From Bacteroidota bacterium (lineage in GTDB: Bacteria > Bacteroidota > Bacteroidia > B-17B0 > Aurantibacillaceae): a stretch of 59,560 nucleotides of DNA. The stretch is from positions 1-59,560 of the forward strand of contig CANFTW010000018.1 of the NCBI GenBank assembly GCA_947450025.1. Direction: 5' to 3'. Below, piece after piece: positions 1 to 59,560 of the stretch. A program made the position numbers and the translations under genes. The notes under the pieces were generated by a model, which did no database searches, was not told the origin of the DNA, and saw only the letters and a program-made list of their open reading frames with translations. Numbering within the stretch: position 1 is the stretch's first letter; each line of letters opens with the position of its first letter.

Positions 1-471
1 AAGACCTCTTTCTGCATCAATCATATTGGCTATGTTTGGCAGATGAGCCCATTTTTCAAAACCCATTTTATAAAATAGTTGAAGACTTGGCTCATTATGA
101 TCAAATATAAAACCTAAAAGTGTTTTAATATTTAACTCTCCGCAAACATCAAATGCCTTTTGCAAACATGCTTTCCCTAATCCTTTTCCTCTGGCACTTT
201 CTTCTAAATAAATACTTACTTCAACAGTTCCGTTGTAGGCAGGGCGGCCATAAAAGGAATTGAAACTCATCCAACCTGCATAATCTCCGTTAACCTCTAT
301 AATCCACAGCGGGCGGTGATTTTCAGAGTGTGTATCAAACCATCCTTGTTTACTTTCAACAGTTACTGGTTCTAAATCAGCAGTTACTAAACGCGAATCA
401 ATGGTTGAGTTATAGGTCGCTACAATCTTTTGCAAATCACTCGATTGAGCGCAGATGAAATCTATTTTCAT
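1..471 (-). CDS. GNAT family N-acetyltransferase (3' end outside window)
   Basis: An ATG at 471-469 opens a frame that stays open for 157 codons to the left edge, so the C-terminus is missing. The protein resembles phosphinothricin/amino-acid N-acetyltransferases of the GNAT fold. After a strand reading VEVSIYLEE comes the acetyl-CoA binding loop ARGKGLGKA (R/Q-x-x-G-x-G/A type), followed by a segment ending FDHNEPSLQLFYKMGFEKW, which is typical of the GNAT C-terminal half. It would transfer an acetyl group to a small amine in the cytosol; the substrate cannot be told. It is the last visible gene of a minus-strand run (J-domain protein, hydrolase, acetyltransferase), starting 9 nt after the hydrolase stop, so co-transcription is likely. 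Confidence 0.82.
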   Translation of the reverse strand, partial: MKIDFICAQSSDLQKIVATYNSTIDSRLVTADLEPVTVESKQGWFDTHSENHRPLWIIEVNGDYAGWMSFNSFYGRPAYNGTVEVSIYLEESARGKGLGKACLQKAFDVCGELNIKTLLGFIFDHNEPSLQLFYKMGFEKWAHLPNIANMIDAERGL

Positions 472-480
472 GTTTAATTT

Positions 481-1278
481 TTATTTAAAACAGACTCTTA
501 AAAATTTTTTCAGAGCACGCTGACTTTTTTCTGGACTTTCTAAAAATCCCATATGGCCATCGTGTTCTAAATATAACAAATGTTTTTCTTTTATTAATTC
601 AGATTGTTCTAGTAATTGATCATAAGGCAATACATTGTCTAACTCACCAATAACCATCATAATAGGGTAGTGAGCCATACCTAATATGATATCTCTGTTT
701 GGCCTATCTTTCATACCTTCTAATGAAGCAATGATAGAACGTTTAGAAACACTTGCTGCTATATCTTGTGCGAACGCAATTTCGTTCTTTAAATATTTAA
801 AATTTTTAGAAGCAAATAAATTTTTGATGACTTCAGTCGTATAAATTTGATGATTAGCTTTCACTACTTTTATCGAACGAGTTCTGTCTTTTTTCTTATC
901 ATCGCTATCTGCATAGGCCGAAGAGTGAAATAAGCACATTCCCTTTAAATTGTCTGGATACAAGTCGGCAAAGGCTAGCGCAGCATAGCCACCCATGCTA
1001 TGACCTACAATCACATATTTTTTTAAACGCAAACTATCCATAACCGCTTTAACAGTTTTAGCTAAAAGCTCAGTGGTGTGAACGTATCCAAAACAATCTG
1101 TTTCACCGTGGCCTGGCAAATCGATAGCGATAACTCTAAAAGACTTAGAAAGATTTTGTATGGTGCTTTTCCATATTTGATGTGAGCCTAAAAAACCATG
1201 TAACAATACAACCACGCGTCCCTTGCCTGTATCAGAGAAAGAAACTGTACCGTTTTTGTATTTAGTAGTTTTAATCAT
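481..1278 (-). CDS. alpha/beta fold hydrolase
   Basis: This is a 265-residue cytosolic alpha/beta hydrolase with no signal peptide. The oxyanion HGF is at residues 27-29, the nucleophile elbow GHSMGG places the catalytic serine at 94, the acid is probably D214 in GELDNVLP, and the histidine is H242 in HDGHMGF. The cap region (about 120-200) is Lys/Arg-rich. The family includes esterases, C-C hydrolases and lipases; the sequence does not reveal the substrate. The start lies 2 nt from the stop of the upstream J-domain gene and the acetyltransferase follows after 9 nt, so it sits in the middle of an operon. Confidence 0.85.
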   Translation of the reverse strand: MIKTTKYKNGTVSFSDTGKGRVVVLLHGFLGSHQIWKSTIQNLSKSFRVIAIDLPGHGETDCFGYVHTTELLAKTVKAVMDSLRLKKYVIVGHSMGGYAALAFADLYPDNLKGMCLFHSSAYADSDDKKKDRTRSIKVVKANHQIYTTEVIKNLFASKNFKYLKNEIAFAQDIAASVSKRSIIASLEGMKDRPNRDIILGMAHYPIMMVIGELDNVLPYDQLLEQSELIKEKHLLYLEHDGHMGFLESPEKSQRALKKFLRVCFK

Positions 1279-1280
1279 CG

Positions 1281-2240
1281 TTAATGTTTAAAAAACTCTA
1301 TATCATTACTAATATATTGTTTGTTTTTTAGTTGTTCATTTAAAATATATAAAATCGTAATATCATCATCTGAATTATTATTAAATAATGTCGGAGAGGA
1401 TTTCCAATTTTGGTATTGAATAATACTATCAAAGCCACCCAGAACTTCATTGTTTGCAAATAATTTATTTGAGTTCCAGTTTTTGCCTAGGACGCATTTC
1501 CAATACACACCTGTTTCAGGAAGCATTGAAAATTCAACCGTATATGATTTTTGCAAATAGGCATGTTGTAAATAGTGATTAGTTTTTTTGTCAAATACAG
1601 CAACCACAGCATCGTAAAATGTAGAATTATTGATTTGTAAGACATGATTAGTGTTAAAAGTATTTATAGCTCCAAAAACACCATTATATGGTTTATCTCC
1701 ATTTTTTAATTCAACTATTGTTTTGCTTGTTTGAGTTTGGACAGGAGTTTCTTTATCACTTGATTCCAATGTAGTTTCTGGTTCATGACTAAACAACGAA
1801 ATAATTAACATGAATAATCCAACTGCAATTGGTGTCGCATATAAAATATATTTATAATCACTATAACCTGATGTTTGTTTTGATTGCTTTACAGATTGAT
1901 ACTTAACCTGCTGGTAGTGTTTTTTATAATATTCTCTCCGCTTGATTTCTTCCTCTGTAATATTCCATTCTTTTTGACCTCTTTTTTTAGAATCAAAGGC
2001 CTGGGAATAATTTTTAGCGGCTGTAAAAGACTTATTTGAAGCGTAATCGTATCGTCTTCTGGAATCTGGATTAATTAACGTATCGTACGCTTTTAAAATT
2101 AATGCAAATAAATGCTTAGCATTTGGGTCGTTTGGATTTTTATCTGGATGATAGATCTTTGCTAATTTTCTAAAAGCAGATTTAATCTCAATCTCCGTAG
2201 CATTTTTTGTAAGCCCCAGTATTGAATAATAATCTGTCAT
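1281..2240 (-). CDS. membrane-anchored J-domain (DnaJ-like) protein
   Basis: Residues 4-66 form a canonical J domain: YYSILGL at the start, the Hsp70-activating HPD at 31-33, and a closing RRRYDY. It lacks the G/F-rich linker, the zinc-finger cysteines and the C-terminal substrate-binding domain of DnaJ, so it is a type III J protein. A charged linker (about 85-130) leads to one hydrophobic segment at 131-150. About 165 residues follow, ending in a part containing YWKCVLGKNWNSNK and LGGFDS. With the J domain in the cytosol, the C-terminal part should be outside the inner membrane. The expected role is recruiting DnaK to a membrane site; the client is unknown. It lies between a peptide-binding lipoprotein gene (41 nt upstream) and a hydrolase gene. 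Confidence 0.82.
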   Translation of the reverse strand: MTDYYSILGLTKNATEIEIKSAFRKLAKIYHPDKNPNDPNAKHLFALILKAYDTLINPDSRRRYDYASNKSFTAAKNYSQAFDSKKRGQKEWNITEEEIKRREYYKKHYQQVKYQSVKQSKQTSGYSDYKYILYATPIAVGLFMLIISLFSHEPETTLESSDKETPVQTQTSKTIVELKNGDKPYNGVFGAINTFNTNHVLQINNSTFYDAVVAVFDKKTNHYLQHAYLQKSYTVEFSMLPETGVYWKCVLGKNWNSNKLFANNEVLGGFDSIIQYQNWKSSPTLFNNNSDDDITILYILNEQLKNKQYISNDIEFFKH

Positions 2241-2281
2241 TAATAAAGATTCACTTTAAGCGATACGTGTTGACGTATGGT

Positions 2282-3967
2282 TTATTTTACCTTATAGGTT
2301 TTGGTTAAATCATAATAACGCATACCGTTTAATCTTAAACCTTTAACATTGTTGCTTAATAAACGATAAGATCCTTCGTACCATAATGGGATAATAACCG
2401 CTTCATCAATTAATAACTGCTCGGCTTTCATAAAATAAGCATAGCTAGTATCTTTGATATTTGAATCTCTTCCTTTTTTAAAGTATAAATCGTAATTAGG
2501 ATTTTGGTATCGAGAGGTGTTAGGAAAACTAGCTGTCTCAAAATCAGCAGGAACAGCTTCACCAATAAATAAATTTAAAAAAGATTCTGGACTCGAAAAA
2601 TCAGCTACCCATGCATCTCTAAAAATATCTCCTTTACCATGCATTTGCAGTTCATACTTTTTTACATTAGGGAGCGACTCGAAATTAACATTAATATTCA
2701 AATTTTCTTTTAATTGTTTTTGTAACTCTACAGCCACTGAGCTATTTCTGGAGTTACCAGAATTAACTAATATCCTAACCTCTGGGAATCCTTTTGCATC
2801 AGGGAATCCTGATTCAGCCAATAATGCCTTAGCTTTCTTAATATCTAAATTGTATCCTTTTATTTTTTTAATATCATAGCCATTAAATGTATTAGGAGTA
2901 ATCCCATAAATAGAAGCACCAATTGCTTGACCTTGTAGGACATTATCTACTAATTTTTCTCTATCAATAGCATAATTGATTGCTTGTCTGACTTTAACAT
3001 TATCAAAAGGTTTTTGTTTTGTATTAAATACATAAAATTGACTTAGCATTTCAGGCTCTCTGTGTAATAATGCTTTAGGCGGGTGGCTTACAAATTCTTT
3101 AATGTTTTTTTCTACAACATCCTTTACTCTTAATGATGGCAAAGTGTTAATTAAATCAATTTTATCATTTTCAAATAGAGATAATCCATCTTCAATTGAT
3201 GGAATAATCTGAACAACAACTGTATCTAAATATGGCAAAGTACATCCCGAGCTATCTTTTAAATAATAAACTGGATTTTTTACTAAAACCATTCGGTCTG
3301 GAGTCGATGAAATATCATACACAAATGCCCCAGCTCCTGTTTTTAAGTCTTTACCATAGGCTTTAAAGGCTATTTCGTTAATAATAGCAGCAGATGGGTT
3401 AGCTAATAGTTTTAAAAAACTAAGATTTGGGTTAGCCAACTCTAAGGTAAAAGTATAGTCATCGATAATTTTAATCCCTGAAATGCTAGTGCTTTTTTGA
3501 TTAAAATATTCGTTTGCGCCAACTAATCGGTCTTTTAAAATAGTATTAAAATGATAATTAAACTCTGTTTTAGTAGCTAAGTTTTCTAAACTAAATTTAA
3601 CATCTTTACTAGTAATTTCTGGTCCCTTTCCGTCTGCATAACATTTATCATTCTGAAAATGAGCGCCCTTAGCTAAATGGAAAGTGATGGTTTTCCCGTC
3701 TTTTGAAGTTTTCCAAGATTCAGCTAATCCAGGAATGGCTTCTAACGTTTTAGAATCCAATCTTACTAATGATTCATGTATTTGCGAAACAACTAAGCCT
3801 TCAACTTGCGAGGTAATGGATAGTGGGTATAAGGTGGCAACTTGGTTATTCTCTGCCATCACAAAAGTTCCTCCGTTTTTGTCAGATAGTTTAGTTTTAT
3901 CCAAGTTTTTGCAACTAAACAAAAAAAATGACGAGGTTATTAAAAGGATATAAATTTTAAGATTCAT
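2282..3967 (-). CDS. ABC transporter substrate-binding lipoprotein, family 5 (oligopeptide type)
   Basis: This 561-residue protein has a lipoprotein signal (hydrophobic residues 4-17, lipobox LFSC, Cys19). It then shows the family 5 solute-binding fold of OppA/DppA: an early SQVEGLVVSQIHESLVRLD, the LAESWKTSKDGKTITFHLAKG block, FDNVKVRQAINYAIDREKLV, and a late IPLWYEGSYR. Such proteins bind peptides or other small ligands in the periplasm and pass them to an ABC permease. No permease or ATPase gene is adjacent, so it must work with a distant partner or have another role. It is the first gene of the minus-strand run. A TAccTTTA element, one mismatch from the Bacteroidota -7 box, lies upstream at 3993-4000. 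Confidence 0.85.
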   Translation of the reverse strand: MNLKIYILLITSSFFLFSCKNLDKTKLSDKNGGTFVMAENNQVATLYPLSITSQVEGLVVSQIHESLVRLDSKTLEAIPGLAESWKTSKDGKTITFHLAKGAHFQNDKCYADGKGPEITSKDVKFSLENLATKTEFNYHFNTILKDRLVGANEYFNQKSTSISGIKIIDDYTFTLELANPNLSFLKLLANPSAAIINEIAFKAYGKDLKTGAGAFVYDISSTPDRMVLVKNPVYYLKDSSGCTLPYLDTVVVQIIPSIEDGLSLFENDKIDLINTLPSLRVKDVVEKNIKEFVSHPPKALLHREPEMLSQFYVFNTKQKPFDNVKVRQAINYAIDREKLVDNVLQGQAIGASIYGITPNTFNGYDIKKIKGYNLDIKKAKALLAESGFPDAKGFPEVRILVNSGNSRNSSVAVELQKQLKENLNINVNFESLPNVKKYELQMHGKGDIFRDAWVADFSSPESFLNLFIGEAVPADFETASFPNTSRYQNPNYDLYFKKGRDSNIKDTSYAYFMKAEQLLIDEAVIIPLWYEGSYRLLSNNVKGLRLNGMRYYDLTKTYKVK

Positions 3968-4069
3968 AGGTCAAATAAAAAATTAAGATTCCTAAAGGTA
4001 GCAATTAATCAACTGTTTTTTAAATTTTGGGGACTATTTGTTTTTTTTAAATAAAAAAGTCGATTTTAT

Positions 4070-4100
4070 TTTGTTTTTCCCAAATATCGTTATAATATTG
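4070..4100 (+). promoter_or_regulatory. candidate Bacteroidota promoter for the 4138 gene
   Basis: TTTG at 4070-4073 is followed after 19 nt by TAATATTG (4093-4100), one mismatch from TAnnTTTG. The spacing fits the Bacteroidota primary sigma factor, and it would give a leader of about 30 nt before the ATG at 4138. The region is AT-rich, so chance matches are possible. Confidence 0.4.
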
Positions 4101-4137
4101 CAAGACTTTTCGCAGACGTGCTAAAAACAATCAGACT

Positions 4138-4947
4138 ATGAAACAAATTTATTCGATATTAATATTATCCTTAATTCTCATTAATAGAGGGTTTTCTCAA
4201 GGTGGTGTTATTATTTTAGAAGGTAATTATCAAGGAAAAAATTTATATGTTCAAAATCCCTTTGGTAGCGGAGGTGTTGGTTTTTGTGTCACTGAGGTTT
4301 TGGTTAATGGAAATATTACTACAGATGAGACTAACTCTAGTGCATTTGAAATAGATTTCAAACCACATAAATTAGCCATTGGAGAAAAAGTTGAAATTAA
4401 AATTAAACATAAAGAAGACTGTAAACCTAAAGTCTTAAATCCAGAAGTTTTAAAGCCAAAAAGTACATTTGAAGTTATATCAATGACGGTTGATAAAGAT
4501 GGTAATGTGAAATGGGCAACAAAATCAGAAACTGGAAAACTTTCATTTGCCGTTGAGCAATTTCGTTGGAATAAATGGGTAAAGGTAGGTGAGGTTGACG
4601 GAAAAGGCACGCCTTCAACAAATAACTATGAATTTAAAGTAGCCCCACATTCAGGTAAAAATCAAATTAGAGTTCGTCAAACAGATTATAGCGGTCAACC
4701 ACGTTTATCAAAGCCAGTTGATTTCACATCAGATATTCCTGAAATTACTTTTGCCCCTGTAAAAGTGTCTAAAGACATTAGTTTTGTTGCAAGAGATAAA
4801 CCTATTGAGACCATGTATGAGATTTATGATCAATACGGTAATGTTGTTAAAAGAGGATTTGGTTCATCTGTAGATGCTTCAAATTTAGCAAAAGGTGGTT
4901 ATTTTTTAAACTACGACAATAAGATGGGCGAATTTATTAAAAAGTAA
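4138..4947 (+). CDS. secreted protein of unknown function with a CTD-like C-terminus
   Basis: This 269-residue protein has a clear signal peptide (about residues 1-20, ending GFSQ). The middle is rich in beta-strand patterns and carries two cysteines (in GFCVTEV and EDCKPK). The last 40 residues, with EIYDQYGNVVKRGFG, DASNLAKGGYFLNYDN and a Lys-ending tail, resemble the final strands of a T9SS type A sorting domain, although the usual YPNP opening is absent. I recall similar proteins as conserved hypothetical proteins in Bacteroidota, but no function is known to me. It is monocistronic: its own promoter lies upstream and a strong terminator follows 18 nt after the stop. Confidence 0.75.
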   Translation: MKQIYSILILSLILINRGFSQGGVIILEGNYQGKNLYVQNPFGSGGVGFCVTEVLVNGNITTDETNSSAFEIDFKPHKLAIGEKVEIKIKHKEDCKPKVLNPEVLKPKSTFEVISMTVDKDGNVKWATKSETGKLSFAVEQFRWNKWVKVGEVDGKGTPSTNNYEFKVAPHSGKNQIRVRQTDYSGQPRLSKPVDFTSDIPEITFAPVKVSKDISFVARDKPIETMYEIYDQYGNVVKRGFGSSVDASNLAKGGYFLNYDNKMGEFIKK

Positions 4948-4965
4948 TTCTACCTAAAAATATTT

Positions 4966-4998
4966 AAAACGCCTCGAAAATGCTTCGAGGCGTTTTTA
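4966..4998 (+). terminator. rho-independent terminator
   Basis: A perfect 13-bp stem (4966-4978 with 4984-4996, core ACGCCTCGAA) has a 5-nt loop, and the right arm ends in a run of T. It closes the 4138 gene. The next start codon follows only about 30 nt later, so the downstream promoter must abut or overlap it. Confidence 0.88.
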
Positions 4999-5015
4999 TT
5001 TACACTAATTTCCTT

Positions 5016-5023
5016 TACATTTG
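5016..5023 (+). promoter_or_regulatory. candidate -7 promoter box directly before the biotin carrier gene
   Basis: TACATTTG is a perfect TAnnTTTG element and ends 4 nt before the ATG at 5028. No convincing TTG is seen 17-21 nt upstream, where only the T-run of the preceding terminator is present. If used, transcription would begin at or next to the start codon, giving a leaderless or nearly leaderless message. Confidence 0.4.
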
Positions 5024-5027
5024 CTAT

Positions 5028-5540
5028 ATGTACACAATTAAAGTAAACGGCTCAAAAGAGTTTAAAACAGAAATAAATAAACAGACTAATCAGACCCTTT
5101 CTGGCCATTTAAACGGACAAGAATTTGCGGCAGATATTATTAAAGTTAGAGAAGGAGTTTATCATTTACTAAAGGATAATGTTTCCTATAATTTAGAGAT
5201 TGTGAAGCATGTTCCTGAGGAGAAAAAAATGATTGTAAAAATCAATAATACATCTTATAGTCTTGATATTAAAGATAAATACGATGATTTATTACATAGC
5301 TTAGGTCTAGATAATTTAGCTGCTAAAAAAGTAAACGACATTAAGGCGCCGATGCCAGGTATGGTTTTAAATATTATGGTGTCAGAAGGCCAAGAGGTTA
5401 AAAAGGGAGATGCTTTAATTGTATTAGAAGCCATGAAAATGGAAAATATCTTAAAATCGCCAACCGATGGAGTTATTAAAAAAATAGCCATTAATAAGGG
5501 AGTTGCTGTAGAAAAAAATCAATTATTAATTCAATTTTAA
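5028..5540 (+). CDS. biotin/lipoyl-attachment domain protein (biotin carboxyl carrier protein of an acyl-CoA carboxylase)
   Basis: This 170-residue protein has a C-terminal biotinyl domain (about residues 104-170). It contains APMPGMV, the biotinylation motif EAMKMEN with K137 as the biotin lysine, and the hairpin GDALIVLEAM. The N-terminal 100 residues are a beta-rich linker domain, as in stand-alone biotin carrier subunits of Bacteroidota acyl-CoA carboxylases. The carrier would shuttle carboxybiotin between biotin carboxylase and carboxyltransferase subunits, neither of which is in the window. I chose ATG 5028: an upstream TTG extension to 4980 would begin inside the terminator hairpin. 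The stop is separated from the superoxide dismutase ATG by one base, so the two are translationally coupled. Confidence 0.88.
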   Translation: MYTIKVNGSKEFKTEINKQTNQTLSGHLNGQEFAADIIKVREGVYHLLKDNVSYNLEIVKHVPEEKKMIVKINNTSYSLDIKDKYDDLLHSLGLDNLAAKKVNDIKAPMPGMVLNIMVSEGQEVKKGDALIVLEAMKMENILKSPTDGVIKKIAINKGVAVEKNQLLIQF

Positions 5541-5541
5541 G

Positions 5542-6276
5542 ATGGAAGATAGAAGAGCCTTTTTTAAAAAAATTGGAATATTAGGATTAACTGGAATTGC
5601 TTCTAAATTAGTAAGTAATGAACAATTAAATGCCTTGGAAACCTTTGGGAATGAAGGCCTTCAAAATGCGCCATTTACATTACCTACTTTACCTTATAAT
5701 TATAATGCTCTAGAACCTTTTATTGATCAACAAACAATGACTATTCATCACACGAAACATCATCAGGCATACGTCGATAAGTTAAATAAGGCTATCGAAA
5801 ACATGGGAGGTAAGTTTGTATTAGAAGAGGCTTTTAAAACCATTTCAAAGGCAGAACCTGCTGTTCGAAATAATGGAGGTGGACACTATAATCATAGCCT
5901 ATTTTGGCAGTTAATGAAGCCTAATCCAAGCTCAAAAGAAAATAAACCATCAGGAAAGCTTGCAGAATCAATCCTTAAAGATTTTAAATCATTTGATGAG
6001 TTTAAAAAAGAATTTTCGGAAAAGTCAGCCAAAATATTTGGAAGTGGTTGGTGCTGGTTAATTGAGCAAGATGGAAAATTAAAAATTACAACCACACCTA
6101 ATCAGGATAATCCTTTAATGGATGTTGTTACAGAAAAAGGAAAACCGGTTTTAGCATTAGATATTTGGGAACATGCCTATTATTTGAAATATCAAAATAA
6201 ACGTGCTGATTATATTGCTAATTGGTGGAATATTGTGAATTGGGAAAAAGCGGAGGAGTTATTCTTATTAAAATAA
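5542..6276 (+). CDS. Fe/Mn superoxide dismutase with Tat-type N-terminus
   Basis: This 244-residue superoxide dismutase has a full set of metal ligands: H69 (IHHTKHH), H118 (HYNHSLFW), D207 and H211 (DIWEHAYY). Fe and Mn forms cannot be separated safely by eye. Unlike cytosolic enzymes, it begins with about 45 extra residues. These start DRRAFFKK followed by a short hydrophobic stretch IGILGLTGIA, which matches a twin-arginine signal, so the folded metalloenzyme is predicted to be exported to the periplasm or anchored there. It converts superoxide to peroxide and oxygen. It lies one base downstream of the biotin carrier gene, an unexpected partner, and is followed by a terminator. Confidence 0.92.
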   Translation: MEDRRAFFKKIGILGLTGIASKLVSNEQLNALETFGNEGLQNAPFTLPTLPYNYNALEPFIDQQTMTIHHTKHHQAYVDKLNKAIENMGGKFVLEEAFKTISKAEPAVRNNGGGHYNHSLFWQLMKPNPSSKENKPSGKLAESILKDFKSFDEFKKEFSEKSAKIFGSGWCWLIEQDGKLKITTTPNQDNPLMDVVTEKGKPVLALDIWEHAYYLKYQNKRADYIANWWNIVNWEKAEELFLLK

Positions 6277-6278
6277 AC

Positions 6279-6310
6279 AAAAGCCCGATTAATTTTAATC
6301 GGGTTTTTTG
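6279..6310 (+). terminator. rho-independent terminator
   Basis: CCCGATTA (6284-6291) pairs with TAATCGGG (6296-6303) around a 4-nt loop, flanked by AAAAG and TTTTTT. It ends the biotin carrier/superoxide dismutase operon. Confidence 0.88.
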
Positions 6311-6359
6311 TTTCTATTCCTCAGCATTTTTCGGTAAATTAGAGCCTTAATTTTTTATT

Positions 6360-8138
6360 ATGTTACGTACACATACTTGCGGCGAATTACGCTTATCAGA
6401 CATTAACAAACAAGTTACATTAAGTGGCTGGGTTCAAAAATCTCGTGATTTAGGAGGAATGACATTTATTGATTTAAGAGATCGTTATGGGATTACTCAG
6501 TTAGCATTTAATGAGGATGTGGATAAAGATATGAATGCTCAAGCAAGAAGCGTGAGCCGTGAATTTGTGATTCAAGTGACAGGAACGGTAATTGAGCGTG
6601 AAAGTAAAAACAAAAATAATCCCACTGGAGAAATAGAAATATTAGTAAAAGAATTTAAGATCCTAAATGAATCAGTAACACCTCCATTTACCATTGAAGA
6701 TAATACTGATGGTGGTGATGAGTTACGAATGAAGTACCGTTACTTAGATTTACGAAGAAATGAAGTGCGTAAAAATTTGGAGTTACGTCACCGAATGGCT
6801 ATCGAAACTCGAAACTACTTAGACCAATTAAATTTCTTAGAAGTTGAGACGCCAGTTTTAATTAAATCAACACCTGAAGGGGCTCGTGACTTCGTCGTGC
6901 CAAGCCGCATGAATGAAGGGCAATTTTACGCCTTACCGCAATCACCGCAAACCTTTAAGCAATTATTAATGGTTGGTGGCTTTGATCGATATTATCAAAT
7001 CGTCAAATGTTTCCGCGATGAAGATTTACGTGCAGATAGACAACCTGAGTTTACACAAATAGATTGTGAGATGAGTTTTGTGGAACAAAAAGACATCTTA
7101 GATACATTTGAAGGTTTAGTGCGTCATTTATTTAAAGCTGTTAAAAATATCGACATGCCTAATGTTCCGCATATGACTTATGCTGATGCAATGAAATTTT
7201 ATGGTAACGATAAGCCCGATACACGTTTTGAAATGAAGTTTGTGGAGATGAACAAAGTTGTGGCAGGTAAAAACTTTAAAGTATTTGATGAGGCTGAATT
7301 AGTTGTTGCTATTTGTGCAAAAAGTGCGGCCGAGTATACTCGCAAACAGTTAGATGAATTAACAGAATGGGTAAAGCGTCCGCAAATTGGTGCTACCGGT
7401 TTAGTATACGCTCGCCATAATGCAGATGGAACCATAAAATCAAGCGTTGATAAATTTTATACAGAAGAAGATTTAAAAGCTTGGTCGGTAGCCTGCGGCT
7501 CACAACCTGGCGATTTAATATTAGTATTAGCAGGTTCCGAAGAAAAAACTCGTAAAGCCATGAGTGAATTGCGTTTGGAAATGGGCACTCGTTTAGGCTT
7601 ACGTGATAAAACAACATTCTCTGCGTTATGGGTCATTGATTTCCCATTATTAGAATGGAATGATGGCGACCCTAATTTATTAGCTTCTTTAGCTGGAAGA
7701 TGGCATGCAAAGCATCATCCATTTACTTCTCCAAACCCAGCAGATTTTGAATTATTGAAAACAAATCCAGGCGCAGTGAGAGCTAACGCATACGACTTAG
7801 TTATTAATGGTGTTGAAGTGGGTGGTGGAAGCATTCGTATTCATAATAAAGAATTACAAGCACAGATGTTTGATTTATTAGGATTTACCAAAGAAGAAGC
7901 TCAAAAGCAATTTGGATTCTTAATGAATGCTTTTGAATTCGGCGCTCCTCCGCATGGTGGTTTAGCTTTCGGATTTGACAGATTATGTTCTTTGTTTGGT
8001 GGAAGTGACAGCATCAGAGATTTCATTGCATTCCCTAAAAACAATTCAGGACGTGATGTGATGATTGACAGTCCAAGTGAAATTAGTGATGAGCAATTAA
8101 AAGAATTAAATATTTTATCTACCGTAGAAGCTAAATAA
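6360..8138 (+). CDS. aspS: aspartate--tRNA ligase
   Basis: This 592-residue protein matches the length of bacterial-type AspRS. An N-terminal OB-fold anticodon domain (about 1-105, with RTHTCGEL and [19 protein letters not shown]) precedes the class II core. Motif 2 is [18 protein letters not shown], the GAD-type insertion lies around 290-420, the [13 protein letters not shown] block follows, and motif 3 is [10 protein letters not shown] near the C-terminus. It charges tRNA-Asp in the cytosol. A TAATTTTT element (6348-6355), one base from the -7 consensus, ends 4 nt before the ATG, so the leader may be very short. A TauE-like gene begins immediately after the stop. Confidence 0.97.
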
Positions 8139-8945
8139 TTGATCATCATTGGCTGCATAGCGTTTTTAGTAATCGGATTAATTTTAGGATTAATTGGAGG
8201 AGGAGGTTCTATTCTTGGTGTGCCTGTATTAGTTTACGTTATGGGTTATAGTGCCGATGAAGCAACAAGTTATTCCTTATTTATTGTTGGGATGACATCG
8301 TTAATTGGAGCAATAGCCTATTTGAAGAAAGGAGACATCAGTGTAGAAGCAATTTTACAATTTGCGTTAGCATCTTTAACTACTGTTTTTTGTGTTCGTA
8401 AATTTATCATGCCAAATATTCCTTCAGTGCTTCCATTCTTAGGGTTTGAAATTTCTAAGCAAATGTTAATCATGATCATGTTTTCGATTTTAATTTTATC
8501 ATCTTCTATTAGCATGATTAAAAAGAAAACATATAATCGTATTAATGAAGTGAAGTGGGACGAATTTGCTAGAAGTCCATTAGGTCTTCCATTCGTAATC
8601 TTATTAGGGGTTGTTATTGGGTTTATCACTGGTTTTGTTGGGGCTGGTGGTGGTTTTATTATCGTTCCGGTTTTGATATTCTTTTTAAGATTAAATTTTA
8701 AAAAAGCTATTGGCACCTCACTTTGTATCATTGCTTTAAATTCCTTAATTGGATTTACCGGAAATATTGGTCAGCAAAAAATTGATTGGATAATGCTAGT
8801 AATCATATCTTCTGTCTGTATAGTTGGCATATTATTAGGAAGCTTGTTGTCGTCTAAGGTATCCTCTCAAAATTTAAAACCAGCATTCGGTTGGTTTACA
8901 TTAATAGTTGGTGTATTTGTTTTAATTAAAGAAATCTTATTATAG
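8139..8945 (+). CDS. sulfite exporter TauE/SafE family membrane protein
   Basis: This 268-residue integral membrane protein has 7-8 hydrophobic segments in two homologous halves. Each half opens with the family's glycine-rich motif: GLIGGGGSILGVP near residue 20 and GFVGAGGGFIIVP near residue 170. The family exports or imports sulfite, sulfoacetate or other organosulfur anions; the substrate here is unknown. The start is a TTG placed directly after the aspS stop with no spacer, which supports translational coupling. No ATG would preserve the first membrane segment. mltG follows 3 nt after its stop. Confidence 0.88.
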   Translation: MIIIGCIAFLVIGLILGLIGGGGSILGVPVLVYVMGYSADEATSYSLFIVGMTSLIGAIAYLKKGDISVEAILQFALASLTTVFCVRKFIMPNIPSVLPFLGFEISKQMLIMIMFSILILSSSISMIKKKTYNRINEVKWDEFARSPLGLPFVILLGVVIGFITGFVGAGGGFIIVPVLIFFLRLNFKKAIGTSLCIIALNSLIGFTGNIGQQKIDWIMLVIISSVCIVGILLGSLLSSKVSSQNLKPAFGWFTLIVGVFVLIKEILL

Positions 8946-8948
8946 TTA

Positions 8949-10001
8949 GTGGCAAAATCTAAAGGAGGTATATTTAAGAAAGTAATAATTTTGTTAGTTC
9001 TAGGTGCACTAGCATTTGGTGGTTATTGGGCATATGAAAACATATTAAAAAGCAATGTTCATCTGAATGGAAAAAAATTCACCTATCTCTACATTAAAAC
9101 AAATGCATCTTTTGATGATGTGTTGAATGAACTGTATTCTGAAAACATTATTGATGACCATGCTAGTTTTGAATGGTTAGCTAAAAGCATGCACCTTCAA
9201 GACAATATTAATTCTGGTAAATATCGAATTGACGCGAAGATGAGTAATCGTTCTATTGTTAAAATGATTATAAATGGCAAACAAGAAAAAGTTAAATTGT
9301 TTTTTAATTCTCAAATACGAACTAAGGAACAGTTTATAGAATATGTTTCAGAAAAGCTTGAAATCGAAAAACCGGAGTTAGAAGATTATTGTTCCAATGA
9401 AGATATTTTAACCGATGAGTATGGGTTAAATTCAGAAAATTTTATGTCATTAATTGTCCCTCAAACTTATGAAGTTAATTGGACAACTCATATTAATGAG
9501 TTATTTGTATTACTAGAAAAGTCATATGCAGATGTTTGGACAAAAGATAAAGTATCAAAAGCCAAAACAATAGGTTACACAATCCCTGAAGTCATAACCA
9601 TGGCATCTATTGTTCAAAGTGAAAGTGGGATTAAAAGTGAACAACAAAAAATCGCAGGGGTTTATATCAATCGTTTAAAACAGGATATGAAGTTACAAGC
9701 TGATCCTACGATTGTTTTTGCGAACGAAAATTTTGATATTCAACGTGTATTATCATCAGATAAAGAAATTGATTCTCCCTATAATACCTATCGATATAAA
9801 GGATTACCGCCTGGGCCTATATGTTTGGTTAATCCTTCTAGTATAGATGCCGTATTAAATTTTACTAAACATAACTTTACATATTTTTGTGCTAAACCTG
9901 ATTTTAGTGGATATTCTAATTTCACCAACGACTATAAAATTCATCAAAAAAATGCTAAAGCTTATCAAGATGCTTTAAATAAAAAAGGAATTAAACGATA
10001 A
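8949..10001 (+). CDS. mltG: endolytic murein transglycosylase MltG
   Basis: This 350-residue YceG-like protein has one N-terminal membrane segment (about 10-28) and a large periplasmic part. It contains TYEVNWTT, the catalytic block MASIVQSESG (the glutamate of QSE is the expected catalytic acid), GVYINRLKQDMKLQADPT and YNTYRYKGLPPGPICLVNPSSIDAVLN. MltG cleaves nascent glycan strands and acts as a terminase for peptidoglycan synthesis. The start is a GTG 3 nt after the TauE-like stop and is required to keep the lysine-rich cytosolic tail before the membrane helix. It is the third gene of the aspS run. Confidence 0.94.
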   Translation: MAKSKGGIFKKVIILLVLGALAFGGYWAYENILKSNVHLNGKKFTYLYIKTNASFDDVLNELYSENIIDDHASFEWLAKSMHLQDNINSGKYRIDAKMSNRSIVKMIINGKQEKVKLFFNSQIRTKEQFIEYVSEKLEIEKPELEDYCSNEDILTDEYGLNSENFMSLIVPQTYEVNWTTHINELFVLLEKSYADVWTKDKVSKAKTIGYTIPEVITMASIVQSESGIKSEQQKIAGVYINRLKQDMKLQADPTIVFANENFDIQRVLSSDKEIDSPYNTYRYKGLPPGPICLVNPSSIDAVLNFTKHNFTYFCAKPDFSGYSNFTNDYKIHQKNAKAYQDALNKKGIKR

Positions 10002-10009
10002 CTAGCTTT

Positions 10010-10624
10010 ATGTTCAAAGAAAAATTAAATAAAAAATTATCAGCTGCCTTACTAGAAAATGGGTTTGAAGAACCAAAGCCTATGCAATTGAAATGCATTC
10101 CTAAAATTAATGGAGGTGCTGATGTTATTGGAATTGGGCCATTAGGATGTGGAAAAAGCTCAACAGTGATCATAAGTGCTATTCAAAAATTAGGCACTGC
10201 TTTTGAAGATGCGCCAAGAGCTTTAATTATAGTGTCTGATGAAATAAAGGCATTGGAGATGAAAGATCAATTTAGGTTGTTTTCTCATCAGACTGATTTA
10301 AGAGCTGAAGTAGTTTTTGAAGGTGGAAAAATTGATGCGCAAACTGAGGCTATTTATTTTGGAACCGATATCGTTATTGGTACTGCAAAACGCGTCTTAG
10401 AAATTTATTTTCGTAAAAACTTTAATTTGAATAAAATTAAATTATTTGTGATTGACGATGCAGAAATGGTTATTAAAAATGGTTTGCAAGGTCAAATAGA
10501 TCGATTAGCACTGAGTTTACCAAAGTGTCAACATTTAGTCTTTACAAATGAGCTCACTCCTAAAATAGAAAAGCTCATCGAAAAGTTTATTATTGCACCT
10601 ATTATAGTTGAGGTTGAAAATTAA
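10010..10624 (+). CDS. single-domain DEAD-box helicase-like ATPase (RecA1 domain only)
   Basis: This 204-residue protein matches only the N-terminal RecA domain of a DEAD-box helicase. The Q-motif region GFEEPKPMQ is at 18-26 and a divergent Walker A, GPLGCGKSS, at 43-51 (typical AQTGSGKT). Motif Ia is replaced by IVSDEIKAL, Ib reads GTAKRV, and motif II is DDAE at 149-152 instead of DEAD. FTNE stands where SAT is expected. The second RecA domain, with motifs IV-VI, is absent, and the stop is followed at once by a convergent gene, so there is no downstream remnant. The Lys of Walker A and the Asp/Glu pair of motif II are retained, so ATP binding is plausible but unwinding is doubtful. It starts 8 nt after mltG. 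Confidence 0.78.
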   Translation: MFKEKLNKKLSAALLENGFEEPKPMQLKCIPKINGGADVIGIGPLGCGKSSTVIISAIQKLGTAFEDAPRALIIVSDEIKALEMKDQFRLFSHQTDLRAEVVFEGGKIDAQTEAIYFGTDIVIGTAKRVLEIYFRKNFNLNKIKLFVIDDAEMVIKNGLQGQIDRLALSLPKCQHLVFTNELTPKIEKLIEKFIIAPIIVEVEN

Positions 10625-10839
10625 TTTTCAAATAAATTCTTAATATCGACCTCGAGTATTAGAGCTATTTTTTCAAGATTTTTTACAGAAATATTGTAAT
10701 TACCTGTTTCTATTTTATTAATAAATTCTCTTGTCACTCCTGCTTCGTAGGCTAGTTGATTTTGAGACATCTTTTGTGATAGTCTTATTTTTCGAATATT
10801 ACTACCTACAATCCAAAGTATATCTTTTTTATTTGCCAC
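10621..10839 (-). CDS. XRE-family HTH transcriptional regulator (small, C1/Cro type)
   Basis: This 72-residue protein is almost entirely an HTH_3 domain: SNIRKIRLSQKMSQNQLAYEAGV, then the recognition helix VTREFINKIETG at about 35-46, then a closing NLEKIALILEV. It should bind DNA as a dimer. The start is a GTG at 10839, which lies inside an inverted repeat. The stop overlaps the convergent helicase-like gene by 4 nt. It is divergent from a three-gene secreted-protein cluster, and a perfect palindrome lies between them, so local regulation, including of itself, is the simplest reading. No toxin or restriction gene is adjacent. Confidence 0.87.
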   Translation of the reverse strand: MANKKDILWIVGSNIRKIRLSQKMSQNQLAYEAGVTREFINKIETGNYNISVKNLEKIALILEVDIKNLFEN

Positions 10840-10856
10840 AGTTTAAAAATGTGGCA
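10834..10856. promoter_or_regulatory. inverted repeat covering the XRE gene start codon
   Basis: TGCCACA (10834-10840) and TGTGGCA (10850-10856) form a 7-bp inverted repeat with a 9-nt spacer. The left arm contains the GTG start of the XRE gene. It could be an autoregulatory operator or an RNA hairpin masking the start. Confidence 0.45.
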
Positions 10857-10870
10857 CTTTAGAAAAATAA

Positions 10871-10890
10871 TAGTGAAATATATTTCACTA
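10871..10890. promoter_or_regulatory. perfect 20-bp palindrome between divergent genes (candidate XRE operator)
   Basis: TAGTGAAATATATTTCACTA is perfectly self-complementary. It lies 32 nt upstream of the XRE start and covers the expected -33 position of the promoter for the divergent secreted-protein genes. The position fits a repressor site. Confidence 0.6.
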
Positions 10891-10913
10891 TTTAGTAATT
10901 TATTATAAATTTG
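10883..10913 (+). promoter_or_regulatory. candidate promoter of the secreted-protein cluster
   Basis: TAAATTTG (10906-10913) is a perfect TAnnTTTG box. Nineteen nt upstream is TTTC (10883-10886), one mismatch from TTTG, lying inside the 20-bp palindrome. The predicted leader before the ATG at 10942 is about 24 nt. Confidence 0.5.
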
Positions 10914-10941
10914 CATCAAAACAGATTTAAAACGATGTAAT

Positions 10942-11640
10942 ATGAGAACAATTTTACTATTAATTTTATTTACAACTTCAATTAAAATTAATGCGCAAAC
11001 AACAAACTGGACGAAGGATGATAGGAACAATTTATATTCTGATTGCATGAGCTATTCAACCAAATATAAAAACCTAAGTGGAGAACAAAAGGAAAGTATT
11101 TGCCTATGTTATTTAGAAGAAACCACAAAAAAGTATAATAAAACTGATTTTGAAGCTAAAATTGATATTGAAATAAAGCGAATAAAAGAAGCGATGCTTA
11201 CTCAATGTGGTAAAAATATTGGTGTTGAACTGAATACTCAACCTAAAGAAGAAGTTGTTTTAGAGAAAAAATTAGAAGAGTCTAAAAAAACGAGCTCACG
11301 AGATCTGCTTGTTGGTTCATGGAAATCATCTGACGACGCAATAATTAATTTTAGTGATGATGGTACTTTTTTAGTTAAATATAATCATAACGAAACTTTT
11401 AATAGTACTCGAATATATTATATGATTGGTAATACATATAATGGTGATTGGTTTTTAGATGAAAATGATATTATAACATTAAAATGTAATTGGCAAGAAG
11501 ATAGTGGAAGATGGAAACAAGTTATCAATAATTACTTTGGTAATAAAAAGTTAAAAATATCAAATATATCATCTACATATTTGAAAATTGTAGATGAGGA
11601 TAATACTGGAGTTCCTATACAGTGCAATAAAATTAAATAG
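10942..11640 (+). CDS. secreted protein, lipocalin-like C-terminal half, unknown function
   Basis: This 232-residue protein has a signal peptide (1-19, ending INAQ). The first half is helical and carries four cysteines (DCMSY, ICLCY, TQCGK), a pattern I associate with small uncharacterised Bacteroidota exported proteins. The second half begins LLVGSWKSSDDAIINFSDDGTF and reads like a short lipocalin-type beta barrel (GxW near the start, alternating strands, a late tryptophan in GDWFLDENDIITL). No enzyme motif is visible. It is the first gene after the XRE palindrome and lies 6 nt before the next gene, so it probably heads a three-gene unit. Confidence 0.75.
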   Translation: MRTILLLILFTTSIKINAQTTNWTKDDRNNLYSDCMSYSTKYKNLSGEQKESICLCYLEETTKKYNKTDFEAKIDIEIKRIKEAMLTQCGKNIGVELNTQPKEEVVLEKKLEESKKTSSRDLLVGSWKSSDDAIINFSDDGTFLVKYNHNETFNSTRIYYMIGNTYNGDWFLDENDIITLKCNWQEDSGRWKQVINNYFGNKKLKISNISSTYLKIVDEDNTGVPIQCNKIK

Positions 11641-11646
11641 TTTACG

Positions 11647-12120
11647 ATGAAAATAATCTATACAATAATCATTTGTATTAGTTGTGTTACAACTCTTTTT
11701 AGTCAAGCGGGGCAGACGGCATCTGGAGGAGTTGCAACTGGAATCAATGGCAGTATTTCTTTCTCGGTAGGACAAATTGACTATATAACAGCTACATCTC
11801 TAAATGGAACTATAACTCAAGGAATTCAACAACCTTATGAATTATTTATAGTTACAGAAGTTAATGAAAAGAATTTAGAATTAGACGTTTCAGCTTATCC
11901 AAACCCAATATTAGATCAGTTATTTATTTTTATTGAAAATGAAGAAATAAAAAATATGAGCTATACTATAAATGATGTTTGTGGAAATTTGATAGTCGAA
12001 GAAAAAATATTGAACCAAAATACAAGTGTTTTTATGAATGATTTTGTCAATGGCGTTTATTTTATTAAAATCTTTAAAAATAGTGCAATAGCAAAAACAT
12101 TTAAACTTATAAAAAATTAA
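11647..12120 (+). CDS. small secreted protein with T9SS type A sorting domain
   Basis: This 157-residue protein has a signal peptide (1-20, ending LFSQ). A Gly/Ser-rich module follows, containing SFSVGQIDYITA and TQGIQQPYEL, a pattern common at the start of short T9SS cargo. The C-terminal 75 residues are a clear type A sorting domain: SAYPNPILDQLFI, YTINDVCGNLI, GVYFIKIFKN and a final KTFKLIKN. It should cross the outer membrane through the type IX system, with the C-terminal domain removed or attached to the surface. It follows the lipocalin-like gene by 6 nt and precedes the repeat protein by 4 nt. Confidence 0.85.
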   Translation: MKIIYTIIICISCVTTLFSQAGQTASGGVATGINGSISFSVGQIDYITATSLNGTITQGIQQPYELFIVTEVNEKNLELDVSAYPNPILDQLFIFIENEEIKNMSYTINDVCGNLIVEEKILNQNTSVFMNDFVNGVYFIKIFKNSAIAKTFKLIKN

Positions 12121-12124
12121 TAAA

Positions 12125-13474
12125 ATGAAAAAAATATTTACAATACTATTAGTATTATTTAGTACAGTTTCTCTATTTGCTCAAATTCCACAAAGAATGA
12201 GTTATCAAGCAGTGATTCGAAACTCTAGTAATAATTTAGTTTTGAATACTCAAATTGGAATGCGTATTAGTATACTAAAAGGCACTATTTTTGGCGTTTC
12301 AGTTTACGTAGAAACACAAAATCCAACTACTAATTCAAATGGATTAGTTTCTATATCTATAGGAAGTGGTACTATCGTAACAGGTAGTTTCTCAGCAATT
12401 AATTGGGCTAATGGTCCTTATTTCATTAAAACTGAAAGCGATCTTTTAGGTGGAACAGCATATAGCATTATTGGTACAAGCGAGCTAATGAGTGTGCCTT
12501 ATGCGCTTTATGCTGGCAATGTAACTACTTATACTTCTGGCACTGGAATTTCAATTTCAAACGGTACTATTACTAATACAGCACCAAATCAAACAGTAAA
12601 TATTGCTGCATCAGGTATATCTTCAGTTATTGGTACATATCCGAATTATACAATAAATACTCCTAATCATGTTGCGGGAGTAGGTATTGCTGTTAATGGA
12701 AATACAATCACAAACACAGTTCCAAATCAAACAGTAAATATTGCTGCATCAGGCATGTCTTCAGTTATTGGTACATATCCTAATTATACAATAAATACTC
12801 CTAATCATGTTGCGGGCACAGGTATTGCTATTAATGGAAATACAATAACAAATACAGCCCCAAATCAAACAGTAAATTTATTAGGCACAGGTAATACAAC
12901 TATCAACGGTTCATACCCAAATTATGCAATAAATACTCCTATTTATGTTGCAGGTAATGGCATATCTATCAACAGTAATACAATAAGTGTTAGCAATCCT
13001 TCACTAACAATAGGTAGTAATTATGCTGGAGGAATAGTATTTTATATTGATGCAACGGGACAGCATGGTTTAGTATGTGCATCTAATGATCAAGGAACTA
13101 ATAATTGGATACCTTCAACTACGTGGACCAATACAGCTATATCTTCAACATTTGATTGTTATCTATGCGGTGATGTTAACTCTAGAATTGCAAATAATTT
13201 ATTTGGAGGAATTTCAAGTGCATTTCAGGTGTGTTCTATATATGCAAACTCTAGTTATACGGATTGGTATCTACCCTCACGATACGAATTAACTTTAATG
13301 TATTTAAATCTTAAAACTTTAAATTTAGGTAATTTCTCAAATGGTTGGTATTGGAGTTCAACTGAATCAGGTGCACAAACTGCATGGGTAATTAATTTTA
13401 CGAATGGCAATTTTGCAGGTTACAGTAAATGGGGCTCTCCAAGTGTCATAGTTAGACCTATTAGAGCTTTTTAG
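12125..13474 (+). CDS. secreted repeat protein with C-terminal Lcl/DUF1566-like domain
   Basis: This 449-residue protein has a signal peptide (1-19, ending LFAQ). The N-terminal domain opens IPQRMSYQAVIRNSSNNLV and ends MSVPYALYAGNV, a module frequent in Bacteroidota surface proteins resembling tail-fibre collars. A low-complexity section of three to four copies of a 46-residue repeat (about 140-285) follows. The C-terminal 155 residues (GGIVFYIDATGQHGLVCA, WYLPSRYELTLMY, WYWSSTE, VIVRPIRAF) match the Lcl C-terminal/DUF1566 fold seen in adhesin-like surface proteins. No T9SS tail is present. It is probably the last gene of the XRE-linked unit. Confidence 0.8.
   Translation: MKKIFTILLVLFSTVSLFAQIPQRMSYQAVIRNSSNNLVLNTQIGMRISILKGTIFGVSVYVETQNPTTNSNGLVSISIGSGTIVTGSFSAINWANGPYFIKTESDLLGGTAYSIIGTSELMSVPYALYAGNVTTYTSGTGISISNGTITNTAPNQTVNIAASGISSVIGTYPNYTINTPNHVAGVGIAVNGNTITNTVPNQTVNIAASGMSSVIGTYPNYTINTPNHVAGTGIAINGNTITNTAPNQTVNLLGTGNTTINGSYPNYAINTPIYVAGNGISINSNTISVSNPSLTIGSNYAGGIVFYIDATGQHGLVCASNDQGTNNWIPSTTWTNTAISSTFDCYLCGDVNSRIANNLFGGISSAFQVCSIYANSSYTDWYLPSRYELTLMYLNLKTLNLGNFSNGWYWSSTESGAQTAWVINFTNGNFAGYSKWGSPSVIVRPIRAF
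12540..12975 (+). repeat. 138-bp coding tandem repeats
   Basis: The unit recurs with a 138-bp period; the shared start CCAAATCAAACAGTAAAT occurs at 12584, 12722 and 12860. The first two copies differ at about 3 positions over 95 bp, while the flanking copies are more diverged. The low divergence suggests recent duplication or ongoing recombination. Confidence 0.85.
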
Positions 13475-13492
13475 TTAAAAAAACATAATGTG

Positions 13493-13529
13493 TTTTACAT
13501 TTTTTTTTAAAAAAACTCTAAATGTAAAA
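13493..13529. terminator. possible bidirectional terminator between convergent genes
   Basis: TTTTACATTT (13493-13502) and AAATGTAAAA (13520-13529) form a 10-bp AT-rich stem, with further T and A runs inside the loop. It lies between the repeat-protein gene and the convergent serine hydrolase gene. It has few G-C pairs, so strength is doubtful. Confidence 0.4.
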
Positions 13530-13584
13530 GTATAAGATTGCGCCAATTGTTTTGGAGGTAGAGGCTTAAATGCAATAAACACTT

Positions 13585-14895
13585 TTACTCTTTAAGCACT
13601 TTTCTTCTCATAACTTCCATAGTTTTATTATGTAATTCAATAACATAAACTCCTTTCTCGAATTTTGAAAAATCGATAGAAATAGTTTTAGTTTGTTGTT
13701 TACAATAGTCCATGAGTTTACCAAAAACATCATATACACATATCCTGCATATGCTTTCATCACTATTATCAATATTTAATAAGTTTATTATTGGAATAGG
13801 GTAAAGTGCATGAAATTGATTTTTGTTTTCATGAATTGTTGTTGTGCTGCAATCTAACTTATTTATGTAATCCCATAATACATTGTCAAACGCTGAAGCT
13901 GCTAAATTAAAACCACCTGCTGTATTTCCCTGTCTCACCACGACCATATTTTTACTGGGTACCACATAAATTTTTTGATCGTTTTTTCCTAAAGCAGCAT
14001 AAATATCGTTAGGTGCATTGCTCATTAAAGTCCCAGGAAACACGATTTGAAAACCGGGGGCCATACCACTAGCTTTTCCATTTAACCACCATAAATAACC
14101 ATAAGCTAAATTTAAATTTTGCGAAGAGTTTACCATCGCATTAAAATAAGTTGTATCCATTAATATGGTATCTGTGTTCCAAATTCCTTTATTTAAATTT
14201 AACAATCCAAATCTTGCCATGTCTCTGGCATTGCTATAATATACTTGTTGAAACCATAAGCCATTCATTCCAGTTTTACTTTCAATCCAGTTATTTGTAA
14301 CCAAATTATAATTTTGCCCAACGGCGTTGCTCACAATATCTTGCACTTTTCTGTAAGCGCCAGTATGATAAGCCCAGCGAGTTCCTGCATCAACTAGATA
14401 AGTTAAACAAGATTTAGCGGTGTCTTCATTATCGCACGGTAAAGGTGGCGCATCTTGTAAACCACTTGTCATACTGATTAAGTGCTTTATAGAGATTAAA
14501 TTTTCTTTAGCTAGTGGAGCACTTGTCCAACCAGTGCCTAAATAATTAGATACTTTATTATTGATGTTAATATATCCTTTTTGTTGCGCCACCCCCGTAA
14601 TTAGACCTGCTAAACTTTTACTAGCTGATGCCCAATACCATAAAGAATCTTTAGTGTAGGTGCCAAAATATTTTTCTAAAACTCGTTTTCCATCTTTTAA
14701 AATCATAAATGATTTGGTGTCTTTTGATTGGAGGTAATTATACAACGAATCAATCCGTGCTTGACAGTAGTTTAAACTAGATGGCAAAATAGAATCCCAT
14801 ACATTGCCTGTGGTAGGAGGGAAATACAAACTTTGTGATTTAACCGAAAAGCTTAAAAGAAAATTAATTAAAAATAGTATTGTTAATTTTTTCAT
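13585..14895 (-). CDS. secreted serine hydrolase (beta-lactamase/class C family) with T9SS type A sorting domain
   Basis: This 436-residue protein has a signal peptide (1-20). The class C beta-lactamase/esterase fold is indicated by SASK (nucleophile S90, K93) in WYWASASKSLAGL and by the Tyr-containing motif YHTGAYRKV (Y176). A LISMTSGLQDAP block lies between them and LAYGYLWWLNG comes later. The C-terminal 75 residues form a type A sorting domain (LYPIPIINLLNI, CVYDVFGKLMD, GVYVIELHN, RRKVLKE). Relatives include D-aminopeptidases, esterases and PBP-like enzymes rather than true beta-lactamases, so a surface-displayed esterase or peptidase is likely. It is monocistronic and converges on the repeat-protein gene. 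Confidence 0.88.
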   Translation of the reverse strand: MKKLTILFLINFLLSFSVKSQSLYFPPTTGNVWDSILPSSLNYCQARIDSLYNYLQSKDTKSFMILKDGKRVLEKYFGTYTKDSLWYWASASKSLAGLITGVAQQKGYININNKVSNYLGTGWTSAPLAKENLISIKHLISMTSGLQDAPPLPCDNEDTAKSCLTYLVDAGTRWAYHTGAYRKVQDIVSNAVGQNYNLVTNNWIESKTGMNGLWFQQVYYSNARDMARFGLLNLNKGIWNTDTILMDTTYFNAMVNSSQNLNLAYGYLWWLNGKASGMAPGFQIVFPGTLMSNAPNDIYAALGKNDQKIYVVPSKNMVVVRQGNTAGGFNLAASAFDNVLWDYINKLDCSTTTIHENKNQFHALYPIPIINLLNIDNSDESICRICVYDVFGKLMDYCKQQTKTISIDFSKFEKGVYVIELHNKTMEVMRRKVLKE

Positions 14896-15117
14896 AATGG
14901 AAATAGTTTAATGGATACGGCTGAATGAAGATACAAAAGTTTAATGATAATGAAAAAGGTTGTTGTCGCTTCACACAGTATTTGCCTGTTCTTTGAAAAT
15001 ACGTATCGAGAAGTGCTATTTAAAATTTTTCGATATATTTTTTGTAATAAGGCAACAAAAAATACTTGAACTGACAAAATTTTATTCGTTATTTATTTTG
15101 TTGTACATTTATAGGAA

Positions 15118-15399
15118 ATGGAAAGTAGCACAATTACTAAGTGGTTTTTAATAATAGGAAAAATAGAAGGCTATAGCTATTTGATATTATTGTTTATTGC
15201 CATGCCTTTAAAATACATGTTTAATACCCCACAATACGTTAGACCAATGGGCAGTATACATGGTGTTTTATTTGTTATGTTTATGCTCTTTCTTTCCTTG
15301 ATGTTTTTTAAAGTAAAGCTCTCCTTTAAAAATGCCTGCTTGGCTTTTTTATTGTCTTTAGTGCCTTTTGGAACGTTTTTTTTGAAGCGATTAGTTTAA
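15118..15399 (+). CDS. DUF3817 family small membrane protein
   Basis: This 93-residue protein has three hydrophobic segments (about 10-28, 45-63 and 70-87). GKIEGYSYLILLFIAMPLKY and PMGSIHGVLFV are typical of the DUF3817 family. Function is unknown. A TACATTTA element (15104-15111), one base from the -7 consensus, ends 6 nt before the ATG. The gene converges with the following gene, with 3 nt between stops. Confidence 0.82.
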   Translation: MESSTITKWFLIIGKIEGYSYLILLFIAMPLKYMFNTPQYVRPMGSIHGVLFVMFMLFLSLMFFKVKLSFKNACLAFLLSLVPFGTFFLKRLV

Positions 15400-15402
15400 A
15401 TT

Positions 15403-15897
15403 TTATTTATTATCGGCATATTTATTAGAGTATGGATATTCGAAATCGGATTTTTCTTTATCGAACACTTTGGTATTTATACTAAAATTAAATTCGGTAT
15501 TAAAATTATGTAATGGCCACCAATAATTTTTTTCAGATGTTTTTTCTGTTTTAAAAACTATCAGTTTAAAAAAACTAAGAGTCTTATCGAAATCGCCAAT
15601 CATATTTATGAAGATAAACGATGATCTATATTTAAATTTTTCTTCAGCTTCCTGATTTGTTAGTAAAACAATAGGAATAGTTTGAATTGTTTTGGGTAAT
15701 TGAATGTCAGGAAAATCTTCATGCTTGCCAATAAACAACGTATCATAATTATTTTTATCATTTTTCGGTAAGGCTTTTATGTACTCAGAAATAGCAGCAA
15801 CATAGCCTTTCGTTTCTATATCTTTTGGCAATACAAAAGTGGATTGACCAAAAATATAAAGTGGTAATATAAATAGTAAAATAATTAATTTCATCAT
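15403..15897 (-). CDS. secreted protein of unknown function
   Basis: This 164-residue protein has a signal peptide (1-18, ending IFGQS). The mature part contains DTLFIGKHEDFPDIQLPKTIQTIPIVLLT and later FKYRSSFIFINMIGD. The composition suggests a small mixed alpha/beta domain, but I recognise no family. It is monocistronic and nearly touches the convergent DUF3817 gene. Confidence 0.65.
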   Translation of the reverse strand: MMKLIILLFILPLYIFGQSTFVLPKDIETKGYVAAISEYIKALPKNDKNNYDTLFIGKHEDFPDIQLPKTIQTIPIVLLTNQEAEEKFKYRSSFIFINMIGDFDKTLSFFKLIVFKTEKTSEKNYWWPLHNFNTEFNFSINTKVFDKEKSDFEYPYSNKYADNK

Positions 15898-16075
15898 ACT
15901 AAGATAGATAGGTTGTTTGATTGCATTGCTTGCTAGTTTGTTAACAAATACAAAATAATTTATCTGTAAGATAAATATGCTATAATTAATTAGTTTCCCT
16001 ATAATTAAAGCATAAAAAAAGCCTGCTTATTCCCCCATTTTTTTTATATTTAATGCGTATTATCTCTTTATTTCT

Positions 16076-18178
16076 ATGAACAAATTACAAAATTACGCTT
16101 TGGGCCAATGGGTTGCCGGAGCAGATAACGGACAAGAATTATTTAACGCCATAACAGGCGATGTGGTGGCGACTGCAAGTAGCAAGGGATTAGATTTTTC
16201 TAAAATGTGTGAGTTTGCGCGCACTGTTGGTGGCCCTAACTTACGTAAGTTAACTTTTCAGCAACGCGGCTTGATGCTAAAAGCCTTAGCCATGCATTTA
16301 ATGTCTAAAAAAGAAGATTTTTATAAAATCTCTTGGGCTACAGGTGCAACACGTGTAGATAGCTGGGTTGATATTGAAGGCGGTATTGGTAATTTATTTG
16401 CCTATGCTTCTTTACGTAAATCGTTTCCTAACGAAACGTTTTGTTACGAGGGCGATGTCGCGCGTTTATCAAAAAATAATACATTTATTGGTCACCATAT
16501 TTGTGTGCCAAAAGAAGGGGTGGCCATTCATATCAATGCCTTTAACTTCCCAGTGTGGGGAATGTTAGAAAAAGTAGCAGTTAACTGGTTGGCTGGAGTT
16601 CCCGCTATTGTGAAGCCTGCAGCTTTAACCTCCTACTTAACTGAAGCGGTGGTGAAAGAAATCATTGCTAGTAAAATTTTACCTGATGGGGCTTTACAAT
16701 TAATTTGCGGTAGCGCTAATGGTATTTTAGATCATGTAGAAAGTCAAGATGTCGTTACCTTTACAGGTTCTGCCTCAACGGGTAAAATGCTAAAGGCTCA
16801 TCCACGTTTGTTGCAAGAGGCTGTTCATTTTAATATGGAGGCGGATAGTTTAAACTGCTGTGTGTTGGGGCCAGATGTCACACCTGCTATGCCCGAATTT
16901 GATATTTTTATTAAAGAAGTTGCGCGAGAAATCACCACTAAAGCGGGACAAAAATGTACCGCCGTGCGTCGTATCATTGTTCCTGAGAACATGGTGGAAG
17001 ATGTACAAATTGCTTTGGGCAAACGTTTAGCGCAAAACGTCATTGGTGATCCAAATGTAGAAGGTGTTCGCATGGGTTCATTAGCAGGGCAATCGCAACT
17101 CATTGAAGTGAAAGAAAAAGTAGAGTTATTGTCTAAAACTCAAAAAATTATTATTGGTAGTTTCGAAAACTTTGACGTAAAAGGAGCTGATAAACATAAA
17201 GGTGCTTTTATGCCTCCTATTATTTTCTTAAACGAAAAGCCATTTACAAATACTGATTGTCATAATGTGGAAGCCTTTGGTCCTGTGAGTACCATTATGC
17301 CATACAAAACCATTGAAGATGCGATTCAGTTAGCAAAAATGGGGAAAGGAAGTTTAGTTAGTTCTATCGTCACCGCTAGCGAAACAGTAGCTCGTAAATA
17401 CACGATTGGTGCAGCTTGTATGCATGGTCGTATTTTAATATTAAATGCAGAGTGTGCGAAAGAAAGTACTGGTCATGGTTCACCAATGCCGATGCTAGTG
17501 CACGGTGGCCCTGGTCGCGCAGGTGGTGGAGAAGAGATGGGTGGGAAACGTGGCGTGTTTCATTACTTGCAACGTACCGCTATTCAAGGCACGCCATCTA
17601 TGATTACCTCTATTTTAAATAGCTACCAAGTTGGTGCAAAAATGATTATTAAGGATGTACATCCGTTTCGTCAATATTTCGAAGATTTAGAAGTAGGCGA
17701 AACAGAAATTACGCCAACACATACGGTAAGCGAAGATGATTTAGTAAACTTTGCAAACTTAACAGGAGATAAATTTTACGCACATTTGCAACCCGAAGCG
17801 TTAGAAGGAACCATTTTTAAACGTACCGTAGCTCACGGTTATTTTATTTTATCAAAGGCAGCTGGTTTATTTGTGGATCCACCAAAAGGGCCCGTACTAT
17901 TAAACTATGGTATTGATGAATGTCGTTTTACTCGTCCTATTTATCCAGGCATGACTATCGGCGTGAAATTTACTTGCAAAGAAAAATTAGAAAACGATAA
18001 ACCATTAACCGCTGCAAACGGCGAAGACGTAAAAGTGGGAATCGTTAAATGGGTAGTGGATATTTACGATGCAAGTTCACCAGAAGTTTTAGAAAAATAT
18101 GATGCTGTTGATCAGGCTGGACAAACTGTTGGTATTGCTACAATCTTAACCATGGTGAAATTAAAAAATCAAAACTAA
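16076..18178 (+). CDS. paaZ: PaaZ-type bifunctional enzyme (aldehyde dehydrogenase / MaoC-type hydratase)
   Basis: This 700-residue protein is slightly longer than E. coli PaaZ (681). Residues 1-520 are an aldehyde dehydrogenase domain with INAFNFPVWG, FTGSASTGK, the general base E255 (FNMEAD) and nucleophile C294 (GQKCTAVRR). Residues 530-690 are a MaoC/hot-dog hydratase with the catalytic pair D565/H570 in NLTGDKFYAH and then TVAHGYF. In the phenylacetate pathway PaaZ opens the oxepin-CoA ring and oxidises the resulting aldehyde. Both active sites look complete. No other paa gene is in the window, so it either serves a distant pathway or processes another CoA aldehyde. cdaA follows 19 nt downstream. 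Confidence 0.9.
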   Translation: MNKLQNYALGQWVAGADNGQELFNAITGDVVATASSKGLDFSKMCEFARTVGGPNLRKLTFQQRGLMLKALAMHLMSKKEDFYKISWATGATRVDSWVDIEGGIGNLFAYASLRKSFPNETFCYEGDVARLSKNNTFIGHHICVPKEGVAIHINAFNFPVWGMLEKVAVNWLAGVPAIVKPAALTSYLTEAVVKEIIASKILPDGALQLICGSANGILDHVESQDVVTFTGSASTGKMLKAHPRLLQEAVHFNMEADSLNCCVLGPDVTPAMPEFDIFIKEVAREITTKAGQKCTAVRRIIVPENMVEDVQIALGKRLAQNVIGDPNVEGVRMGSLAGQSQLIEVKEKVELLSKTQKIIIGSFENFDVKGADKHKGAFMPPIIFLNEKPFTNTDCHNVEAFGPVSTIMPYKTIEDAIQLAKMGKGSLVSSIVTASETVARKYTIGAACMHGRILILNAECAKESTGHGSPMPMLVHGGPGRAGGGEEMGGKRGVFHYLQRTAIQGTPSMITSILNSYQVGAKMIIKDVHPFRQYFEDLEVGETEITPTHTVSEDDLVNFANLTGDKFYAHLQPEALEGTIFKRTVAHGYFILSKAAGLFVDPPKGPVLLNYGIDECRFTRPIYPGMTIGVKFTCKEKLENDKPLTAANGEDVKVGIVKWVVDIYDASSPEVLEKYDAVDQAGQTVGIATILTMVKLKNQN

Positions 18179-18197
18179 TACTAAATAAATTTCTCTT

Positions 18198-19001
18198 GTG
18201 TTAATTTTAAATTACAGTTTATTCATCACTTTTGGAATCACAGATGCTGTTGATATCATCTTGGTAGCTATTATGCTTTACCAATTGTATAAAATGGTTA
18301 AAGGAACGGCTGCGGTGAATGTCTTTATTGGTTTAGCTTTAATTTATATTGTTTGGATTATAGTCAGAGCATTTGAATTAAAGTTATTAGGTTCTATTTT
18401 AGGTAAATTCATTAATGTTGGTGTCATTGCCGTTATGGTCGTGTTTCAACAAGAAATTAGAAAATTCCTTTTGTACATAGGGTCTAATGAGTTTATAAAA
18501 AATATAAATTGGAAAACCATTTTCTCTTTTTCTAATTCATCCGTAGCAACATCACGTTTTGTGTTAGATGCGGACTCCGTAATTAATGCTTGCTTTAACA
18601 TGAGTGAAACTAAAACAGGGGCATTAATTATTGTGTCCCGTAAATCAGATTTGAAGTTTTATGTAAATACTGGCGAAGTGGTTGATTCTGCTTTAACAGA
18701 TAAAATGTTGGAAAATATTTTTTATAAAAATAGTCCTATGCATGATGGTGCGGTGATTATAAAAGATAATCGTATTATTGCAGCCCGTTGCGTATTACCC
18801 GTGACGGAAAAAGAAAATTTTCCTTCTCATTTTGGAATGCGACATAGGGCAGCTGTTGGTTTAACAGAAACAACAGATGCCTTAGCTATTACAGTTTCTG
18901 AACAAACGGGTAATGTGTCGTTAACAGTTAATGGAGAAATAAATTCTAATTTAAACAGAGATAAATTAAGGTACTTAATTGAAAAAAATTTAAAAAATTA
19001 A
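18198..19001 (+). CDS. cdaA: membrane-bound diadenylate cyclase CdaA
   Basis: This 267-residue protein has three N-terminal membrane segments (about 12-32, 38-58 and 67-85) followed by a DAC domain. The domain shows the two substrate-binding motifs DGA (183-185, in MHDGAVII) and RHR (215-217, in GMRHRAAVG). The enzyme joins two ATP into c-di-AMP at the inner membrane, a messenger linked to osmotic and cell-wall control. The start is a GTG; no ATG is available before the first membrane helix. The usual partners ybbR/cdaR, glmM or folP are not adjacent: paaZ lies 19 nt upstream and an ABC-F gene downstream. Confidence 0.94.
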   Translation: MLILNYSLFITFGITDAVDIILVAIMLYQLYKMVKGTAAVNVFIGLALIYIVWIIVRAFELKLLGSILGKFINVGVIAVMVVFQQEIRKFLLYIGSNEFIKNINWKTIFSFSNSSVATSRFVLDADSVINACFNMSETKTGALIIVSRKSDLKFYVNTGEVVDSALTDKMLENIFYKNSPMHDGAVIIKDNRIIAARCVLPVTEKENFPSHFGMRHRAAVGLTETTDALAITVSEQTGNVSLTVNGEINSNLNRDKLRYLIEKNLKN

Positions 19002-19020
19002 TCAAATCAAACATCAATCA

Positions 19021-19062
19021 CTTGTGCTCTTTGTCTATCTCTGTGCTCCTTGCGGTTAAAAT
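19021..19062 (+). repeat. CTCTGTGC-like low-complexity intergenic element
   Basis: The spacer before the ABC-F gene contains degenerate repeats of a TTGTGCTC / TCTGTGCTCC unit, ending TTGCGGTTAAAA. I recall similar dispersed sequences between genes in several Bacteroidota genomes. Only one copy is in this window, so repetition cannot be shown here. Confidence 0.35.
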
Positions 19063-19074
19063 AACTATATAGTA

Positions 19075-21009
19075 ATGAATCTTCTTTCAGTAAATCAATT
19101 AAGTAAAAGTTTTGGCGACAAAAAACTATTTCAAAATATTAATTTTGGTATTAACTACGGCGATAAAGTAGCTCTTATTGCAAAAAATGGATCTGGTAAA
19201 TCCACCTTATTTAAAATATTACAAGGCATTGAAATTCCTGATAGTGGCGATATTGCTTTTCGTAAAGAGTTACGTATTTCCTTTCTAAGTCAAGAGCCAA
19301 ACTTAGATGATAATCATACAATCGAACAAGCTATTTATGCAGGCGATAGTGAAATGGTTAAAACAGCGATTGATTATACACATCTCGTTGAAACACATTA
19401 CGCCAATCCTTCTGAAAAAACAGAAAATCAGTTAGATATTTTAACCAACAAGATGAATGATTTAGAAGCATGGAATGTGGAAACTCAAATCATGTTGGTG
19501 TGTGCAAATTTGGGTTTGCATGATTTAAAACAGAAAGTAAATACGCTGAGTGGCGGACAAAAAAAGCGACTTGCGCTTGCTCAAGTTATTTTAAATGAAC
19601 CCGATTTATTAATCATGGATGAGCCAACCAATCATTTAGATGTGACGGTAATTGAATGGCTAGAAGAGTATTTACGCACTTATAAAAAAAGTATTTTGTT
19701 AGTAACGCATGATCGTTATTTTTTAGATGAAGTATGTGATCGAATCATTGAAATAGATAATCACGCCTTATACGAGTATAAAGGAAAGTTCGATTATTAT
19801 ATGGAAAAGAAAGCTGAGCGTGTCATGATGGAAGCTTCGGAGTTAGAGAAAGCTAAAAACTTATATCGTCGTGAGTTAGAATGGGTGCGTAAACAGCCCA
19901 GAGCTCGTACAACAAAATCTAAATCTAGAGTCGATGCTTTTTATGATGTAGAAGCAAAAGCACGAAAGAAAAGTGTCGATAAAAAAATTGAATTAAGTGT
20001 AAAGGTTGAGCGTATTGGTAGTAAGATTATAGAAGTACATAATTTAAAAAAAGCATTTGGCGATAAAAAAATATTAGAACCTTTTACTTATACCTTTATT
20101 AAAGGTGAAAAGATTGGCATCGTTGGTCCTAATGGTATTGGAAAAAGTACATTTATAAACATGTTGCAAGGGCTTGAACCACCAGATACCGGAAAGGTAA
20201 CGGTTGGCGATACGATTGTGTTTGGATATTATTCTCAAAAAGGAATTCAGGTAGCTGAAGATAAGCGAGTGATTGAAGTTGTTAAGGATATTGCAGAATT
20301 TATTCCTTTAGCAAATGGAACATCGTTAAGTGCATCTGGCTTATTAACCCGTTTCAATTTTCCACCCGAAGTTCAATACGGGCACGTTAGTAAATTAAGT
20401 GGTGGAGAAAGACGTCGTTTGTACTTATTAACAGTACTAGTAAAAAATCCTAATTTTTTAATTTTAGATGAGCCTACTAATGATTTAGATATCATCACGC
20501 TTCAAACTTTAGAAGAATTTTTATTAGAATTTCAAGGCTGTGTGTTAATTGTATCGCATGATCGTTATTTTTTAGATCGTTTAGTGGATCATGTATTTGC
20601 ATTTGAAGGAGATGGAATTGTGAAAGATTTTCCTGGAAATTATAGTGAGTACCGTCAATGGAAATACGATTCGGAAGCAGAAGCTGAGGAATTAGCAAAA
20701 GAACAAAAAGCCATTGATCATGCAGCTGCACAAGTCATTGTGTCAACACCAGAAATAAAAATTGAGAAAGCATCTGTTGAGAAAGTAGCTGTATCAGAAA
20801 AAAAGAAATTGACTTTTAAAGAACAAAAAGAATTAGAGGCTTTGGATGTTGAGTTACCGAAATTAGAATTAAGAAAAGTGGAAATTGAAACACTTTTAGC
20901 AAGCGGTATTTCAGATGTTAAGGAAATTGAGAAATTGTCTAATGAATTTACAATGATTTCTTCTCAAATTGATGAAAAAACCATGCGTTGGTTAGAGTTG
21001 CAAGAGTAA
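19075..21009 (+). CDS. uup: ABC-F family ATPase, Uup-like
   Basis: This 644-residue protein has two ATP-binding cassettes and no membrane segments. Walker A sites are KNGSGKST (about 38-45) and GPNGIGKST (about 355-363); signatures are LSGGQKKRLALAQ and LSGGERRRLYLL; Walker B regions are LLIMDEPTNHLD and FLILDEPTNDLD. The linker has the Uup-like QPRARTTKSKSRVDAFYD. A charged coiled coil forms the C-terminal 90 residues, another Uup feature. ABC-F proteins act on ribosomes or, for Uup, in translation and transposon-excision control. It ends at a bidirectional terminator shared with rplI. Confidence 0.9.
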   Translation: MNLLSVNQLSKSFGDKKLFQNINFGINYGDKVALIAKNGSGKSTLFKILQGIEIPDSGDIAFRKELRISFLSQEPNLDDNHTIEQAIYAGDSEMVKTAIDYTHLVETHYANPSEKTENQLDILTNKMNDLEAWNVETQIMLVCANLGLHDLKQKVNTLSGGQKKRLALAQVILNEPDLLIMDEPTNHLDVTVIEWLEEYLRTYKKSILLVTHDRYFLDEVCDRIIEIDNHALYEYKGKFDYYMEKKAERVMMEASELEKAKNLYRRELEWVRKQPRARTTKSKSRVDAFYDVEAKARKKSVDKKIELSVKVERIGSKIIEVHNLKKAFGDKKILEPFTYTFIKGEKIGIVGPNGIGKSTFINMLQGLEPPDTGKVTVGDTIVFGYYSQKGIQVAEDKRVIEVVKDIAEFIPLANGTSLSASGLLTRFNFPPEVQYGHVSKLSGGERRRLYLLTVLVKNPNFLILDEPTNDLDIITLQTLEEFLLEFQGCVLIVSHDRYFLDRLVDHVFAFEGDGIVKDFPGNYSEYRQWKYDSEAEAEELAKEQKAIDHAAAQVIVSTPEIKIEKASVEKVAVSEKKKLTFKEQKELEALDVELPKLELRKVEIETLLASGISDVKEIEKLSNEFTMISSQIDEKTMRWLELQE

Positions 21010-21030
21010 TAATTTCAATTATAGTCATAA

Positions 21031-21063
21031 AAAAAGCCCTTAGTTCACTAAGGGCTTTTTTTG
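21031..21063. terminator. bidirectional rho-independent terminator
   Basis: A perfect 13-bp stem (21031-21043 with 21048-21060, core GCCCTTAG) with loop TTCA is flanked by an A-run and a T-run. It serves the convergent uup and rplI ends. Confidence 0.93.
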
Positions 21064-21075
21064 TAGAGTTAAAAA

Positions 21076-21522
21076 TTACTCAGCAATAACTTCAAAGTTA
21101 ATAGTTGCTGTAATTTCTTTAAATAAACGAACCTTAGCAGAGTAGGTTCCTAATGCTTTAATCGCATCTTCGTTCATTTCAATATTTTTACGCTCAACTT
21201 CGTAACCAGCTTTTTTCAATGCATCAGCTAATTGAATGTTAGTTACTGAACCAAAAATCTTTCCAGATTCTCCAGCTTTAGCACCAACTTTAACAGTTAC
21301 ATCAGCAAATTTAGCTGCCATAGCAGTTGCTTCGTTACGTAATTTTTGTTCTTTAAATGAGCTTTGTTTAATTTCTTCAGCTTGCATTTTTTTGTTGCTT
21401 TCTGTAGCTAACACTGCAATGCGTTGAGGAATTAAAAAGTTACGACCATAACCGTTTTTTACTTTAACGATGTCGTTTTTATATCCTAACCCTTTAAGGT
21501 CTTGTTTTAATATAACTTCCAT
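21076..21522 (-). CDS. rplI: 50S ribosomal protein L9
   Basis: This 148-residue L9 has the N-terminal RNA-binding domain (MEVILKQDLKGLGYKNDIVKVKNGYGRNFLIP), a long central helix (about 40-75) and the C-terminal domain with GKIFGSVTN. It lies at the base of the L1 stalk on the large subunit. It is the last gene of rpsF-rpsR-rplI, the usual order in this phylum. Confidence 0.98.
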   Translation of the reverse strand: MEVILKQDLKGLGYKNDIVKVKNGYGRNFLIPQRIAVLATESNKKMQAEEIKQSSFKEQKLRNEATAMAAKFADVTVKVGAKAGESGKIFGSVTNIQLADALKKAGYEVERKNIEMNEDAIKALGTYSAKVRLFKEITATINFEVIAE

Positions 21523-21541
21523 GTTGTGTTTCCTCCTTTAA

Positions 21542-21805
21542 TTATTTTAAACCATCTGCTAAATAAGGCATTAAAGCAATGTGACGAGCACGTTTCACTG
21601 CTTGAGATACCTTACGTTGAAATTTTAATGAAGTTCCAGTTAAACGACGAGGTAATAATTTACCTTGCTCATTCACGAACTTTAATAAAAAGTCTGCGTC
21701 TTTGTAATCAATATATTTAATACCTAACTTTTTAAAGCGACAGTATTTTTTCTTTTTAACCTCTGCACTTGGCGGGTTTAAAAAACGTACTTCATTTTTT
21801 GCCAT
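21542..21805 (-). CDS. rpsR: 30S ribosomal protein S18
   Basis: This 87-residue S18 has the core [33 protein letters not shown] and [13 protein letters not shown]. It forms a heterodimer with S6 on the platform of the small subunit and is encoded directly after rpsF, as expected. Confidence 0.98.
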
Positions 21806-21832
21806 TTTCGTAATGTGTTTTTGGGTTAATAA

Positions 21833-22201
21833 TTAAGCCTCAGCTTTTTTAGTTTTAGCAACTTTAGCATCAGAACCTTTTGCACGACGTTTGTCTGCCC
21901 ATGTAGCAGCGTGTTTTTCTAACGCAATCGTTAAGAAACGTAAAATACGTTCGTCACGTTTGAATTGTAATTCTAATTCAGCGATTTCTGTTCCTTTTCC
22001 AGAGAAATCAACTAAGTGGTAAAAACCAGTTGTTTTCTTTTGAATAGGGTAAGCTAATTTTTTTAAGCCCCAGTTCTCTCTGTGATTAATTTTTGCTCCC
22101 AAATCCGTAAGGATTTTTTCAAACTTTTTTGCGGCCTCCTTTGCCTGATCTTCAGACAAAACGGGAGTTAAAATGAAGACCGTCTCATAGCGTTTTTCCA
22201 T
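21833..22201 (-). CDS. rpsF: 30S ribosomal protein S6
   Basis: This 122-residue S6 begins [19 protein letters not shown] and has [24 protein letters not shown] in the middle. The C-terminal tail (about 105-122) is Lys/Ala-rich beyond the core fold. It is the first gene of the ribosomal operon and is preceded by a perfect -7 box. Confidence 0.98.
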
Positions 22202-22226
22202 TATTATTTATTTTAAATTAGGGCTG

Positions 22227-22234
22227 CAAATATA
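22227..22234 (-). promoter_or_regulatory. -7 promoter box of the rpsF operon
   Basis: On the minus strand this reads TATATTTG, a perfect TAnnTTTG, 25 nt before the rpsF ATG. No clear TTG is visible at the -33 position. Confidence 0.5.
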
Positions 22235-22527
22235 GGCTAATTATTTGATTTTGACGTGTTTTTAATGAAAAAAAGAAACATTCCCCTGATTTTTTTGAGT
22301 TGGCTCCTTATATTTTATTGTAAAATGTTGTTAATCAGATATTTAATTTAAATAAGATTAATGACTAGTTTCCTGAAAAACTAATGTTTTTTAGGGATAT
22401 AGATACAATTTTCATGTAAAGACAGGCTGCGTTTTAGAACTTTAGTAAATCAGGACTGTTGAAAAATAGAGTGATTCTAAGGGTTAAAATAGTCATTATA
22501 ACAGTACCTTTTCAACGTTGTAACCTT
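22235..22527. other. intergenic region between rpsF and the lytic transglycosylase
   Basis: About 290 bases separate two divergent genes. Apart from the rpsF promoter at its left edge I see no tRNA, strong hairpin or reading frame. A possible upstream extension of the transglycosylase gene from a TTG at 22459 is not favoured. Confidence 0.5.
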
Positions 22528-23520
22528 ATGAGTTTTTTTGTTTCTTTTATATTTGCCCTAAAAACCATTATATCACCTCCTGATAGTAATGTGGTGTTTG
22601 ATTCTTCTTTTGATATTCGACAAGATGTGATTTCTGTTTCTAATTTTAAAACAAAAGAGAAGATGGATTTTGTTTATAATACTCAAATCTATCAATTAGG
22701 ATGTGACACGATGCCAAATGTGAAATTTTGGCGAACCATCATGAACCTTCATAAAGATTCTGCTTTATTTAATACACCGCATGATAGAAATATTTTAAGT
22801 AAAGCCCATATAAGAAGCTGGGAGGGATTAGATGTTTCTAAAAAATCTTGCTTCAAAGATAGTCTTCGAAATTGGTATTGTTTATCAGACTCTGCTCGCA
22901 TCTTGTTAACAAATGGAAAAAGTTTTTTCTACGATTTTGAAAAAGCTTCAGCTAATTTTAATCGTGGGATAAATGATTTTATTGCGAATGGAGTTGATCC
23001 ATGGTATGCGCAAGCAATATTAATGATTGAGAGTCCAAATAAACTTCAAAAATCTAATGCTGGAGCTTATGGATCTTTTCAGTTAATGAAAGATGTGGCT
23101 CGACTATTTGGATTAAAAGTAAATAAACATATAGATGAACGTTCTGATTTTGACCGCTCGGCTTATGCTGCCTCTTGTTTAATAAAAAAAATCTGTATAC
23201 CTAAAACTAAGCAAATATTAGATTCGTTAGGAATTACAAATTACAAAGAAAATGAATTGTGGTTCAGGTTACTAGTCATGCACTCCTATCATGCTGGAGC
23301 CGGAAATGTTAAGAGAGCCTTGAACACATTTAAACCAACTGAAGGAAATATGGATTTGATTTATACACTTTGGAGAACCGAAACAAAACAGTTCAAGTCA
23401 GCTTCACAAAATTACTCTCAATTGGTATTAGCTGCTATTTTAGAAGTGAATGAAAAATTCGGATTAGCGCCTAAACCTTTAATAGTTATTGAAAAACCTA
23501 AGGATAAAGAACTTAGGTGA
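22528..23520 (+). CDS. lytic transglycosylase (GH23, SLT/MltD-like), exported
   Basis: From ATG 22528 the protein has 330 residues and opens with a short hydrophobic export-type segment (MSFFVSFIFALKTII). A longer form from TTG 22459 would bury this segment. The catalytic domain (about 145-300) holds the GH23 signatures: AILMIESP with the catalytic glutamate E168, GAYGSFQLMKDVARLFGL, and SYHAGAGNVKRAL in the third motif. It should cleave peptidoglycan glycan strands, forming 1,6-anhydro ends. No LysM repeats are present. It lies upstream of, and in line with, a two-component system about 90 nt away. Confidence 0.85.
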   Translation: MSFFVSFIFALKTIISPPDSNVVFDSSFDIRQDVISVSNFKTKEKMDFVYNTQIYQLGCDTMPNVKFWRTIMNLHKDSALFNTPHDRNILSKAHIRSWEGLDVSKKSCFKDSLRNWYCLSDSARILLTNGKSFFYDFEKASANFNRGINDFIANGVDPWYAQAILMIESPNKLQKSNAGAYGSFQLMKDVARLFGLKVNKHIDERSDFDRSAYAASCLIKKICIPKTKQILDSLGITNYKENELWFRLLVMHSYHAGAGNVKRALNTFKPTEGNMDLIYTLWRTETKQFKSASQNYSQLVLAAILEVNEKFGLAPKPLIVIEKPKDKELR

Positions 23521-23613
23521 GGAATATTTTTTGAAATCACAAAAAAGTATTTTTTTTGAAAAATATATTTTATTTGTTTTTTATTTTACATTTAGCTAAT
23601 CAAATTGTAGCCT

Positions 23614-24288
23614 ATGAGAATTCTAATTATTGAAGACGAAAAATCATTACGAGAAGATGTCGTTGATTATTTAACCGAGAACGGATATAAATGTGATTTT
23701 GCAACTACCATTAAAAGTGCACTTCAAAAATTAAATGATGTAGTCTATAGCTGCGCATTAGTAGATGTAGGTTTGCCGGATGGATCAGGAATTGACATCG
23801 TTGAACATATCAAAAAGCATAATCCTGAAATGGGGGTGATTATTGTAACAGCTAAAAATGCCTTAGAAGATAAACTACAAGGCTTAAAAATTGGTGCAGA
23901 TGATTATTTAACAAAACCTTTTCATTTATCTGAATTAAGTGCACGTATTTATTCAGTGTTACGTCGTCGTAATTTTGGAGGTAAGAATACTTTAACTTTT
24001 GATGGGCTAGAAATTGATACGACTGAGAAAAAAGTTATCGCTAATGGTAATCAATTACAATTGACAAAAAAAGAGTATGAAATTCTAGTTTATTTAGCAA
24101 GTAACCCAACGCATTTAATTACTAAAGAAGCACTAGCAGATGCTATTTGGGGAGACAAAGCTGATATGGCAACCTCATTTGATTTCGTATATAGCCAAAT
24201 TAAAAATCTAAAGAAAAAATTAAACGAAGCTGACTTAAAAAACTATATTAAAGTCGTATACGGAATGGGATATAAGTTTAAAGACTAG
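23614..24288 (+). CDS. OmpR/PhoB-type response regulator
   Basis: This 224-residue protein has a receiver domain (1-115) with the acidic pocket EDE at 7-9, phosphoacceptor D51 (LVDVGLPDGSG), and the Lys of DDYLTKPFH. It is followed by a winged-helix DNA-binding domain (about 125-224) ending YIKVVYGMGYKF. Its histidine kinase is encoded 9 nt downstream. Target genes cannot be told from the window. Confidence 0.93.
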   Translation: MRILIIEDEKSLREDVVDYLTENGYKCDFATTIKSALQKLNDVVYSCALVDVGLPDGSGIDIVEHIKKHNPEMGVIIVTAKNALEDKLQGLKIGADDYLTKPFHLSELSARIYSVLRRRNFGGKNTLTFDGLEIDTTEKKVIANGNQLQLTKKEYEILVYLASNPTHLITKEALADAIWGDKADMATSFDFVYSQIKNLKKKLNEADLKNYIKVVYGMGYKFKD

Positions 24289-24297
24289 TTCTTTATT

Positions 24298-25566
24298 ATG
24301 AAGCTTCTTACAAAATCAAATATCTATACAACTATTACTACTGTATTACTTTTTGCTATTAGTATTTTTGTAGTTTATCAAGTTATCCTTATTAGATTAG
24401 ATACTGAAGTAGATAAACAATTATTGTCTGCAAAAGAAAAAATTGTTAAAGGCCTACAAGACGGAATTTCACCAAATGCTTATTTTTCTAATATTGGTCA
24501 AAAAATATATGTCAAAAAAATTGATTATCGAACGATGTATGGAAATCAATTTATTGAATATATTCAAAAAAACCCAAAAGACCCTTCTAATGATGGAGAT
24601 ATTACGCAAAGAGAATTATTGTTTCAAACAGATGTTAATGGAAATGTATATGAAGTCACTGTTTGTAATTCGTTAACTGAAGGAAAAAAAATCGGTGATT
24701 ATATTGCCGTTGTCGTTTTAATATTTCTTGTGATATCTGTTGTTATTTTATTTTTATTAAACCGTTTAATATCAGCGTTTATTTGGTCGCCATTTTATGA
24801 TACATTGACTAAAATTAAAACTTGGAATATTAAAAAGAATGAAACTTTAAATTTTAAAGAAACAGATATTGATGAATTTTATTTACTTAATGACACCGTG
24901 AAAGATTTGACTCATCAAATACAAGATGATTACCATAATTTAAAAGAATTTACCGAAAACGTTTCTCATGAAGCGCAAACCCCTTTATCTATTATTAGTA
25001 CTAAATTGGAGTTGTTAATGCAGGAAACTAATTATAATGAAAAACAACATAAGTTGTTAGTTCAAATTTATAATGCAACACAGCGGATGCATAAGCTCAA
25101 CGAAGGGTTAATTTTACTTACCAGAATTGAAAATAAACAATTTATTGAAACTAATTCCATAGAATTAACTCAGGCCATTGATGAAAAAATAGAAGTCTTA
25201 GAAGATTTTATTGAGGCTAAACAAATTACAGTGCAAACGCAGTACAATAAAAAAATAATAAAAGAAATCAACCCAAATTTATTGACTATTTTATTAAATA
25301 ATTTACTTATTAATGCCATCAAATATAATTTGGAAGAACATGGTACTATAAAAATTACCGTTGATGAAGATTCTTTTTCGGTTGAAAACACTAGTTATAT
25401 AGATAAAATTAATCGTCAATTTTTATTTGATCGATTTAATAAAAATTCTATTTCTGGATCATTAGGTTTAGGATTATCTCTTATTAAGAAGATTGTAGAT
25501 TTTTATAATTGGCAAGTAACATACACGTATAAAGATGGCATCCATAAATTTAAAATTTATATGTAG
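24298..25566 (+). CDS. sensor histidine kinase
   Basis: This 422-residue kinase has two membrane segments (about 12-32 and 134-155) enclosing a small periplasmic domain. The dimerisation/phosphoacceptor motif is SHEAQTPL with H224 (Gln where Arg/Lys is usual), and the N box is LLNNLLINAIKYN. The usual G1 box DxGxG is replaced by FSVENTSYID, while GSLGLGLSLI gives the G2 box. The missing G1 recalls a subfamily of Bacteroidota sensors that remain active, so I do not call it defective. It pairs with the upstream regulator. Confidence 0.9.
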   Translation: MKLLTKSNIYTTITTVLLFAISIFVVYQVILIRLDTEVDKQLLSAKEKIVKGLQDGISPNAYFSNIGQKIYVKKIDYRTMYGNQFIEYIQKNPKDPSNDGDITQRELLFQTDVNGNVYEVTVCNSLTEGKKIGDYIAVVVLIFLVISVVILFLLNRLISAFIWSPFYDTLTKIKTWNIKKNETLNFKETDIDEFYLLNDTVKDLTHQIQDDYHNLKEFTENVSHEAQTPLSIISTKLELLMQETNYNEKQHKLLVQIYNATQRMHKLNEGLILLTRIENKQFIETNSIELTQAIDEKIEVLEDFIEAKQITVQTQYNKKIIKEINPNLLTILLNNLLINAIKYNLEEHGTIKITVDEDSFSVENTSYIDKINRQFLFDRFNKNSISGSLGLGLSLIKKIVDFYNWQVTYTYKDGIHKFKIYM

Positions 25567-25589
25567 TTTCGTTTCTCAAAATTAAATGT

Positions 25590-26033
25590 ATGAATACTTC
25601 TATTTGGCATCAAGAACCTAATTTATCATCAATAAATGCATTAAATGATCATACATTAGGCCATAATCTTGGAATTGTTTTTACAGAAGTGGGTCCAAAT
25701 TATTTGGTAGCAACGATGCCTGTGGATGAAAGAACAAAACAACCATTTGGCCTTTTGCATGGAGGTGCAAATGTAGCACTGGCAGAAACGTTAGGAAGTG
25801 TGGCGTCGCTTCTCGTTATAAATAGTGAAGTTTTTATTGGTGTTGGAGTTGAAATTAATGCCAATCATATAAAAGCAGTCATGCATGGAAAAGTTAAAGG
25901 CATTTGTTCTCCATTAAATATTGCCGGTAAAAATCACGTTTGGGAAATAAAGATCTATAATGAAGCAAATGAGCTCACTTGTGTTTCAAGATTTACCTGT
26001 ACCATTATTCCTAAAAATAAATTTGCAGGTTAA
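25590..26033 (+). CDS. hot-dog acyl-CoA thioesterase, MenI/YdiI-like
   Basis: This 147-residue single hot-dog domain closely resembles E. coli MenI (YdiI): FGLLHGGANVALAETLGSVAS with catalytic E66, then VGVEINANHIKAV, GICSPL and the late VWEIKIYNEANELTCVSRFT. MenI hydrolyses 1,4-dihydroxy-2-naphthoyl-CoA in menaquinone synthesis; relatives hydrolyse phenylacetyl-CoA or other CoA esters. No men genes are in the window. It starts 23 nt after the histidine kinase, and the lipase follows 10 nt later. Confidence 0.87.
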   Translation: MNTSIWHQEPNLSSINALNDHTLGHNLGIVFTEVGPNYLVATMPVDERTKQPFGLLHGGANVALAETLGSVASLLVINSEVFIGVGVEINANHIKAVMHGKVKGICSPLNIAGKNHVWEIKIYNEANELTCVSRFTCTIIPKNKFAG

Positions 26034-26043
26034 TTTGCATCAG

Positions 26044-27141
26044 ATGAATAAAGTTATTTTCTTATTCCTAAGTTTTATTTCTACTTCTGTAATAGCTCAA
26101 ACTAAACTAAAACCTTTTTTTGATGCACATGAATTTATTGATGTTTTACATCTAGAGTGGGCTCATCAAGACAGTAGCAGTAAATATTCACCTCATGCGT
26201 TACCAAATAATTATAAGCGTTTATATCGTTCCCCAGAAGTTGGACTAAAAAATAAATTTGATTTTTGGCTTCGTGATGATTCTGTTGGAGTTATATGTTT
26301 AAGATATACCGTTGGCGGCACAAGTTGGTTGGAAAATTTTTATAGTGGAATGATTAATGCCAAAGGCACTATGCTTTTAAATGATTCAACCACGTTTAAT
26401 TATAAATTTTCTGACGACGAGAAATCATTTGTGCATCATGGTTGGGCCATTGGCATCGCTCATCTAGCGCCGTTGGTTACCTCTGTTATAAACCAATATT
26501 ACAAAAAAGGAGTGAAGGAATTTATTATTGTAGGTCATAGTCAAGGCGCTGCATTGTCTTTTTTAATGCGCTCTTATTTGAAATATGCCCCTGATTCAAT
26601 TGTTCCAAAAGATATTATCTATAAAGTATACTGTTGCGCAGCTCCTAAACCAGGCAATTTATTTTATGCCTATGATTTTGATTTTATAACTAGAAATGGT
26701 TGGGCTTATCGAATTGTTAACACCTATGATTGGGTGCCGCAAACACCATTTTCTATTCAAACCATTTCTGATTTACATCCCACAAATCCTTTTATAAAAC
26801 GAAAAGAAATTATGACTCGAAGAGTCAGTAAGCCATTAGTTAGATTCTATGTGAACCATGCTGTAAAGGATATGGAGGATGCTTCTGTAAAAACTAATCG
26901 TAAATACCATAAGTACCTTACTAAGCGAATGGGAATTTTTATAAAAAAGTCTTTAAAGGACTATCAAGGCCCTCCTATTGAAAAAAGTAATTTTTATATG
27001 CCTGCAGGCATTCCAATAATTCTTCAACCAGAGAGTTCGTATAATGAGAAATTTAAATTTGATGGAAAAAACGTGTTTTTACATCACATGTTTGAGCCTT
27101 ATATCTATTTAACGGAGCTTTATTATATTAAAAAACAATAA
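26044..27141 (+). CDS. secreted lipase, class 3 family
   Basis: From ATG 26044 the protein has 365 residues and a clear signal peptide (1-19, ending VIAQ). A longer frame opening upstream would overlap the thioesterase gene and lose the signal. The class 3 lipase fold is supported by the elbow GHSQGAALSF (S166), the following YCCAAPKPGN, the acid D229 in NTYDWVPQ, and a histidine in HHMFEPYIYLTEL near the C-terminus. It should hydrolyse acylglycerols or other esters outside the cytosol. No T9SS tail is present. Confidence 0.85.
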   Translation: MNKVIFLFLSFISTSVIAQTKLKPFFDAHEFIDVLHLEWAHQDSSSKYSPHALPNNYKRLYRSPEVGLKNKFDFWLRDDSVGVICLRYTVGGTSWLENFYSGMINAKGTMLLNDSTTFNYKFSDDEKSFVHHGWAIGIAHLAPLVTSVINQYYKKGVKEFIIVGHSQGAALSFLMRSYLKYAPDSIVPKDIIYKVYCCAAPKPGNLFYAYDFDFITRNGWAYRIVNTYDWVPQTPFSIQTISDLHPTNPFIKRKEIMTRRVSKPLVRFYVNHAVKDMEDASVKTNRKYHKYLTKRMGIFIKKSLKDYQGPPIEKSNFYMPAGIPIILQPESSYNEKFKFDGKNVFLHHMFEPYIYLTELYYIKKQ

Positions 27142-27251
27142 TTTAGCTATTGAAACACTCTAAATTATCCTATAAAAGGAATGTTTATCTAAAATCCGCT
27201 TATTGTTTATCAAAATCTGCTAAATTAGCCACGTTTTAAAAATAAAAATTT

Positions 27252-29414
27252 ATGAAAAAAATAGTACTATTTATTATTACCTGCACGTTTTTGTTAAAAC
27301 CAATTGCTAAAGCGGATGAGGGTATGTGGTTGCCAATGCTATTAGGTGAGCAAGTGTACGCCGATATGGTTAAAAAAGGCCTTAAAGTTTCAAAAGAACA
27401 ATTATACAGTATGAATCAAGCTTGTATCAAAGATGCTATTATCATTTTTGGTGGAGGATGTACGGGTGAAATTGTCAGTAAAGAAGGATTAATTTTTACA
27501 AATCATCACTGTGGATATAGTGCTATTGCAGCAGCTAGTTCAGTAGACCATAATTATTTAAGAGACGGATTTTGGGCAAAATCTAAAACCGAAGAGATTT
27601 ATGCGCCAGGTGTTCATGCTCAGTTTTTAATTAAAATAGTTGATGTAACTGATAAAGTAAACGAAAAAATTAAAGATATCCCTTCATTAGAACTAACTCA
27701 AAAGTTACCTGGAATCTTGTCAGAAATGGCAACTAAAGAAACAGAAGGTTCTGGGTATGAAGGTCGTATTGCTTCAATGTTCAAAGCAAATCAGTTTTTA
27801 TTGTTTGTATATGAGCGTTATAAAGATGTGCGTTTAGTTGGAACTCCTCCTGAGAGTATTGGTAAATTTGGTGGAGATACAGATAACTGGGAATGGCCTC
27901 GTCATACTGGTGATTTTTCAATTTTTCGTGTTTATACAAATAAAGATGGTAAGGCCGCAGATTATGCAGCAGATAATGTTCCTTTAAAATCTAAATACTC
28001 ATTACCAGTTTCTATTAAGGGAGTTAAAGATGGGGATTATACAATGATTTGGGGATACCCAGGCGGGACTAATCGTTATGAAACATCGTTTGGAGTGAAA
28101 TTAAAAACAGACATTGAAAATCCTTCATTAGTAGATTTACGCGATGCTCGTTTAAAATTTATGCTTGAAGAAATGAAAAAAGACCCAGCAGTTAAAATTC
28201 AACTAGCAGGTAACTATGCAGGTATTGCTAACTATTGGAAGTTTTTTGATGGCGAATCAAAACAGTTATTAAAGTTTAAAACCTACGAAGAGAAACAAAC
28301 CAATGAAGCAGCGTTTTTAGCTTGGGCAAAAGGCAAACCTGAATTTGAAAATGTATTTAATGAGTATAAAAAAATATATGATGCTTGGAGACCTTATTCT
28401 AAGCAACGTGTGTATATGATTGAAGGTATTTTTGGTTCTCCGTTAATTGCTTTCGCCTCTTCACTTCAAAAACTAGATGGAACTTTAAGTAAAAAAGACG
28501 TTACGAAAGAAGAAATAGCAAAGGCTATTGATGCTGCGAAAACAGCTCGTACAAATTTTATAAAAGGAGAAAATGTTGTTTCTGATAAAAATATTTTAGC
28601 ATTTGTTACTCAAGCATTTTATAATGATATTGATGCTTCTCAGCATCCAACTGCATTTTACGCCATGGTGAATGGTAAATTTGGAGACTTAAAATCTAAA
28701 TCTACTTATGAGGCATTTTCAAATTATGTGTTTTCAAATACAGCATTTTTAGACAATACTAAATGGGATGCTATGATGGCTAATCCTGATACCGCTTCTT
28801 TACATAAAGATCCTGCTTTTATGATGGCAAATGCATTTAACACAAATTTTAATTCTAAATATGCTAAGGCATATTCTGATTTCAATGCTCAAAATTTTGT
28901 ATTAGGTAAAACGTATTTAAAAGGAATTTTAGAAATGAATAAGGGTAAAAAAATGTACCCAGATGCAAATTTTACAATGCGTGTTAGCTTCGGTAACGTT
29001 AAATCATATTCACCAAAAGATGCTGTAAAATATAGTCACATTTGTACGTTAAGTGGTGTACTAGAAAAGTATAAACCAGGAGATTATGAATTTGATGCTC
29101 CAGCTAAATTAATTGAATTAGCAAAAGCAAAAGATTTTGGCCAGTATATGGATGAATCTGCTAAAGACATTGTTGTATCTTTTATTAGCTCTAATGATAT
29201 TACAGGAGGAAACTCAGGATCTCCAGTTTTAAATGCTAAAGGCGAATTAATAGGCTTAGCATTTGATGGTAATTATGAAGCGTTAAGTCATAAAATCAAA
29301 TTTGACAAAGATTTAAATCGTACAATTAATTTAGATGTTCGTTATTTACTTTGGGTTGTAGAAAAACTTGGAGGAGCATCTAATATTATTGCTGAATTAG
29401 ATTTAAGAAAATAA
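27252..29414 (+). CDS. S46 family dipeptidyl-peptidase, DPP7-like
   Basis: This 720-residue protein has a signal peptide (1-21) and the S46 catalytic triad: H86 in FTNHHCG, D221 in WPRHTGDF, and S655 in GGNSGSP. The residue 18 after the catalytic serine is Gly (G673). In the family, Gly at this position marks DPP7-type specificity for hydrophobic P1 residues and Arg marks DPP11-type specificity for Asp/Glu; this is published family knowledge. It would remove dipeptides from peptides in the periplasm, feeding peptide uptake in a proteolytic lifestyle. It is monocistronic and followed by a strong terminator. Confidence 0.95.
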   Translation: MKKIVLFIITCTFLLKPIAKADEGMWLPMLLGEQVYADMVKKGLKVSKEQLYSMNQACIKDAIIIFGGGCTGEIVSKEGLIFTNHHCGYSAIAAASSVDHNYLRDGFWAKSKTEEIYAPGVHAQFLIKIVDVTDKVNEKIKDIPSLELTQKLPGILSEMATKETEGSGYEGRIASMFKANQFLLFVYERYKDVRLVGTPPESIGKFGGDTDNWEWPRHTGDFSIFRVYTNKDGKAADYAADNVPLKSKYSLPVSIKGVKDGDYTMIWGYPGGTNRYETSFGVKLKTDIENPSLVDLRDARLKFMLEEMKKDPAVKIQLAGNYAGIANYWKFFDGESKQLLKFKTYEEKQTNEAAFLAWAKGKPEFENVFNEYKKIYDAWRPYSKQRVYMIEGIFGSPLIAFASSLQKLDGTLSKKDVTKEEIAKAIDAAKTARTNFIKGENVVSDKNILAFVTQAFYNDIDASQHPTAFYAMVNGKFGDLKSKSTYEAFSNYVFSNTAFLDNTKWDAMMANPDTASLHKDPAFMMANAFNTNFNSKYAKAYSDFNAQNFVLGKTYLKGILEMNKGKKMYPDANFTMRVSFGNVKSYSPKDAVKYSHICTLSGVLEKYKPGDYEFDAPAKLIELAKAKDFGQYMDESAKDIVVSFISSNDITGGNSGSPVLNAKGELIGLAFDGNYEALSHKIKFDKDLNRTINLDVRYLLWVVEKLGGASNIIAELDLRK

Positions 29415-29437
29415 AAACATTTATGTGATAATGCATT

Positions 29438-29468
29438 AAGCCCGTTTATTTAAACGGGCTTTTTTTTA
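29438..29468 (+). terminator. rho-independent terminator
   Basis: AAGCCCGTTT (29438-29447) pairs with AAACGGGCTT (29452-29461) around a 4-nt loop, followed by seven or more T. It ends the S46 peptidase gene. Confidence 0.92.
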
Positions 29469-29494
29469 TGTTTTATATTGCCTATAAAGAGTTG

Positions 29495-29502
29495 TATATT
29501 TG
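29495..29502 (+). promoter_or_regulatory. -7 promoter box for the small membrane protein
   Basis: TATATTTG is a perfect TAnnTTTG, 17 nt before the ATG at 29520. The -33 position is not clear, since the preceding terminator T-run occupies it. Confidence 0.45.
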
Positions 29503-29519
29503 ATAAAGATTATAGATGT

Positions 29520-29909
29520 ATGAATTTCATTGTAAAACTTTTTATTTCAACCTTTGCAGTATTAATTACTGCTTATTTTTTAAATGGCGTTACCATTGGT
29601 AATAACCAATTTTATAGTGGAAGTTCGCCAGAGTTAAATAAATTTGTTACTGCTCTTTTGGTAGCAGTGGTGTTGGCTTTTTTAAATACCATCGTCAAAC
29701 CAATTTTAACGGTATTATCATTGCCAATTACATTTTTTACATTAGGCTTGTTTTTATTAGTAATTAATGCTTTAATCATTCTGTTTGCAGATAAGCTGGT
29801 TGATGGATTTAGAGTGGATGGCTTTTGGACAGCGCTGTGGTTTAGTTTAGTCTTATCTTTGGTGAGTGGATTTTTGGAACTATTTAACGACAAGAAAGAA
29901 CCTGAATAG
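29520..29909 (+). CDS. phage-holin superfamily IV (YvlD-like) membrane protein
   Basis: This 129-residue protein has four hydrophobic segments and the family pattern FLNTIVKPILTVLSLPITFFTLGLFLLVINALI in the middle, then GFWTALWFSLVLSL. Despite the family name, these are chromosomal membrane proteins of unknown role found in many bacteria, and no phage genes are nearby. The ATG at 29520 fits the -7 box; the frame continues upstream into the terminator but without support. Confidence 0.85.
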   Translation: MNFIVKLFISTFAVLITAYFLNGVTIGNNQFYSGSSPELNKFVTALLVAVVLAFLNTIVKPILTVLSLPITFFTLGLFLLVINALIILFADKLVDGFRVDGFWTALWFSLVLSLVSGFLELFNDKKEPE

Positions 29910-29992
29910 TGCTTAATTCTTGATGTTTTTTGAGCCTTGCCGCAGGCCGTTAAAAAACGTTAAGCCCTAAAAAAAACTCGCATTTACTTTAT

Positions 29993-30000
29993 TACATTTG
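29993..30000 (+). promoter_or_regulatory. -7 promoter box 6 nt before a histidine kinase start
   Basis: TACATTTG is a perfect TAnnTTTG element and ends 6 nt before the ATG at 30007. It would give a leaderless or nearly leaderless message. The -33 side has no clear TTG. Confidence 0.4.
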
Positions 30001-30006
30001 TTAATA

Positions 30007-31593
30007 ATGAACAAGCATAATTTAGGAATCATATCTGTTTTGGTAGGCGTAGCATTAATTGCCCTTATTGCGGTTCAGATCTATTGGATTAAAAGTTCAG
30101 TTAAATTAAAAGAGGAAGAATTTGAACGTTCTGTTAAAGAAGCTTTAAAATCAACATCTAATAAACTCGAAAAAATTGCAACGGCTAATAAAATTGCAAA
30201 AAAAATAAAATTACGTAAACAAGGTGTTCGTATTACTAAACCAGGAATTGTTACAGTCAATAACCCCAGTGGAAGTGATGTTCAGGTTCGTATTTTTGAG
30301 GAATTAAGTACAGATTCATCAGGGATTATTACGAGTAAAATGTCTCAAAAAGAATTCATTGGAGATTCTATTAATTCTAAAAATCATTTTTTGCCTTACG
30401 AATTATTAAATGCTTCCCAAACTTCATCAAAAAGTATTGAAAACTTGCGAGATGAATTGTTTCAAACTAAAAAAGAAATTGTTAATGATTTATTTGATGA
30501 GTTAATTAGTATCAACGTCTACAAAGATTATAAACCAAAAGTTGATTCGTTGATGTTAGATACTATTCTTCGTCAAGAACTATTAGCAGAAGGCATTACA
30601 ACCAATTTTGTTTACTCTATATCTAGTCGATTAACTGATTCTAAAATTAATGGCAATTATAAAGATGCTCAAAAAGATTGCGATTCAACAGGATGTTCTA
30701 TAAAAATTAATTTATCGCCTAATAATGTATTTGTTACGCCTCAATATTTAAGTGTGCAATTCCCTAATCAAAAAAATTATTTATTAAAAACCATGTGGAT
30801 GATGTTAGGGGTCTCCTTAATGGTCATTTTGATATTAATTTTTGCATTTTATTACACAATAGCCACCATTTCTCGTCAAAAGAAATTATCTGTCATTAAA
30901 AATGATTTTATTAGTAATATGACGCATGAGTTTAAGACTCCCATTAGCACCATTTCGTTAGCGGCAGAGATGTTGAATGATGATTCGGTAACAAAGACGC
31001 CCGAAAAGCAGCAGCGCTTTGTAAAGATGATTAGAGACGAAAATAAGCGTTTAAGTATTTTAGTGGAAAGTATCCTTCAAACATCTATTTTAGATAAAGG
31101 AGAATTTAAATTAAAGCGAAGCGACTTTGATGTGCATGAGATTGTAAATCAAGCTATTCAAAACACTCAATTATTAATTGACCAACGTCAGGGGATAATC
31201 ACTAAACAATTAGAGGCAGTTAATTGTATTATTAATGCTGACAAGGTGCATTTAACAAATATTATTTTTAATTTGATTGATAACGCTATAAAATACACAA
31301 AAGACAATCCAAACATACTAATTACAACAAAAGATACGTTACTAGGGATAGAAATTAGTATAAAGGATAATGGAATAGGGATTAGTAAAGAGAATCAACG
31401 TAAAATTTTTGATAAATTTTACAGAGTACCTACAGGAAATGTGCATAATGTCAAAGGTTTTGGATTAGGCTTAAGCTATGTTCAAGCCGTTGTTCAAAAA
31501 CATCATGGCACTATTCATGTTGACAGTGAATTAGGAAAAGGTAGTACATTTAAAATTGTCATGCCCTATAAAACCAATAATAACAACGCATAA
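30007..31593 (+). CDS. sensor histidine kinase (RprX-like arrangement)
   Basis: This 528-residue kinase has membrane segments at about 8-27 and 265-287, enclosing a periplasmic sensor region of about 235 residues with no recognised domain. The phosphoacceptor is H307 in MTHEFKTPIST, the N box NLIDNAIKYT, the G1 box DNGIGIS and the G2 box GFGLGLSYV, all intact. Size and order with the downstream regulator resemble the RprX/RprY pair of Bacteroides. I chose ATG 30007 over the TTG at 29998, which lies in the promoter box. The regulator follows after 25 nt. Confidence 0.92.
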   Translation: MNKHNLGIISVLVGVALIALIAVQIYWIKSSVKLKEEEFERSVKEALKSTSNKLEKIATANKIAKKIKLRKQGVRITKPGIVTVNNPSGSDVQVRIFEELSTDSSGIITSKMSQKEFIGDSINSKNHFLPYELLNASQTSSKSIENLRDELFQTKKEIVNDLFDELISINVYKDYKPKVDSLMLDTILRQELLAEGITTNFVYSISSRLTDSKINGNYKDAQKDCDSTGCSIKINLSPNNVFVTPQYLSVQFPNQKNYLLKTMWMMLGVSLMVILILIFAFYYTIATISRQKKLSVIKNDFISNMTHEFKTPISTISLAAEMLNDDSVTKTPEKQQRFVKMIRDENKRLSILVESILQTSILDKGEFKLKRSDFDVHEIVNQAIQNTQLLIDQRQGIITKQLEAVNCIINADKVHLTNIIFNLIDNAIKYTKDNPNILITTKDTLLGIEISIKDNGIGISKENQRKIFDKFYRVPTGNVHNVKGFGLGLSYVQAVVQKHHGTIHVDSELGKGSTFKIVMPYKTNNNNA

Positions 31594-31618
31594 TAACCAA
31601 TAAATTGAAAGAAGAATT

Positions 31619-32320
31619 ATGGAAAATGTAAAAACACAAATACTGCTAGTGGAAGATGATCCCAATTTAGGAACACTATTACAAGAATATCTAGAGGCTA
31701 AGGGCTTTGAAACAAAGTTAGCTACAGACGGCAAAAAAGGCTTTGATGCATTTTGCAAACAGGAGTTTGATTTATTACTTCTGGATGTGATGATGCCTGT
31801 TAAAGATGGTTTAACTCTAGCTAAAGAAATCAGAGTAACAGATAAAAATGTGCCTATTATTTTCTTAACTGCTAAAAGCATGAAAGAGGATACAATAGAA
31901 GGATTTAATGCAGGCGCTGATGATTATATTACCAAACCATTTAGTATGGATGAGCTCTTAGCTCGAGTTACTGCGGTTTTAAGAAGAAGTAATAAACAGA
32001 GAGTTCACAATACAGATGACGTGACCTTTAAAATTGGTAGTTATACGTTTAATTCTGATACACAAATATTAATTAATAGTGGCTCAGAGCAAAAATTAAC
32101 GACTAAAGAAAGTCAGTTAATGCGTTTGTTGTGTGTTCATAAAAACGATGTATTAGATAGAAATTTTGCATTAAAAACGATTTGGCACGACGACAATTAC
32201 TTTAATGGTCGAAGTATGGATGTTTATATTGCTAAACTTCGCAAGTATCTTAAAGACGACTCTAAAGTTGAAATAGTTAATGTACATGGCAAAGGTTTTA
32301 AACTATTAGTTAACTCATAG
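31619..32320 (+). CDS. OmpR-type response regulator (RprY-like arrangement)
   Basis: This 233-residue protein has a receiver domain with EDD at 12-14, phosphoacceptor D56 (LLLDVMMPVKDG) and the Lys of DDYITKPFS. The winged-helix output domain (about 130-233) ends VNVHGKGFKLL. It forms a pair with the kinase upstream. A terminator follows 31 nt after the stop. Confidence 0.93.
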   Translation: MENVKTQILLVEDDPNLGTLLQEYLEAKGFETKLATDGKKGFDAFCKQEFDLLLLDVMMPVKDGLTLAKEIRVTDKNVPIIFLTAKSMKEDTIEGFNAGADDYITKPFSMDELLARVTAVLRRSNKQRVHNTDDVTFKIGSYTFNSDTQILINSGSEQKLTTKESQLMRLLCVHKNDVLDRNFALKTIWHDDNYFNGRSMDVYIAKLRKYLKDDSKVEIVNVHGKGFKLLVNS

Positions 32321-32351
32321 TTTATAGGCTTAAAAATTAGGGAATTCGCAT

Positions 32352-32389
32352 AAAAGTGGTTTATTTTGTATAAAATAAACCACTTTTTT
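32352..32389 (+). terminator. rho-independent terminator, possibly overlapping the murF-alr promoter
   Basis: A perfect 16-bp stem (32352-32367 with 32372-32387, core AAGTGGTTTATTTT) with loop GTAT ends in a T-run. It also contains TTTTG (32364-32368), 20 nt before TAATTTTG (32389-32396), so promoter and terminator may share sequence. Confidence 0.9.
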
Positions 32390-32393
32390 AATT

Positions 32394-34859
32394 TTGTATA
32401 ATCCACTCAATATCTCAGATATTATCTCTGCTAAATTATTAGGTCAGTCAGATTGTATTATTAAACATTTATTGATAGATAGCAGACAGTTAACAGATCC
32501 TTTACATAGTGTTTTTGTAGCCCTAACTTCTGAACGAAATGATGGTCATCAATATGTTTTAGGATTAAGTCAAAAAGGTGTTAAAGTATTTATTGTTAAT
32601 CATATCCCTGAAAATTGTATTGGGACACCTGAAGATATTTGTTTTTTAATAGTGCCAGATACATTAAAAGCACTTCAGCAATTAGCAACTTATCATCGAA
32701 CAAAATTCATGCTCCCAATTATAGGTGTAACTGGTAGTAATGGTAAAACAATTGTTAAAGAATGGTTATATCAACTTTTAAAATCAGATTATCATATAGC
32801 ACGAAGTCCTAAAAGTTATAATTCTCAAGTTGGAGTTCCTTTATCGGTATGGCAATTAAGTCAAAAACATACACTTGGTATTTTTGAAGCTGGTATTTCT
32901 AAGGTAGGCGAAATGCCATTATTACAAAAAATTATTCAACCAACGATTGGTGTTTTTACGTCATTAGGCACGGCGCATGACGAAGGATTTAAAGGTAGTT
33001 CGGAAAAGTTGAAAGAAAAATTGCAGTTATTTTCACAATGCCAAAAAGTGATTGTGAATGCACTTTCCTTAAAAGAGGAACATCAGGAATTATTAAATCA
33101 TCAAATGTTTTTAATTTCTAGAGCAGAAAATGCCACACTTCAAATTCTGCAGATTGAAAACTTATTCACGCATACTATTATTTTAGGTAAATATAAAGGG
33201 GAACAAATCAGTATTAATATCCCTTTTACAGATTCTGCAAGTGTTGATAATGCTATCACTTGTTGGGCTGTCTTATTACATCTAAACATTGGTCAGAAAG
33301 AAATTGAACATCGAATGCAAACGTTGCAAGCTGTGGCTATGCGATTGGAATTAAAATTAGGAAGTAATAATTGCGTGTTAATTAATGATTTTTATAATTC
33401 AGATATCAATGCTTTAGAAATCGCTTTGCATCATCAAAAACAGCAGCATCGCGGAGGAAAAAAAATCGTGATACTTTCTGATATTGAGCAAAGTGGAAAA
33501 TTAGGATGGGAATTATATAGTCATGTATCAGATTTAATGGCACAATTTCATGTAGATATTATTATAGGAATTGGCAAAGAAATATCCTCTCAAAAATCCT
33601 TATTCAAAGAAAATTCATATTTTTTCGAAAACACGCAGTCATTTTTAAAAGATTATAAGGCAAACCCATCCTTACAGTTTCATCATGCTATTATTTTATT
33701 AAAGGGCGCTAGAAGTTATGGGTTTGAAGAAATCAGTAAACAGCTTCAGCAAAAAAGCCATGATACTGTTCTTGAAATTAATTTAAATCGATTAGTTCAT
33801 AATTTAAATTTTTATCGTTCTCAAATTAATAACGACACTCAATTTATGTGTATGGTTAAGGCAACTGGATACGGAAGTGGCAGTACAGAAATTGCATTCA
33901 CGCTTCAACATCACCATGCCAATTATTTAGCAGTAGCATACGCTGATGAAGGTGTTGAATTAAGAAAAGCTGGAATTCATTTACCAATAATGGTCATGAG
34001 TCCTGAAGAATCATCGTATGATGACATGATTGAATATCATTTAGAGCCTGAGATTTATTCGTTTAAAGTGGCCAAAGAATTTTTAAAAGCCTTGCAATTA
34101 AAAGCCATTTCGGAACCATATCCTGTGCATCTAAAATTAGATACAGGAATGAAACGATTAGGATTTGAATCTCATCAGATAAACGAATTATGTCACTTAT
34201 TAAAAACGGAACATTTATTTAAAGTAAAAAGTATATTCTCACATTTGGTAGCTAGCGACGATAAGACATTTGATGAATTTACAAAAAATCAAATTTCCTT
34301 ATTCGAACGCTTAGCACACCAAATAGAAGAAAATATAGGATACCAGACATTAAAACATATTTGTAATTCTGGCGCGATTACACGTTGGAAAAATGCCCAC
34401 TACAATATGGTGCGCCTAGGTATAGGAATGTATGGTGTTGGATTTAATGACATCGAAAAACATAATTTAGAAAACATCAGTTCGTTAAAAACTCGAATTT
34501 CTCAATTAAAAAATTTAGAGTGTGGTGATACAGTAGGCTACAATAGAAAAGGGATAGCAATGAACTCAACAACGATTGCTACAATTCCTATTGGTTATGC
34601 CGACGGATTTAGCAGAAAATTGGGTAATGGTCATTTTTCAGTATTTGTTAATCAAAAGCCATGTAAAACTATAGGGAATATCTGCATGGATATGTGCATG
34701 ATAGACGTTACCAATGTGGATTGTAAAGAAGGAGATGAAGTGGTTATTTTTGAAAATAATGAACAATTAATGCAATTATCCAAAGCAATGGATACGATTC
34801 CTTATGAAGTATTAACGAGTATTTCAACCCGTGTTAAAAGAGTTTACATTCAAGAGTAA
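32394..34859 (+). CDS. bifunctional MurF ligase / alanine racemase
   Basis: This 821-residue fusion is typical of Bacteroidota. Residues 1 to about 455 are MurF (UDP-MurNAc-tripeptide:D-Ala-D-Ala ligase), with the substrate motif LLIDSRQL and the ATP loop GVTGSNGKT at 111-119. The C-terminal part is alanine racemase, with the PLP lysine K489 in MVKATGYGSG (usually VKANAYGHG), SIFSHLVASDD, ICNSGAI, MVRLGIGMYG and a late GNICMDM. One protein thus makes D-Ala and adds the D-Ala dipeptide to the peptidoglycan precursor. No ATG is available near the start. The TTG at 32394 keeps the expected Tyr-containing N-terminus but lies inside a promoter-like box, so the exact start is uncertain. Confidence 0.93.
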   Translation: MYNPLNISDIISAKLLGQSDCIIKHLLIDSRQLTDPLHSVFVALTSERNDGHQYVLGLSQKGVKVFIVNHIPENCIGTPEDICFLIVPDTLKALQQLATYHRTKFMLPIIGVTGSNGKTIVKEWLYQLLKSDYHIARSPKSYNSQVGVPLSVWQLSQKHTLGIFEAGISKVGEMPLLQKIIQPTIGVFTSLGTAHDEGFKGSSEKLKEKLQLFSQCQKVIVNALSLKEEHQELLNHQMFLISRAENATLQILQIENLFTHTIILGKYKGEQISINIPFTDSASVDNAITCWAVLLHLNIGQKEIEHRMQTLQAVAMRLELKLGSNNCVLINDFYNSDINALEIALHHQKQQHRGGKKIVILSDIEQSGKLGWELYSHVSDLMAQFHVDIIIGIGKEISSQKSLFKENSYFFENTQSFLKDYKANPSLQFHHAIILLKGARSYGFEEISKQLQQKSHDTVLEINLNRLVHNLNFYRSQINNDTQFMCMVKATGYGSGSTEIAFTLQHHHANYLAVAYADEGVELRKAGIHLPIMVMSPEESSYDDMIEYHLEPEIYSFKVAKEFLKALQLKAISEPYPVHLKLDTGMKRLGFESHQINELCHLLKTEHLFKVKSIFSHLVASDDKTFDEFTKNQISLFERLAHQIEENIGYQTLKHICNSGAITRWKNAHYNMVRLGIGMYGVGFNDIEKHNLENISSLKTRISQLKNLECGDTVGYNRKGIAMNSTTIATIPIGYADGFSRKLGNGHFSVFVNQKPCKTIGNICMDMCMIDVTNVDCKEGDEVVIFENNEQLMQLSKAMDTIPYEVLTSISTRVKRVYIQE

Positions 34860-34875
34860 ACAATGGTCACAATTC

Positions 34876-36504
34876 ATGAAATTATTTTTTAGTACATATA
34901 GAAATTCATTTATAATTATCCTATTCTTTATTTTGGCAGAATGGATTATTAATCCAATAGGCGAATTTTCTTTGAATGACGATTGGGCATATGCAAAGTC
35001 TGTAGAAACATATATTCATAAAGGGTGTTTCGAAATTGGTTATTGGCCAGCAATGACATTATATGCTCATGTTTTATGGGGTGTATTATTTGTGAAAATA
35101 TTTGGATTTTCTTTTACCGTTTTACGATTTTCAATATTGCTATTAGGATTAGGATCAATTTTGATTATTCAAAAATTAGCATTCCAAATCACACAAAATA
35201 GACAAACGGCTTTACTCTCAAGCTTAGTTATTTTTGTTAGCCCATTATTTATGAATCTAAGTAATTCATATATGACGGATGTGTCTTTTTTATTTAGTGT
35301 TTTAGCAAGTGTGTATTTCTTTTATCAATGTTTTTATACTGATAAATTAAAATATGTATACCTAGGTTTTCTTTTTTATGTCATTGCATTATTTGTGAGA
35401 CAACTTGCCGTAACTGTTCCTTTAGCATTTATTGCAATTTGTTTATTGGATGTCGTATTTAATAAAACAACATTAAAATTATTGGTTGTTTCTATGGCAT
35501 TATTTTTTGGCTCATTAGTAATTTTATTTTTTTTCGAAAAAAGCATTTATCCTAGTTTAAGTGATTTTTCTTCTTATCAAGGGATATTCTTTTCTAAAAG
35601 TAAAATTCAAATTACGTCCTTAGATTTTTTCGATAATTTATACAAGCGTTTTTCTTTACTTTTATTATACGTAGGATTAACAGTTTTTCCAATTTTAATA
35701 ATTAATATAAAAACATTATTTATAGATGCTTATAATTCGAGTTTAATTAGAAAAGGATTGGCTTTATTGTTTATTATTTTGATATGTGTTGTATACCATC
35801 TTTTTCCTATTGGTAATGTGTTATATAATTCAGGAATAGGTTTAGAAACCACTCCTGATACATTTCATTTTAAAATGAATATCGAACACACCTACAATCC
35901 AATCTTATTTGAAACCATTCGAGTAATAAGTTTATTAGGGGCAACGTTATTTATTTTGCAAATTATTAATCATAGTAAAGATAAAGCTTCAGAGAACTGG
36001 TTTTCACAAAAAAACAAATTCTCGCTTTTTATTGGATTGATTTTACTTGCATATGTTTTTTTATTCGCGATGTTTTCAAGCTTTTATGATCGTTATGCCT
36101 TATCATTTTTTTCATTGGCGTTGTTATTAATGGTTAATCAAATTAATTTTAAATTAAATAAACCAAGGTTTGTCATGATAGTATTATTCATATATAGCCT
36201 ATTTTCTATATTAGCAACCAAAGATTATTTTAATTATAATAGAATTAAAGAAAACATCATCACCGATTTGACACAACATCGCCATGTGAAGGTGGACGAT
36301 ATTCATGGAGGATTTGAGTTTATGATGTGGAACTTTTATGAAAAAGATGGTTGGAATAGGTATTGGGATCATAGAGGATACAACTATCAAATTACATTTG
36401 GAGAAAATTTGGAACCTTATCATACCATCGAAAAACATCCTTACAGAAGATACTTTCCTTTTAAAGTAGATACCTTATATTTAATTAAAAAAGATGAGGA
36501 GTAG
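34876..36504 (+). CDS. GT39-like membrane glycosyltransferase
   Basis: This 542-residue multi-pass membrane protein (about ten hydrophobic segments) resembles ArnT/PMT-type transferases. The acidic pair D35-D36 in LNDDWAYAKS lies just after the first helix, where these enzymes place their catalytic Asp in the first periplasmic loop. Later come FVRQLAVTVPLAF and a soluble C-terminal tail. It should transfer a sugar from a polyprenyl-phosphate donor on the periplasmic side; the acceptor is unknown. I chose ATG 34876, 16 nt after the murF-alr stop. Its 3' end overlaps the next gene by 11 nt. Confidence 0.75.
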   Translation: MKLFFSTYRNSFIIILFFILAEWIINPIGEFSLNDDWAYAKSVETYIHKGCFEIGYWPAMTLYAHVLWGVLFVKIFGFSFTVLRFSILLLGLGSILIIQKLAFQITQNRQTALLSSLVIFVSPLFMNLSNSYMTDVSFLFSVLASVYFFYQCFYTDKLKYVYLGFLFYVIALFVRQLAVTVPLAFIAICLLDVVFNKTTLKLLVVSMALFFGSLVILFFFEKSIYPSLSDFSSYQGIFFSKSKIQITSLDFFDNLYKRFSLLLLYVGLTVFPILIINIKTLFIDAYNSSLIRKGLALLFIILICVVYHLFPIGNVLYNSGIGLETTPDTFHFKMNIEHTYNPILFETIRVISLLGATLFILQIINHSKDKASENWFSQKNKFSLFIGLILLAYVFLFAMFSSFYDRYALSFFSLALLLMVNQINFKLNKPRFVMIVLFIYSLFSILATKDYFNYNRIKENIITDLTQHRHVKVDDIHGGFEFMMWNFYEKDGWNRYWDHRGYNYQITFGENLEPYHTIEKHPYRRYFPFKVDTLYLIKKDEE

Positions 36505-37849
36505 TTTATTATTTATTAGTACACTGTTTTTCTTGTCTTGTCAAGAAAGCAAACAAAAAGAGGCTTTAAAAGAAGCGACTTTTGTTGAGGTAGCTCCTAT
36601 TATTTACAAAAACTGTACCCCTTGCCATAGAGCTGGGGAGAGTGGCCCTATTGAATTCACAAGTTACGAGGCGATTAAAAAAAACGCAAATAAAATAAAG
36701 TTTGTCACACAAACTCGCTATATGCCACCATGGCCAGCTGATGCTTCTTATACGCATTTTATTAATGAAAGAGCTTTAACAAAAGAAGAAATAGATTTAA
36801 TTAAAACATGGGTTGATAAAGGCGCTCCTAAAGGAGATGAATCTAAAATAATTTCTTTACCACAATTTTATACTGGATCATTTTTAGGAAAGCCAGATAC
36901 TGTGATTAGATATTTGAAACCTGTTCCAATTAAAGGGAATGGCGCTGATCATTTTTATATTGTTAAATTACCTATGCAATTAGCCAAAGATACGTTTGTG
37001 CGATATTTTGAATTTGTTCCTAATCATCGGAAGTTAGCTCATCATATTAACGGACATTTAATAAGCTATGAGACAGGAAAGAAAAAAGATATCGTAACCG
37101 GTATTACTCATGCTTTAGATGATTTTTCAGACTATAAGGAACTATTTACTCAAATGAATATTTTAAACGATGACGGTACTTTTCCAGTTTTAAACCCTAA
37201 CACAGTTTACTTTTTACCTGGATATTCACCAGTGAATTATCCAGATGGCATTGGAGGTTATAAAACCAATAAAACGTCTTTAGTGCTGCTTAAAAACATT
37301 CATTACGGACCAAGCAATATTGATGTTTTAGATAGTTCTTATATTAACGTGTTTTATGGACCAAAACCTAAACGTCCTATTATTGAAACACAATTAGGTA
37401 CCTTTGGTATTTCTAAAATTGAACCAGAATTAATTTTACTCCCAAATAAGATTCAAACATTTCATACTCAGGCTGCATTACCAATAGATATCTCTTTGCT
37501 TTCGGTTAATCCACATTTACATTTATTAGGAAAATCGTTTTTGGCTTTTGCAATTCAGCAAAATGGCGATACCATTCCTTTAATTAAAATCAACAAATGG
37601 GATTTTAGATGGCAGTATTATTATACCTATGAGCATCCTATTATTATTAAAGCAGGAACGGTTATTCATGCTTATGCTACATTTGATAACACCGATAAAA
37701 ATCCATTTAATCCAAATCATCCTCCAAAAGTTGTCACACAAGGAGAAGGCGTAAGAAGTATGCAAACGACTGAAGAGATGTTTCAGTTTATTTTTTCTTA
37801 CTTGCCTTATCAACCTAGGGATGAAAAAATGGATTTAAATAAAAAATAG
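36494..37849 (+). CDS. lipoprotein fusing a cytochrome c domain to a PHM-like type II copper monooxygenase
   Basis: This 451-residue lipoprotein (lipobox FLSC, Cys16) begins with a class I cytochrome c domain: CTPCH at 41-45 and a likely axial Met, M77, in TRYMPPWP. Residues about 140-440 match the copper type II, ascorbate-dependent monooxygenase fold of peptidylglycine hydroxylating monooxygenase. Candidate CuH ligands are H183 and H184 (LAHHINGH) and H270 (NIHYG). Candidate CuM ligands are H341 and H343 (NPHLHLLG) and M429 (TTEEMF). All six metal positions are present, so an active hydroxylase is plausible, with the heme as a built-in electron donor. It overlaps the GT39-like gene by 11 nt. 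Substrate unknown. Confidence 0.82.
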   Translation: MRSSLLFISTLFFLSCQESKQKEALKEATFVEVAPIIYKNCTPCHRAGESGPIEFTSYEAIKKNANKIKFVTQTRYMPPWPADASYTHFINERALTKEEIDLIKTWVDKGAPKGDESKIISLPQFYTGSFLGKPDTVIRYLKPVPIKGNGADHFYIVKLPMQLAKDTFVRYFEFVPNHRKLAHHINGHLISYETGKKKDIVTGITHALDDFSDYKELFTQMNILNDDGTFPVLNPNTVYFLPGYSPVNYPDGIGGYKTNKTSLVLLKNIHYGPSNIDVLDSSYINVFYGPKPKRPIIETQLGTFGISKIEPELILLPNKIQTFHTQAALPIDISLLSVNPHLHLLGKSFLAFAIQQNGDTIPLIKINKWDFRWQYYYTYEHPIIIKAGTVIHAYATFDNTDKNPFNPNHPPKVVTQGEGVRSMQTTEEMFQFIFSYLPYQPRDEKMDLNKK

Positions 37850-37866
37850 TATTTTTAGATAATTAA

Positions 37867-38544
37867 ATGACACCAAAACTATACATAGTTCCAACGCCTA
37901 TTGGTAATCTTCAAGACATGACCTTTAGAGCCATATCGGTTTTAAAATCAGTGGATTTAATTTTAGCAGAAGATACTCGTAATACCATTCATTTATTACG
38001 TCATTTTGAAATTGAAAGACCTTTGCGATCTTACCATGCGCACAACGAACACGCCACGGTGGAGCAAATCGTTGAAATGATTGAATCTAATAAATCAGTG
38101 GCATTAGTTTCGGATGCTGGAACACCAGCAATCTCTGACCCTGGTTTTTTATTAGTGCGCGAATGCATTAAACACGGTGTAGCAGTTGAAACATTACCAG
38201 GAGCCACAGCTTTTGTTCCGGCATTGGTGAACAGCGGTTTACCTTGCGACAGTTTTGTATTTTACGGATTCTTACCACAAAAAAAAGGAAGACACACCAA
38301 ACTGCTTTCTTTAAAAGAAGAGACTCGCACGATGGTGTTTTATGAATCACCATTTAGATTAGTGAAGTTATTAGAAGAGTTTAAAGAATATTTAAGTGGG
38401 GATAGACAAGTCTCTGTATCGAGAGAACTATCCAAGATGTTTGAAGAAAATGCACGCGGCACAGTGGATGAATTAATTGCCCACTTTAAATCGAAGACGG
38501 TGAAAGGTGAAATTGTGGTTGTGTTAGCTGGGAAAGAAGATTGA
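37867..38544 (+). CDS. rsmI: 16S rRNA (cytidine1402-2'-O)-methyltransferase
   Basis: This 225-residue protein has the tetrapyrrole-methylase fold and RsmI signatures: LYIVPTPIGNLQDMTFRA, LAEDTRNT, SYHAHNEH, LVSDAGTPAISDPG and GATAFVPALVNSGL. It 2'-O-methylates C1402 in the decoding centre using S-adenosylmethionine. It is shorter than the E. coli enzyme because the C-terminal extension is missing, as usual in this phylum. It starts 17 nt after the copper monooxygenase gene. Confidence 0.95.
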   Translation: MTPKLYIVPTPIGNLQDMTFRAISVLKSVDLILAEDTRNTIHLLRHFEIERPLRSYHAHNEHATVEQIVEMIESNKSVALVSDAGTPAISDPGFLLVRECIKHGVAVETLPGATAFVPALVNSGLPCDSFVFYGFLPQKKGRHTKLLSLKEETRTMVFYESPFRLVKLLEEFKEYLSGDRQVSVSRELSKMFEENARGTVDELIAHFKSKTVKGEIVVVLAGKED

Positions 38545-38637
38545 TGATGTTATTTCACCTCATATTATAGTTTGTTTGTCTATTTTAAATTTAATGAGTG
38601 AATAAACTCGTAAATTTAATTAATCAAAATATACTAC

Positions 38638-39117
38638 ATGAAAAAACATATTTCTATAAGTGCAGTTGTATTAATGTTAAGTCTAACATTTACATCTTGT
38701 AAAAAACATAAACAGGGTACTGTAAACTACCAAACTATTGAAATTAATTTAGATGCTAATAGAACGTATCAATATAATTTTGGAGATGGTAAGAAAGATT
38801 TATTGATTACCAAGCAATCATCTTCTTATGTCGTTAGTGAGATTGATAGATTAAACGAAACTAATTTGTTTAACTATAGCCCAAAATTAAACACTGCAAG
38901 CGATGAAGTTGAGGTAACATTATTTGAGGAAGAAGAGCATCATGGACATGGCGGGCAAGGCCATCATGGTGGAAATGGTAATTGCCAAAATCATCCTGAA
39001 AATAATAATAGCGAGCATCATGATGCAGATGATGACAGAACCATTTATATATTTAAGTTTAATGTGGTTCATACATCAACATCTTCAAGCACAAAATCTG
39101 CTGCATCTGAAATGTAG
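38638..39117 (+). CDS. His-rich lipoprotein of unknown function
   Basis: This 159-residue lipoprotein has lipobox FTSC (Cys21). After a beta-like segment containing YQYNFGDGKKDLLITKQSSS, residues 97-133 are extremely rich in His, Glu, Asp, Asn and Gly. They open with four Glu, contain eight His between 101 and 128 and one Cys (116), and end in an Asp run. Such a segment would bind Zn, Ni or Cu. Strand-like sequence continues after it (TIYIFKFNVVH), so the His-rich part looks like a loop inserted in a small domain. It has no operon partner and is followed by a terminator shared with groEL. Confidence 0.75.
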   Translation: MKKHISISAVVLMLSLTFTSCKKHKQGTVNYQTIEINLDANRTYQYNFGDGKKDLLITKQSSSYVVSEIDRLNETNLFNYSPKLNTASDEVEVTLFEEEEHHGHGGQGHHGGNGNCQNHPENNNSEHHDADDDRTIYIFKFNVVHTSTSSSTKSAASEM

Positions 39118-39220
39118 TTTTAATTATTTTAAAATATTTTTTTAAAGCTTTTTTATAAATAAAACAATGATTTAGATAATTAATGTTAGTAGTATAAAAA
39201 GTAAAGAAATTACCTAAACA

Positions 39221-39252
39221 AAAACGCCCCACATTACTGTGAGGCGTTTTTT
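39221..39252. terminator. bidirectional terminator between lipoprotein and groEL
   Basis: AAAACGCC-C-CAC (39221-39232) pairs with GTG-A-GGCGTTTT (39239-39250) with a single C/A mismatch and a 6-nt loop, flanked by A and T runs. It lies between convergent genes. Confidence 0.85.
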
Positions 39253-39273
39253 ATTTATTAAGTTAAATGATGA

Positions 39274-40923
<1,650 letters not shown>

Positions 40924-40942
40924 TTAGTTGTTTAAATTGTAA

Positions 40943-41233
40943 TTAGATAATTGCGTAGATATCGCTTTCGCGCATAATTAATAAATCTTTTCCGTCTACT
41001 TGAATTTCAGTTCCTGCGTATTTTCCGTATAAAACAGTATCGCCAACTTTTACAGTCATTGGTTCATCTACTTTACCGTTTCCTACAGCTAATACTTTAC
41101 CTTTCATTGGTTTTTCTTTTGCTGTGTCAGGGATAATTAATCCACCTGCTGTTTTTGTTTCTGCTGGAGCCGCTTCAACTAATACTCTATCAGCTAAGGG
41201 CTTTACATTTACAGTTGTACTTGATTTTGCCAT
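40943..41233 (-). CDS. groES: 10 kDa chaperonin GroES
   Basis: This 96-residue co-chaperonin has [11 protein letters not shown], the mobile loop with [15 protein letters not shown], and [14 protein letters not shown]. It caps the GroEL chamber. It is the first gene of groES-groEL. Upstream there is no canonical CIRCE element, but a separate inverted repeat is present. Confidence 0.99.
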
Positions 41234-41285
41234 AATTATGTGATTTTAATAATTTAAATTTTACGGTTGCTTGTTGTCTAAAAAT

Positions 41286-41342
41286 GTGCCAATTGACTTT
41301 TTTTAGTATTAAGGCGACAATATTACCGTTTTTAATTGGCAC
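41286..41342. promoter_or_regulatory. spaced inverted repeat upstream of groES
   Basis: GTGCCAATT (41286-41294) and AATTGGCAC (41334-41342) are perfect 9-bp inverted arms 39 nt apart, between the fabH terminator and groES. They could be operator half-sites around the groES promoter. A TAatATTG element on the minus strand lies between them. They do not match CIRCE. Confidence 0.4.
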
Positions 41343-41348
41343 TAAATA

Positions 41349-41384
41349 AAAAATGTCAGTCTGTTGACACAAACTGACATTTTT
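41349..41384 (-). terminator. rho-independent terminator after fabH
   Basis: AAAAATGTCAGT (41349-41360) pairs perfectly with ACTGACATTTTT (41373-41384) around a 12-nt loop. On the minus strand it ends in a T-run. It separates plsX-fabH from groES-groEL. Confidence 0.85.
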
Positions 41385-41403
41385 AAGATATGTTTTTATA
41401 GGA

Positions 41404-42408
41404 TTATTTCCCTACTTTACTTCCATCATAGGCCCACTTAATCCAAATAGATCCCCAAGTAAATCCTCCACCAAAAGCAGATAGAATCAAGTTGTCTCCT
41501 TTTTTAAATAATTTTTCGTAATCCCATAATAATAATGGAATGGTACCAGCTGTGGTATTGCCGTAACGTTCAATATTCATTAACATTTTATCAGAACTTA
41601 AGCCCATTCGATTAGCGGTCGCTTCACAAATGCGCTTGTTTGCTTGATGTGGCAATAACCATGTGATATCATCTGATTTTAAATTATTTTTAGTCATGAT
41701 ATCAGCACTCACTTCTGCCATGTTCACAACGGCATGTTTAAATACCGTTTGCCCTTCTTGATGAACGTAATGCATTTTTTTATCAATGGTTTCGTGCGTA
41801 GGAGGATTTAAAGACCCACCAGCTTCTTGGTATAAAAAGTTGCGACCAGCACCATCACTTTTTAAAATAAAATCTTGAATTCCATTTTCATCTTCTGATG
41901 GTTCAAGTAACACAGCGCCACCGCCATCTCCAAAAATGACACAAGTTGCACGGTCTTCATAATTTAAAATAGCACTCATTTTATCAACGCCAACAATCAC
42001 CACCTTCTTGTATTTACCAGTTTCAATAAATTGAGAACCGGTAGCTAATGCAAAAATAAATCCTGAGCAAGCTGCCGATAAATCATATCCCCAAGCATTT
42101 TTTGCGCCAATTTTATCACAAATAATGTTTGCAGTAGACGGGAAAATTAAATCGCCAGTAATGGTGCCAACAATTAATAAATCAATTTCATCAGCACCAA
42201 TACCTCGCTTTTTCAAAAGTTCTTCAATTGCAAAAACCATCATATCTGATGTGGCTTTGCCTGGTTCTTTTAAAATACGTCTTTCTTTGATTCCAGTACG
42301 AGAGGTAATCCATTCATCGTTAGTGTCTACAAATTTGGCTAATTCATCATTAGTCATTACAAAATCAGGAACATGGCCACCAACGGCAGTAATTGCTGCT
42401 CTTATCAT
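41404..42408 (-). CDS. fabH: beta-ketoacyl-ACP synthase III
   Basis: This 334-residue KAS III has the catalytic triad: Cys in DLSAACSGFIFAL, His in WLLPHQANKRI, and Asn in ERYGNTTAGTIPL. It starts fatty acid synthesis by condensing an acyl-CoA with malonyl-ACP. Its ATG overlaps the plsX stop (TAATG-type junction), so the two are translationally coupled. Confidence 0.97.
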   Translation of the reverse strand: MIRAAITAVGGHVPDFVMTNDELAKFVDTNDEWITSRTGIKERRILKEPGKATSDMMVFAIEELLKKRGIGADEIDLLIVGTITGDLIFPSTANIICDKIGAKNAWGYDLSAACSGFIFALATGSQFIETGKYKKVVIVGVDKMSAILNYEDRATCVIFGDGGGAVLLEPSEDENGIQDFILKSDGAGRNFLYQEAGGSLNPPTHETIDKKMHYVHQEGQTVFKHAVVNMAEVSADIMTKNNLKSDDITWLLPHQANKRICEATANRMGLSSDKMLMNIERYGNTTAGTIPLLLWDYEKLFKKGDNLILSAFGGGFTWGSIWIKWAYDGSKVGK

Positions 42409-43346
42409 TATTGAAATACGTTTTTAATTTTTTCGTTTAAGTTTGCTTCAGTGATGTCTTTACTTAACACCATCATATTTTTAAATGCTAATGGTGTTGA
42501 TTTACCATGTGCAATCATCACATTAGAGTTGATGCCTAAAATAGGAGTGCCACCGTATAATTCATAATTGAATTTATCAAAATACTCATCACTACGGTTG
42601 CGTCGTTTAATCATTGAATAAAAAGCTTCAGCCGTTTTTAATAAAACGTTACCAGTAAAACCTTCACATACAATGACATCTGCTTTATCTTCAAACACCT
42701 CAATACCCTCTACATTACCAACAAAATTAAAATCTTTAGTATCCTTCATTAAGGCATGAGCGGCTTGTGCGACTAAATTTCCTTTTTCAGGTTCTTCGCC
42801 AATATTTAATAGCCCAACTTTAGGGTTATCAATTTTATAAACCTCTTTTGCAAACACAGAACCTAAAATAGCAAATTGATATAATACATCTGGTTTACAA
42901 TCAGCATTTGTGCCAACATCTAAAACAATTCCAAATCCACCATTCTCTTTTGGTAATATGGATGTTATGCATGGTCTAATAACACCAGGAACTGCTTTTA
43001 CTGAAAACATGGAGCCCACTAACATCGCGCCTGTGTTACCAGCACTAGCAAAACATTGAATCTCATTTTCTTTTAATAATTTAAATCCAACGGCGATGCT
43101 ACTTTGTGGTTTTTGAGCTAATGCTTTTGTTGGGTGTTCGCCCATTTCAATCACATCAGTTGCATGAATAAATTCAAATTTATCTTCGGAAATTCCTTTA
43201 GATTTTAAATGACTCTTAGCTTTTTCGCTATCACCAATCAATACCATTTTAACATCAGATGGCAATGAATCTAATGCCATGATAGCACCATCTATACAAT
43301 TTGCAGGAGCAAAATCACCCCCCATTATATCTAATCCAATTTTCAT
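42408..43346 (-). CDS. plsX: phosphate acyltransferase PlsX
   Basis: This 312-residue protein begins MKIGLDIMGGDFAP and contains ALAQKPQSSIAVGFKLL, ASAGNTGAMLVGSMF, GVIRPCI and DVIVCEGFTGNVLLKTAE. It makes acyl-phosphate from acyl-ACP for phospholipid synthesis. rpmF, often upstream, is absent; the leader is about 95 nt from a candidate promoter. Confidence 0.97.
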   Translation of the reverse strand: MKIGLDIMGGDFAPANCIDGAIMALDSLPSDVKMVLIGDSEKAKSHLKSKGISEDKFEFIHATDVIEMGEHPTKALAQKPQSSIAVGFKLLKENEIQCFASAGNTGAMLVGSMFSVKAVPGVIRPCITSILPKENGGFGIVLDVGTNADCKPDVLYQFAILGSVFAKEVYKIDNPKVGLLNIGEEPEKGNLVAQAAHALMKDTKDFNFVGNVEGIEVFEDKADVIVCEGFTGNVLLKTAEAFYSMIKRRNRSDEYFDKFNYELYGGTPILGINSNVMIAHGKSTPLAFKNMMVLSKDITEANLNEKIKNVFQ

Positions 43347-43448
43347 ACGATTATTGTGTTGTATTTAACTCTATTTCACCTTAAAATAGGCGTTAAAATC
43401 AAGCGACTAAGCAACTAATTTATGTGTAAATATCCAATAATTATGGGG

Positions 43449-43456
43449 CAAAGTTA
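43449..43456 (-). promoter_or_regulatory. candidate -7 box for plsX-fabH
   Basis: The minus strand reads TAACTTTG, a perfect TAnnTTTG, about 100 nt before the plsX ATG. No clear TTG is seen at the -33 position. Confidence 0.35.
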
Positions 43457-43574
43457 TTAACCTTGTTTACATAATCATCTATAAATGACCTAGATAATAG
43501 TTAGTTTAATCTAAAATACTGAGAATGTGAATGATAAAACTTTTAATGAAGTCTGTTATTAAAAAAAATGATTG

Positions 43575-43582
43575 TACTTTTG
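43575..43582 (+). promoter_or_regulatory. -7 promoter box 4 nt before sufE
   Basis: TACTTTTG is a perfect TAnnTTTG and ends 4 nt before the ATG at 43587, implying a leaderless message if used. The -33 side is weak. Confidence 0.4.
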
Positions 43583-43586
43583 GCGA

Positions 43587-44000
43587 ATGAGGATTGCAGA
43601 AATAGAAAACGAAATTGTTGAGGAATTTGAGCTGTTTGGAGATGATTGGGAAGGAAAATATGAGCATTTGATTGAATTAGGAAAATCATTAACAAAGATA
43701 GAAGAGTATTTAAAAATAGACGAGCGCATTATTAAGGGATGTCAAAGCAAAGTATGGCTTCATTCTGAAAAAAAAGATGGCTTAATTGTTTTTACTGCGG
43801 ATAGTGATGCAATTATAACAAAAGGCATGGTGGCTTTAATGATAAGAGTCTTATCTCATCAAACACCGCAAGACATTGTTGCTGCCAATTTAGAGTTTAT
43901 TAATAAAATAGGGTTAACCGAACATTTGTCTCCAACTCGCGCTAATGGCTTAGTGAGTATGATTAAACAGATGAAATTAGATGCCATGGCATTAAGCTAA
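43587..44000 (+). CDS. sufE: SufE family cysteine-desulfurase activator
   Basis: This 137-residue protein has the SufE persulfide-accepting loop IIKGCQSKVW with C52 (Cys51 in E. coli SufE), followed by FTADSDAIITKGMVALMIRVLS. It takes sulfur from SufS and passes it to the SufBCD scaffold for Fe-S cluster assembly. I chose ATG 43587; an upstream TTG lies in the promoter box. It is away from other suf genes, and a DMT transporter gene follows 8 nt later. Confidence 0.93.
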   Translation: MRIAEIENEIVEEFELFGDDWEGKYEHLIELGKSLTKIEEYLKIDERIIKGCQSKVWLHSEKKDGLIVFTADSDAIITKGMVALMIRVLSHQTPQDIVAANLEFINKIGLTEHLSPTRANGLVSMIKQMKLDAMALS

Positions 44001-44008
44001 TAGAAAGG

Positions 44009-44914
44009 ATGAGCAAAAAAGCTATTTCATGGATGATATTAATCTTACTGTCATTAGTTTGGGGAAGTTCATTTATGTTGATGAAACAAGGCTTGAGAGC
44101 TTTTACAAGTGATGAAGTTGCGGGACTTCGCATTACGATTGCTTCAGCATTTATGTTGCCATTTTTAATAGCACATTATAAAATTGATTTAAAAAAGAAT
44201 ATAAAAGGATTGTTATTAATGGGAGTTTTTGGAAATTTAATCCCTGCCTTTTTATTTACTAAAGCCGAAACTCAAATTAGTAGCAGTTTAACGGGCATGC
44301 TAAACGCTCTAACTCCTATGTTCACCATCATGATTGGCATGATTGCCTTTAATCATAAAATTTCCAAGAATCAAGTTCTAGGCGTTTTGATAGGCTTTGT
44401 TGGAGCCATTGCTCTAGTGGCGATGGGTGATCATGAAAACGATCAAACTAAAAATATCATGTATAGTTTGCTTGTGGCAGCGGCAACGTTATGCTATGCA
44501 ATCAGTGTTAATGGAATCAAGGCGTATTTAGGACATGTTAACTCTTTAACAGCAACCGTTTGGTCGTTTACCTTAATTGGCCCAGTAGCAGCTATCTATT
44601 TGTTTGGATTTACAGATGTGATAGCGCATGCTACTCAACACCCTGAAGGCATGAGGTCTTTAGGATTTGTGAGCATCCTAGCAATTGTAGGATCTGCCCT
44701 TTCGGTGGTGGTATATAATACCTTAATCAAATTGTCAGGAACAGTCTTTGCGGCAAGTTGCACCTATTTAATTCCAATAGTCGCCATTGGTTGGGGGCTA
44801 TTTGATGGAGAAATTATAAATTTAATGCAGGTTTTAGCTGTCATCGTGATTATTGCTGGTATTTGGATGATTAATTCATCAGGGAAATCCAAAGAAATAG
44901 ATTCTATTAAATAG
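44009..44914 (+). CDS. EamA/DMT superfamily transporter
   Basis: This 301-residue protein has ten predicted membrane segments in two EamA halves. The first half opens LSLVWGSSFMLMKQGLRAFTSDEVAGLR, the usual start of the family, and the second half has TLCYAISVNGIKAYLG. It is probably an exporter of metabolites or amino acids; the substrate is unknown. It is likely co-transcribed with sufE. Confidence 0.88.
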   Translation: MSKKAISWMILILLSLVWGSSFMLMKQGLRAFTSDEVAGLRITIASAFMLPFLIAHYKIDLKKNIKGLLLMGVFGNLIPAFLFTKAETQISSSLTGMLNALTPMFTIMIGMIAFNHKISKNQVLGVLIGFVGAIALVAMGDHENDQTKNIMYSLLVAAATLCYAISVNGIKAYLGHVNSLTATVWSFTLIGPVAAIYLFGFTDVIAHATQHPEGMRSLGFVSILAIVGSALSVVVYNTLIKLSGTVFAASCTYLIPIVAIGWGLFDGEIINLMQVLAVIVIIAGIWMINSSGKSKEIDSIK

Positions 44915-44996
44915 CTGATTATCAGTAATATAAATACTTCATTTTTCTGAAAGTCAAAAATAGCCTGCGTTTTAACTAAAATAAGTGTTCAAAATC

Positions 44997-45027
44997 TTTG
45001 TCGGATACAAAAAAGCACTTATCTTTG
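44997..45027 (+). promoter_or_regulatory. consensus Bacteroidota promoter of rplU-rpmA
   Basis: TTTG (44997-45000), a 19-nt spacer and TATCTTTG (45020-45027) match both boxes of the Bacteroidota consensus exactly, 40 nt before the rplU ATG. It is the best promoter in the window. Confidence 0.8.
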
Positions 45028-45067
45028 CCGTCCTTAAAAAAATTATTAACAATAAAAATTAACACTC

Positions 45068-45541
45068 ATGTATGCAATTGTAGAAATAGCAGGGCAACAA
45101 TTTAAAGTGGAACGTGGAAACAAAGTTTACGTTCACCGCCTAGATGCTAACGAAGGTGCTAAAGTGGAATTTGACAAAGTTTTCTTAATTGATAACGGCG
45201 GAAAAATCACTGTTGGTGCACCAACTGTTGATGGCGCAAAAGTTGTAGCCTCAGTAATCGAACACGTAAAAGGCGATAAAGTAATCGTTTTCAAAAAATT
45301 ACGTCGTAAAGGTTACCAAAAATGGAACAATCACCGTCAACATTTAACTCAAATTTTAGTTCAAGGTATCTTAACTAAAGGAGAGACTTTAAAAGATGAA
45401 TTAAAAGCTGAAAAATCAGTACGTGAGTTCTTAGCTCCAAGCCGCAGAAATCCTGTTGCTAAAGTTGAGGTTGTTGCTGAGAAAAAAGCACCTGCAAAAA
45501 AAGCACCTGCAAAAAAAGCAGCTAAAAAAACTGAAGAATAA
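45068..45541 (+). CDS. rplU: 50S ribosomal protein L21 with Lys/Ala/Pro C-terminal tail
   Basis: The L21 core (1 to about 103) reads MYAIVEIAGQQFKVERG, KVIVFKKLRRKGYQKWNNHRQHLT. It is extended to 157 residues by a basic tail with repeated KKAPA units, encoded by near-identical 15-bp repeats around 45488-45520. L21 binds 23S rRNA. It is followed by rpmA, the universal partner. Confidence 0.98.
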   Translation: MYAIVEIAGQQFKVERGNKVYVHRLDANEGAKVEFDKVFLIDNGGKITVGAPTVDGAKVVASVIEHVKGDKVIVFKKLRRKGYQKWNNHRQHLTQILVQGILTKGETLKDELKAEKSVREFLAPSRRNPVAKVEVVAEKKAPAKKAPAKKAAKKTEE

Positions 45542-45570
45542 TTAAACATTAACCATTAAAATAATATACA

Positions 45571-45825
45571 ATGGCACATAAGAAAGGGGCCGGTTCAACG
45601 AACAACGGCCGTGAATCACACAGTAAACGTTTAGGCGTTAAAATTTTCGGAGGGCAAGCTTGTGTTTCTGGAAATATTATCGTTCGTCAACGTGGTACAA
45701 AACACAATCCAGGAGTAAATGTAGGAATGGGAAAAGACCATACTTTATTTGCTTTAGTTGATGGAACTGTTGTTTTCAAAAAGAAACAAGATGACAGATC
45801 TTACGTTTCGGTTGTTCCTGCATAA
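45571..45825 (+). CDS. rpmA: 50S ribosomal protein L27
   Basis: This 84-residue protein begins [24 protein letters not shown] and contains [13 protein letters not shown]. The N-terminal tail reaches the peptidyl transferase centre. There is no cleavable N-terminal extension of the Firmicutes type. Confidence 0.99.
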
Positions 45826-45857
45826 GGGATAATAGAAGCTTAATTTATTAAGAACTT

Positions 45858-45890
45858 GAAGCCCTCCGAAACCGGTGGGCTTCTTGTGTT
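45858..45890 (+). terminator. terminator after rpmA
   Basis: GAAGCCC-T-CCG pairs with CGG-T-GGGCTTC around loop AAAC (45858-45883), a 10-bp stem with one T/T mismatch, followed by TTGTGTTT. The T-tract is imperfect. Confidence 0.7.
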
Positions 45891-45920
45891 TAAGGCTGTT
45901 ATTAAAAATAATCCTAAATC

Positions 45921-45951
45921 AGTTGAAATTTCATTTCAACTATTAATTTTG
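45921..45951 (+). promoter_or_regulatory. serS promoter overlapped by a 21-nt palindrome
   Basis: AGTTGAAAT (45921-45929) and ATTTCAACT (45933-45941) form a perfect inverted repeat with a 3-nt centre. Its left arm contains the TTG (45923-45925) that lies 18 nt before the perfect -7 box TAATTTTG (45944-45951). A dimeric protein bound here would cover the promoter. Confidence 0.6.
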
Positions 45952-45973
45952 TCACACACAAAAAACCAATACT

Positions 45974-47248
45974 ATGTTACAACTTAGTTACATCAGAGAG
46001 AATAAAGAAGACGTTTTAAAACGTTTAGCAATTAAAAATTTTAAAGATGCTGAAAATATTATTAATTCAATTATCGAATTAGATAATAATAGAAAATCAG
46101 CTCAACGTTTAGCCGATGATGTAAAAGCGGAAGCTAATGGTTTAGCAAAGCAAATTGGTGAGTTAATGAAATCAGGTAAGAAAGAGGAAGCAGAAACATT
46201 AAAAGCTAAAACTGCTGATTTAAAAGGGAAAGAAAAAGAGTTTGATGAAACATTAAAAACCATTGAACAAGATATTCATAAAATTTTAGTAACGGTTCCT
46301 AACCTGCCTAACATTACTGTGCCAGTTGGTAAAACTCCTGAAGATAACGAAGTAGTTAATGAACATGGTGCGATACCAACATTGCATGCTGGTGCAACAC
46401 CACACTGGGAATTAACAACTAAGTATGATTTAATTGATTTTGAATTAGGTGTTAAGTTAACAGGTGCTGGTTTTCCTGTTTACAAAGGCAAAGGCGCAAG
46501 ATTACAACGTGCTTTAATTAATTATTTTTTAGATAAAGCAACATCTAAAGGATACAACGAAGTGCAACCTCCTATTTTAGTAAATGCGGACAGTGGATAT
46601 GGTACAGGCCAGTTACCTGATAAAGAGGGTCAAATGTATCACTGCCAAGTAGATGATTTATATTTAATACCAACGGCTGAGGTGCCTATTACTAATATGT
46701 ATCGTGATGTCATTTTAAAAGAAAGTGATTTGCCAATTAAAAATTGTGGATACACTCCATGTTTTAGAAGAGAAGCAGGAAGCTACGGAAAAGATGTTCG
46801 CGGCTTAAATCGTTTACACCAATTTGATAAAGTAGAGATTGTACAAATTGCACATCCTGATAAATCATATGAGATTTTAGAAAACATGCGAGAGTTTGTG
46901 AGTAGCTTATTACAAGAACTAGAATTGCCATATCGTACATTAAAATTATGTGGTGGTGATATGAGTTTTGGTTCGGCATTAACTTATGATTTAGAAGTAT
47001 GGAGTGCTGCGCAAGGACGTTGGTTAGAAGTAAGCTCTGTTTCTAACTTCGAAACATTCCAAACTAATCGTTTAAAATGCCGTTACAAAGATGCTAATGG
47101 AAAAACTCAATTGGCACATAGTTTAAATGGTAGCGCTTTGGCATTGCCACGTATTGTCGCTTCTTTATTAGAAAATAATCAAACAGAAGCTGGCATTAAA
47201 ATCCCTAAAGTACTGGTGCCTTATACAGGCTTTGATATGATTAACTAA
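45974..47248 (+). CDS. serS: serine--tRNA ligase
   Basis: This 424-residue class II synthetase has an N-terminal coiled-coil tRNA-binding arm (about 30-105, Lys/Glu-rich), LTGAGFPVYKGKGARLQRALINYFLD, motif 2 in CFRREAGSYGKDVRGLNRLHQFDKVE, EVSSVSNFETFQTNRLKCRY, and motif 3 in AHSLNGSALALPRIVASLLEN. It charges tRNA-Ser and, by extension, tRNA-Sec precursors. It is monocistronic. Confidence 0.98.
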   Translation: MLQLSYIRENKEDVLKRLAIKNFKDAENIINSIIELDNNRKSAQRLADDVKAEANGLAKQIGELMKSGKKEEAETLKAKTADLKGKEKEFDETLKTIEQDIHKILVTVPNLPNITVPVGKTPEDNEVVNEHGAIPTLHAGATPHWELTTKYDLIDFELGVKLTGAGFPVYKGKGARLQRALINYFLDKATSKGYNEVQPPILVNADSGYGTGQLPDKEGQMYHCQVDDLYLIPTAEVPITNMYRDVILKESDLPIKNCGYTPCFRREAGSYGKDVRGLNRLHQFDKVEIVQIAHPDKSYEILENMREFVSSLLQELELPYRTLKLCGGDMSFGSALTYDLEVWSAAQGRWLEVSSVSNFETFQTNRLKCRYKDANGKTQLAHSLNGSALALPRIVASLLENNQTEAGIKIPKVLVPYTGFDMIN

Positions 47249-47269
47249 TTTGTTATCATAAGTTTTAAT

Positions 47270-47300
47270 AAGCGTAAGGATTATCCCTTACGCTTTTTTT
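47270..47300 (+). terminator. rho-independent terminator after serS
   Basis: AAGCGTAAGG (47270-47279) pairs with CCTTACGCTT (47286-47295) around a 6-nt loop, followed by a T-run. Confidence 0.92.
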
Positions 47301-47375
47301 ATGAGTTAACCATTTAATGCACTCAAAACAATATCTCTCTTGCAATAGCGTTATATAATTTCTACATTAGTATCA

Positions 47376-48881
47376 ATGAATATTTACTCTCGAAAGCAGC
47401 AATGGAAGTGGGCCTTATTGGTAGTGGCTATTGTCATTGTGTTTACATCATTATGGTACACTAATAAATTAGTGAATGGTATTAAAAATGATGAAGAAAA
47501 AAAAGTAAGATTATGGGCTGAAGCTGTTCAAAAAAAAGCAGGGCTAGTAAAATTTACCAACGACTTATTTCAAAAATTACAAACTGAAGAGCTTAAAAAA
47601 GCTGAATTATATGCATTAGCGACTAAACAATTAAGTTCGGATGTCTTTGGGGTATCAGAATTTGTATTAAAAGTATTGCAAGATAATACCACGGTGCCAG
47701 TTATTTTAACTGACGATAATGATGATATTACAGCTAGTAGAAATTTAGATTCGGCAACTGAACATAATCATGAAGCGCTTAAGAAAGAATTAGCCAATAT
47801 GAAGGCTATGTATGAACCTGTGGTGATTGATGTATATAAAGGGAAGAAAAATTATTTATATCACAAAGACAGTCGTTTGTTTTCGGATATTAAAGTCGTG
47901 TTTGATAGTTTAATTAAATCATTTATTTCGGACGTGGCGATTAATAGCGCAGCAGTACCTGTTATCTATACTGACTCAACTAAAACAAATGTATTAGCTG
48001 TTGGTAATATTGATACTATAAAAATTAGTACACCTGAAAAATTGAGTGCAACCATTAAGGAAATGGAATTACAAAACACACCAATCCCGGTTGATTTAGG
48101 AGAAGGCTTTAAAAATTATATTTTCTACGAACAATCTCCTTTATTGACACAATTACAATATTATCCTTATGTGCAATTTGGGGTCATCGGTATCTTTTTA
48201 TTAATTGCGTATATTTTATTTAGCGTATCACGTAAAGCGGAGCAAGACCAGGTATGGGTTGGAATGAGTAAAGAAACCGCGCATCAATTAGGGACTCCTT
48301 TATCTTCTTTAATGGCATGGACAGATTATTTACGTTCTAATGGGACGGATGAAAGTATTGTGAATGAAATGAACCGAGATGTGATGCGTTTAAATATGAT
48401 TACAGAGCGTTTCTCTAAAATTGGCTCACAACCAACCTTGCAAGATGAAGATGTTTGTTTAGTGGTTAAAAACGCCATGGATTATTTAAAACAACGCACG
48501 TCCAAAAATGTAAACTATGTTTTAGAAATTCCAGACACTGAAATTCATGCGCAACTTTCTGTGCCATTATTTGAGTGGGTGATTGAAAACCTTTGTAAAA
48601 ATGCGGTGGATGCGATGGATGGTAAAGGTGAATTTAAAGTCACGATTATGGATATACCTGAGGGTGTTGCTATTGACTTAGCCGATACCGGAAAAGGTAT
48701 TCCAAAATCAAAACATAAATCTGTTTTTAAACCGGGCTATACAACCAAAAAAAGAGGTTGGGGCTTAGGCTTATCTTTATGCAAACGCATTATTGAAAAC
48801 TACCATGACGGTAAAATATTTGTGCTTCATAGCGAAGAAGGAAAAGGTACAACCTTTAGAATTATTTTGAAGAGGGGGTAA
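47376..48881 (+). CDS. orphan sensor histidine kinase
   Basis: This 501-residue protein has membrane segments at about 13-30 and 268-287 enclosing a periplasmic region of about 235 residues with no recognised domain. The phosphoacceptor region reads KETAHQLGTPLSSLMAW (His followed by Gln-Leu-Gly rather than Glu-Leu/Phe-Arg/Lys). The N box is NLCKNAVDAM, the G1 box DTGKGIP and the G2 box GWGLGLSLCKRI. The kinase core is complete. No response regulator gene is adjacent, so its partner is elsewhere. It is preceded by the serS terminator and stands alone. Confidence 0.88.
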   Translation: MNIYSRKQQWKWALLVVAIVIVFTSLWYTNKLVNGIKNDEEKKVRLWAEAVQKKAGLVKFTNDLFQKLQTEELKKAELYALATKQLSSDVFGVSEFVLKVLQDNTTVPVILTDDNDDITASRNLDSATEHNHEALKKELANMKAMYEPVVIDVYKGKKNYLYHKDSRLFSDIKVVFDSLIKSFISDVAINSAAVPVIYTDSTKTNVLAVGNIDTIKISTPEKLSATIKEMELQNTPIPVDLGEGFKNYIFYEQSPLLTQLQYYPYVQFGVIGIFLLIAYILFSVSRKAEQDQVWVGMSKETAHQLGTPLSSLMAWTDYLRSNGTDESIVNEMNRDVMRLNMITERFSKIGSQPTLQDEDVCLVVKNAMDYLKQRTSKNVNYVLEIPDTEIHAQLSVPLFEWVIENLCKNAVDAMDGKGEFKVTIMDIPEGVAIDLADTGKGIPKSKHKSVFKPGYTTKKRGWGLGLSLCKRIIENYHDGKIFVLHSEEGKGTTFRIILKRG

Positions 48882-48924
48882 TTAGACATTGCTTCACTTT
48901 TTTTAGGTATTAATAATATACTAT

Positions 48925-49140
48925 TTAAATCTTTAATAACTCGCTAATTTCAATTCCTAGGCCATCAGCAATTTCTTTTAAGTAATATGCGGATGGATTT
49001 ATTTTGCCTTTTTCTAATCTTTCTATGGATTGGCGATCTTTATCACAATTGCGAGACAGCTCAGATTGAGACCAATTTTTCTTTTCTCGCAACATAACAA
49101 TTCTCTTACCTAATTTATTTAAAAATTCCTTTTTTTCCAT
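48925..49140 (-). CDS. second XRE-family HTH transcriptional regulator
   Basis: This 71-residue protein is one HTH_3 domain: LGKRIVMLREKKNWSQSELSRNCDKD, recognition helix DRQSIERLEKG (about 35-45), and LKEIADGLGIEISELLKI. It is not a close copy of the XRE protein at 10621-10839. It is divergent from a lipoprotein gene, with an inverted repeat in the shared spacer, so regulation of the lipoprotein is the simplest reading. Confidence 0.88.
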   Translation of the reverse strand: MEKKEFLNKLGKRIVMLREKKNWSQSELSRNCDKDRQSIERLEKGKINPSAYYLKEIADGLGIEISELLKI

Positions 49141-49174
49141 TTAATGGCAATTTTCAGCATAATGGAAGAAAAAG

Positions 49175-49196
49175 ATGTCAACTGATTGGTTGACAT
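49175..49196. promoter_or_regulatory. inverted repeat in the XRE/lipoprotein spacer (candidate operator)
   Basis: ATGTCAAC (49175-49182) and GTTGACAT (49189-49196) are perfect 8-bp arms with a 6-nt centre. Each arm presents TTGACA outward, so it covers the likely -33 box for the plus-strand gene. Confidence 0.6.
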
Positions 49197-49217
49197 TTGG
49201 TTTTTTTCATAATTTTG
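49190..49217 (+). promoter_or_regulatory. candidate promoter of the lipoprotein gene
   Basis: TTG (49190-49192), 17 nt, then the perfect -7 box TAATTTTG (49210-49217), 24 nt before the ATG at 49242. The TTG is inside the inverted repeat. Confidence 0.55.
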
Positions 49218-49241
49218 ATTTATTATTTAAAAACAAAAAAT

Positions 49242-49754
49242 ATGAAAAAACAAATTATTATTTTATCTGCAGCAACTTTAGTTTTATTGTCAAGTTGCTC
49301 AACAATTGTTGATTTAGGAAAACTAAATATGATTTCGGATAGAAACGTTGATAGTAAAGCAGACTATGTTTTATTGAAAAGTTATGCTGGTGGCAGTAAC
49401 AAAGAAGTTAAAAAAGCATTAAAGAAAACAAAAGCAACAACATTAGATCAAGCAGTCGATGAAACAGTTAGAAATGTTGCTGGGGGAGAGTTTCTTAAAA
49501 ATGTTAAAGTATATGGCGTTAAGAAAAAGAAAAACATGTATTTAGTTGTTGAAGGAGATGTTTGGGGAGTGTCAGATAATGTTAGTTTTAGAGGATATAA
49601 AATTGGAGATAAAGTTCAATGGAAAGAACTCACTATAACAAAAAAAGGAGTTATTACTGGATTGACTGATTCCGAGAAATGTATGGTAAAAGAAGATGGT
49701 AAGGAAAATAGCCAGTCATTAAAATATTCAAGTATTACAAAAGTTGCAGAATAG
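49242..49754 (+). CDS. lipoprotein of unknown function under XRE-linked promoter
   Basis: From ATG 49242 the protein has 170 residues with lipobox LSSC (Cys19). The mature part contains MISDRNVDSKADYVLLKSYAG, TTLDQAVDETVRNVAGGEFLKNVKVY and MYLVVEGDVWGV, then a short SH3-like basic end (GYKIGDKVQWKEL). I recall similar conserved Bacteroidota lipoproteins without a known function. An upstream TTG extension to 49197 would include the promoter and is rejected. Confidence 0.78.
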   Translation: MKKQIIILSAATLVLLSSCSTIVDLGKLNMISDRNVDSKADYVLLKSYAGGSNKEVKKALKKTKATTLDQAVDETVRNVAGGEFLKNVKVYGVKKKKNMYLVVEGDVWGVSDNVSFRGYKIGDKVQWKELTITKKGVITGLTDSEKCMVKEDGKENSQSLKYSSITKVAE

Positions 49755-49781
49755 AAGGTTCAATAGAATTTTCTACAAATC

Positions 49782-49809
49782 AAAACCCTCAGCTAGCTGA
49801 GGGTTTTTT
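49782..49809. terminator. bidirectional terminator
   Basis: A perfect palindrome spans 49782-49807 (arms AAAACCCTCAGCT and AGCTGAGGGTTTT), with T and A runs on either side. It serves the convergent lipoprotein and nuclease genes. Confidence 0.9.
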
Positions 49810-49811
49810 AG

Positions 49812-50420
49812 TTAAGATTGTTTTCTGTTATTGATTTCGTCGCGTATTTTTGAGGCTAATTCATATTGCTCATCATCTAAAGCGGTTTGTAGTAGGTTTT
49901 TTAATTCCTCTGTAGATTTTGATTGATATTCCCCTTCAGGGTTTGATGACAATAATTCTTCTGCAGGAGTAGTCATTGCACTTTCGTTAGATGGCAATGT
50001 TTCATCATCTAACACAATACCAGCTGATTTTAAAATAAACTCGTAAGTATAGATTGGACAATTAAAACGTACTGCTAATGCTATGGCATCGCTAGTTCGT
50101 GCGTCAATTTCAACTTCGCGTGTTCCATCTGTGCAAATTAATTTTGCATAAAATATACCCTCTACTAAATTGTAGATTAAAATCTCTGTTATTTCAATCG
50201 AAAATGTTTCTGAAAACGCTTTAAATAAATCGTGAGTTAATGGGCGAGTGGGAGTCATTTTTTCTAACTCAATGGCAATTGCTTGAGCTTCAAATCCTCC
50301 AATAATAATTGGTAATCTTCTGCTTCCTGCACTTTCACCTAACACAAGAGCATAAGCACCACTTTGCGTTTGGCTATAAGATAAACCAACAATTTCTAAT
50401 CTAACTTTATTCATTCCCAT
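49812..50420 (-). CDS. bifunctional nuclease (DUF151/BFN) with C-terminal UVR motif
   Basis: This 202-residue protein has a BFN domain (1 to about 135): YALVLGESAGSRRLPIIIGGFEAQAIAIEL, TRPLTHDLF, and a late DARTSDAIALAVRFNCPIY. After a linker comes a UVR motif (about 168-200: LKNLLQTALDDEQYELASKIRDEIN), as in UvrB/UvrC and Clp adaptors. Plant and mycobacterial relatives show nuclease activity, but the biological role in Bacteroidota is open. It lies 35 nt after etfA, so it is probably the third gene of etfB-etfA. Confidence 0.9.
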   Translation of the reverse strand: MGMNKVRLEIVGLSYSQTQSGAYALVLGESAGSRRLPIIIGGFEAQAIAIELEKMTPTRPLTHDLFKAFSETFSIEITEILIYNLVEGIFYAKLICTDGTREVEIDARTSDAIALAVRFNCPIYTYEFILKSAGIVLDDETLPSNESAMTTPAEELLSSNPEGEYQSKSTEELKNLLQTALDDEQYELASKIRDEINNRKQS

Positions 50421-50455
50421 TTTTACGAAAATCTAATATACAAAAATCGGTTGAA

Positions 50456-51439
50456 TTAGTTTTGATTAGCTTTGAATTTTTTAACGGCTTCTATTAATTT
50501 AGGAACAATTGTAAATGCATCTCCAATAATACCGTAATCAGCAGATTTAAAGAAAGGCGCTTCTTTATCGCTATTAATCACAACGATTGTTTTACTTCCG
50601 TTAACACCTGCTAAATGCTGAATAGCTCCTGAAATACCAATTGCTATATATAAGTTTGGACGAATCGCAACACCTGTTTGTCCAACATGCTCGTGATGAG
50701 ATCTCCAGTGCATATCTGCTACTGGACGCGAACAAGCTGTGGTTGCTTTTAATTCTTTTGCTAATTCTTCAATCATTCCCCAATTCTCAGGACCTTTCAT
50801 TCCTCTTCCTGCAGAGACAACTAATTCAGCTTCATGCAAAGGAACCATTCCGCTCACATCATTTGATTTAATTTCTTTGACAACAATTTTTGAATTTACT
50901 CCGCTTAAATCAGCTGAGAAATCTACAACCGTTGCTGCATTAGTTCCTAAGGTTACTGGGAAAGAATTGGGTAATAATGAAATAATTTTGATATCGCTAT
51001 TGATAGAATACATTGCAGTTGCTTTTCCTGAGAAAACATTTTTCTTCACTTCTAAAGCACTTCCATTAACAGATGGATAATCAATAGCTCCAGCTACTAA
51101 ACCTGCTTTTAAACGAGCAGATAAACGAGGCGCTGCAGCTTTTCCTGTAATGTCAAAAGAAAAGATAATGATTTTTGAACCCTCTGCTTTGGCAGCTTGT
51201 TCAACAGTTGCTGAAATTAACATACTATCTAATGATGCTAAAGCATCGTTTTTAACAGATAATATTTTTTTAGCGCCTGCTTTTCCAATGTCTTCTATTT
51301 GTGCAGCATCTGCATTGATTGCAATAGCAGTCACACTTGATCCTGTTAATTCAGCAATTTTAGCAGCGTAATTAATCGCTTCTAAAGATGCTTTTTTTAC
51401 TTTTCCTTTATTAATTTCTGTATATACTAATATTGACAT
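50456..51439 (-). CDS. etfA: electron transfer flavoprotein subunit alpha
   Basis: This 327-residue subunit has an N-terminal alpha/beta domain and the C-terminal FAD-binding domain: ACSRPVADMHW, HVGQTGVAIRPNLYIAIGISGAIQHLAGV, and INSDKEAPFFKSADYGIIGD. It carries electrons from acyl-CoA dehydrogenases to the quinone pool with EtfB. It is 33 nt downstream of etfB. Confidence 0.97.
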   Translation of the reverse strand: MSILVYTEINKGKVKKASLEAINYAAKIAELTGSSVTAIAINADAAQIEDIGKAGAKKILSVKNDALASLDSMLISATVEQAAKAEGSKIIIFSFDITGKAAAPRLSARLKAGLVAGAIDYPSVNGSALEVKKNVFSGKATAMYSINSDIKIISLLPNSFPVTLGTNAATVVDFSADLSGVNSKIVVKEIKSNDVSGMVPLHEAELVVSAGRGMKGPENWGMIEELAKELKATTACSRPVADMHWRSHHEHVGQTGVAIRPNLYIAIGISGAIQHLAGVNGSKTIVVINSDKEAPFFKSADYGIIGDAFTIVPKLIEAVKKFKANQN

Positions 51440-51472
51440 GATTGTAATTTTAATGTTGTTAAACTAAGATGA

Positions 51473-52216
51473 TTAAATAACTTTTGCTTCTGTATGCAAT
51501 AAGTTTACTAACTCATCCATACTATTTTCATCAATCATTTTACAAGTTGTTCTTCCTGGAGATAAAGTGAATGATGTAACGTGTGTTAATTTATCTGCTT
51601 CATTTGGAGACACAACAGTTAAAGGTTTTGTACGTGCACTCATAATTCCTTTCATATTTGGAATACGTTGTTCAGCCATTCCTTTTGAACAAGATAATAC
51701 TAAAGGTAACTCACATTCTACAACTTGAGTTCCTCCGTCCACATCATGTTCAACTGTTGCTTTATTGCCATCTAATTCAAATTTAGTTGCTAATGAAACT
51801 AAAGGTAAATCCATAAAACCTGCAATCATTGCTCCAACAGAAGATCCATTGTAGTTAATAGTTTCTTTTCCAGTCATGATTAAATCATACCCATTTTGCT
51901 TTGCATAGTTAGCTACTTGTTCAGCAACAAAATAAGCATCTGGTCCTTCAGCGTCAATACGAACACCATCATCAGCTCCTAATGCAAATCCTTTACGAAT
52001 AGTTGCATCGCTCTCCGCTAGGCCAACATGGATTAAAGTTACTTTTTCAGCTTTACCAGCTTCTTTTAATTCTAAGGCGCGAACAAGAGCGTACCACTCA
52101 TCGTAAGGGTTAATGATAAATTGAACACCTGCGGCATTAAATTCAGTATCGCCGTTGGTAAAAGCTATTTTAGCTGTCGTATCTGGAACATTACTAATTG
52201 GAACTAATATTTTCAT
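51473..52216 (-). CDS. etfB: electron transfer flavoprotein subunit beta
   Basis: From ATG 52216 the protein has 247 residues (MKILVPISNVPDTTAKIAF). It contains NPYDEWYALVRALELKEAG, LGADDGVRID and MTGKETINYNGSSVGAMIAGFMDLPLVS, the AMP-binding and recognition parts of EtfB. A 17-residue upstream extension is possible but lies beyond the promoter. Confidence 0.97.
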   Translation of the reverse strand: MKILVPISNVPDTTAKIAFTNGDTEFNAAGVQFIINPYDEWYALVRALELKEAGKAEKVTLIHVGLAESDATIRKGFALGADDGVRIDAEGPDAYFVAEQVANYAKQNGYDLIMTGKETINYNGSSVGAMIAGFMDLPLVSLATKFELDGNKATVEHDVDGGTQVVECELPLVLSCSKGMAEQRIPNMKGIMSARTKPLTVVSPNEADKLTHVTSFTLSPGRTTCKMIDENSMDELVNLLHTEAKVI

Positions 52217-52237
52217 AGTTGATTTTTTAAAGGTGAG

Positions 52238-52267
52238 CAAATTTAAAAAAATATGGCTGTATATCAA
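52238..52267 (-). promoter_or_regulatory. promoter of etfB-etfA-bifunctional nuclease
   Basis: On the minus strand, TTG (52267-52265), a 19-nt spacer and the perfect -7 box TAAATTTG (52245-52238), about 21 nt before the etfB ATG. Confidence 0.65.
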
Positions 52268-52416
52268 GTGATAAACATTCGTTTTTTTATATTGTTTTGG
52301 TAAAAATATAACCCCTTGTAAGAGAGTGTTTTATGTATATATAATAGAGGTAAACTGGCAACTTTTCATCAATTCTATAATTTTCGCATTCTCTTTTAAA
52401 TCCATTGGTTTTTGTT

Positions 52417-52424
52417 TACATTTG
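52417..52424 (+). promoter_or_regulatory. -7 promoter box of pdhB
   Basis: TACATTTG is a perfect TAnnTTTG, 17 nt before the ATG at 52442. A TTTT (52394-52397) stands 19 nt upstream, one mismatch from TTTG. Confidence 0.55.
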
Positions 52425-52441
52425 AACCTTTGATAACTACT

Positions 52442-53425
52442 ATGAGAACATTAGAATTTAGAGAAGCCCTTCGCGAAGCAATGAATGAGGAAATGCGTCG
52501 TGATGAAACCATTTTTTTAATGGGAGAAGAAGTGGCGGAATATAACGGTGCATACAAAGTAAGTAAAGGTATGTTAGCTGAGTTTGGTCCTAAACGCATT
52601 ATTGACACGCCAATTGCAGAACTTGGTTTTGCAGGAATTGGAGTAGGAGCAGCCGTAAATGGACTGCGCCCCATCATTGAGTTTATGACTTTTAATTTTT
52701 CCTTAGTAGCAATAGATCAGGTAATTAATGCAGCCGCTAAATTTTTAAGTATGAGTGGTGGTCAATATAATTGTCCAATCGTATTTAGAGGGCCAACGGC
52801 TAGTGCAGGAATGTTAAGTTCTCAACATTCACAAGCTTTCGAAAATTGGTTCGCAAACTGCCCAGGATTAAAAGTTATTGTTCCATCTAATGGGTATGAT
52901 GCAAAAGGCTTAATGAAATCTGCTATTCGTGATAATGACCCAGTTATTTTTATGGAAAGCGAGCAAATGTATGGAGATAAATGTGAGATTCCTGATGGAG
53001 AGTATTTAATTCCGATTGGCCTAGCTGATATCAAAAGACAAGGAACTGATGTAACCATCGTTTCTTTTGGAAAAATTATGAAAGTTGCTTTAGCAGCAGC
53101 AGCAGAGTTAGAAAAAGAAGGCATTAGTGCTGAGGTTGTTGATTTAAGAACTGTTCGCCCAATTGATTATGATACTGTTATTAATTCTGTTAAGAAAACA
53201 AATCGTTTAGTGATTGTTGAAGAAGCATGGCCATTGGCGAGTATCTCTTCTGAGATTACTTTCCGTGTTCAAAAAGATGCTTTTGATTATTTAGATGCCC
53301 CTATTCGCCGAATTACAGCAGCAGATGTGCCATTGCCATATGCTCCTACATTAATTGAAGCATCATTGCCTAATGTAGCTCGCACAGTGAAAACTGTTAA
53401 GGAAGTGATGTACGCCACGAAATAA
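52442..53425 (+). CDS. pdhB: pyruvate dehydrogenase E1 component, beta subunit
   Basis: From ATG 52442 the protein has 327 residues: MRTLEFREALREAMNEEM, IFLMGEEVAEYNGAYKVSKGM, DTPIAELGFAGIGVGAA, VFRGPTASAGMLSSQHSQAFENWF, and AEVVDLRTVRPID. It forms the E1 alpha2beta2 decarboxylase of the pyruvate dehydrogenase complex. The alpha subunit and E2/E3 are not here, the usual separated arrangement in Bacteroidota. The match to pyruvate over branched-chain acids is from overall similarity, so some doubt remains. Confidence 0.9.
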   Translation: MRTLEFREALREAMNEEMRRDETIFLMGEEVAEYNGAYKVSKGMLAEFGPKRIIDTPIAELGFAGIGVGAAVNGLRPIIEFMTFNFSLVAIDQVINAAAKFLSMSGGQYNCPIVFRGPTASAGMLSSQHSQAFENWFANCPGLKVIVPSNGYDAKGLMKSAIRDNDPVIFMESEQMYGDKCEIPDGEYLIPIGLADIKRQGTDVTIVSFGKIMKVALAAAAELEKEGISAEVVDLRTVRPIDYDTVINSVKKTNRLVIVEEAWPLASISSEITFRVQKDAFDYLDAPIRRITAADVPLPYAPTLIEASLPNVARTVKTVKEVMYATK

Positions 53426-53443
53426 ATAGTTGAAATGATTCAT

Positions 53444-53479
53444 AAAAAAACTCCCTCAGATTTCTAAGGGAGTTTTTTT
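53444..53479. terminator. bidirectional terminator
   Basis: A 13-bp perfect stem (53444-53456 with 53467-53479, core ACTCCCT/AGGGAGT) is flanked by runs of seven A and seven T. It serves pdhB and the convergent OmpA-family gene. Confidence 0.92.
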
Positions 53480-53494
53480 GTTTTAGATTTTTCT

Positions 53495-55741
53495 TTATTT
53501 CTTTATATTAACGATAATGAATTCTATTCTTCTGTTAATCGCATGTTCTTCTTCACTACAAGTTGATTTCACCGTTCCTTCGCAACCACAAGAGTTTATT
53601 AATTTACTTTCTCCGTAACCTTTTCCAGAAATACGGTTTTTGTCAATACCTTGTTTTACTATATAAGCAGTTGCAGCCTTTGCACGAGCAGCTGATAGTT
53701 TTAAGTTAGCGGAGGCTTTCCCTCTACAATCTGTATGAGCCCCTAATTCAATAACCATGGCAGGATATTGTTTCAAAACAGTAATCACTTTTTCTAATTC
53801 AATAGCGCCATCTTTTCTAATATCTGATTTCCCTAAATCGAAGTATATGGGTTTAACATCAATCATTTTTGATAAATCATAACCCAGTTCAACTTTTCCA
53901 ATTGTTAAGGCTAATAGTTCATTCAATTGAATTTCTCCTTCTTTAGTTATATCATATGAGAAGTTTAAAGTTTTTGTTAAATAACCTTCCTTTTCTATGG
54001 TAATAACATAATGAAGTTTATCCCCAACTTTATTATTTGTTAATGATTTTTTGTATTCTCCGTTTTTTTGAGTTTTCACTAACTCAAAATTATTATCTAC
54101 TAATACATCTTTTATTGTGATTTTTACATCTGGAATTCCGACACCTGTTTTCGCATCATAAATACAAGCTAATAAAGTTAGGTTTGGATTTCTCTCTAGT
54201 TCAATAATTTTAGTAAATTCATCTTGCTCAGGAGCTGTTTTTGTTGACATAAAATCTTCGATTCCAAAATATTTTTCTTTACTTACTCCTAAATGATATT
54301 CAATATCTTCTTCTATAACAGCTTGAAGTTCTCCTTTGTCATTCGTTATAAATGAATCAGCATTCATTTTAATTTTAGCTAGCGGAACAATCTCTTGTGT
54401 GTTTTTATCCTTAACAATAAAATTCACAATTTTACCTCTCACTACTTTTCTTAGAACATCTAAAGAATAAATATCGTCATTCATACCACCAGTTTTTCTA
54501 TTAGAACTAAAAAAACCTTTTTTTCCGTCGCTGTTTAAATTGTAGGCAAAATCATCATGTTCACTATTTACAGGTTTCCCCATGTTATATACTTTAGAAG
54601 AAATATCATTTTTGATTTTTGTTTCAAAAATGTCTAATCCACCTAGACCTGGATGTCCATTCGAGGCAAAATATAGTAAGTTATCTTCTGTTATTGCAGG
54701 GAAAATTTCAGTTCCTTTTGTATTTACTTTGTCTCCCATGTTTATTGGTGTTCCCCAAACTCCTCCTGCATCTTTTTTGCAATACCAAATATCCATACCG
54801 CCTTGTCCGCCACCCATATCAGAAGCAAAATACAGGGTATTGCCGTCAGCACTAAGAGCAGGATGCGCACAGTTATATTCAGTACTGTTAAATTTCATTT
54901 CCATTAAAGATTGAGGATCTCCTTTAATAATAACAGCTTGAAATATTTTTAATTTTTGCGTCCCATCAACACTTTTTTCTTTTTTACTCGTTGTGTTTCT
55001 AGTAAAGAAAATAGTTTGCCCATCCTTAGATGAACAAAAAGGACCATCATTAAATTTTGACGAGAAATTATCTAAAAAAACAACTGGCTTTTCATATTTC
55101 CCACCTGCGCCTTTTTCTGTCGAATACATTTGACAGTAATTACGGTCTGTCCAACCATGGTGTCGAGAAATCCAAGCACCTTTTGTGCGTGTTGAAGTAA
55201 AAACTACTTTATTATCTAAAAAAGTAACTGCCGAAAAATCGTCATAAGTTGAATTAAAAGATACTGTATCAATAGCATAAGCATCAGCATTTTTTGAAAA
55301 CTTTTGAAGAGTATTAATGGCATTTGCAAAATCTTGACCTCTGCTATCTCCTTTAAATTCCTCAAAGTATTTTTTAGCCTCATCATATCTTTCTGCTCCC
55401 ATTAAGGCTTGAGCATAATATAAATTATGAATATCATCTCCTTTGCCAAGTGAAATTAGTTTACCGTAACAAATGAGTTGTCCTTTATTATTGTTTGTTA
55501 AACGATAACATTCACCAAGATTTTGCAAAACGTTTACATTACTACTATCTTTTTTTAATGCGCTTTCGTATTTAGGAATAGCTTGCATGTATAAATTTCT
55601 TGCGAATAATTTATTAGCTGAAGTAACTGAATTTGATTCAACTTTATTACTTCTTTTAACTAAATTACTAGAGTCTGATTGAGCATTGTTTTGTAATGCA
55701 AACAAACTAATGATTGTAGATAAAATAATTGATTTTTTCAT
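53495..55741 (-). CDS. OmpA-family protein with TPR and PD40 repeats (T9SS/gliding-associated type)
   Basis: From ATG 55741 the protein has 748 residues with a signal peptide (1-20). TPR-like helices (about 40-130) are followed by a WD40-like PD40 beta propeller (about 155-440, repeated blocks such as HPALSADGNTLYFASDMGGGQGGMDIWYC). One or two carboxypeptidase-regulatory-like beta domains come next (about 450-610), then an OmpA peptidoglycan-binding domain (about 626-745, with YFDLGKSDIRKDG, GAHTDCRGKASANLKLSAARA). This layout matches PorE-like and related proteins that anchor surface systems to peptidoglycan. It is downstream of PorP/SprF by 4 nt. A longer start would overlap that gene. Confidence 0.9.
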   Translation of the reverse strand: MKKSIILSTIISLFALQNNAQSDSSNLVKRSNKVESNSVTSANKLFARNLYMQAIPKYESALKKDSSNVNVLQNLGECYRLTNNNKGQLICYGKLISLGKGDDIHNLYYAQALMGAERYDEAKKYFEEFKGDSRGQDFANAINTLQKFSKNADAYAIDTVSFNSTYDDFSAVTFLDNKVVFTSTRTKGAWISRHHGWTDRNYCQMYSTEKGAGGKYEKPVVFLDNFSSKFNDGPFCSSKDGQTIFFTRNTTSKKEKSVDGTQKLKIFQAVIIKGDPQSLMEMKFNSTEYNCAHPALSADGNTLYFASDMGGGQGGMDIWYCKKDAGGVWGTPINMGDKVNTKGTEIFPAITEDNLLYFASNGHPGLGGLDIFETKIKNDISSKVYNMGKPVNSEHDDFAYNLNSDGKKGFFSSNRKTGGMNDDIYSLDVLRKVVRGKIVNFIVKDKNTQEIVPLAKIKMNADSFITNDKGELQAVIEEDIEYHLGVSKEKYFGIEDFMSTKTAPEQDEFTKIIELERNPNLTLLACIYDAKTGVGIPDVKITIKDVLVDNNFELVKTQKNGEYKKSLTNNKVGDKLHYVITIEKEGYLTKTLNFSYDITKEGEIQLNELLALTIGKVELGYDLSKMIDVKPIYFDLGKSDIRKDGAIELEKVITVLKQYPAMVIELGAHTDCRGKASANLKLSAARAKAATAYIVKQGIDKNRISGKGYGESKLINSCGCEGTVKSTCSEEEHAINRRIEFIIVNIKK

Positions 55742-55745
55742 ATAC

Positions 55746-56681
55746 TTAGAAATATCTCGGAGTGACCACTTTACGTTGTTTGTATGAAAATAAATACCCA
55801 ATAGTAATCTCATGAGAACCTTGTGAATATTTTTGAATTTTAGTTAAAGCATAATCATAAGAGTAATTTACCAATAGCTGAGGATTGACTTGTAGTCCTA
55901 TTAAAGCAGAAATATCTGCCCCACTTCTATATGATACGCCTGCCCAAATTTTATTTTTAATTAAAACATTTACATTCACGTCATATTGTATGGGTGCATT
56001 TTGAACCATTTTAATCATGGCTTGAGGTTTGATTTTCAAGTCATCATTAATTTCAAATACATTTCCTACTGTTAGGTAATAATGAAATTTCGAGGGATTT
56101 AGTTTATTTGATTTTATAATTCCCCCAGTTTGATTAAATAAATAGCCGTCGTCAACCATACGTGGCACAGAAATACCAGCATAAAATTTATTAGTGTAGT
56201 AATAAATCCCTGCTCCAAAGTTAGGAGAGATTAGACTTGGAGTATTATTTGATATTTGAATATCTCCAACATCTGTAGGTTTTAATTCAGATAATTTATT
56301 TACCTGATTATGAATGCCCCCCATTAATCCAAAAGATAAATGTCCTTTATCACCTGTTTTAATCCTGTATGAATAATTTAAGTAAACTAGATTACGACTT
56401 AATTTACCAATTTGTTCATTAAGTACACTTAATCCTAATCCCATTTTATTATTCATTAGAGGACCATGAAGTGTGAAGGAGGTTGTAATTGGACGACCTG
56501 GAAAATTAACCCATTGTTGTCTATGAGTTAAATTTACAGCCATCGCTTCCTTAGAACCTGTATACGCAGGATTAATATACATTTCGTTAAACATATATTG
56601 TGTAAACATTGCGTCATACTGCGCTTTTGCAGCTATGGTAGAAAATAGCGTTACGATGAGAATAAATATTGATTTTTTCAT
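55746..56681 (-). CDS. PorP/SprF family outer-membrane protein
   Basis: From ATG 56681 the protein has 311 residues with a signal peptide (1-20, ending AKAQ). The mature start YDAMFTQYMFNEMYINPAYTGSKEAMAVNLTHRQQWVNFPGRPIT is the hallmark of the family. The rest is an outer-membrane beta barrel ending in TPRYF. SprF-type proteins work with T9SS type B cargo, and one such cargo is encoded directly upstream. An alternative ATG at 56711 would put ten polar residues before the signal peptide. Confidence 0.93.
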   Translation of the reverse strand: MKKSIFILIVTLFSTIAAKAQYDAMFTQYMFNEMYINPAYTGSKEAMAVNLTHRQQWVNFPGRPITTSFTLHGPLMNNKMGLGLSVLNEQIGKLSRNLVYLNYSYRIKTGDKGHLSFGLMGGIHNQVNKLSELKPTDVGDIQISNNTPSLISPNFGAGIYYYTNKFYAGISVPRMVDDGYLFNQTGGIIKSNKLNPSKFHYYLTVGNVFEINDDLKIKPQAMIKMVQNAPIQYDVNVNVLIKNKIWAGVSYRSGADISALIGLQVNPQLLVNYSYDYALTKIQKYSQGSHEITIGYLFSYKQRKVVTPRYF

Positions 56682-56719
56682 TGCCTTTATTTTAATGTTT
56701 TTAAATGTCATGATGATAA

Positions 56720-59560
56720 TTAATATTGCAGTACCACAAATCCATTAACTGGCTGATTGTTGCCATCCTGGAATTCTACAATAAAGTAGTAGGTTCCTTG
56801 CGGCAACTTACTATTGCCAACAATTAAGCCACTTACATTAGGTATACCTCCCCATGTATTATCATAAGCATTGTTTTCGTATACTTTATTACCCCAACGG
56901 TTAAATACGGTAATTTTAACTGTTCTGCCATCAATTCCTTTAATCACGAAAAAATCATTTTTACCATCTCCGTCTGGTGTAAACACATCCGGAATAAATA
57001 TCTCAACAGTTGGAGTTGCAGGACAGATAGTAGGATTTAAATATACAGTTGTGTCTTTATAACAACCATTAGTTCCAAATACACGAATAGTATAAGGTGT
57101 TGAGGTTATAGGATTTGATAACGTAGTAGTTAATATTCCTCCAAGAGGAATTACTGAAGCAGTGTTATAAGTAGCCGTTCCTGTATATGTTAAAGCTTGT
57201 GAAACATCATAAGTTTCTGTTCCAGAGTATCCAGCAATAATAATTGTACCATCTGTATTTTCTACTGTACCGGTGCACGTTGCAGGAATTGCTGAGGCGG
57301 TATATGAAGGGATAACTGTGCTTGAGCCAATTGTTACAACTGCAACATTTTGACATCCACTGGAAGGATCTGTAACCGTTACGGTATAGTCTCCCGCAAC
57401 TGATGTTGTTGGACTTTGAGCAGTTGAAGTGAAGCTAGATGGGCCAGACCATGAGAAATTTAATGGAGGAATAGTCCCTGTAATGACAGAAAGCGTGACA
57501 CTGGTATTACATCCTAACATTGGTGCTGGTGAAACTATTCCAACAACTGGGATAGTAGTATTACTGATAACAGTTGCTATGGTTGTTGTTGAACAACCCG
57601 AAATAGGATCGGTTACCGTTAATGTATAATCTCCAGAAGTCACCACGTTAGTTGGACTTTGAACTGCAGACGTATATGAATTAGGGCCTGTCCATGAATA
57701 ATTGACTCCACTTGATGCAGAGTTTCCAGTTAAACTAACGGTACCATTACTACACGTAATGCTATTATTAGCAATTGCTGTTACACTACTAGGGCCTGGC
57801 GTAATATTTACAAAAACAGTAGTAGAAGCAATACACACTCCATTATCTCCTATTACCGTATAAGTTGTACTAACTGATGGTGTAGCGGTAACAATTGTTC
57901 CTGATGAATTTAATGGTACCCATGTATATGTATTTGCCCCACTTGCAGTTAAGGTAACTGTAGAATTTGCACACGTAATTGTAGGATTTGCTACAGCAGT
58001 AATGGTCACTGCTGGAGCCACATTCAATACAAATGTATTCGTTGAAGAACATCCAAATCCATTATCACCTGTAACCGTATAAGTTGTTGTTGTTGCAGGT
58101 GCATCTGAAATTGTATTGCCATTTGTTCCTGTTGGGTTCCAAGTGTAATTTACAGCCCCATTGGCTGTAATAGTTGCTGTTGTACCAGCACATAATGTTC
58201 CTGATGGAAATGCTGATATACTTAATGTTGGATTAGAACCTACATTGATTGTAATAGTTTGAGTACCTACACAACCAATGCCATTATCACTACTTACGGT
58301 ATATGTTGTAGTAATTGTTGGACTATCAACTATACTTGCGGTATTGGCGTTAGATGGACTCCATGTATAAGTAGTGCCTCCTGTAGCTATTAATGTTACT
58401 GATCCTGCAGAACATAATACAGAAGATGTTGTTGTAATAGATAAGGAAGGTGTTGAATTAATAGTAATGGTTACAGTTTTAGTGTCGATACATCCAGAAC
58501 CATTATCTCCAATCACTGTGTAAGTTGTTGTAACGGTTGGCGTTACTGTTATCGAACTTCCAGTTAAATTGCCAGGATTCCAAGAATAAGTGGCTGCTCC
58601 AGCACTTGTTAAGGTAACTGTTGTTCCAGCACATACACTTGATGATGATGCAATAGCTGTAATAGTTGGAGTCGTTACTACATTAATAGTGATTGTTTCT
58701 GTATCAGAACATCCAAATGTGTTATTCCCAATTACTGTATAGGTAGTTGTAATTGAAGGAGAGTCTGTAATTGTAGTTCCAGAAACGCCTATAGGATTCC
58801 AAGTATATGTATTAGCGCCAGAAGCACTTAAGGTTAATGAATTAGAAGAACATAAAACTGTCGATGAAGGGGTAATTGAAATTGTAGGCACTGAGTTTAC
58901 TGTAATATCTAGAGTTTGGGTTGTAATACATCCTGTGCCATTATCTCCATCAATAGTATAGGTTGTGTTTCCCGCTGGCGTTACCGCAACATTTGATCCA
59001 GTTAAAGATCCTGGATTCCAAGTATATGATGCAGCACCACTTGCTGTTAATGTTGTAGTTAATCCTGCACAGATGGTTGAAGAAGAAGCTGTTGTGGTTA
59101 GTGTTGGATATACCCCAACGATTAAATTTAAGGTTACGCTACTACTGCATATTCCAGTTACTCCAGTTAAAGTATAATTCGTAGTTGTAGTTGGAGTCAC
59201 CACAATACTTGACCCAATAATAGATCCAGGATTCCATATATAATTTGTAGCGCCAGTAGCTGTTAATGTGGCAGAACTACCGCTACATATTAAAGTTGGA
59301 TTACTTGTCGCTAAGACTGTTGGTGTTGGACTAACTGCTATTTGTATAGTTGTTGATCCTATACAAGAAGTTCCGCCGTTATCTCCACTTAATGTATAGG
59401 TCGTGTTTGCTGCAGGAGACACAGAGATGTTAGCTCCAGTTAAGTTACCAGGATTCCAAGTATAAGAAGTTGCGCCAATAGCAGATAAAGAAGCTGTTGC
59501 CCCAACACAAATAGCAGTAGGCGAAGAGCTAGCAGTAACTGTAGGATTAGGACTAACCGT
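56720..59560 (-). CDS. large repeat adhesin with T9SS type B (gliding-motility-associated) C-terminal domain, 5' end outside window
   Basis: The frame is open from the right edge, giving 947 visible residues; the N-terminus is beyond the window. Eight repeats of about 73 residues come first, each with two Cys (ICxG near residue 14 and GxGC near 60), a YTWNPG and a TTTYTVIGDNG. Two PKD/Ig-like domains follow (YSWTGPNSYTSAVQSP and FSWSGPSSFTSTAQSP). The last 95 residues form a type B sorting domain: FIPDVFTPDGDGKNDFFVIKG, VFNRWGNKVYE, NTWGGIPN and GTYYFIVEF. This resembles SprB-type surface adhesins. The gene is followed by PorP/SprF and OmpA/PD40 genes, a typical three-gene cassette. Confidence 0.92.
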   Translation of the reverse strand, partial: TVSPNPTVTASSSPTAICVGATASLSAIGATSYTWNPGNLTGANISVSPAANTTYTLSGDNGGTSCIGSTTIQIAVSPTPTVLATSNPTLICSGSSATLTATGATNYIWNPGSIIGSSIVVTPTTTTNYTLTGVTGICSSSVTLNLIVGVYPTLTTTASSSTICAGLTTTLTASGAASYTWNPGSLTGSNVAVTPAGNTTYTIDGDNGTGCITTQTLDITVNSVPTISITPSSTVLCSSNSLTLSASGANTYTWNPIGVSGTTITDSPSITTTYTVIGNNTFGCSDTETITINVVTTPTITAIASSSSVCAGTTVTLTSAGAATYSWNPGNLTGSSITVTPTVTTTYTVIGDNGSGCIDTKTVTITINSTPSLSITTTSSVLCSAGSVTLIATGGTTYTWSPSNANTASIVDSPTITTTYTVSSDNGIGCVGTQTITINVGSNPTLSISAFPSGTLCAGTTATITANGAVNYTWNPTGTNGNTISDAPATTTTYTVTGDNGFGCSSTNTFVLNVAPAVTITAVANPTITCANSTVTLTASGANTYTWVPLNSSGTIVTATPSVSTTYTVIGDNGVCIASTTVFVNITPGPSSVTAIANNSITCSNGTVSLTGNSASSGVNYSWTGPNSYTSAVQSPTNVVTSGDYTLTVTDPISGCSTTTIATVISNTTIPVVGIVSPAPMLGCNTSVTLSVITGTIPPLNFSWSGPSSFTSTAQSPTTSVAGDYTVTVTDPSSGCQNVAVVTIGSSTVIPSYTASAIPATCTGTVENTDGTIIIAGYSGTETYDVSQALTYTGTATYNTASVIPLGGILTTTLSNPITSTPYTIRVFGTNGCYKDTTVYLNPTICPATPTVEIFIPDVFTPDGDGKNDFFVIKGIDGRTVKITVFNRWGNKVYENNAYDNTWGGIPNVSGLIVGNSKLPQGTYYFIVEFQDGNNQPVNGFVVLQY
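57800..59548 (-). repeat. eight 219-bp adhesin repeats
   Basis: The units have a constant 73-codon period (72 in two of them). They are diverged at the DNA level but strongly conserved at the protein level in the two Cys, the WNP and the YTVxGDNG block. They encode Ig-like beta domains. More copies may lie beyond the right edge. Confidence 0.88.

Follow-up and report, generated by a model that had tools for sequence, protein, structure and literature searches.

Peptidylglycine alpha-hydroxylating monooxygenase (PHM) and dopamine beta-hydroxylase (DBH) are the textbook copper monooxygenases that obtain their electrons from ascorbate, and animal enzymes of this type make noradrenaline and amidated peptide hormones. 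DBH, with ascorbate as its electron donor, also carries an N-terminal DOMON domain. Electron supply from a heme domain to a copper monooxygenase is known from the lytic polysaccharide monooxygenases (LPMOs) that are coupled to a cytochrome domain, such as that of cellobiose dehydrogenase. The two copper sites of the PHM/DBH superfamily are described as lying about 11 Å apart (PMC6123673). Among the listed titles and abstract openings of open-licence PMC articles, none was recognised as dealing with a cytochrome c-PHM protein from bacteria. A gene predicted to encode such a protein is located in the window, which is the whole stretch of 59,560 nucleotides of Bacteroidota DNA that was analysed. 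Its features are the following.

36494 to 37849, + strand: gene for the predicted cytochrome c-PHM fusion lipoprotein, open reading frame of 451 residues
36539 to 36541, + strand: Cys16, putative lipid-modified cysteine closing the signal peptide
36575 to 36838, + strand: predicted c-type heme domain, about residues 28-115
36614 to 36628, + strand: CTPCH, predicted heme c attachment site, residues 41-45
36722 to 36724, + strand: Met77 of an MPPW motif, the likely distal ligand of the heme
36887 to 37813, + strand: predicted PHM/DBH-like double jelly-roll body, residues 132-440
37040 to 37045, + strand: His183-His184, predicted CuH ligands
37301 to 37303, + strand: His270, predicted CuH ligand, in an HYG motif
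37514 to 37522, + strand: His341-x-His343, predicted CuM ligands
37778 to 37780, + strand: Met429, predicted CuM ligand, in a TTEEM motif

The reading frame contains one stop codon, which is terminal, and the opposite strand of the same interval is full of stop codons. Translation confirmed the positions on which the initial annotation had built its proposal of a lipoprotein with a heme site and a PHM-like copper monooxygenase, namely the frame itself, CTPCH at 41-45 and the six residues His183, His184, His270, His341, His343 and Met429. One full-length copy of the gene is present in its own genome, and an NCBIfam search returned no family for the protein. Conservation was assessed in 85 distinct orthologues (46-85% identity) and in a wide set of 35 sequences, 21 of which are distant relatives. 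Cys16 closes a short hydrophobic N-terminal segment and is a cysteine in 80 of the 85 orthologues; this context, read as a putative lipobox, fits the proposed lipoprotein.

The AF2 model of the protein (mean pLDDT 88.5, pTM 0.79) has PHM and DBH as its closest structural matches, in agreement with the PHM-like fold that had been predicted from the sequence. Foldseek ranks 1-31 were PHM or DBH throughout (E 1.1e-12 to 4.8e-9), at modest TM-scores of 0.35-0.47 on the query and an rmsd of 5-8 Å. In VIA comparisons, Z was 19.3 to DBH and 15.0-18.1 to 25 PHM entries (26 in all), and the next best match reached 6.8. The relationship is also detected at the sequence level by the wide family profile A2, which finds human DBH with an E value of 8.7e-11; in this alignment, the columns of His183, His184, His270, His341 and His343 are in register with DBH His262, His263, His333, His412 and His414, respectively. 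Met429 is situated within the span aligned by VIA, but the profile alignment stops short of Met487 of DBH. These findings, the fold match, the profile match to DBH and the histidine register, identify the product as a predicted dicopper protein of the PHM/DBH type to which a c-type heme is fused.

Narrower sequence searches of the PDB gave other matches. At E values up to 10, the narrow profile A1 retrieved neither PHM nor DBH, its one match being DEPDC5. A pairwise search with the protein itself returned six hits, to DEPDC5 chains and to ClpB1 (best E value 0.0015), with no PHM or DBH among them. Used alone as stepping-stone queries, the relative L131 reached DBH at an E value of 0.014 only, and L129 found RNase HI chains only. 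The Pfam model of the PHM C-terminal domain, PF03712, scored 24.3 bits over residues 325-403, just above its cut-off of 23, and PF01082, the model of the N-terminal domain, did not match the protein at E values up to 1. For the N-terminal half, the evidence comes from the fold match. PF01082 was also absent from the window's own genome; across 198 genomes of the phylum it matched in two at E values up to 0.001 and in none over the cut-off.

All of the proposed heme and copper residues (C41, C44, H45, Met77, H183, H184, H270, H341, H343 and M429) are invariant, both in the 85 orthologues and in the 35 sequences of the wide set. H45 and the five copper-ligand histidines are the only invariant histidines of the orthologues. 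A check for homologues that lack the residues named in the initial annotation found none in either set, and its two copper sites in PHM order, CuH followed by CuM, are upheld as predicted sites. The same holds for the c-type heme site that precedes them in the chain, since CxxCH, the attachment motif of mono-heme c-type cytochromes, occurs in every member of both sets.

The heme domain itself is recognised by several faint similarities. The Pfam models Cytochrome_CBB3 and Haem_bd matched the protein with scores under their cut-offs. The domain is helical in the heme-free AF2 model (pLDDT 84.7), and its fold match in the PDB is weak: by VIA, two of the 86 listed chains had Z of at least 2, and both are c-type cytochromes (Z 2.4 and 2.0). 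Foldseek with the heme domain alone gave no PDB match under 1e-3. The invariance of Met77 suggests that it is likely the class I distal methionine of this domain. Attachment of heme c and an aerobic chain are plausible because the genome has two COX1 matches and two matches to cytochrome c assembly proteins (PF01578), one of the latter with a stop codon read through.

A best match of at least 42% identity was found in 83 of the 87 genomes of the order, so the protein is not a lone oddity. The reading frame does overlap its neighbours, as had been pointed out: murF-alr occupies 32394-34859, a glycosyltransferase gene with a GTG start 34831-36504, and the cytochrome c-PHM gene follows from 36494. 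A functional meaning of this run was not supported by a survey of 80 orthologue loci. Among the 17 closest, murF-alr is upstream in 16, rsmI downstream in 15 and the glycosyltransferase present in three; the other 63 have no match to the glycosyltransferase or rsmI, and murF-alr is matched in three of them at 24-26% identity. The run of murF-alr and glycosyltransferase, not being kept beyond the closest relatives, was rejected as a functional clue. A redoxin-like gene is situated directly upstream of the orthologue in three of the 80 loci, and adjoins or is fused to the relative in seven of the 21 distant loci. SusC/SusD genes lie nearby in six of these 21. Such neighbours match the expectation for envelope redox enzymes.

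Taken together, the protein is probably a lipoprotein of the cell envelope that belongs to the PHM/DBH superfamily of dicopper monooxygenases and has an N-terminal mono-heme c domain (His45/Met77). It would be fed with electrons through its heme and would act on a substrate other than peptidylglycine. Provided that heme and both coppers are loaded as the ligand set suggests, a respiratory c-type cytochrome or a membrane quinol-cytochrome complex would reduce the heme, which in turn would hand single electrons to CuH (H183, H184, H270), in the role that ascorbate plays in animals. CuM (H341, H343, M429) would hold O2 beside the substrate and use one of its oxygen atoms to hydroxylate a C-H bond, or else oxidise a heteroatom. 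The substrate may be a small molecule or a chain end.

A factor that handles copper for heme-copper oxidases or helps to assemble them would use the same scaffold differently: the scaffold would bind copper, the heme would set its redox state, and the protein would cooperate with CtaM (DUF420) in CuB assembly with no hydroxylation. CtaM has been shown to be required for the aa3 oxidase in S. aureus (PMC4958251), and it is described as possibly important when CuB is assembled or at some other late stage (PMC9145763). Sister clades have the gene paired with DUF420. A DUF420 gene lies within 3.5 kb in 29 of the 80 loci, a result confirmed by Pfam in all eight of those scanned, and in 20 loci it is less than 200 bp upstream on the same strand; the wide presence in the order would also suit a housekeeping role. 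However, these 20 loci all fall in the band of 52-62% identity (20/42), adjacency being 0/17 and 0/21 in the remaining two bands, and in the window's own genome DUF420 is on a separate contig (C3). Moreover, the pair is situated outside an oxidase cluster, because the two COX1 proteins of this genome have no match at 1e-5 in any of the 80 loci, and a copper chaperone would presumably not need a full PHM O2 site with the CuM methionine. An assembly factor of this kind is thus considered unlikely.

Heme and copper in a single chain could run in either direction, and the protein may be envisaged as an oxidase that exports electrons or as a sensor of O2 or NO, in which the copper would oxidise a ligand or bind a gas and the heme would export electrons or signal. 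The domain search matched no signalling domain in the chain, and the conserved His-x-His and Met set points to PHM-like activation of O2, which makes this improbable.

The fold and ligands of PHM are those expected of a true peptidylglycine alpha-hydroxylase acting on bacterial peptides. The carboxylate-binding residues of PHM, which we take to be R240, N316 and Y318, correspond by their offset from the copper ligands to N339, Q431 and I433, each found in 85 of 85 orthologues. In the wide set, a tyrosine occupies the Y318-like position in eight of 35 sequences and an asparagine the N316-like position in one, but arginine at position 339 occurs in none of the 35. The region of PHM that grips the C-terminal glycine of the peptide appears to be altered here, so 'PHM' names the scaffold and not the substrate. 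Furthermore, no lyase domain was matched in the chain, and the PHM part is devoid of cysteine, hence of any for PHM-type disulfides. Because invariant N, Q and I occupy the carboxylate-binding positions, the protein is probably not a peptidylglycine hydroxylase, a function that we regard as very improbable. A chance motif in an unrelated protein, to which the pairwise PDB search without PHM or DBH might point, is refuted by the fold and profile matches, the register with the DBH histidines and the invariance of the heme and copper residues.

If the protein is a heme-fed monooxygenase, the bacterial branch (heme motif in 35/35 of the wide set; 83/87 genomes of the order) would show an alternative electron feed to PHM/DBH chemistry and would bear on the origin of the animal enzymes. 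The fusion would also give a single-chain system in which to study electron transfer between the two coppers. A broader and rather unlikely scenario is that a superfamily presented in the literature as eukaryotic has a widespread bacterial form, made up of PHM enzymes that are linked to a heme and driven by the respiratory chain, and that the enzyme is a core gene in this Bacteroidota order whose conserved hydroxylation (or copper) chemistry would support the biogenesis of heme-copper oxidases together with CtaM.

Further bacterial cytochrome c-PHM proteins with a different arrangement are type IX-tailed or linked to redoxins. All 21 distant relatives of the wide set have the heme motif together with Met77 and the full set of six copper ligands. 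C-terminal sorting-type tails (Por_Secre_tail over the cut-off in L119 and below it in L113, L129 and L131) and a redoxin as neighbour or fusion occur among them, whereas the window protein has no tail match and no adjoining redoxin gene. Cytochrome-coupled LPMOs share the proposed supply of electrons from a heme domain to a copper monooxygenase, but they bind a single copper through a histidine brace that includes the N-terminal histidine, and they have another fold. Rat PHM (e.g., PDB 1phm) shares the double jelly-roll and the order of ligands, three CuH histidines followed by His-x-His and the Met of CuM; it differs from the window protein, a putative lipoprotein with an N-terminal heme c domain, in its cysteines and its carboxylate-binding residues. 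Human DBH (PDB 4zel) is the top VIA match and the one found by profile, and a predicted c-type heme domain stands here in place of its DOMON domain and use of ascorbate. What is new here, as judged from the sequence and the model, is a fused c-type heme on the known PHM/DBH scaffold.

The cytochrome c-PHM gene occupies one open reading frame:

36494-37849, + strand, cytochrome c-PHM ORF, 451 residues (translation)

The protein begins with a short hydrophobic stretch whose last residue is Cys16 (Cys in 80 of 85 orthologues), and this sequence pattern reads as a lipoprotein signal. Cysteines occur at three positions only (16, 41, and 44), and residues 41-45 are CTPCH. In the translated ORF, this heme motif and the six His/Met residues named as copper ligands in the initial annotation (H183, H184, H270, H341, H343, and M429) were all found at the positions assigned to them. 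The protein is caught by Pfam PF03712, which makes its link to the superfamily visible.

An AlphaFold2 model built on the narrow alignment A1 (73 rows) has a mean pLDDT of 88.5 and a pTM of 0.79. In Foldseek against the PDB, ranks 1-31 were all PHM or DBH chains (E 1.1e-12 to 4.8e-9) and rank 32 was a virus capsid chain (E 4.9e-4). The TM-scores to PHM/DBH were modest (0.35-0.47 on the query, rmsd 5-8 A), which, like the high rmsd, could mean that the two jelly rolls are set at a different angle. VIA-align gave Z 19.3 for DBH 4zel (277 residues, 3.5 A) and 15.0-18.1 for 25 PHM entries (232-257 residues, 3.1-4.2 A), with the next best dropping to 6.8; the aligned span places model residues ~132-440 on PHM 55-327. 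Both comparisons of the predicted model bear out the PHM-like fold claimed initially.

The wide profile A2 (30 rows) reaches human DBH by sequence alone (E 8.7e-11), which neither the narrower profile A1 nor the cytochrome c-PHM sequence alone did. Its five profile His align with DBH chain residues 223, 224, 294, 373, and 375, which with a constant of 39 become DBH 262, 263, 333, 412, and 414, the residues named as copper ligands in PMC3197665. The sixth ligand, Met487, falls past the end of this alignment. Thus, the PHM order proposed for the copper sites stands for the five His columns, which fall on the copper His of DBH, and Met429 is placed by invariance and the structural span only.

For conservation, 111 loci were gathered, 31 from own-genome and order searches and 80 from genome_contigs (the best 80 of 212); 110 yielded a protein and L002, which matches the heme part weakly, gave none. 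With identical sequences merged and the incomplete protein of L104 left out, the ortholog set comprises 85 sequences including the cytochrome c-PHM protein (46-85% identity, 85 different cores). C41, C44, H45, M77, H183, H184, H270, H341, H343, and M429 are invariant in 85/85, and no His is invariant other than H45 and the five copper His. The wide set (n = 35) joins the cytochrome c-PHM protein with 12 evenly spaced rows of A1 and with 22 proteins encoded at distant or paralogous loci, among them one further orthologue. It excludes ORFs <420 aa, duplicate entries of a gene, and L118, a close orthologue. All ten of the above residues are unchanged in 35/35, as are P78, W106, P160, P340, W373, Q374, Y377, D398, N399, N403, N406, P407, P410, and E428, and the lowest identity to the cytochrome c-PHM protein in A2 is 29%. 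The named heme and copper residues are kept in the homologues of both sets. In a maximum-likelihood tree of the 35 sequences, the 14 close orthologues group together (support 100/100); the redoxin-fused L138 sits on a very long branch, and its placement is uncertain. This protein (L138 / L170) is a triple fusion redoxin-cytochrome c-PHM of ~600 aa.

The order sample covers 87 genomes, all of one family and ten genera, and a match was found in 85. The best match is at least 42% identical in 83 genomes, some of these matches being fragments at contig ends; genomes G010 and G063 hold only a 34-37% identical relative, and the search found no match in G057 and G076. The window's genome has one full-length copy.

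Evidence for the fold of the heme domain is weak. On residues 28-115, the Pfam models Cytochrome_CBB3 (E 0.011) and Haem_bd (E 0.024) match weakly and below cut-off. Folded alone without heme (63 rows), the domain forms four helices (mean pLDDT 84.7); Foldseek found no PDB match under 1e-3, and with VIA two of 86 chains reached Z of at least 2, both c-type cytochromes (PgcA domain 3, Z 2.4; SorU, Z 2.0). The invariant Met stands 32 residues past the His of the invariant CxxCH, the pattern of a small His/Met cytochrome c. Profile A1 matches in 52 of 198 sampled Bacteroidota genomes; in 17, the window's included, the match exceeds 100 bits and extends into the copper part, and in 35 it is confined to the N-terminal part. 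Contig C9 of the window's genome encodes two adjacent small lipoproteins (L154:8296-8682 and 8701-9096) with CSAAGCH (CX4CH) and CTSSCH (CX3CH), not CxxCH; the former, without a Pfam match, weakly matches the heme domain.

The gene run with murF-alr and a glycosyltransferase, noted in the initial annotation, proved to be local. Of the 17 closest genome_contigs loci, 16 have murF-alr upstream and 15 have rsmI downstream. The glycosyltransferase is present in three, which makes it a variable insertion; the other 63 loci gave no glycosyltransferase or rsmI match and a weak murF-alr match (24-26%) in three only. In the window, this PMT_2 glycosyltransferase (34831-36504) sits between murF-alr and the cytochrome c-PHM gene. 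Two genes downstream of the latter, 38638-39117 encodes a His-rich lipoprotein (run of HHGHGGQGHHGG), possibly metal-binding, matched in 3/110 loci including the window's own and without a Pfam match.

In the 52-62% identity band, 20 of 42 loci have a same-strand DUF420 gene <200 bp upstream; none of the 17 closer or 21 farther loci does. It occurs within 3.5 kb in 29/80 loci, confirmed by Pfam in all eight scanned and called by similarity in the remaining ones. DUF420 is CtaM, described in PMC4958251 as required by the aa3 oxidase of S. aureus and discussed for B. subtilis in PMC9145763 as having an important part in assembling CuB or in a late step. COX1 proteins of the window's genome had no match in any of the 80 loci. 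That genome carries DUF420 on a different contig, where it follows FabZ-like and LolA-like genes (both labels by eye). A FabZ-like gene (by eye) directly precedes DUF420/CtaM in L057, L059, L068, L071, and own-genome L153; in the first four, which are sister loci, the cytochrome c-PHM gene follows DUF420 directly or one gene later.

A redoxin-like gene is directly upstream in 3/80 loci (L096, L103, and L111), each of which belongs to the lowest identity band. For L111 and L096, Pfam matches above cut-off support a redoxin or thioredoxin fold; the scanned stretch of L103 had no match. Of the 21 distant loci, six have a redoxin-like gene next to the cytochrome c-PHM gene and one has the two fused. 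SusC- and SusD-like genes lie nearby in six (L155-L159 and L163), and the neighbours also include a UnbV/ASPIC FG-GAP protein (four loci), a PAP2 protein (three), and a PhoX-like protein (three). Pfam scans covered a single example each of SusD, UnbV/ASPIC, PAP2, and PhoX, together with four redoxins, L114's redoxin, and the fusion; SusC and the remaining neighbours were labelled by BLAST or visual inspection. A type IX-type C-terminal tail scored above cut-off in L119 and under it in L113, L129, and L131. The SusC/SusD-type loci, possibly oxidative nutrient-uptake loci, also hold the UnbV/ASPIC protein in L156-L159, a redoxin-like gene in L156-L158, and a PAP2 protein in L156, L158, and L159. 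A di-heme cytochrome c peroxidase/MauG family protein (PF03150, L160:6688-8634) adjoins another distant cytochrome c-PHM gene.

The cytochrome c-PHM protein is probably a cell-envelope dicopper monooxygenase with its own heme for electrons. In PHM, the C-terminal carboxylate of peptidylglycine is held by R240, N316, and Y318. By offset from the copper ligands, these positions become N339, Q431, and I433, each 85/85; in the wide set, Arg occurs at 339 in 0/35, Asn at 431 in 1/35, and Tyr at 433 in 8/35. The predicted pocket thus looks, from sequence, conserved in the orthologue clade but not made for peptidylglycine. In other clades, SusC/SusD neighbours suggest that the compounds on which those relatives act are captured at the outer membrane. 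Pairing with CtaM in sister genera hints at a link to respiration or copper loading, and the redoxin neighbours hint at partners in thiol or copper redox chemistry. These indications diverge, and none holds for the window's own neighbourhood.

A review table gives PHM and DBM for eukaryotes only (PMC7435645), and PHM is described as widespread in eukaryotes in PMC8812541. Among the papers listed in our searches of open-licence PMC literature, we recognised no study of a cytochrome c-PHM fusion. Pending biochemistry, what is new would be a heme in ascorbate's place, a variant on the known PHM/DBH theme.
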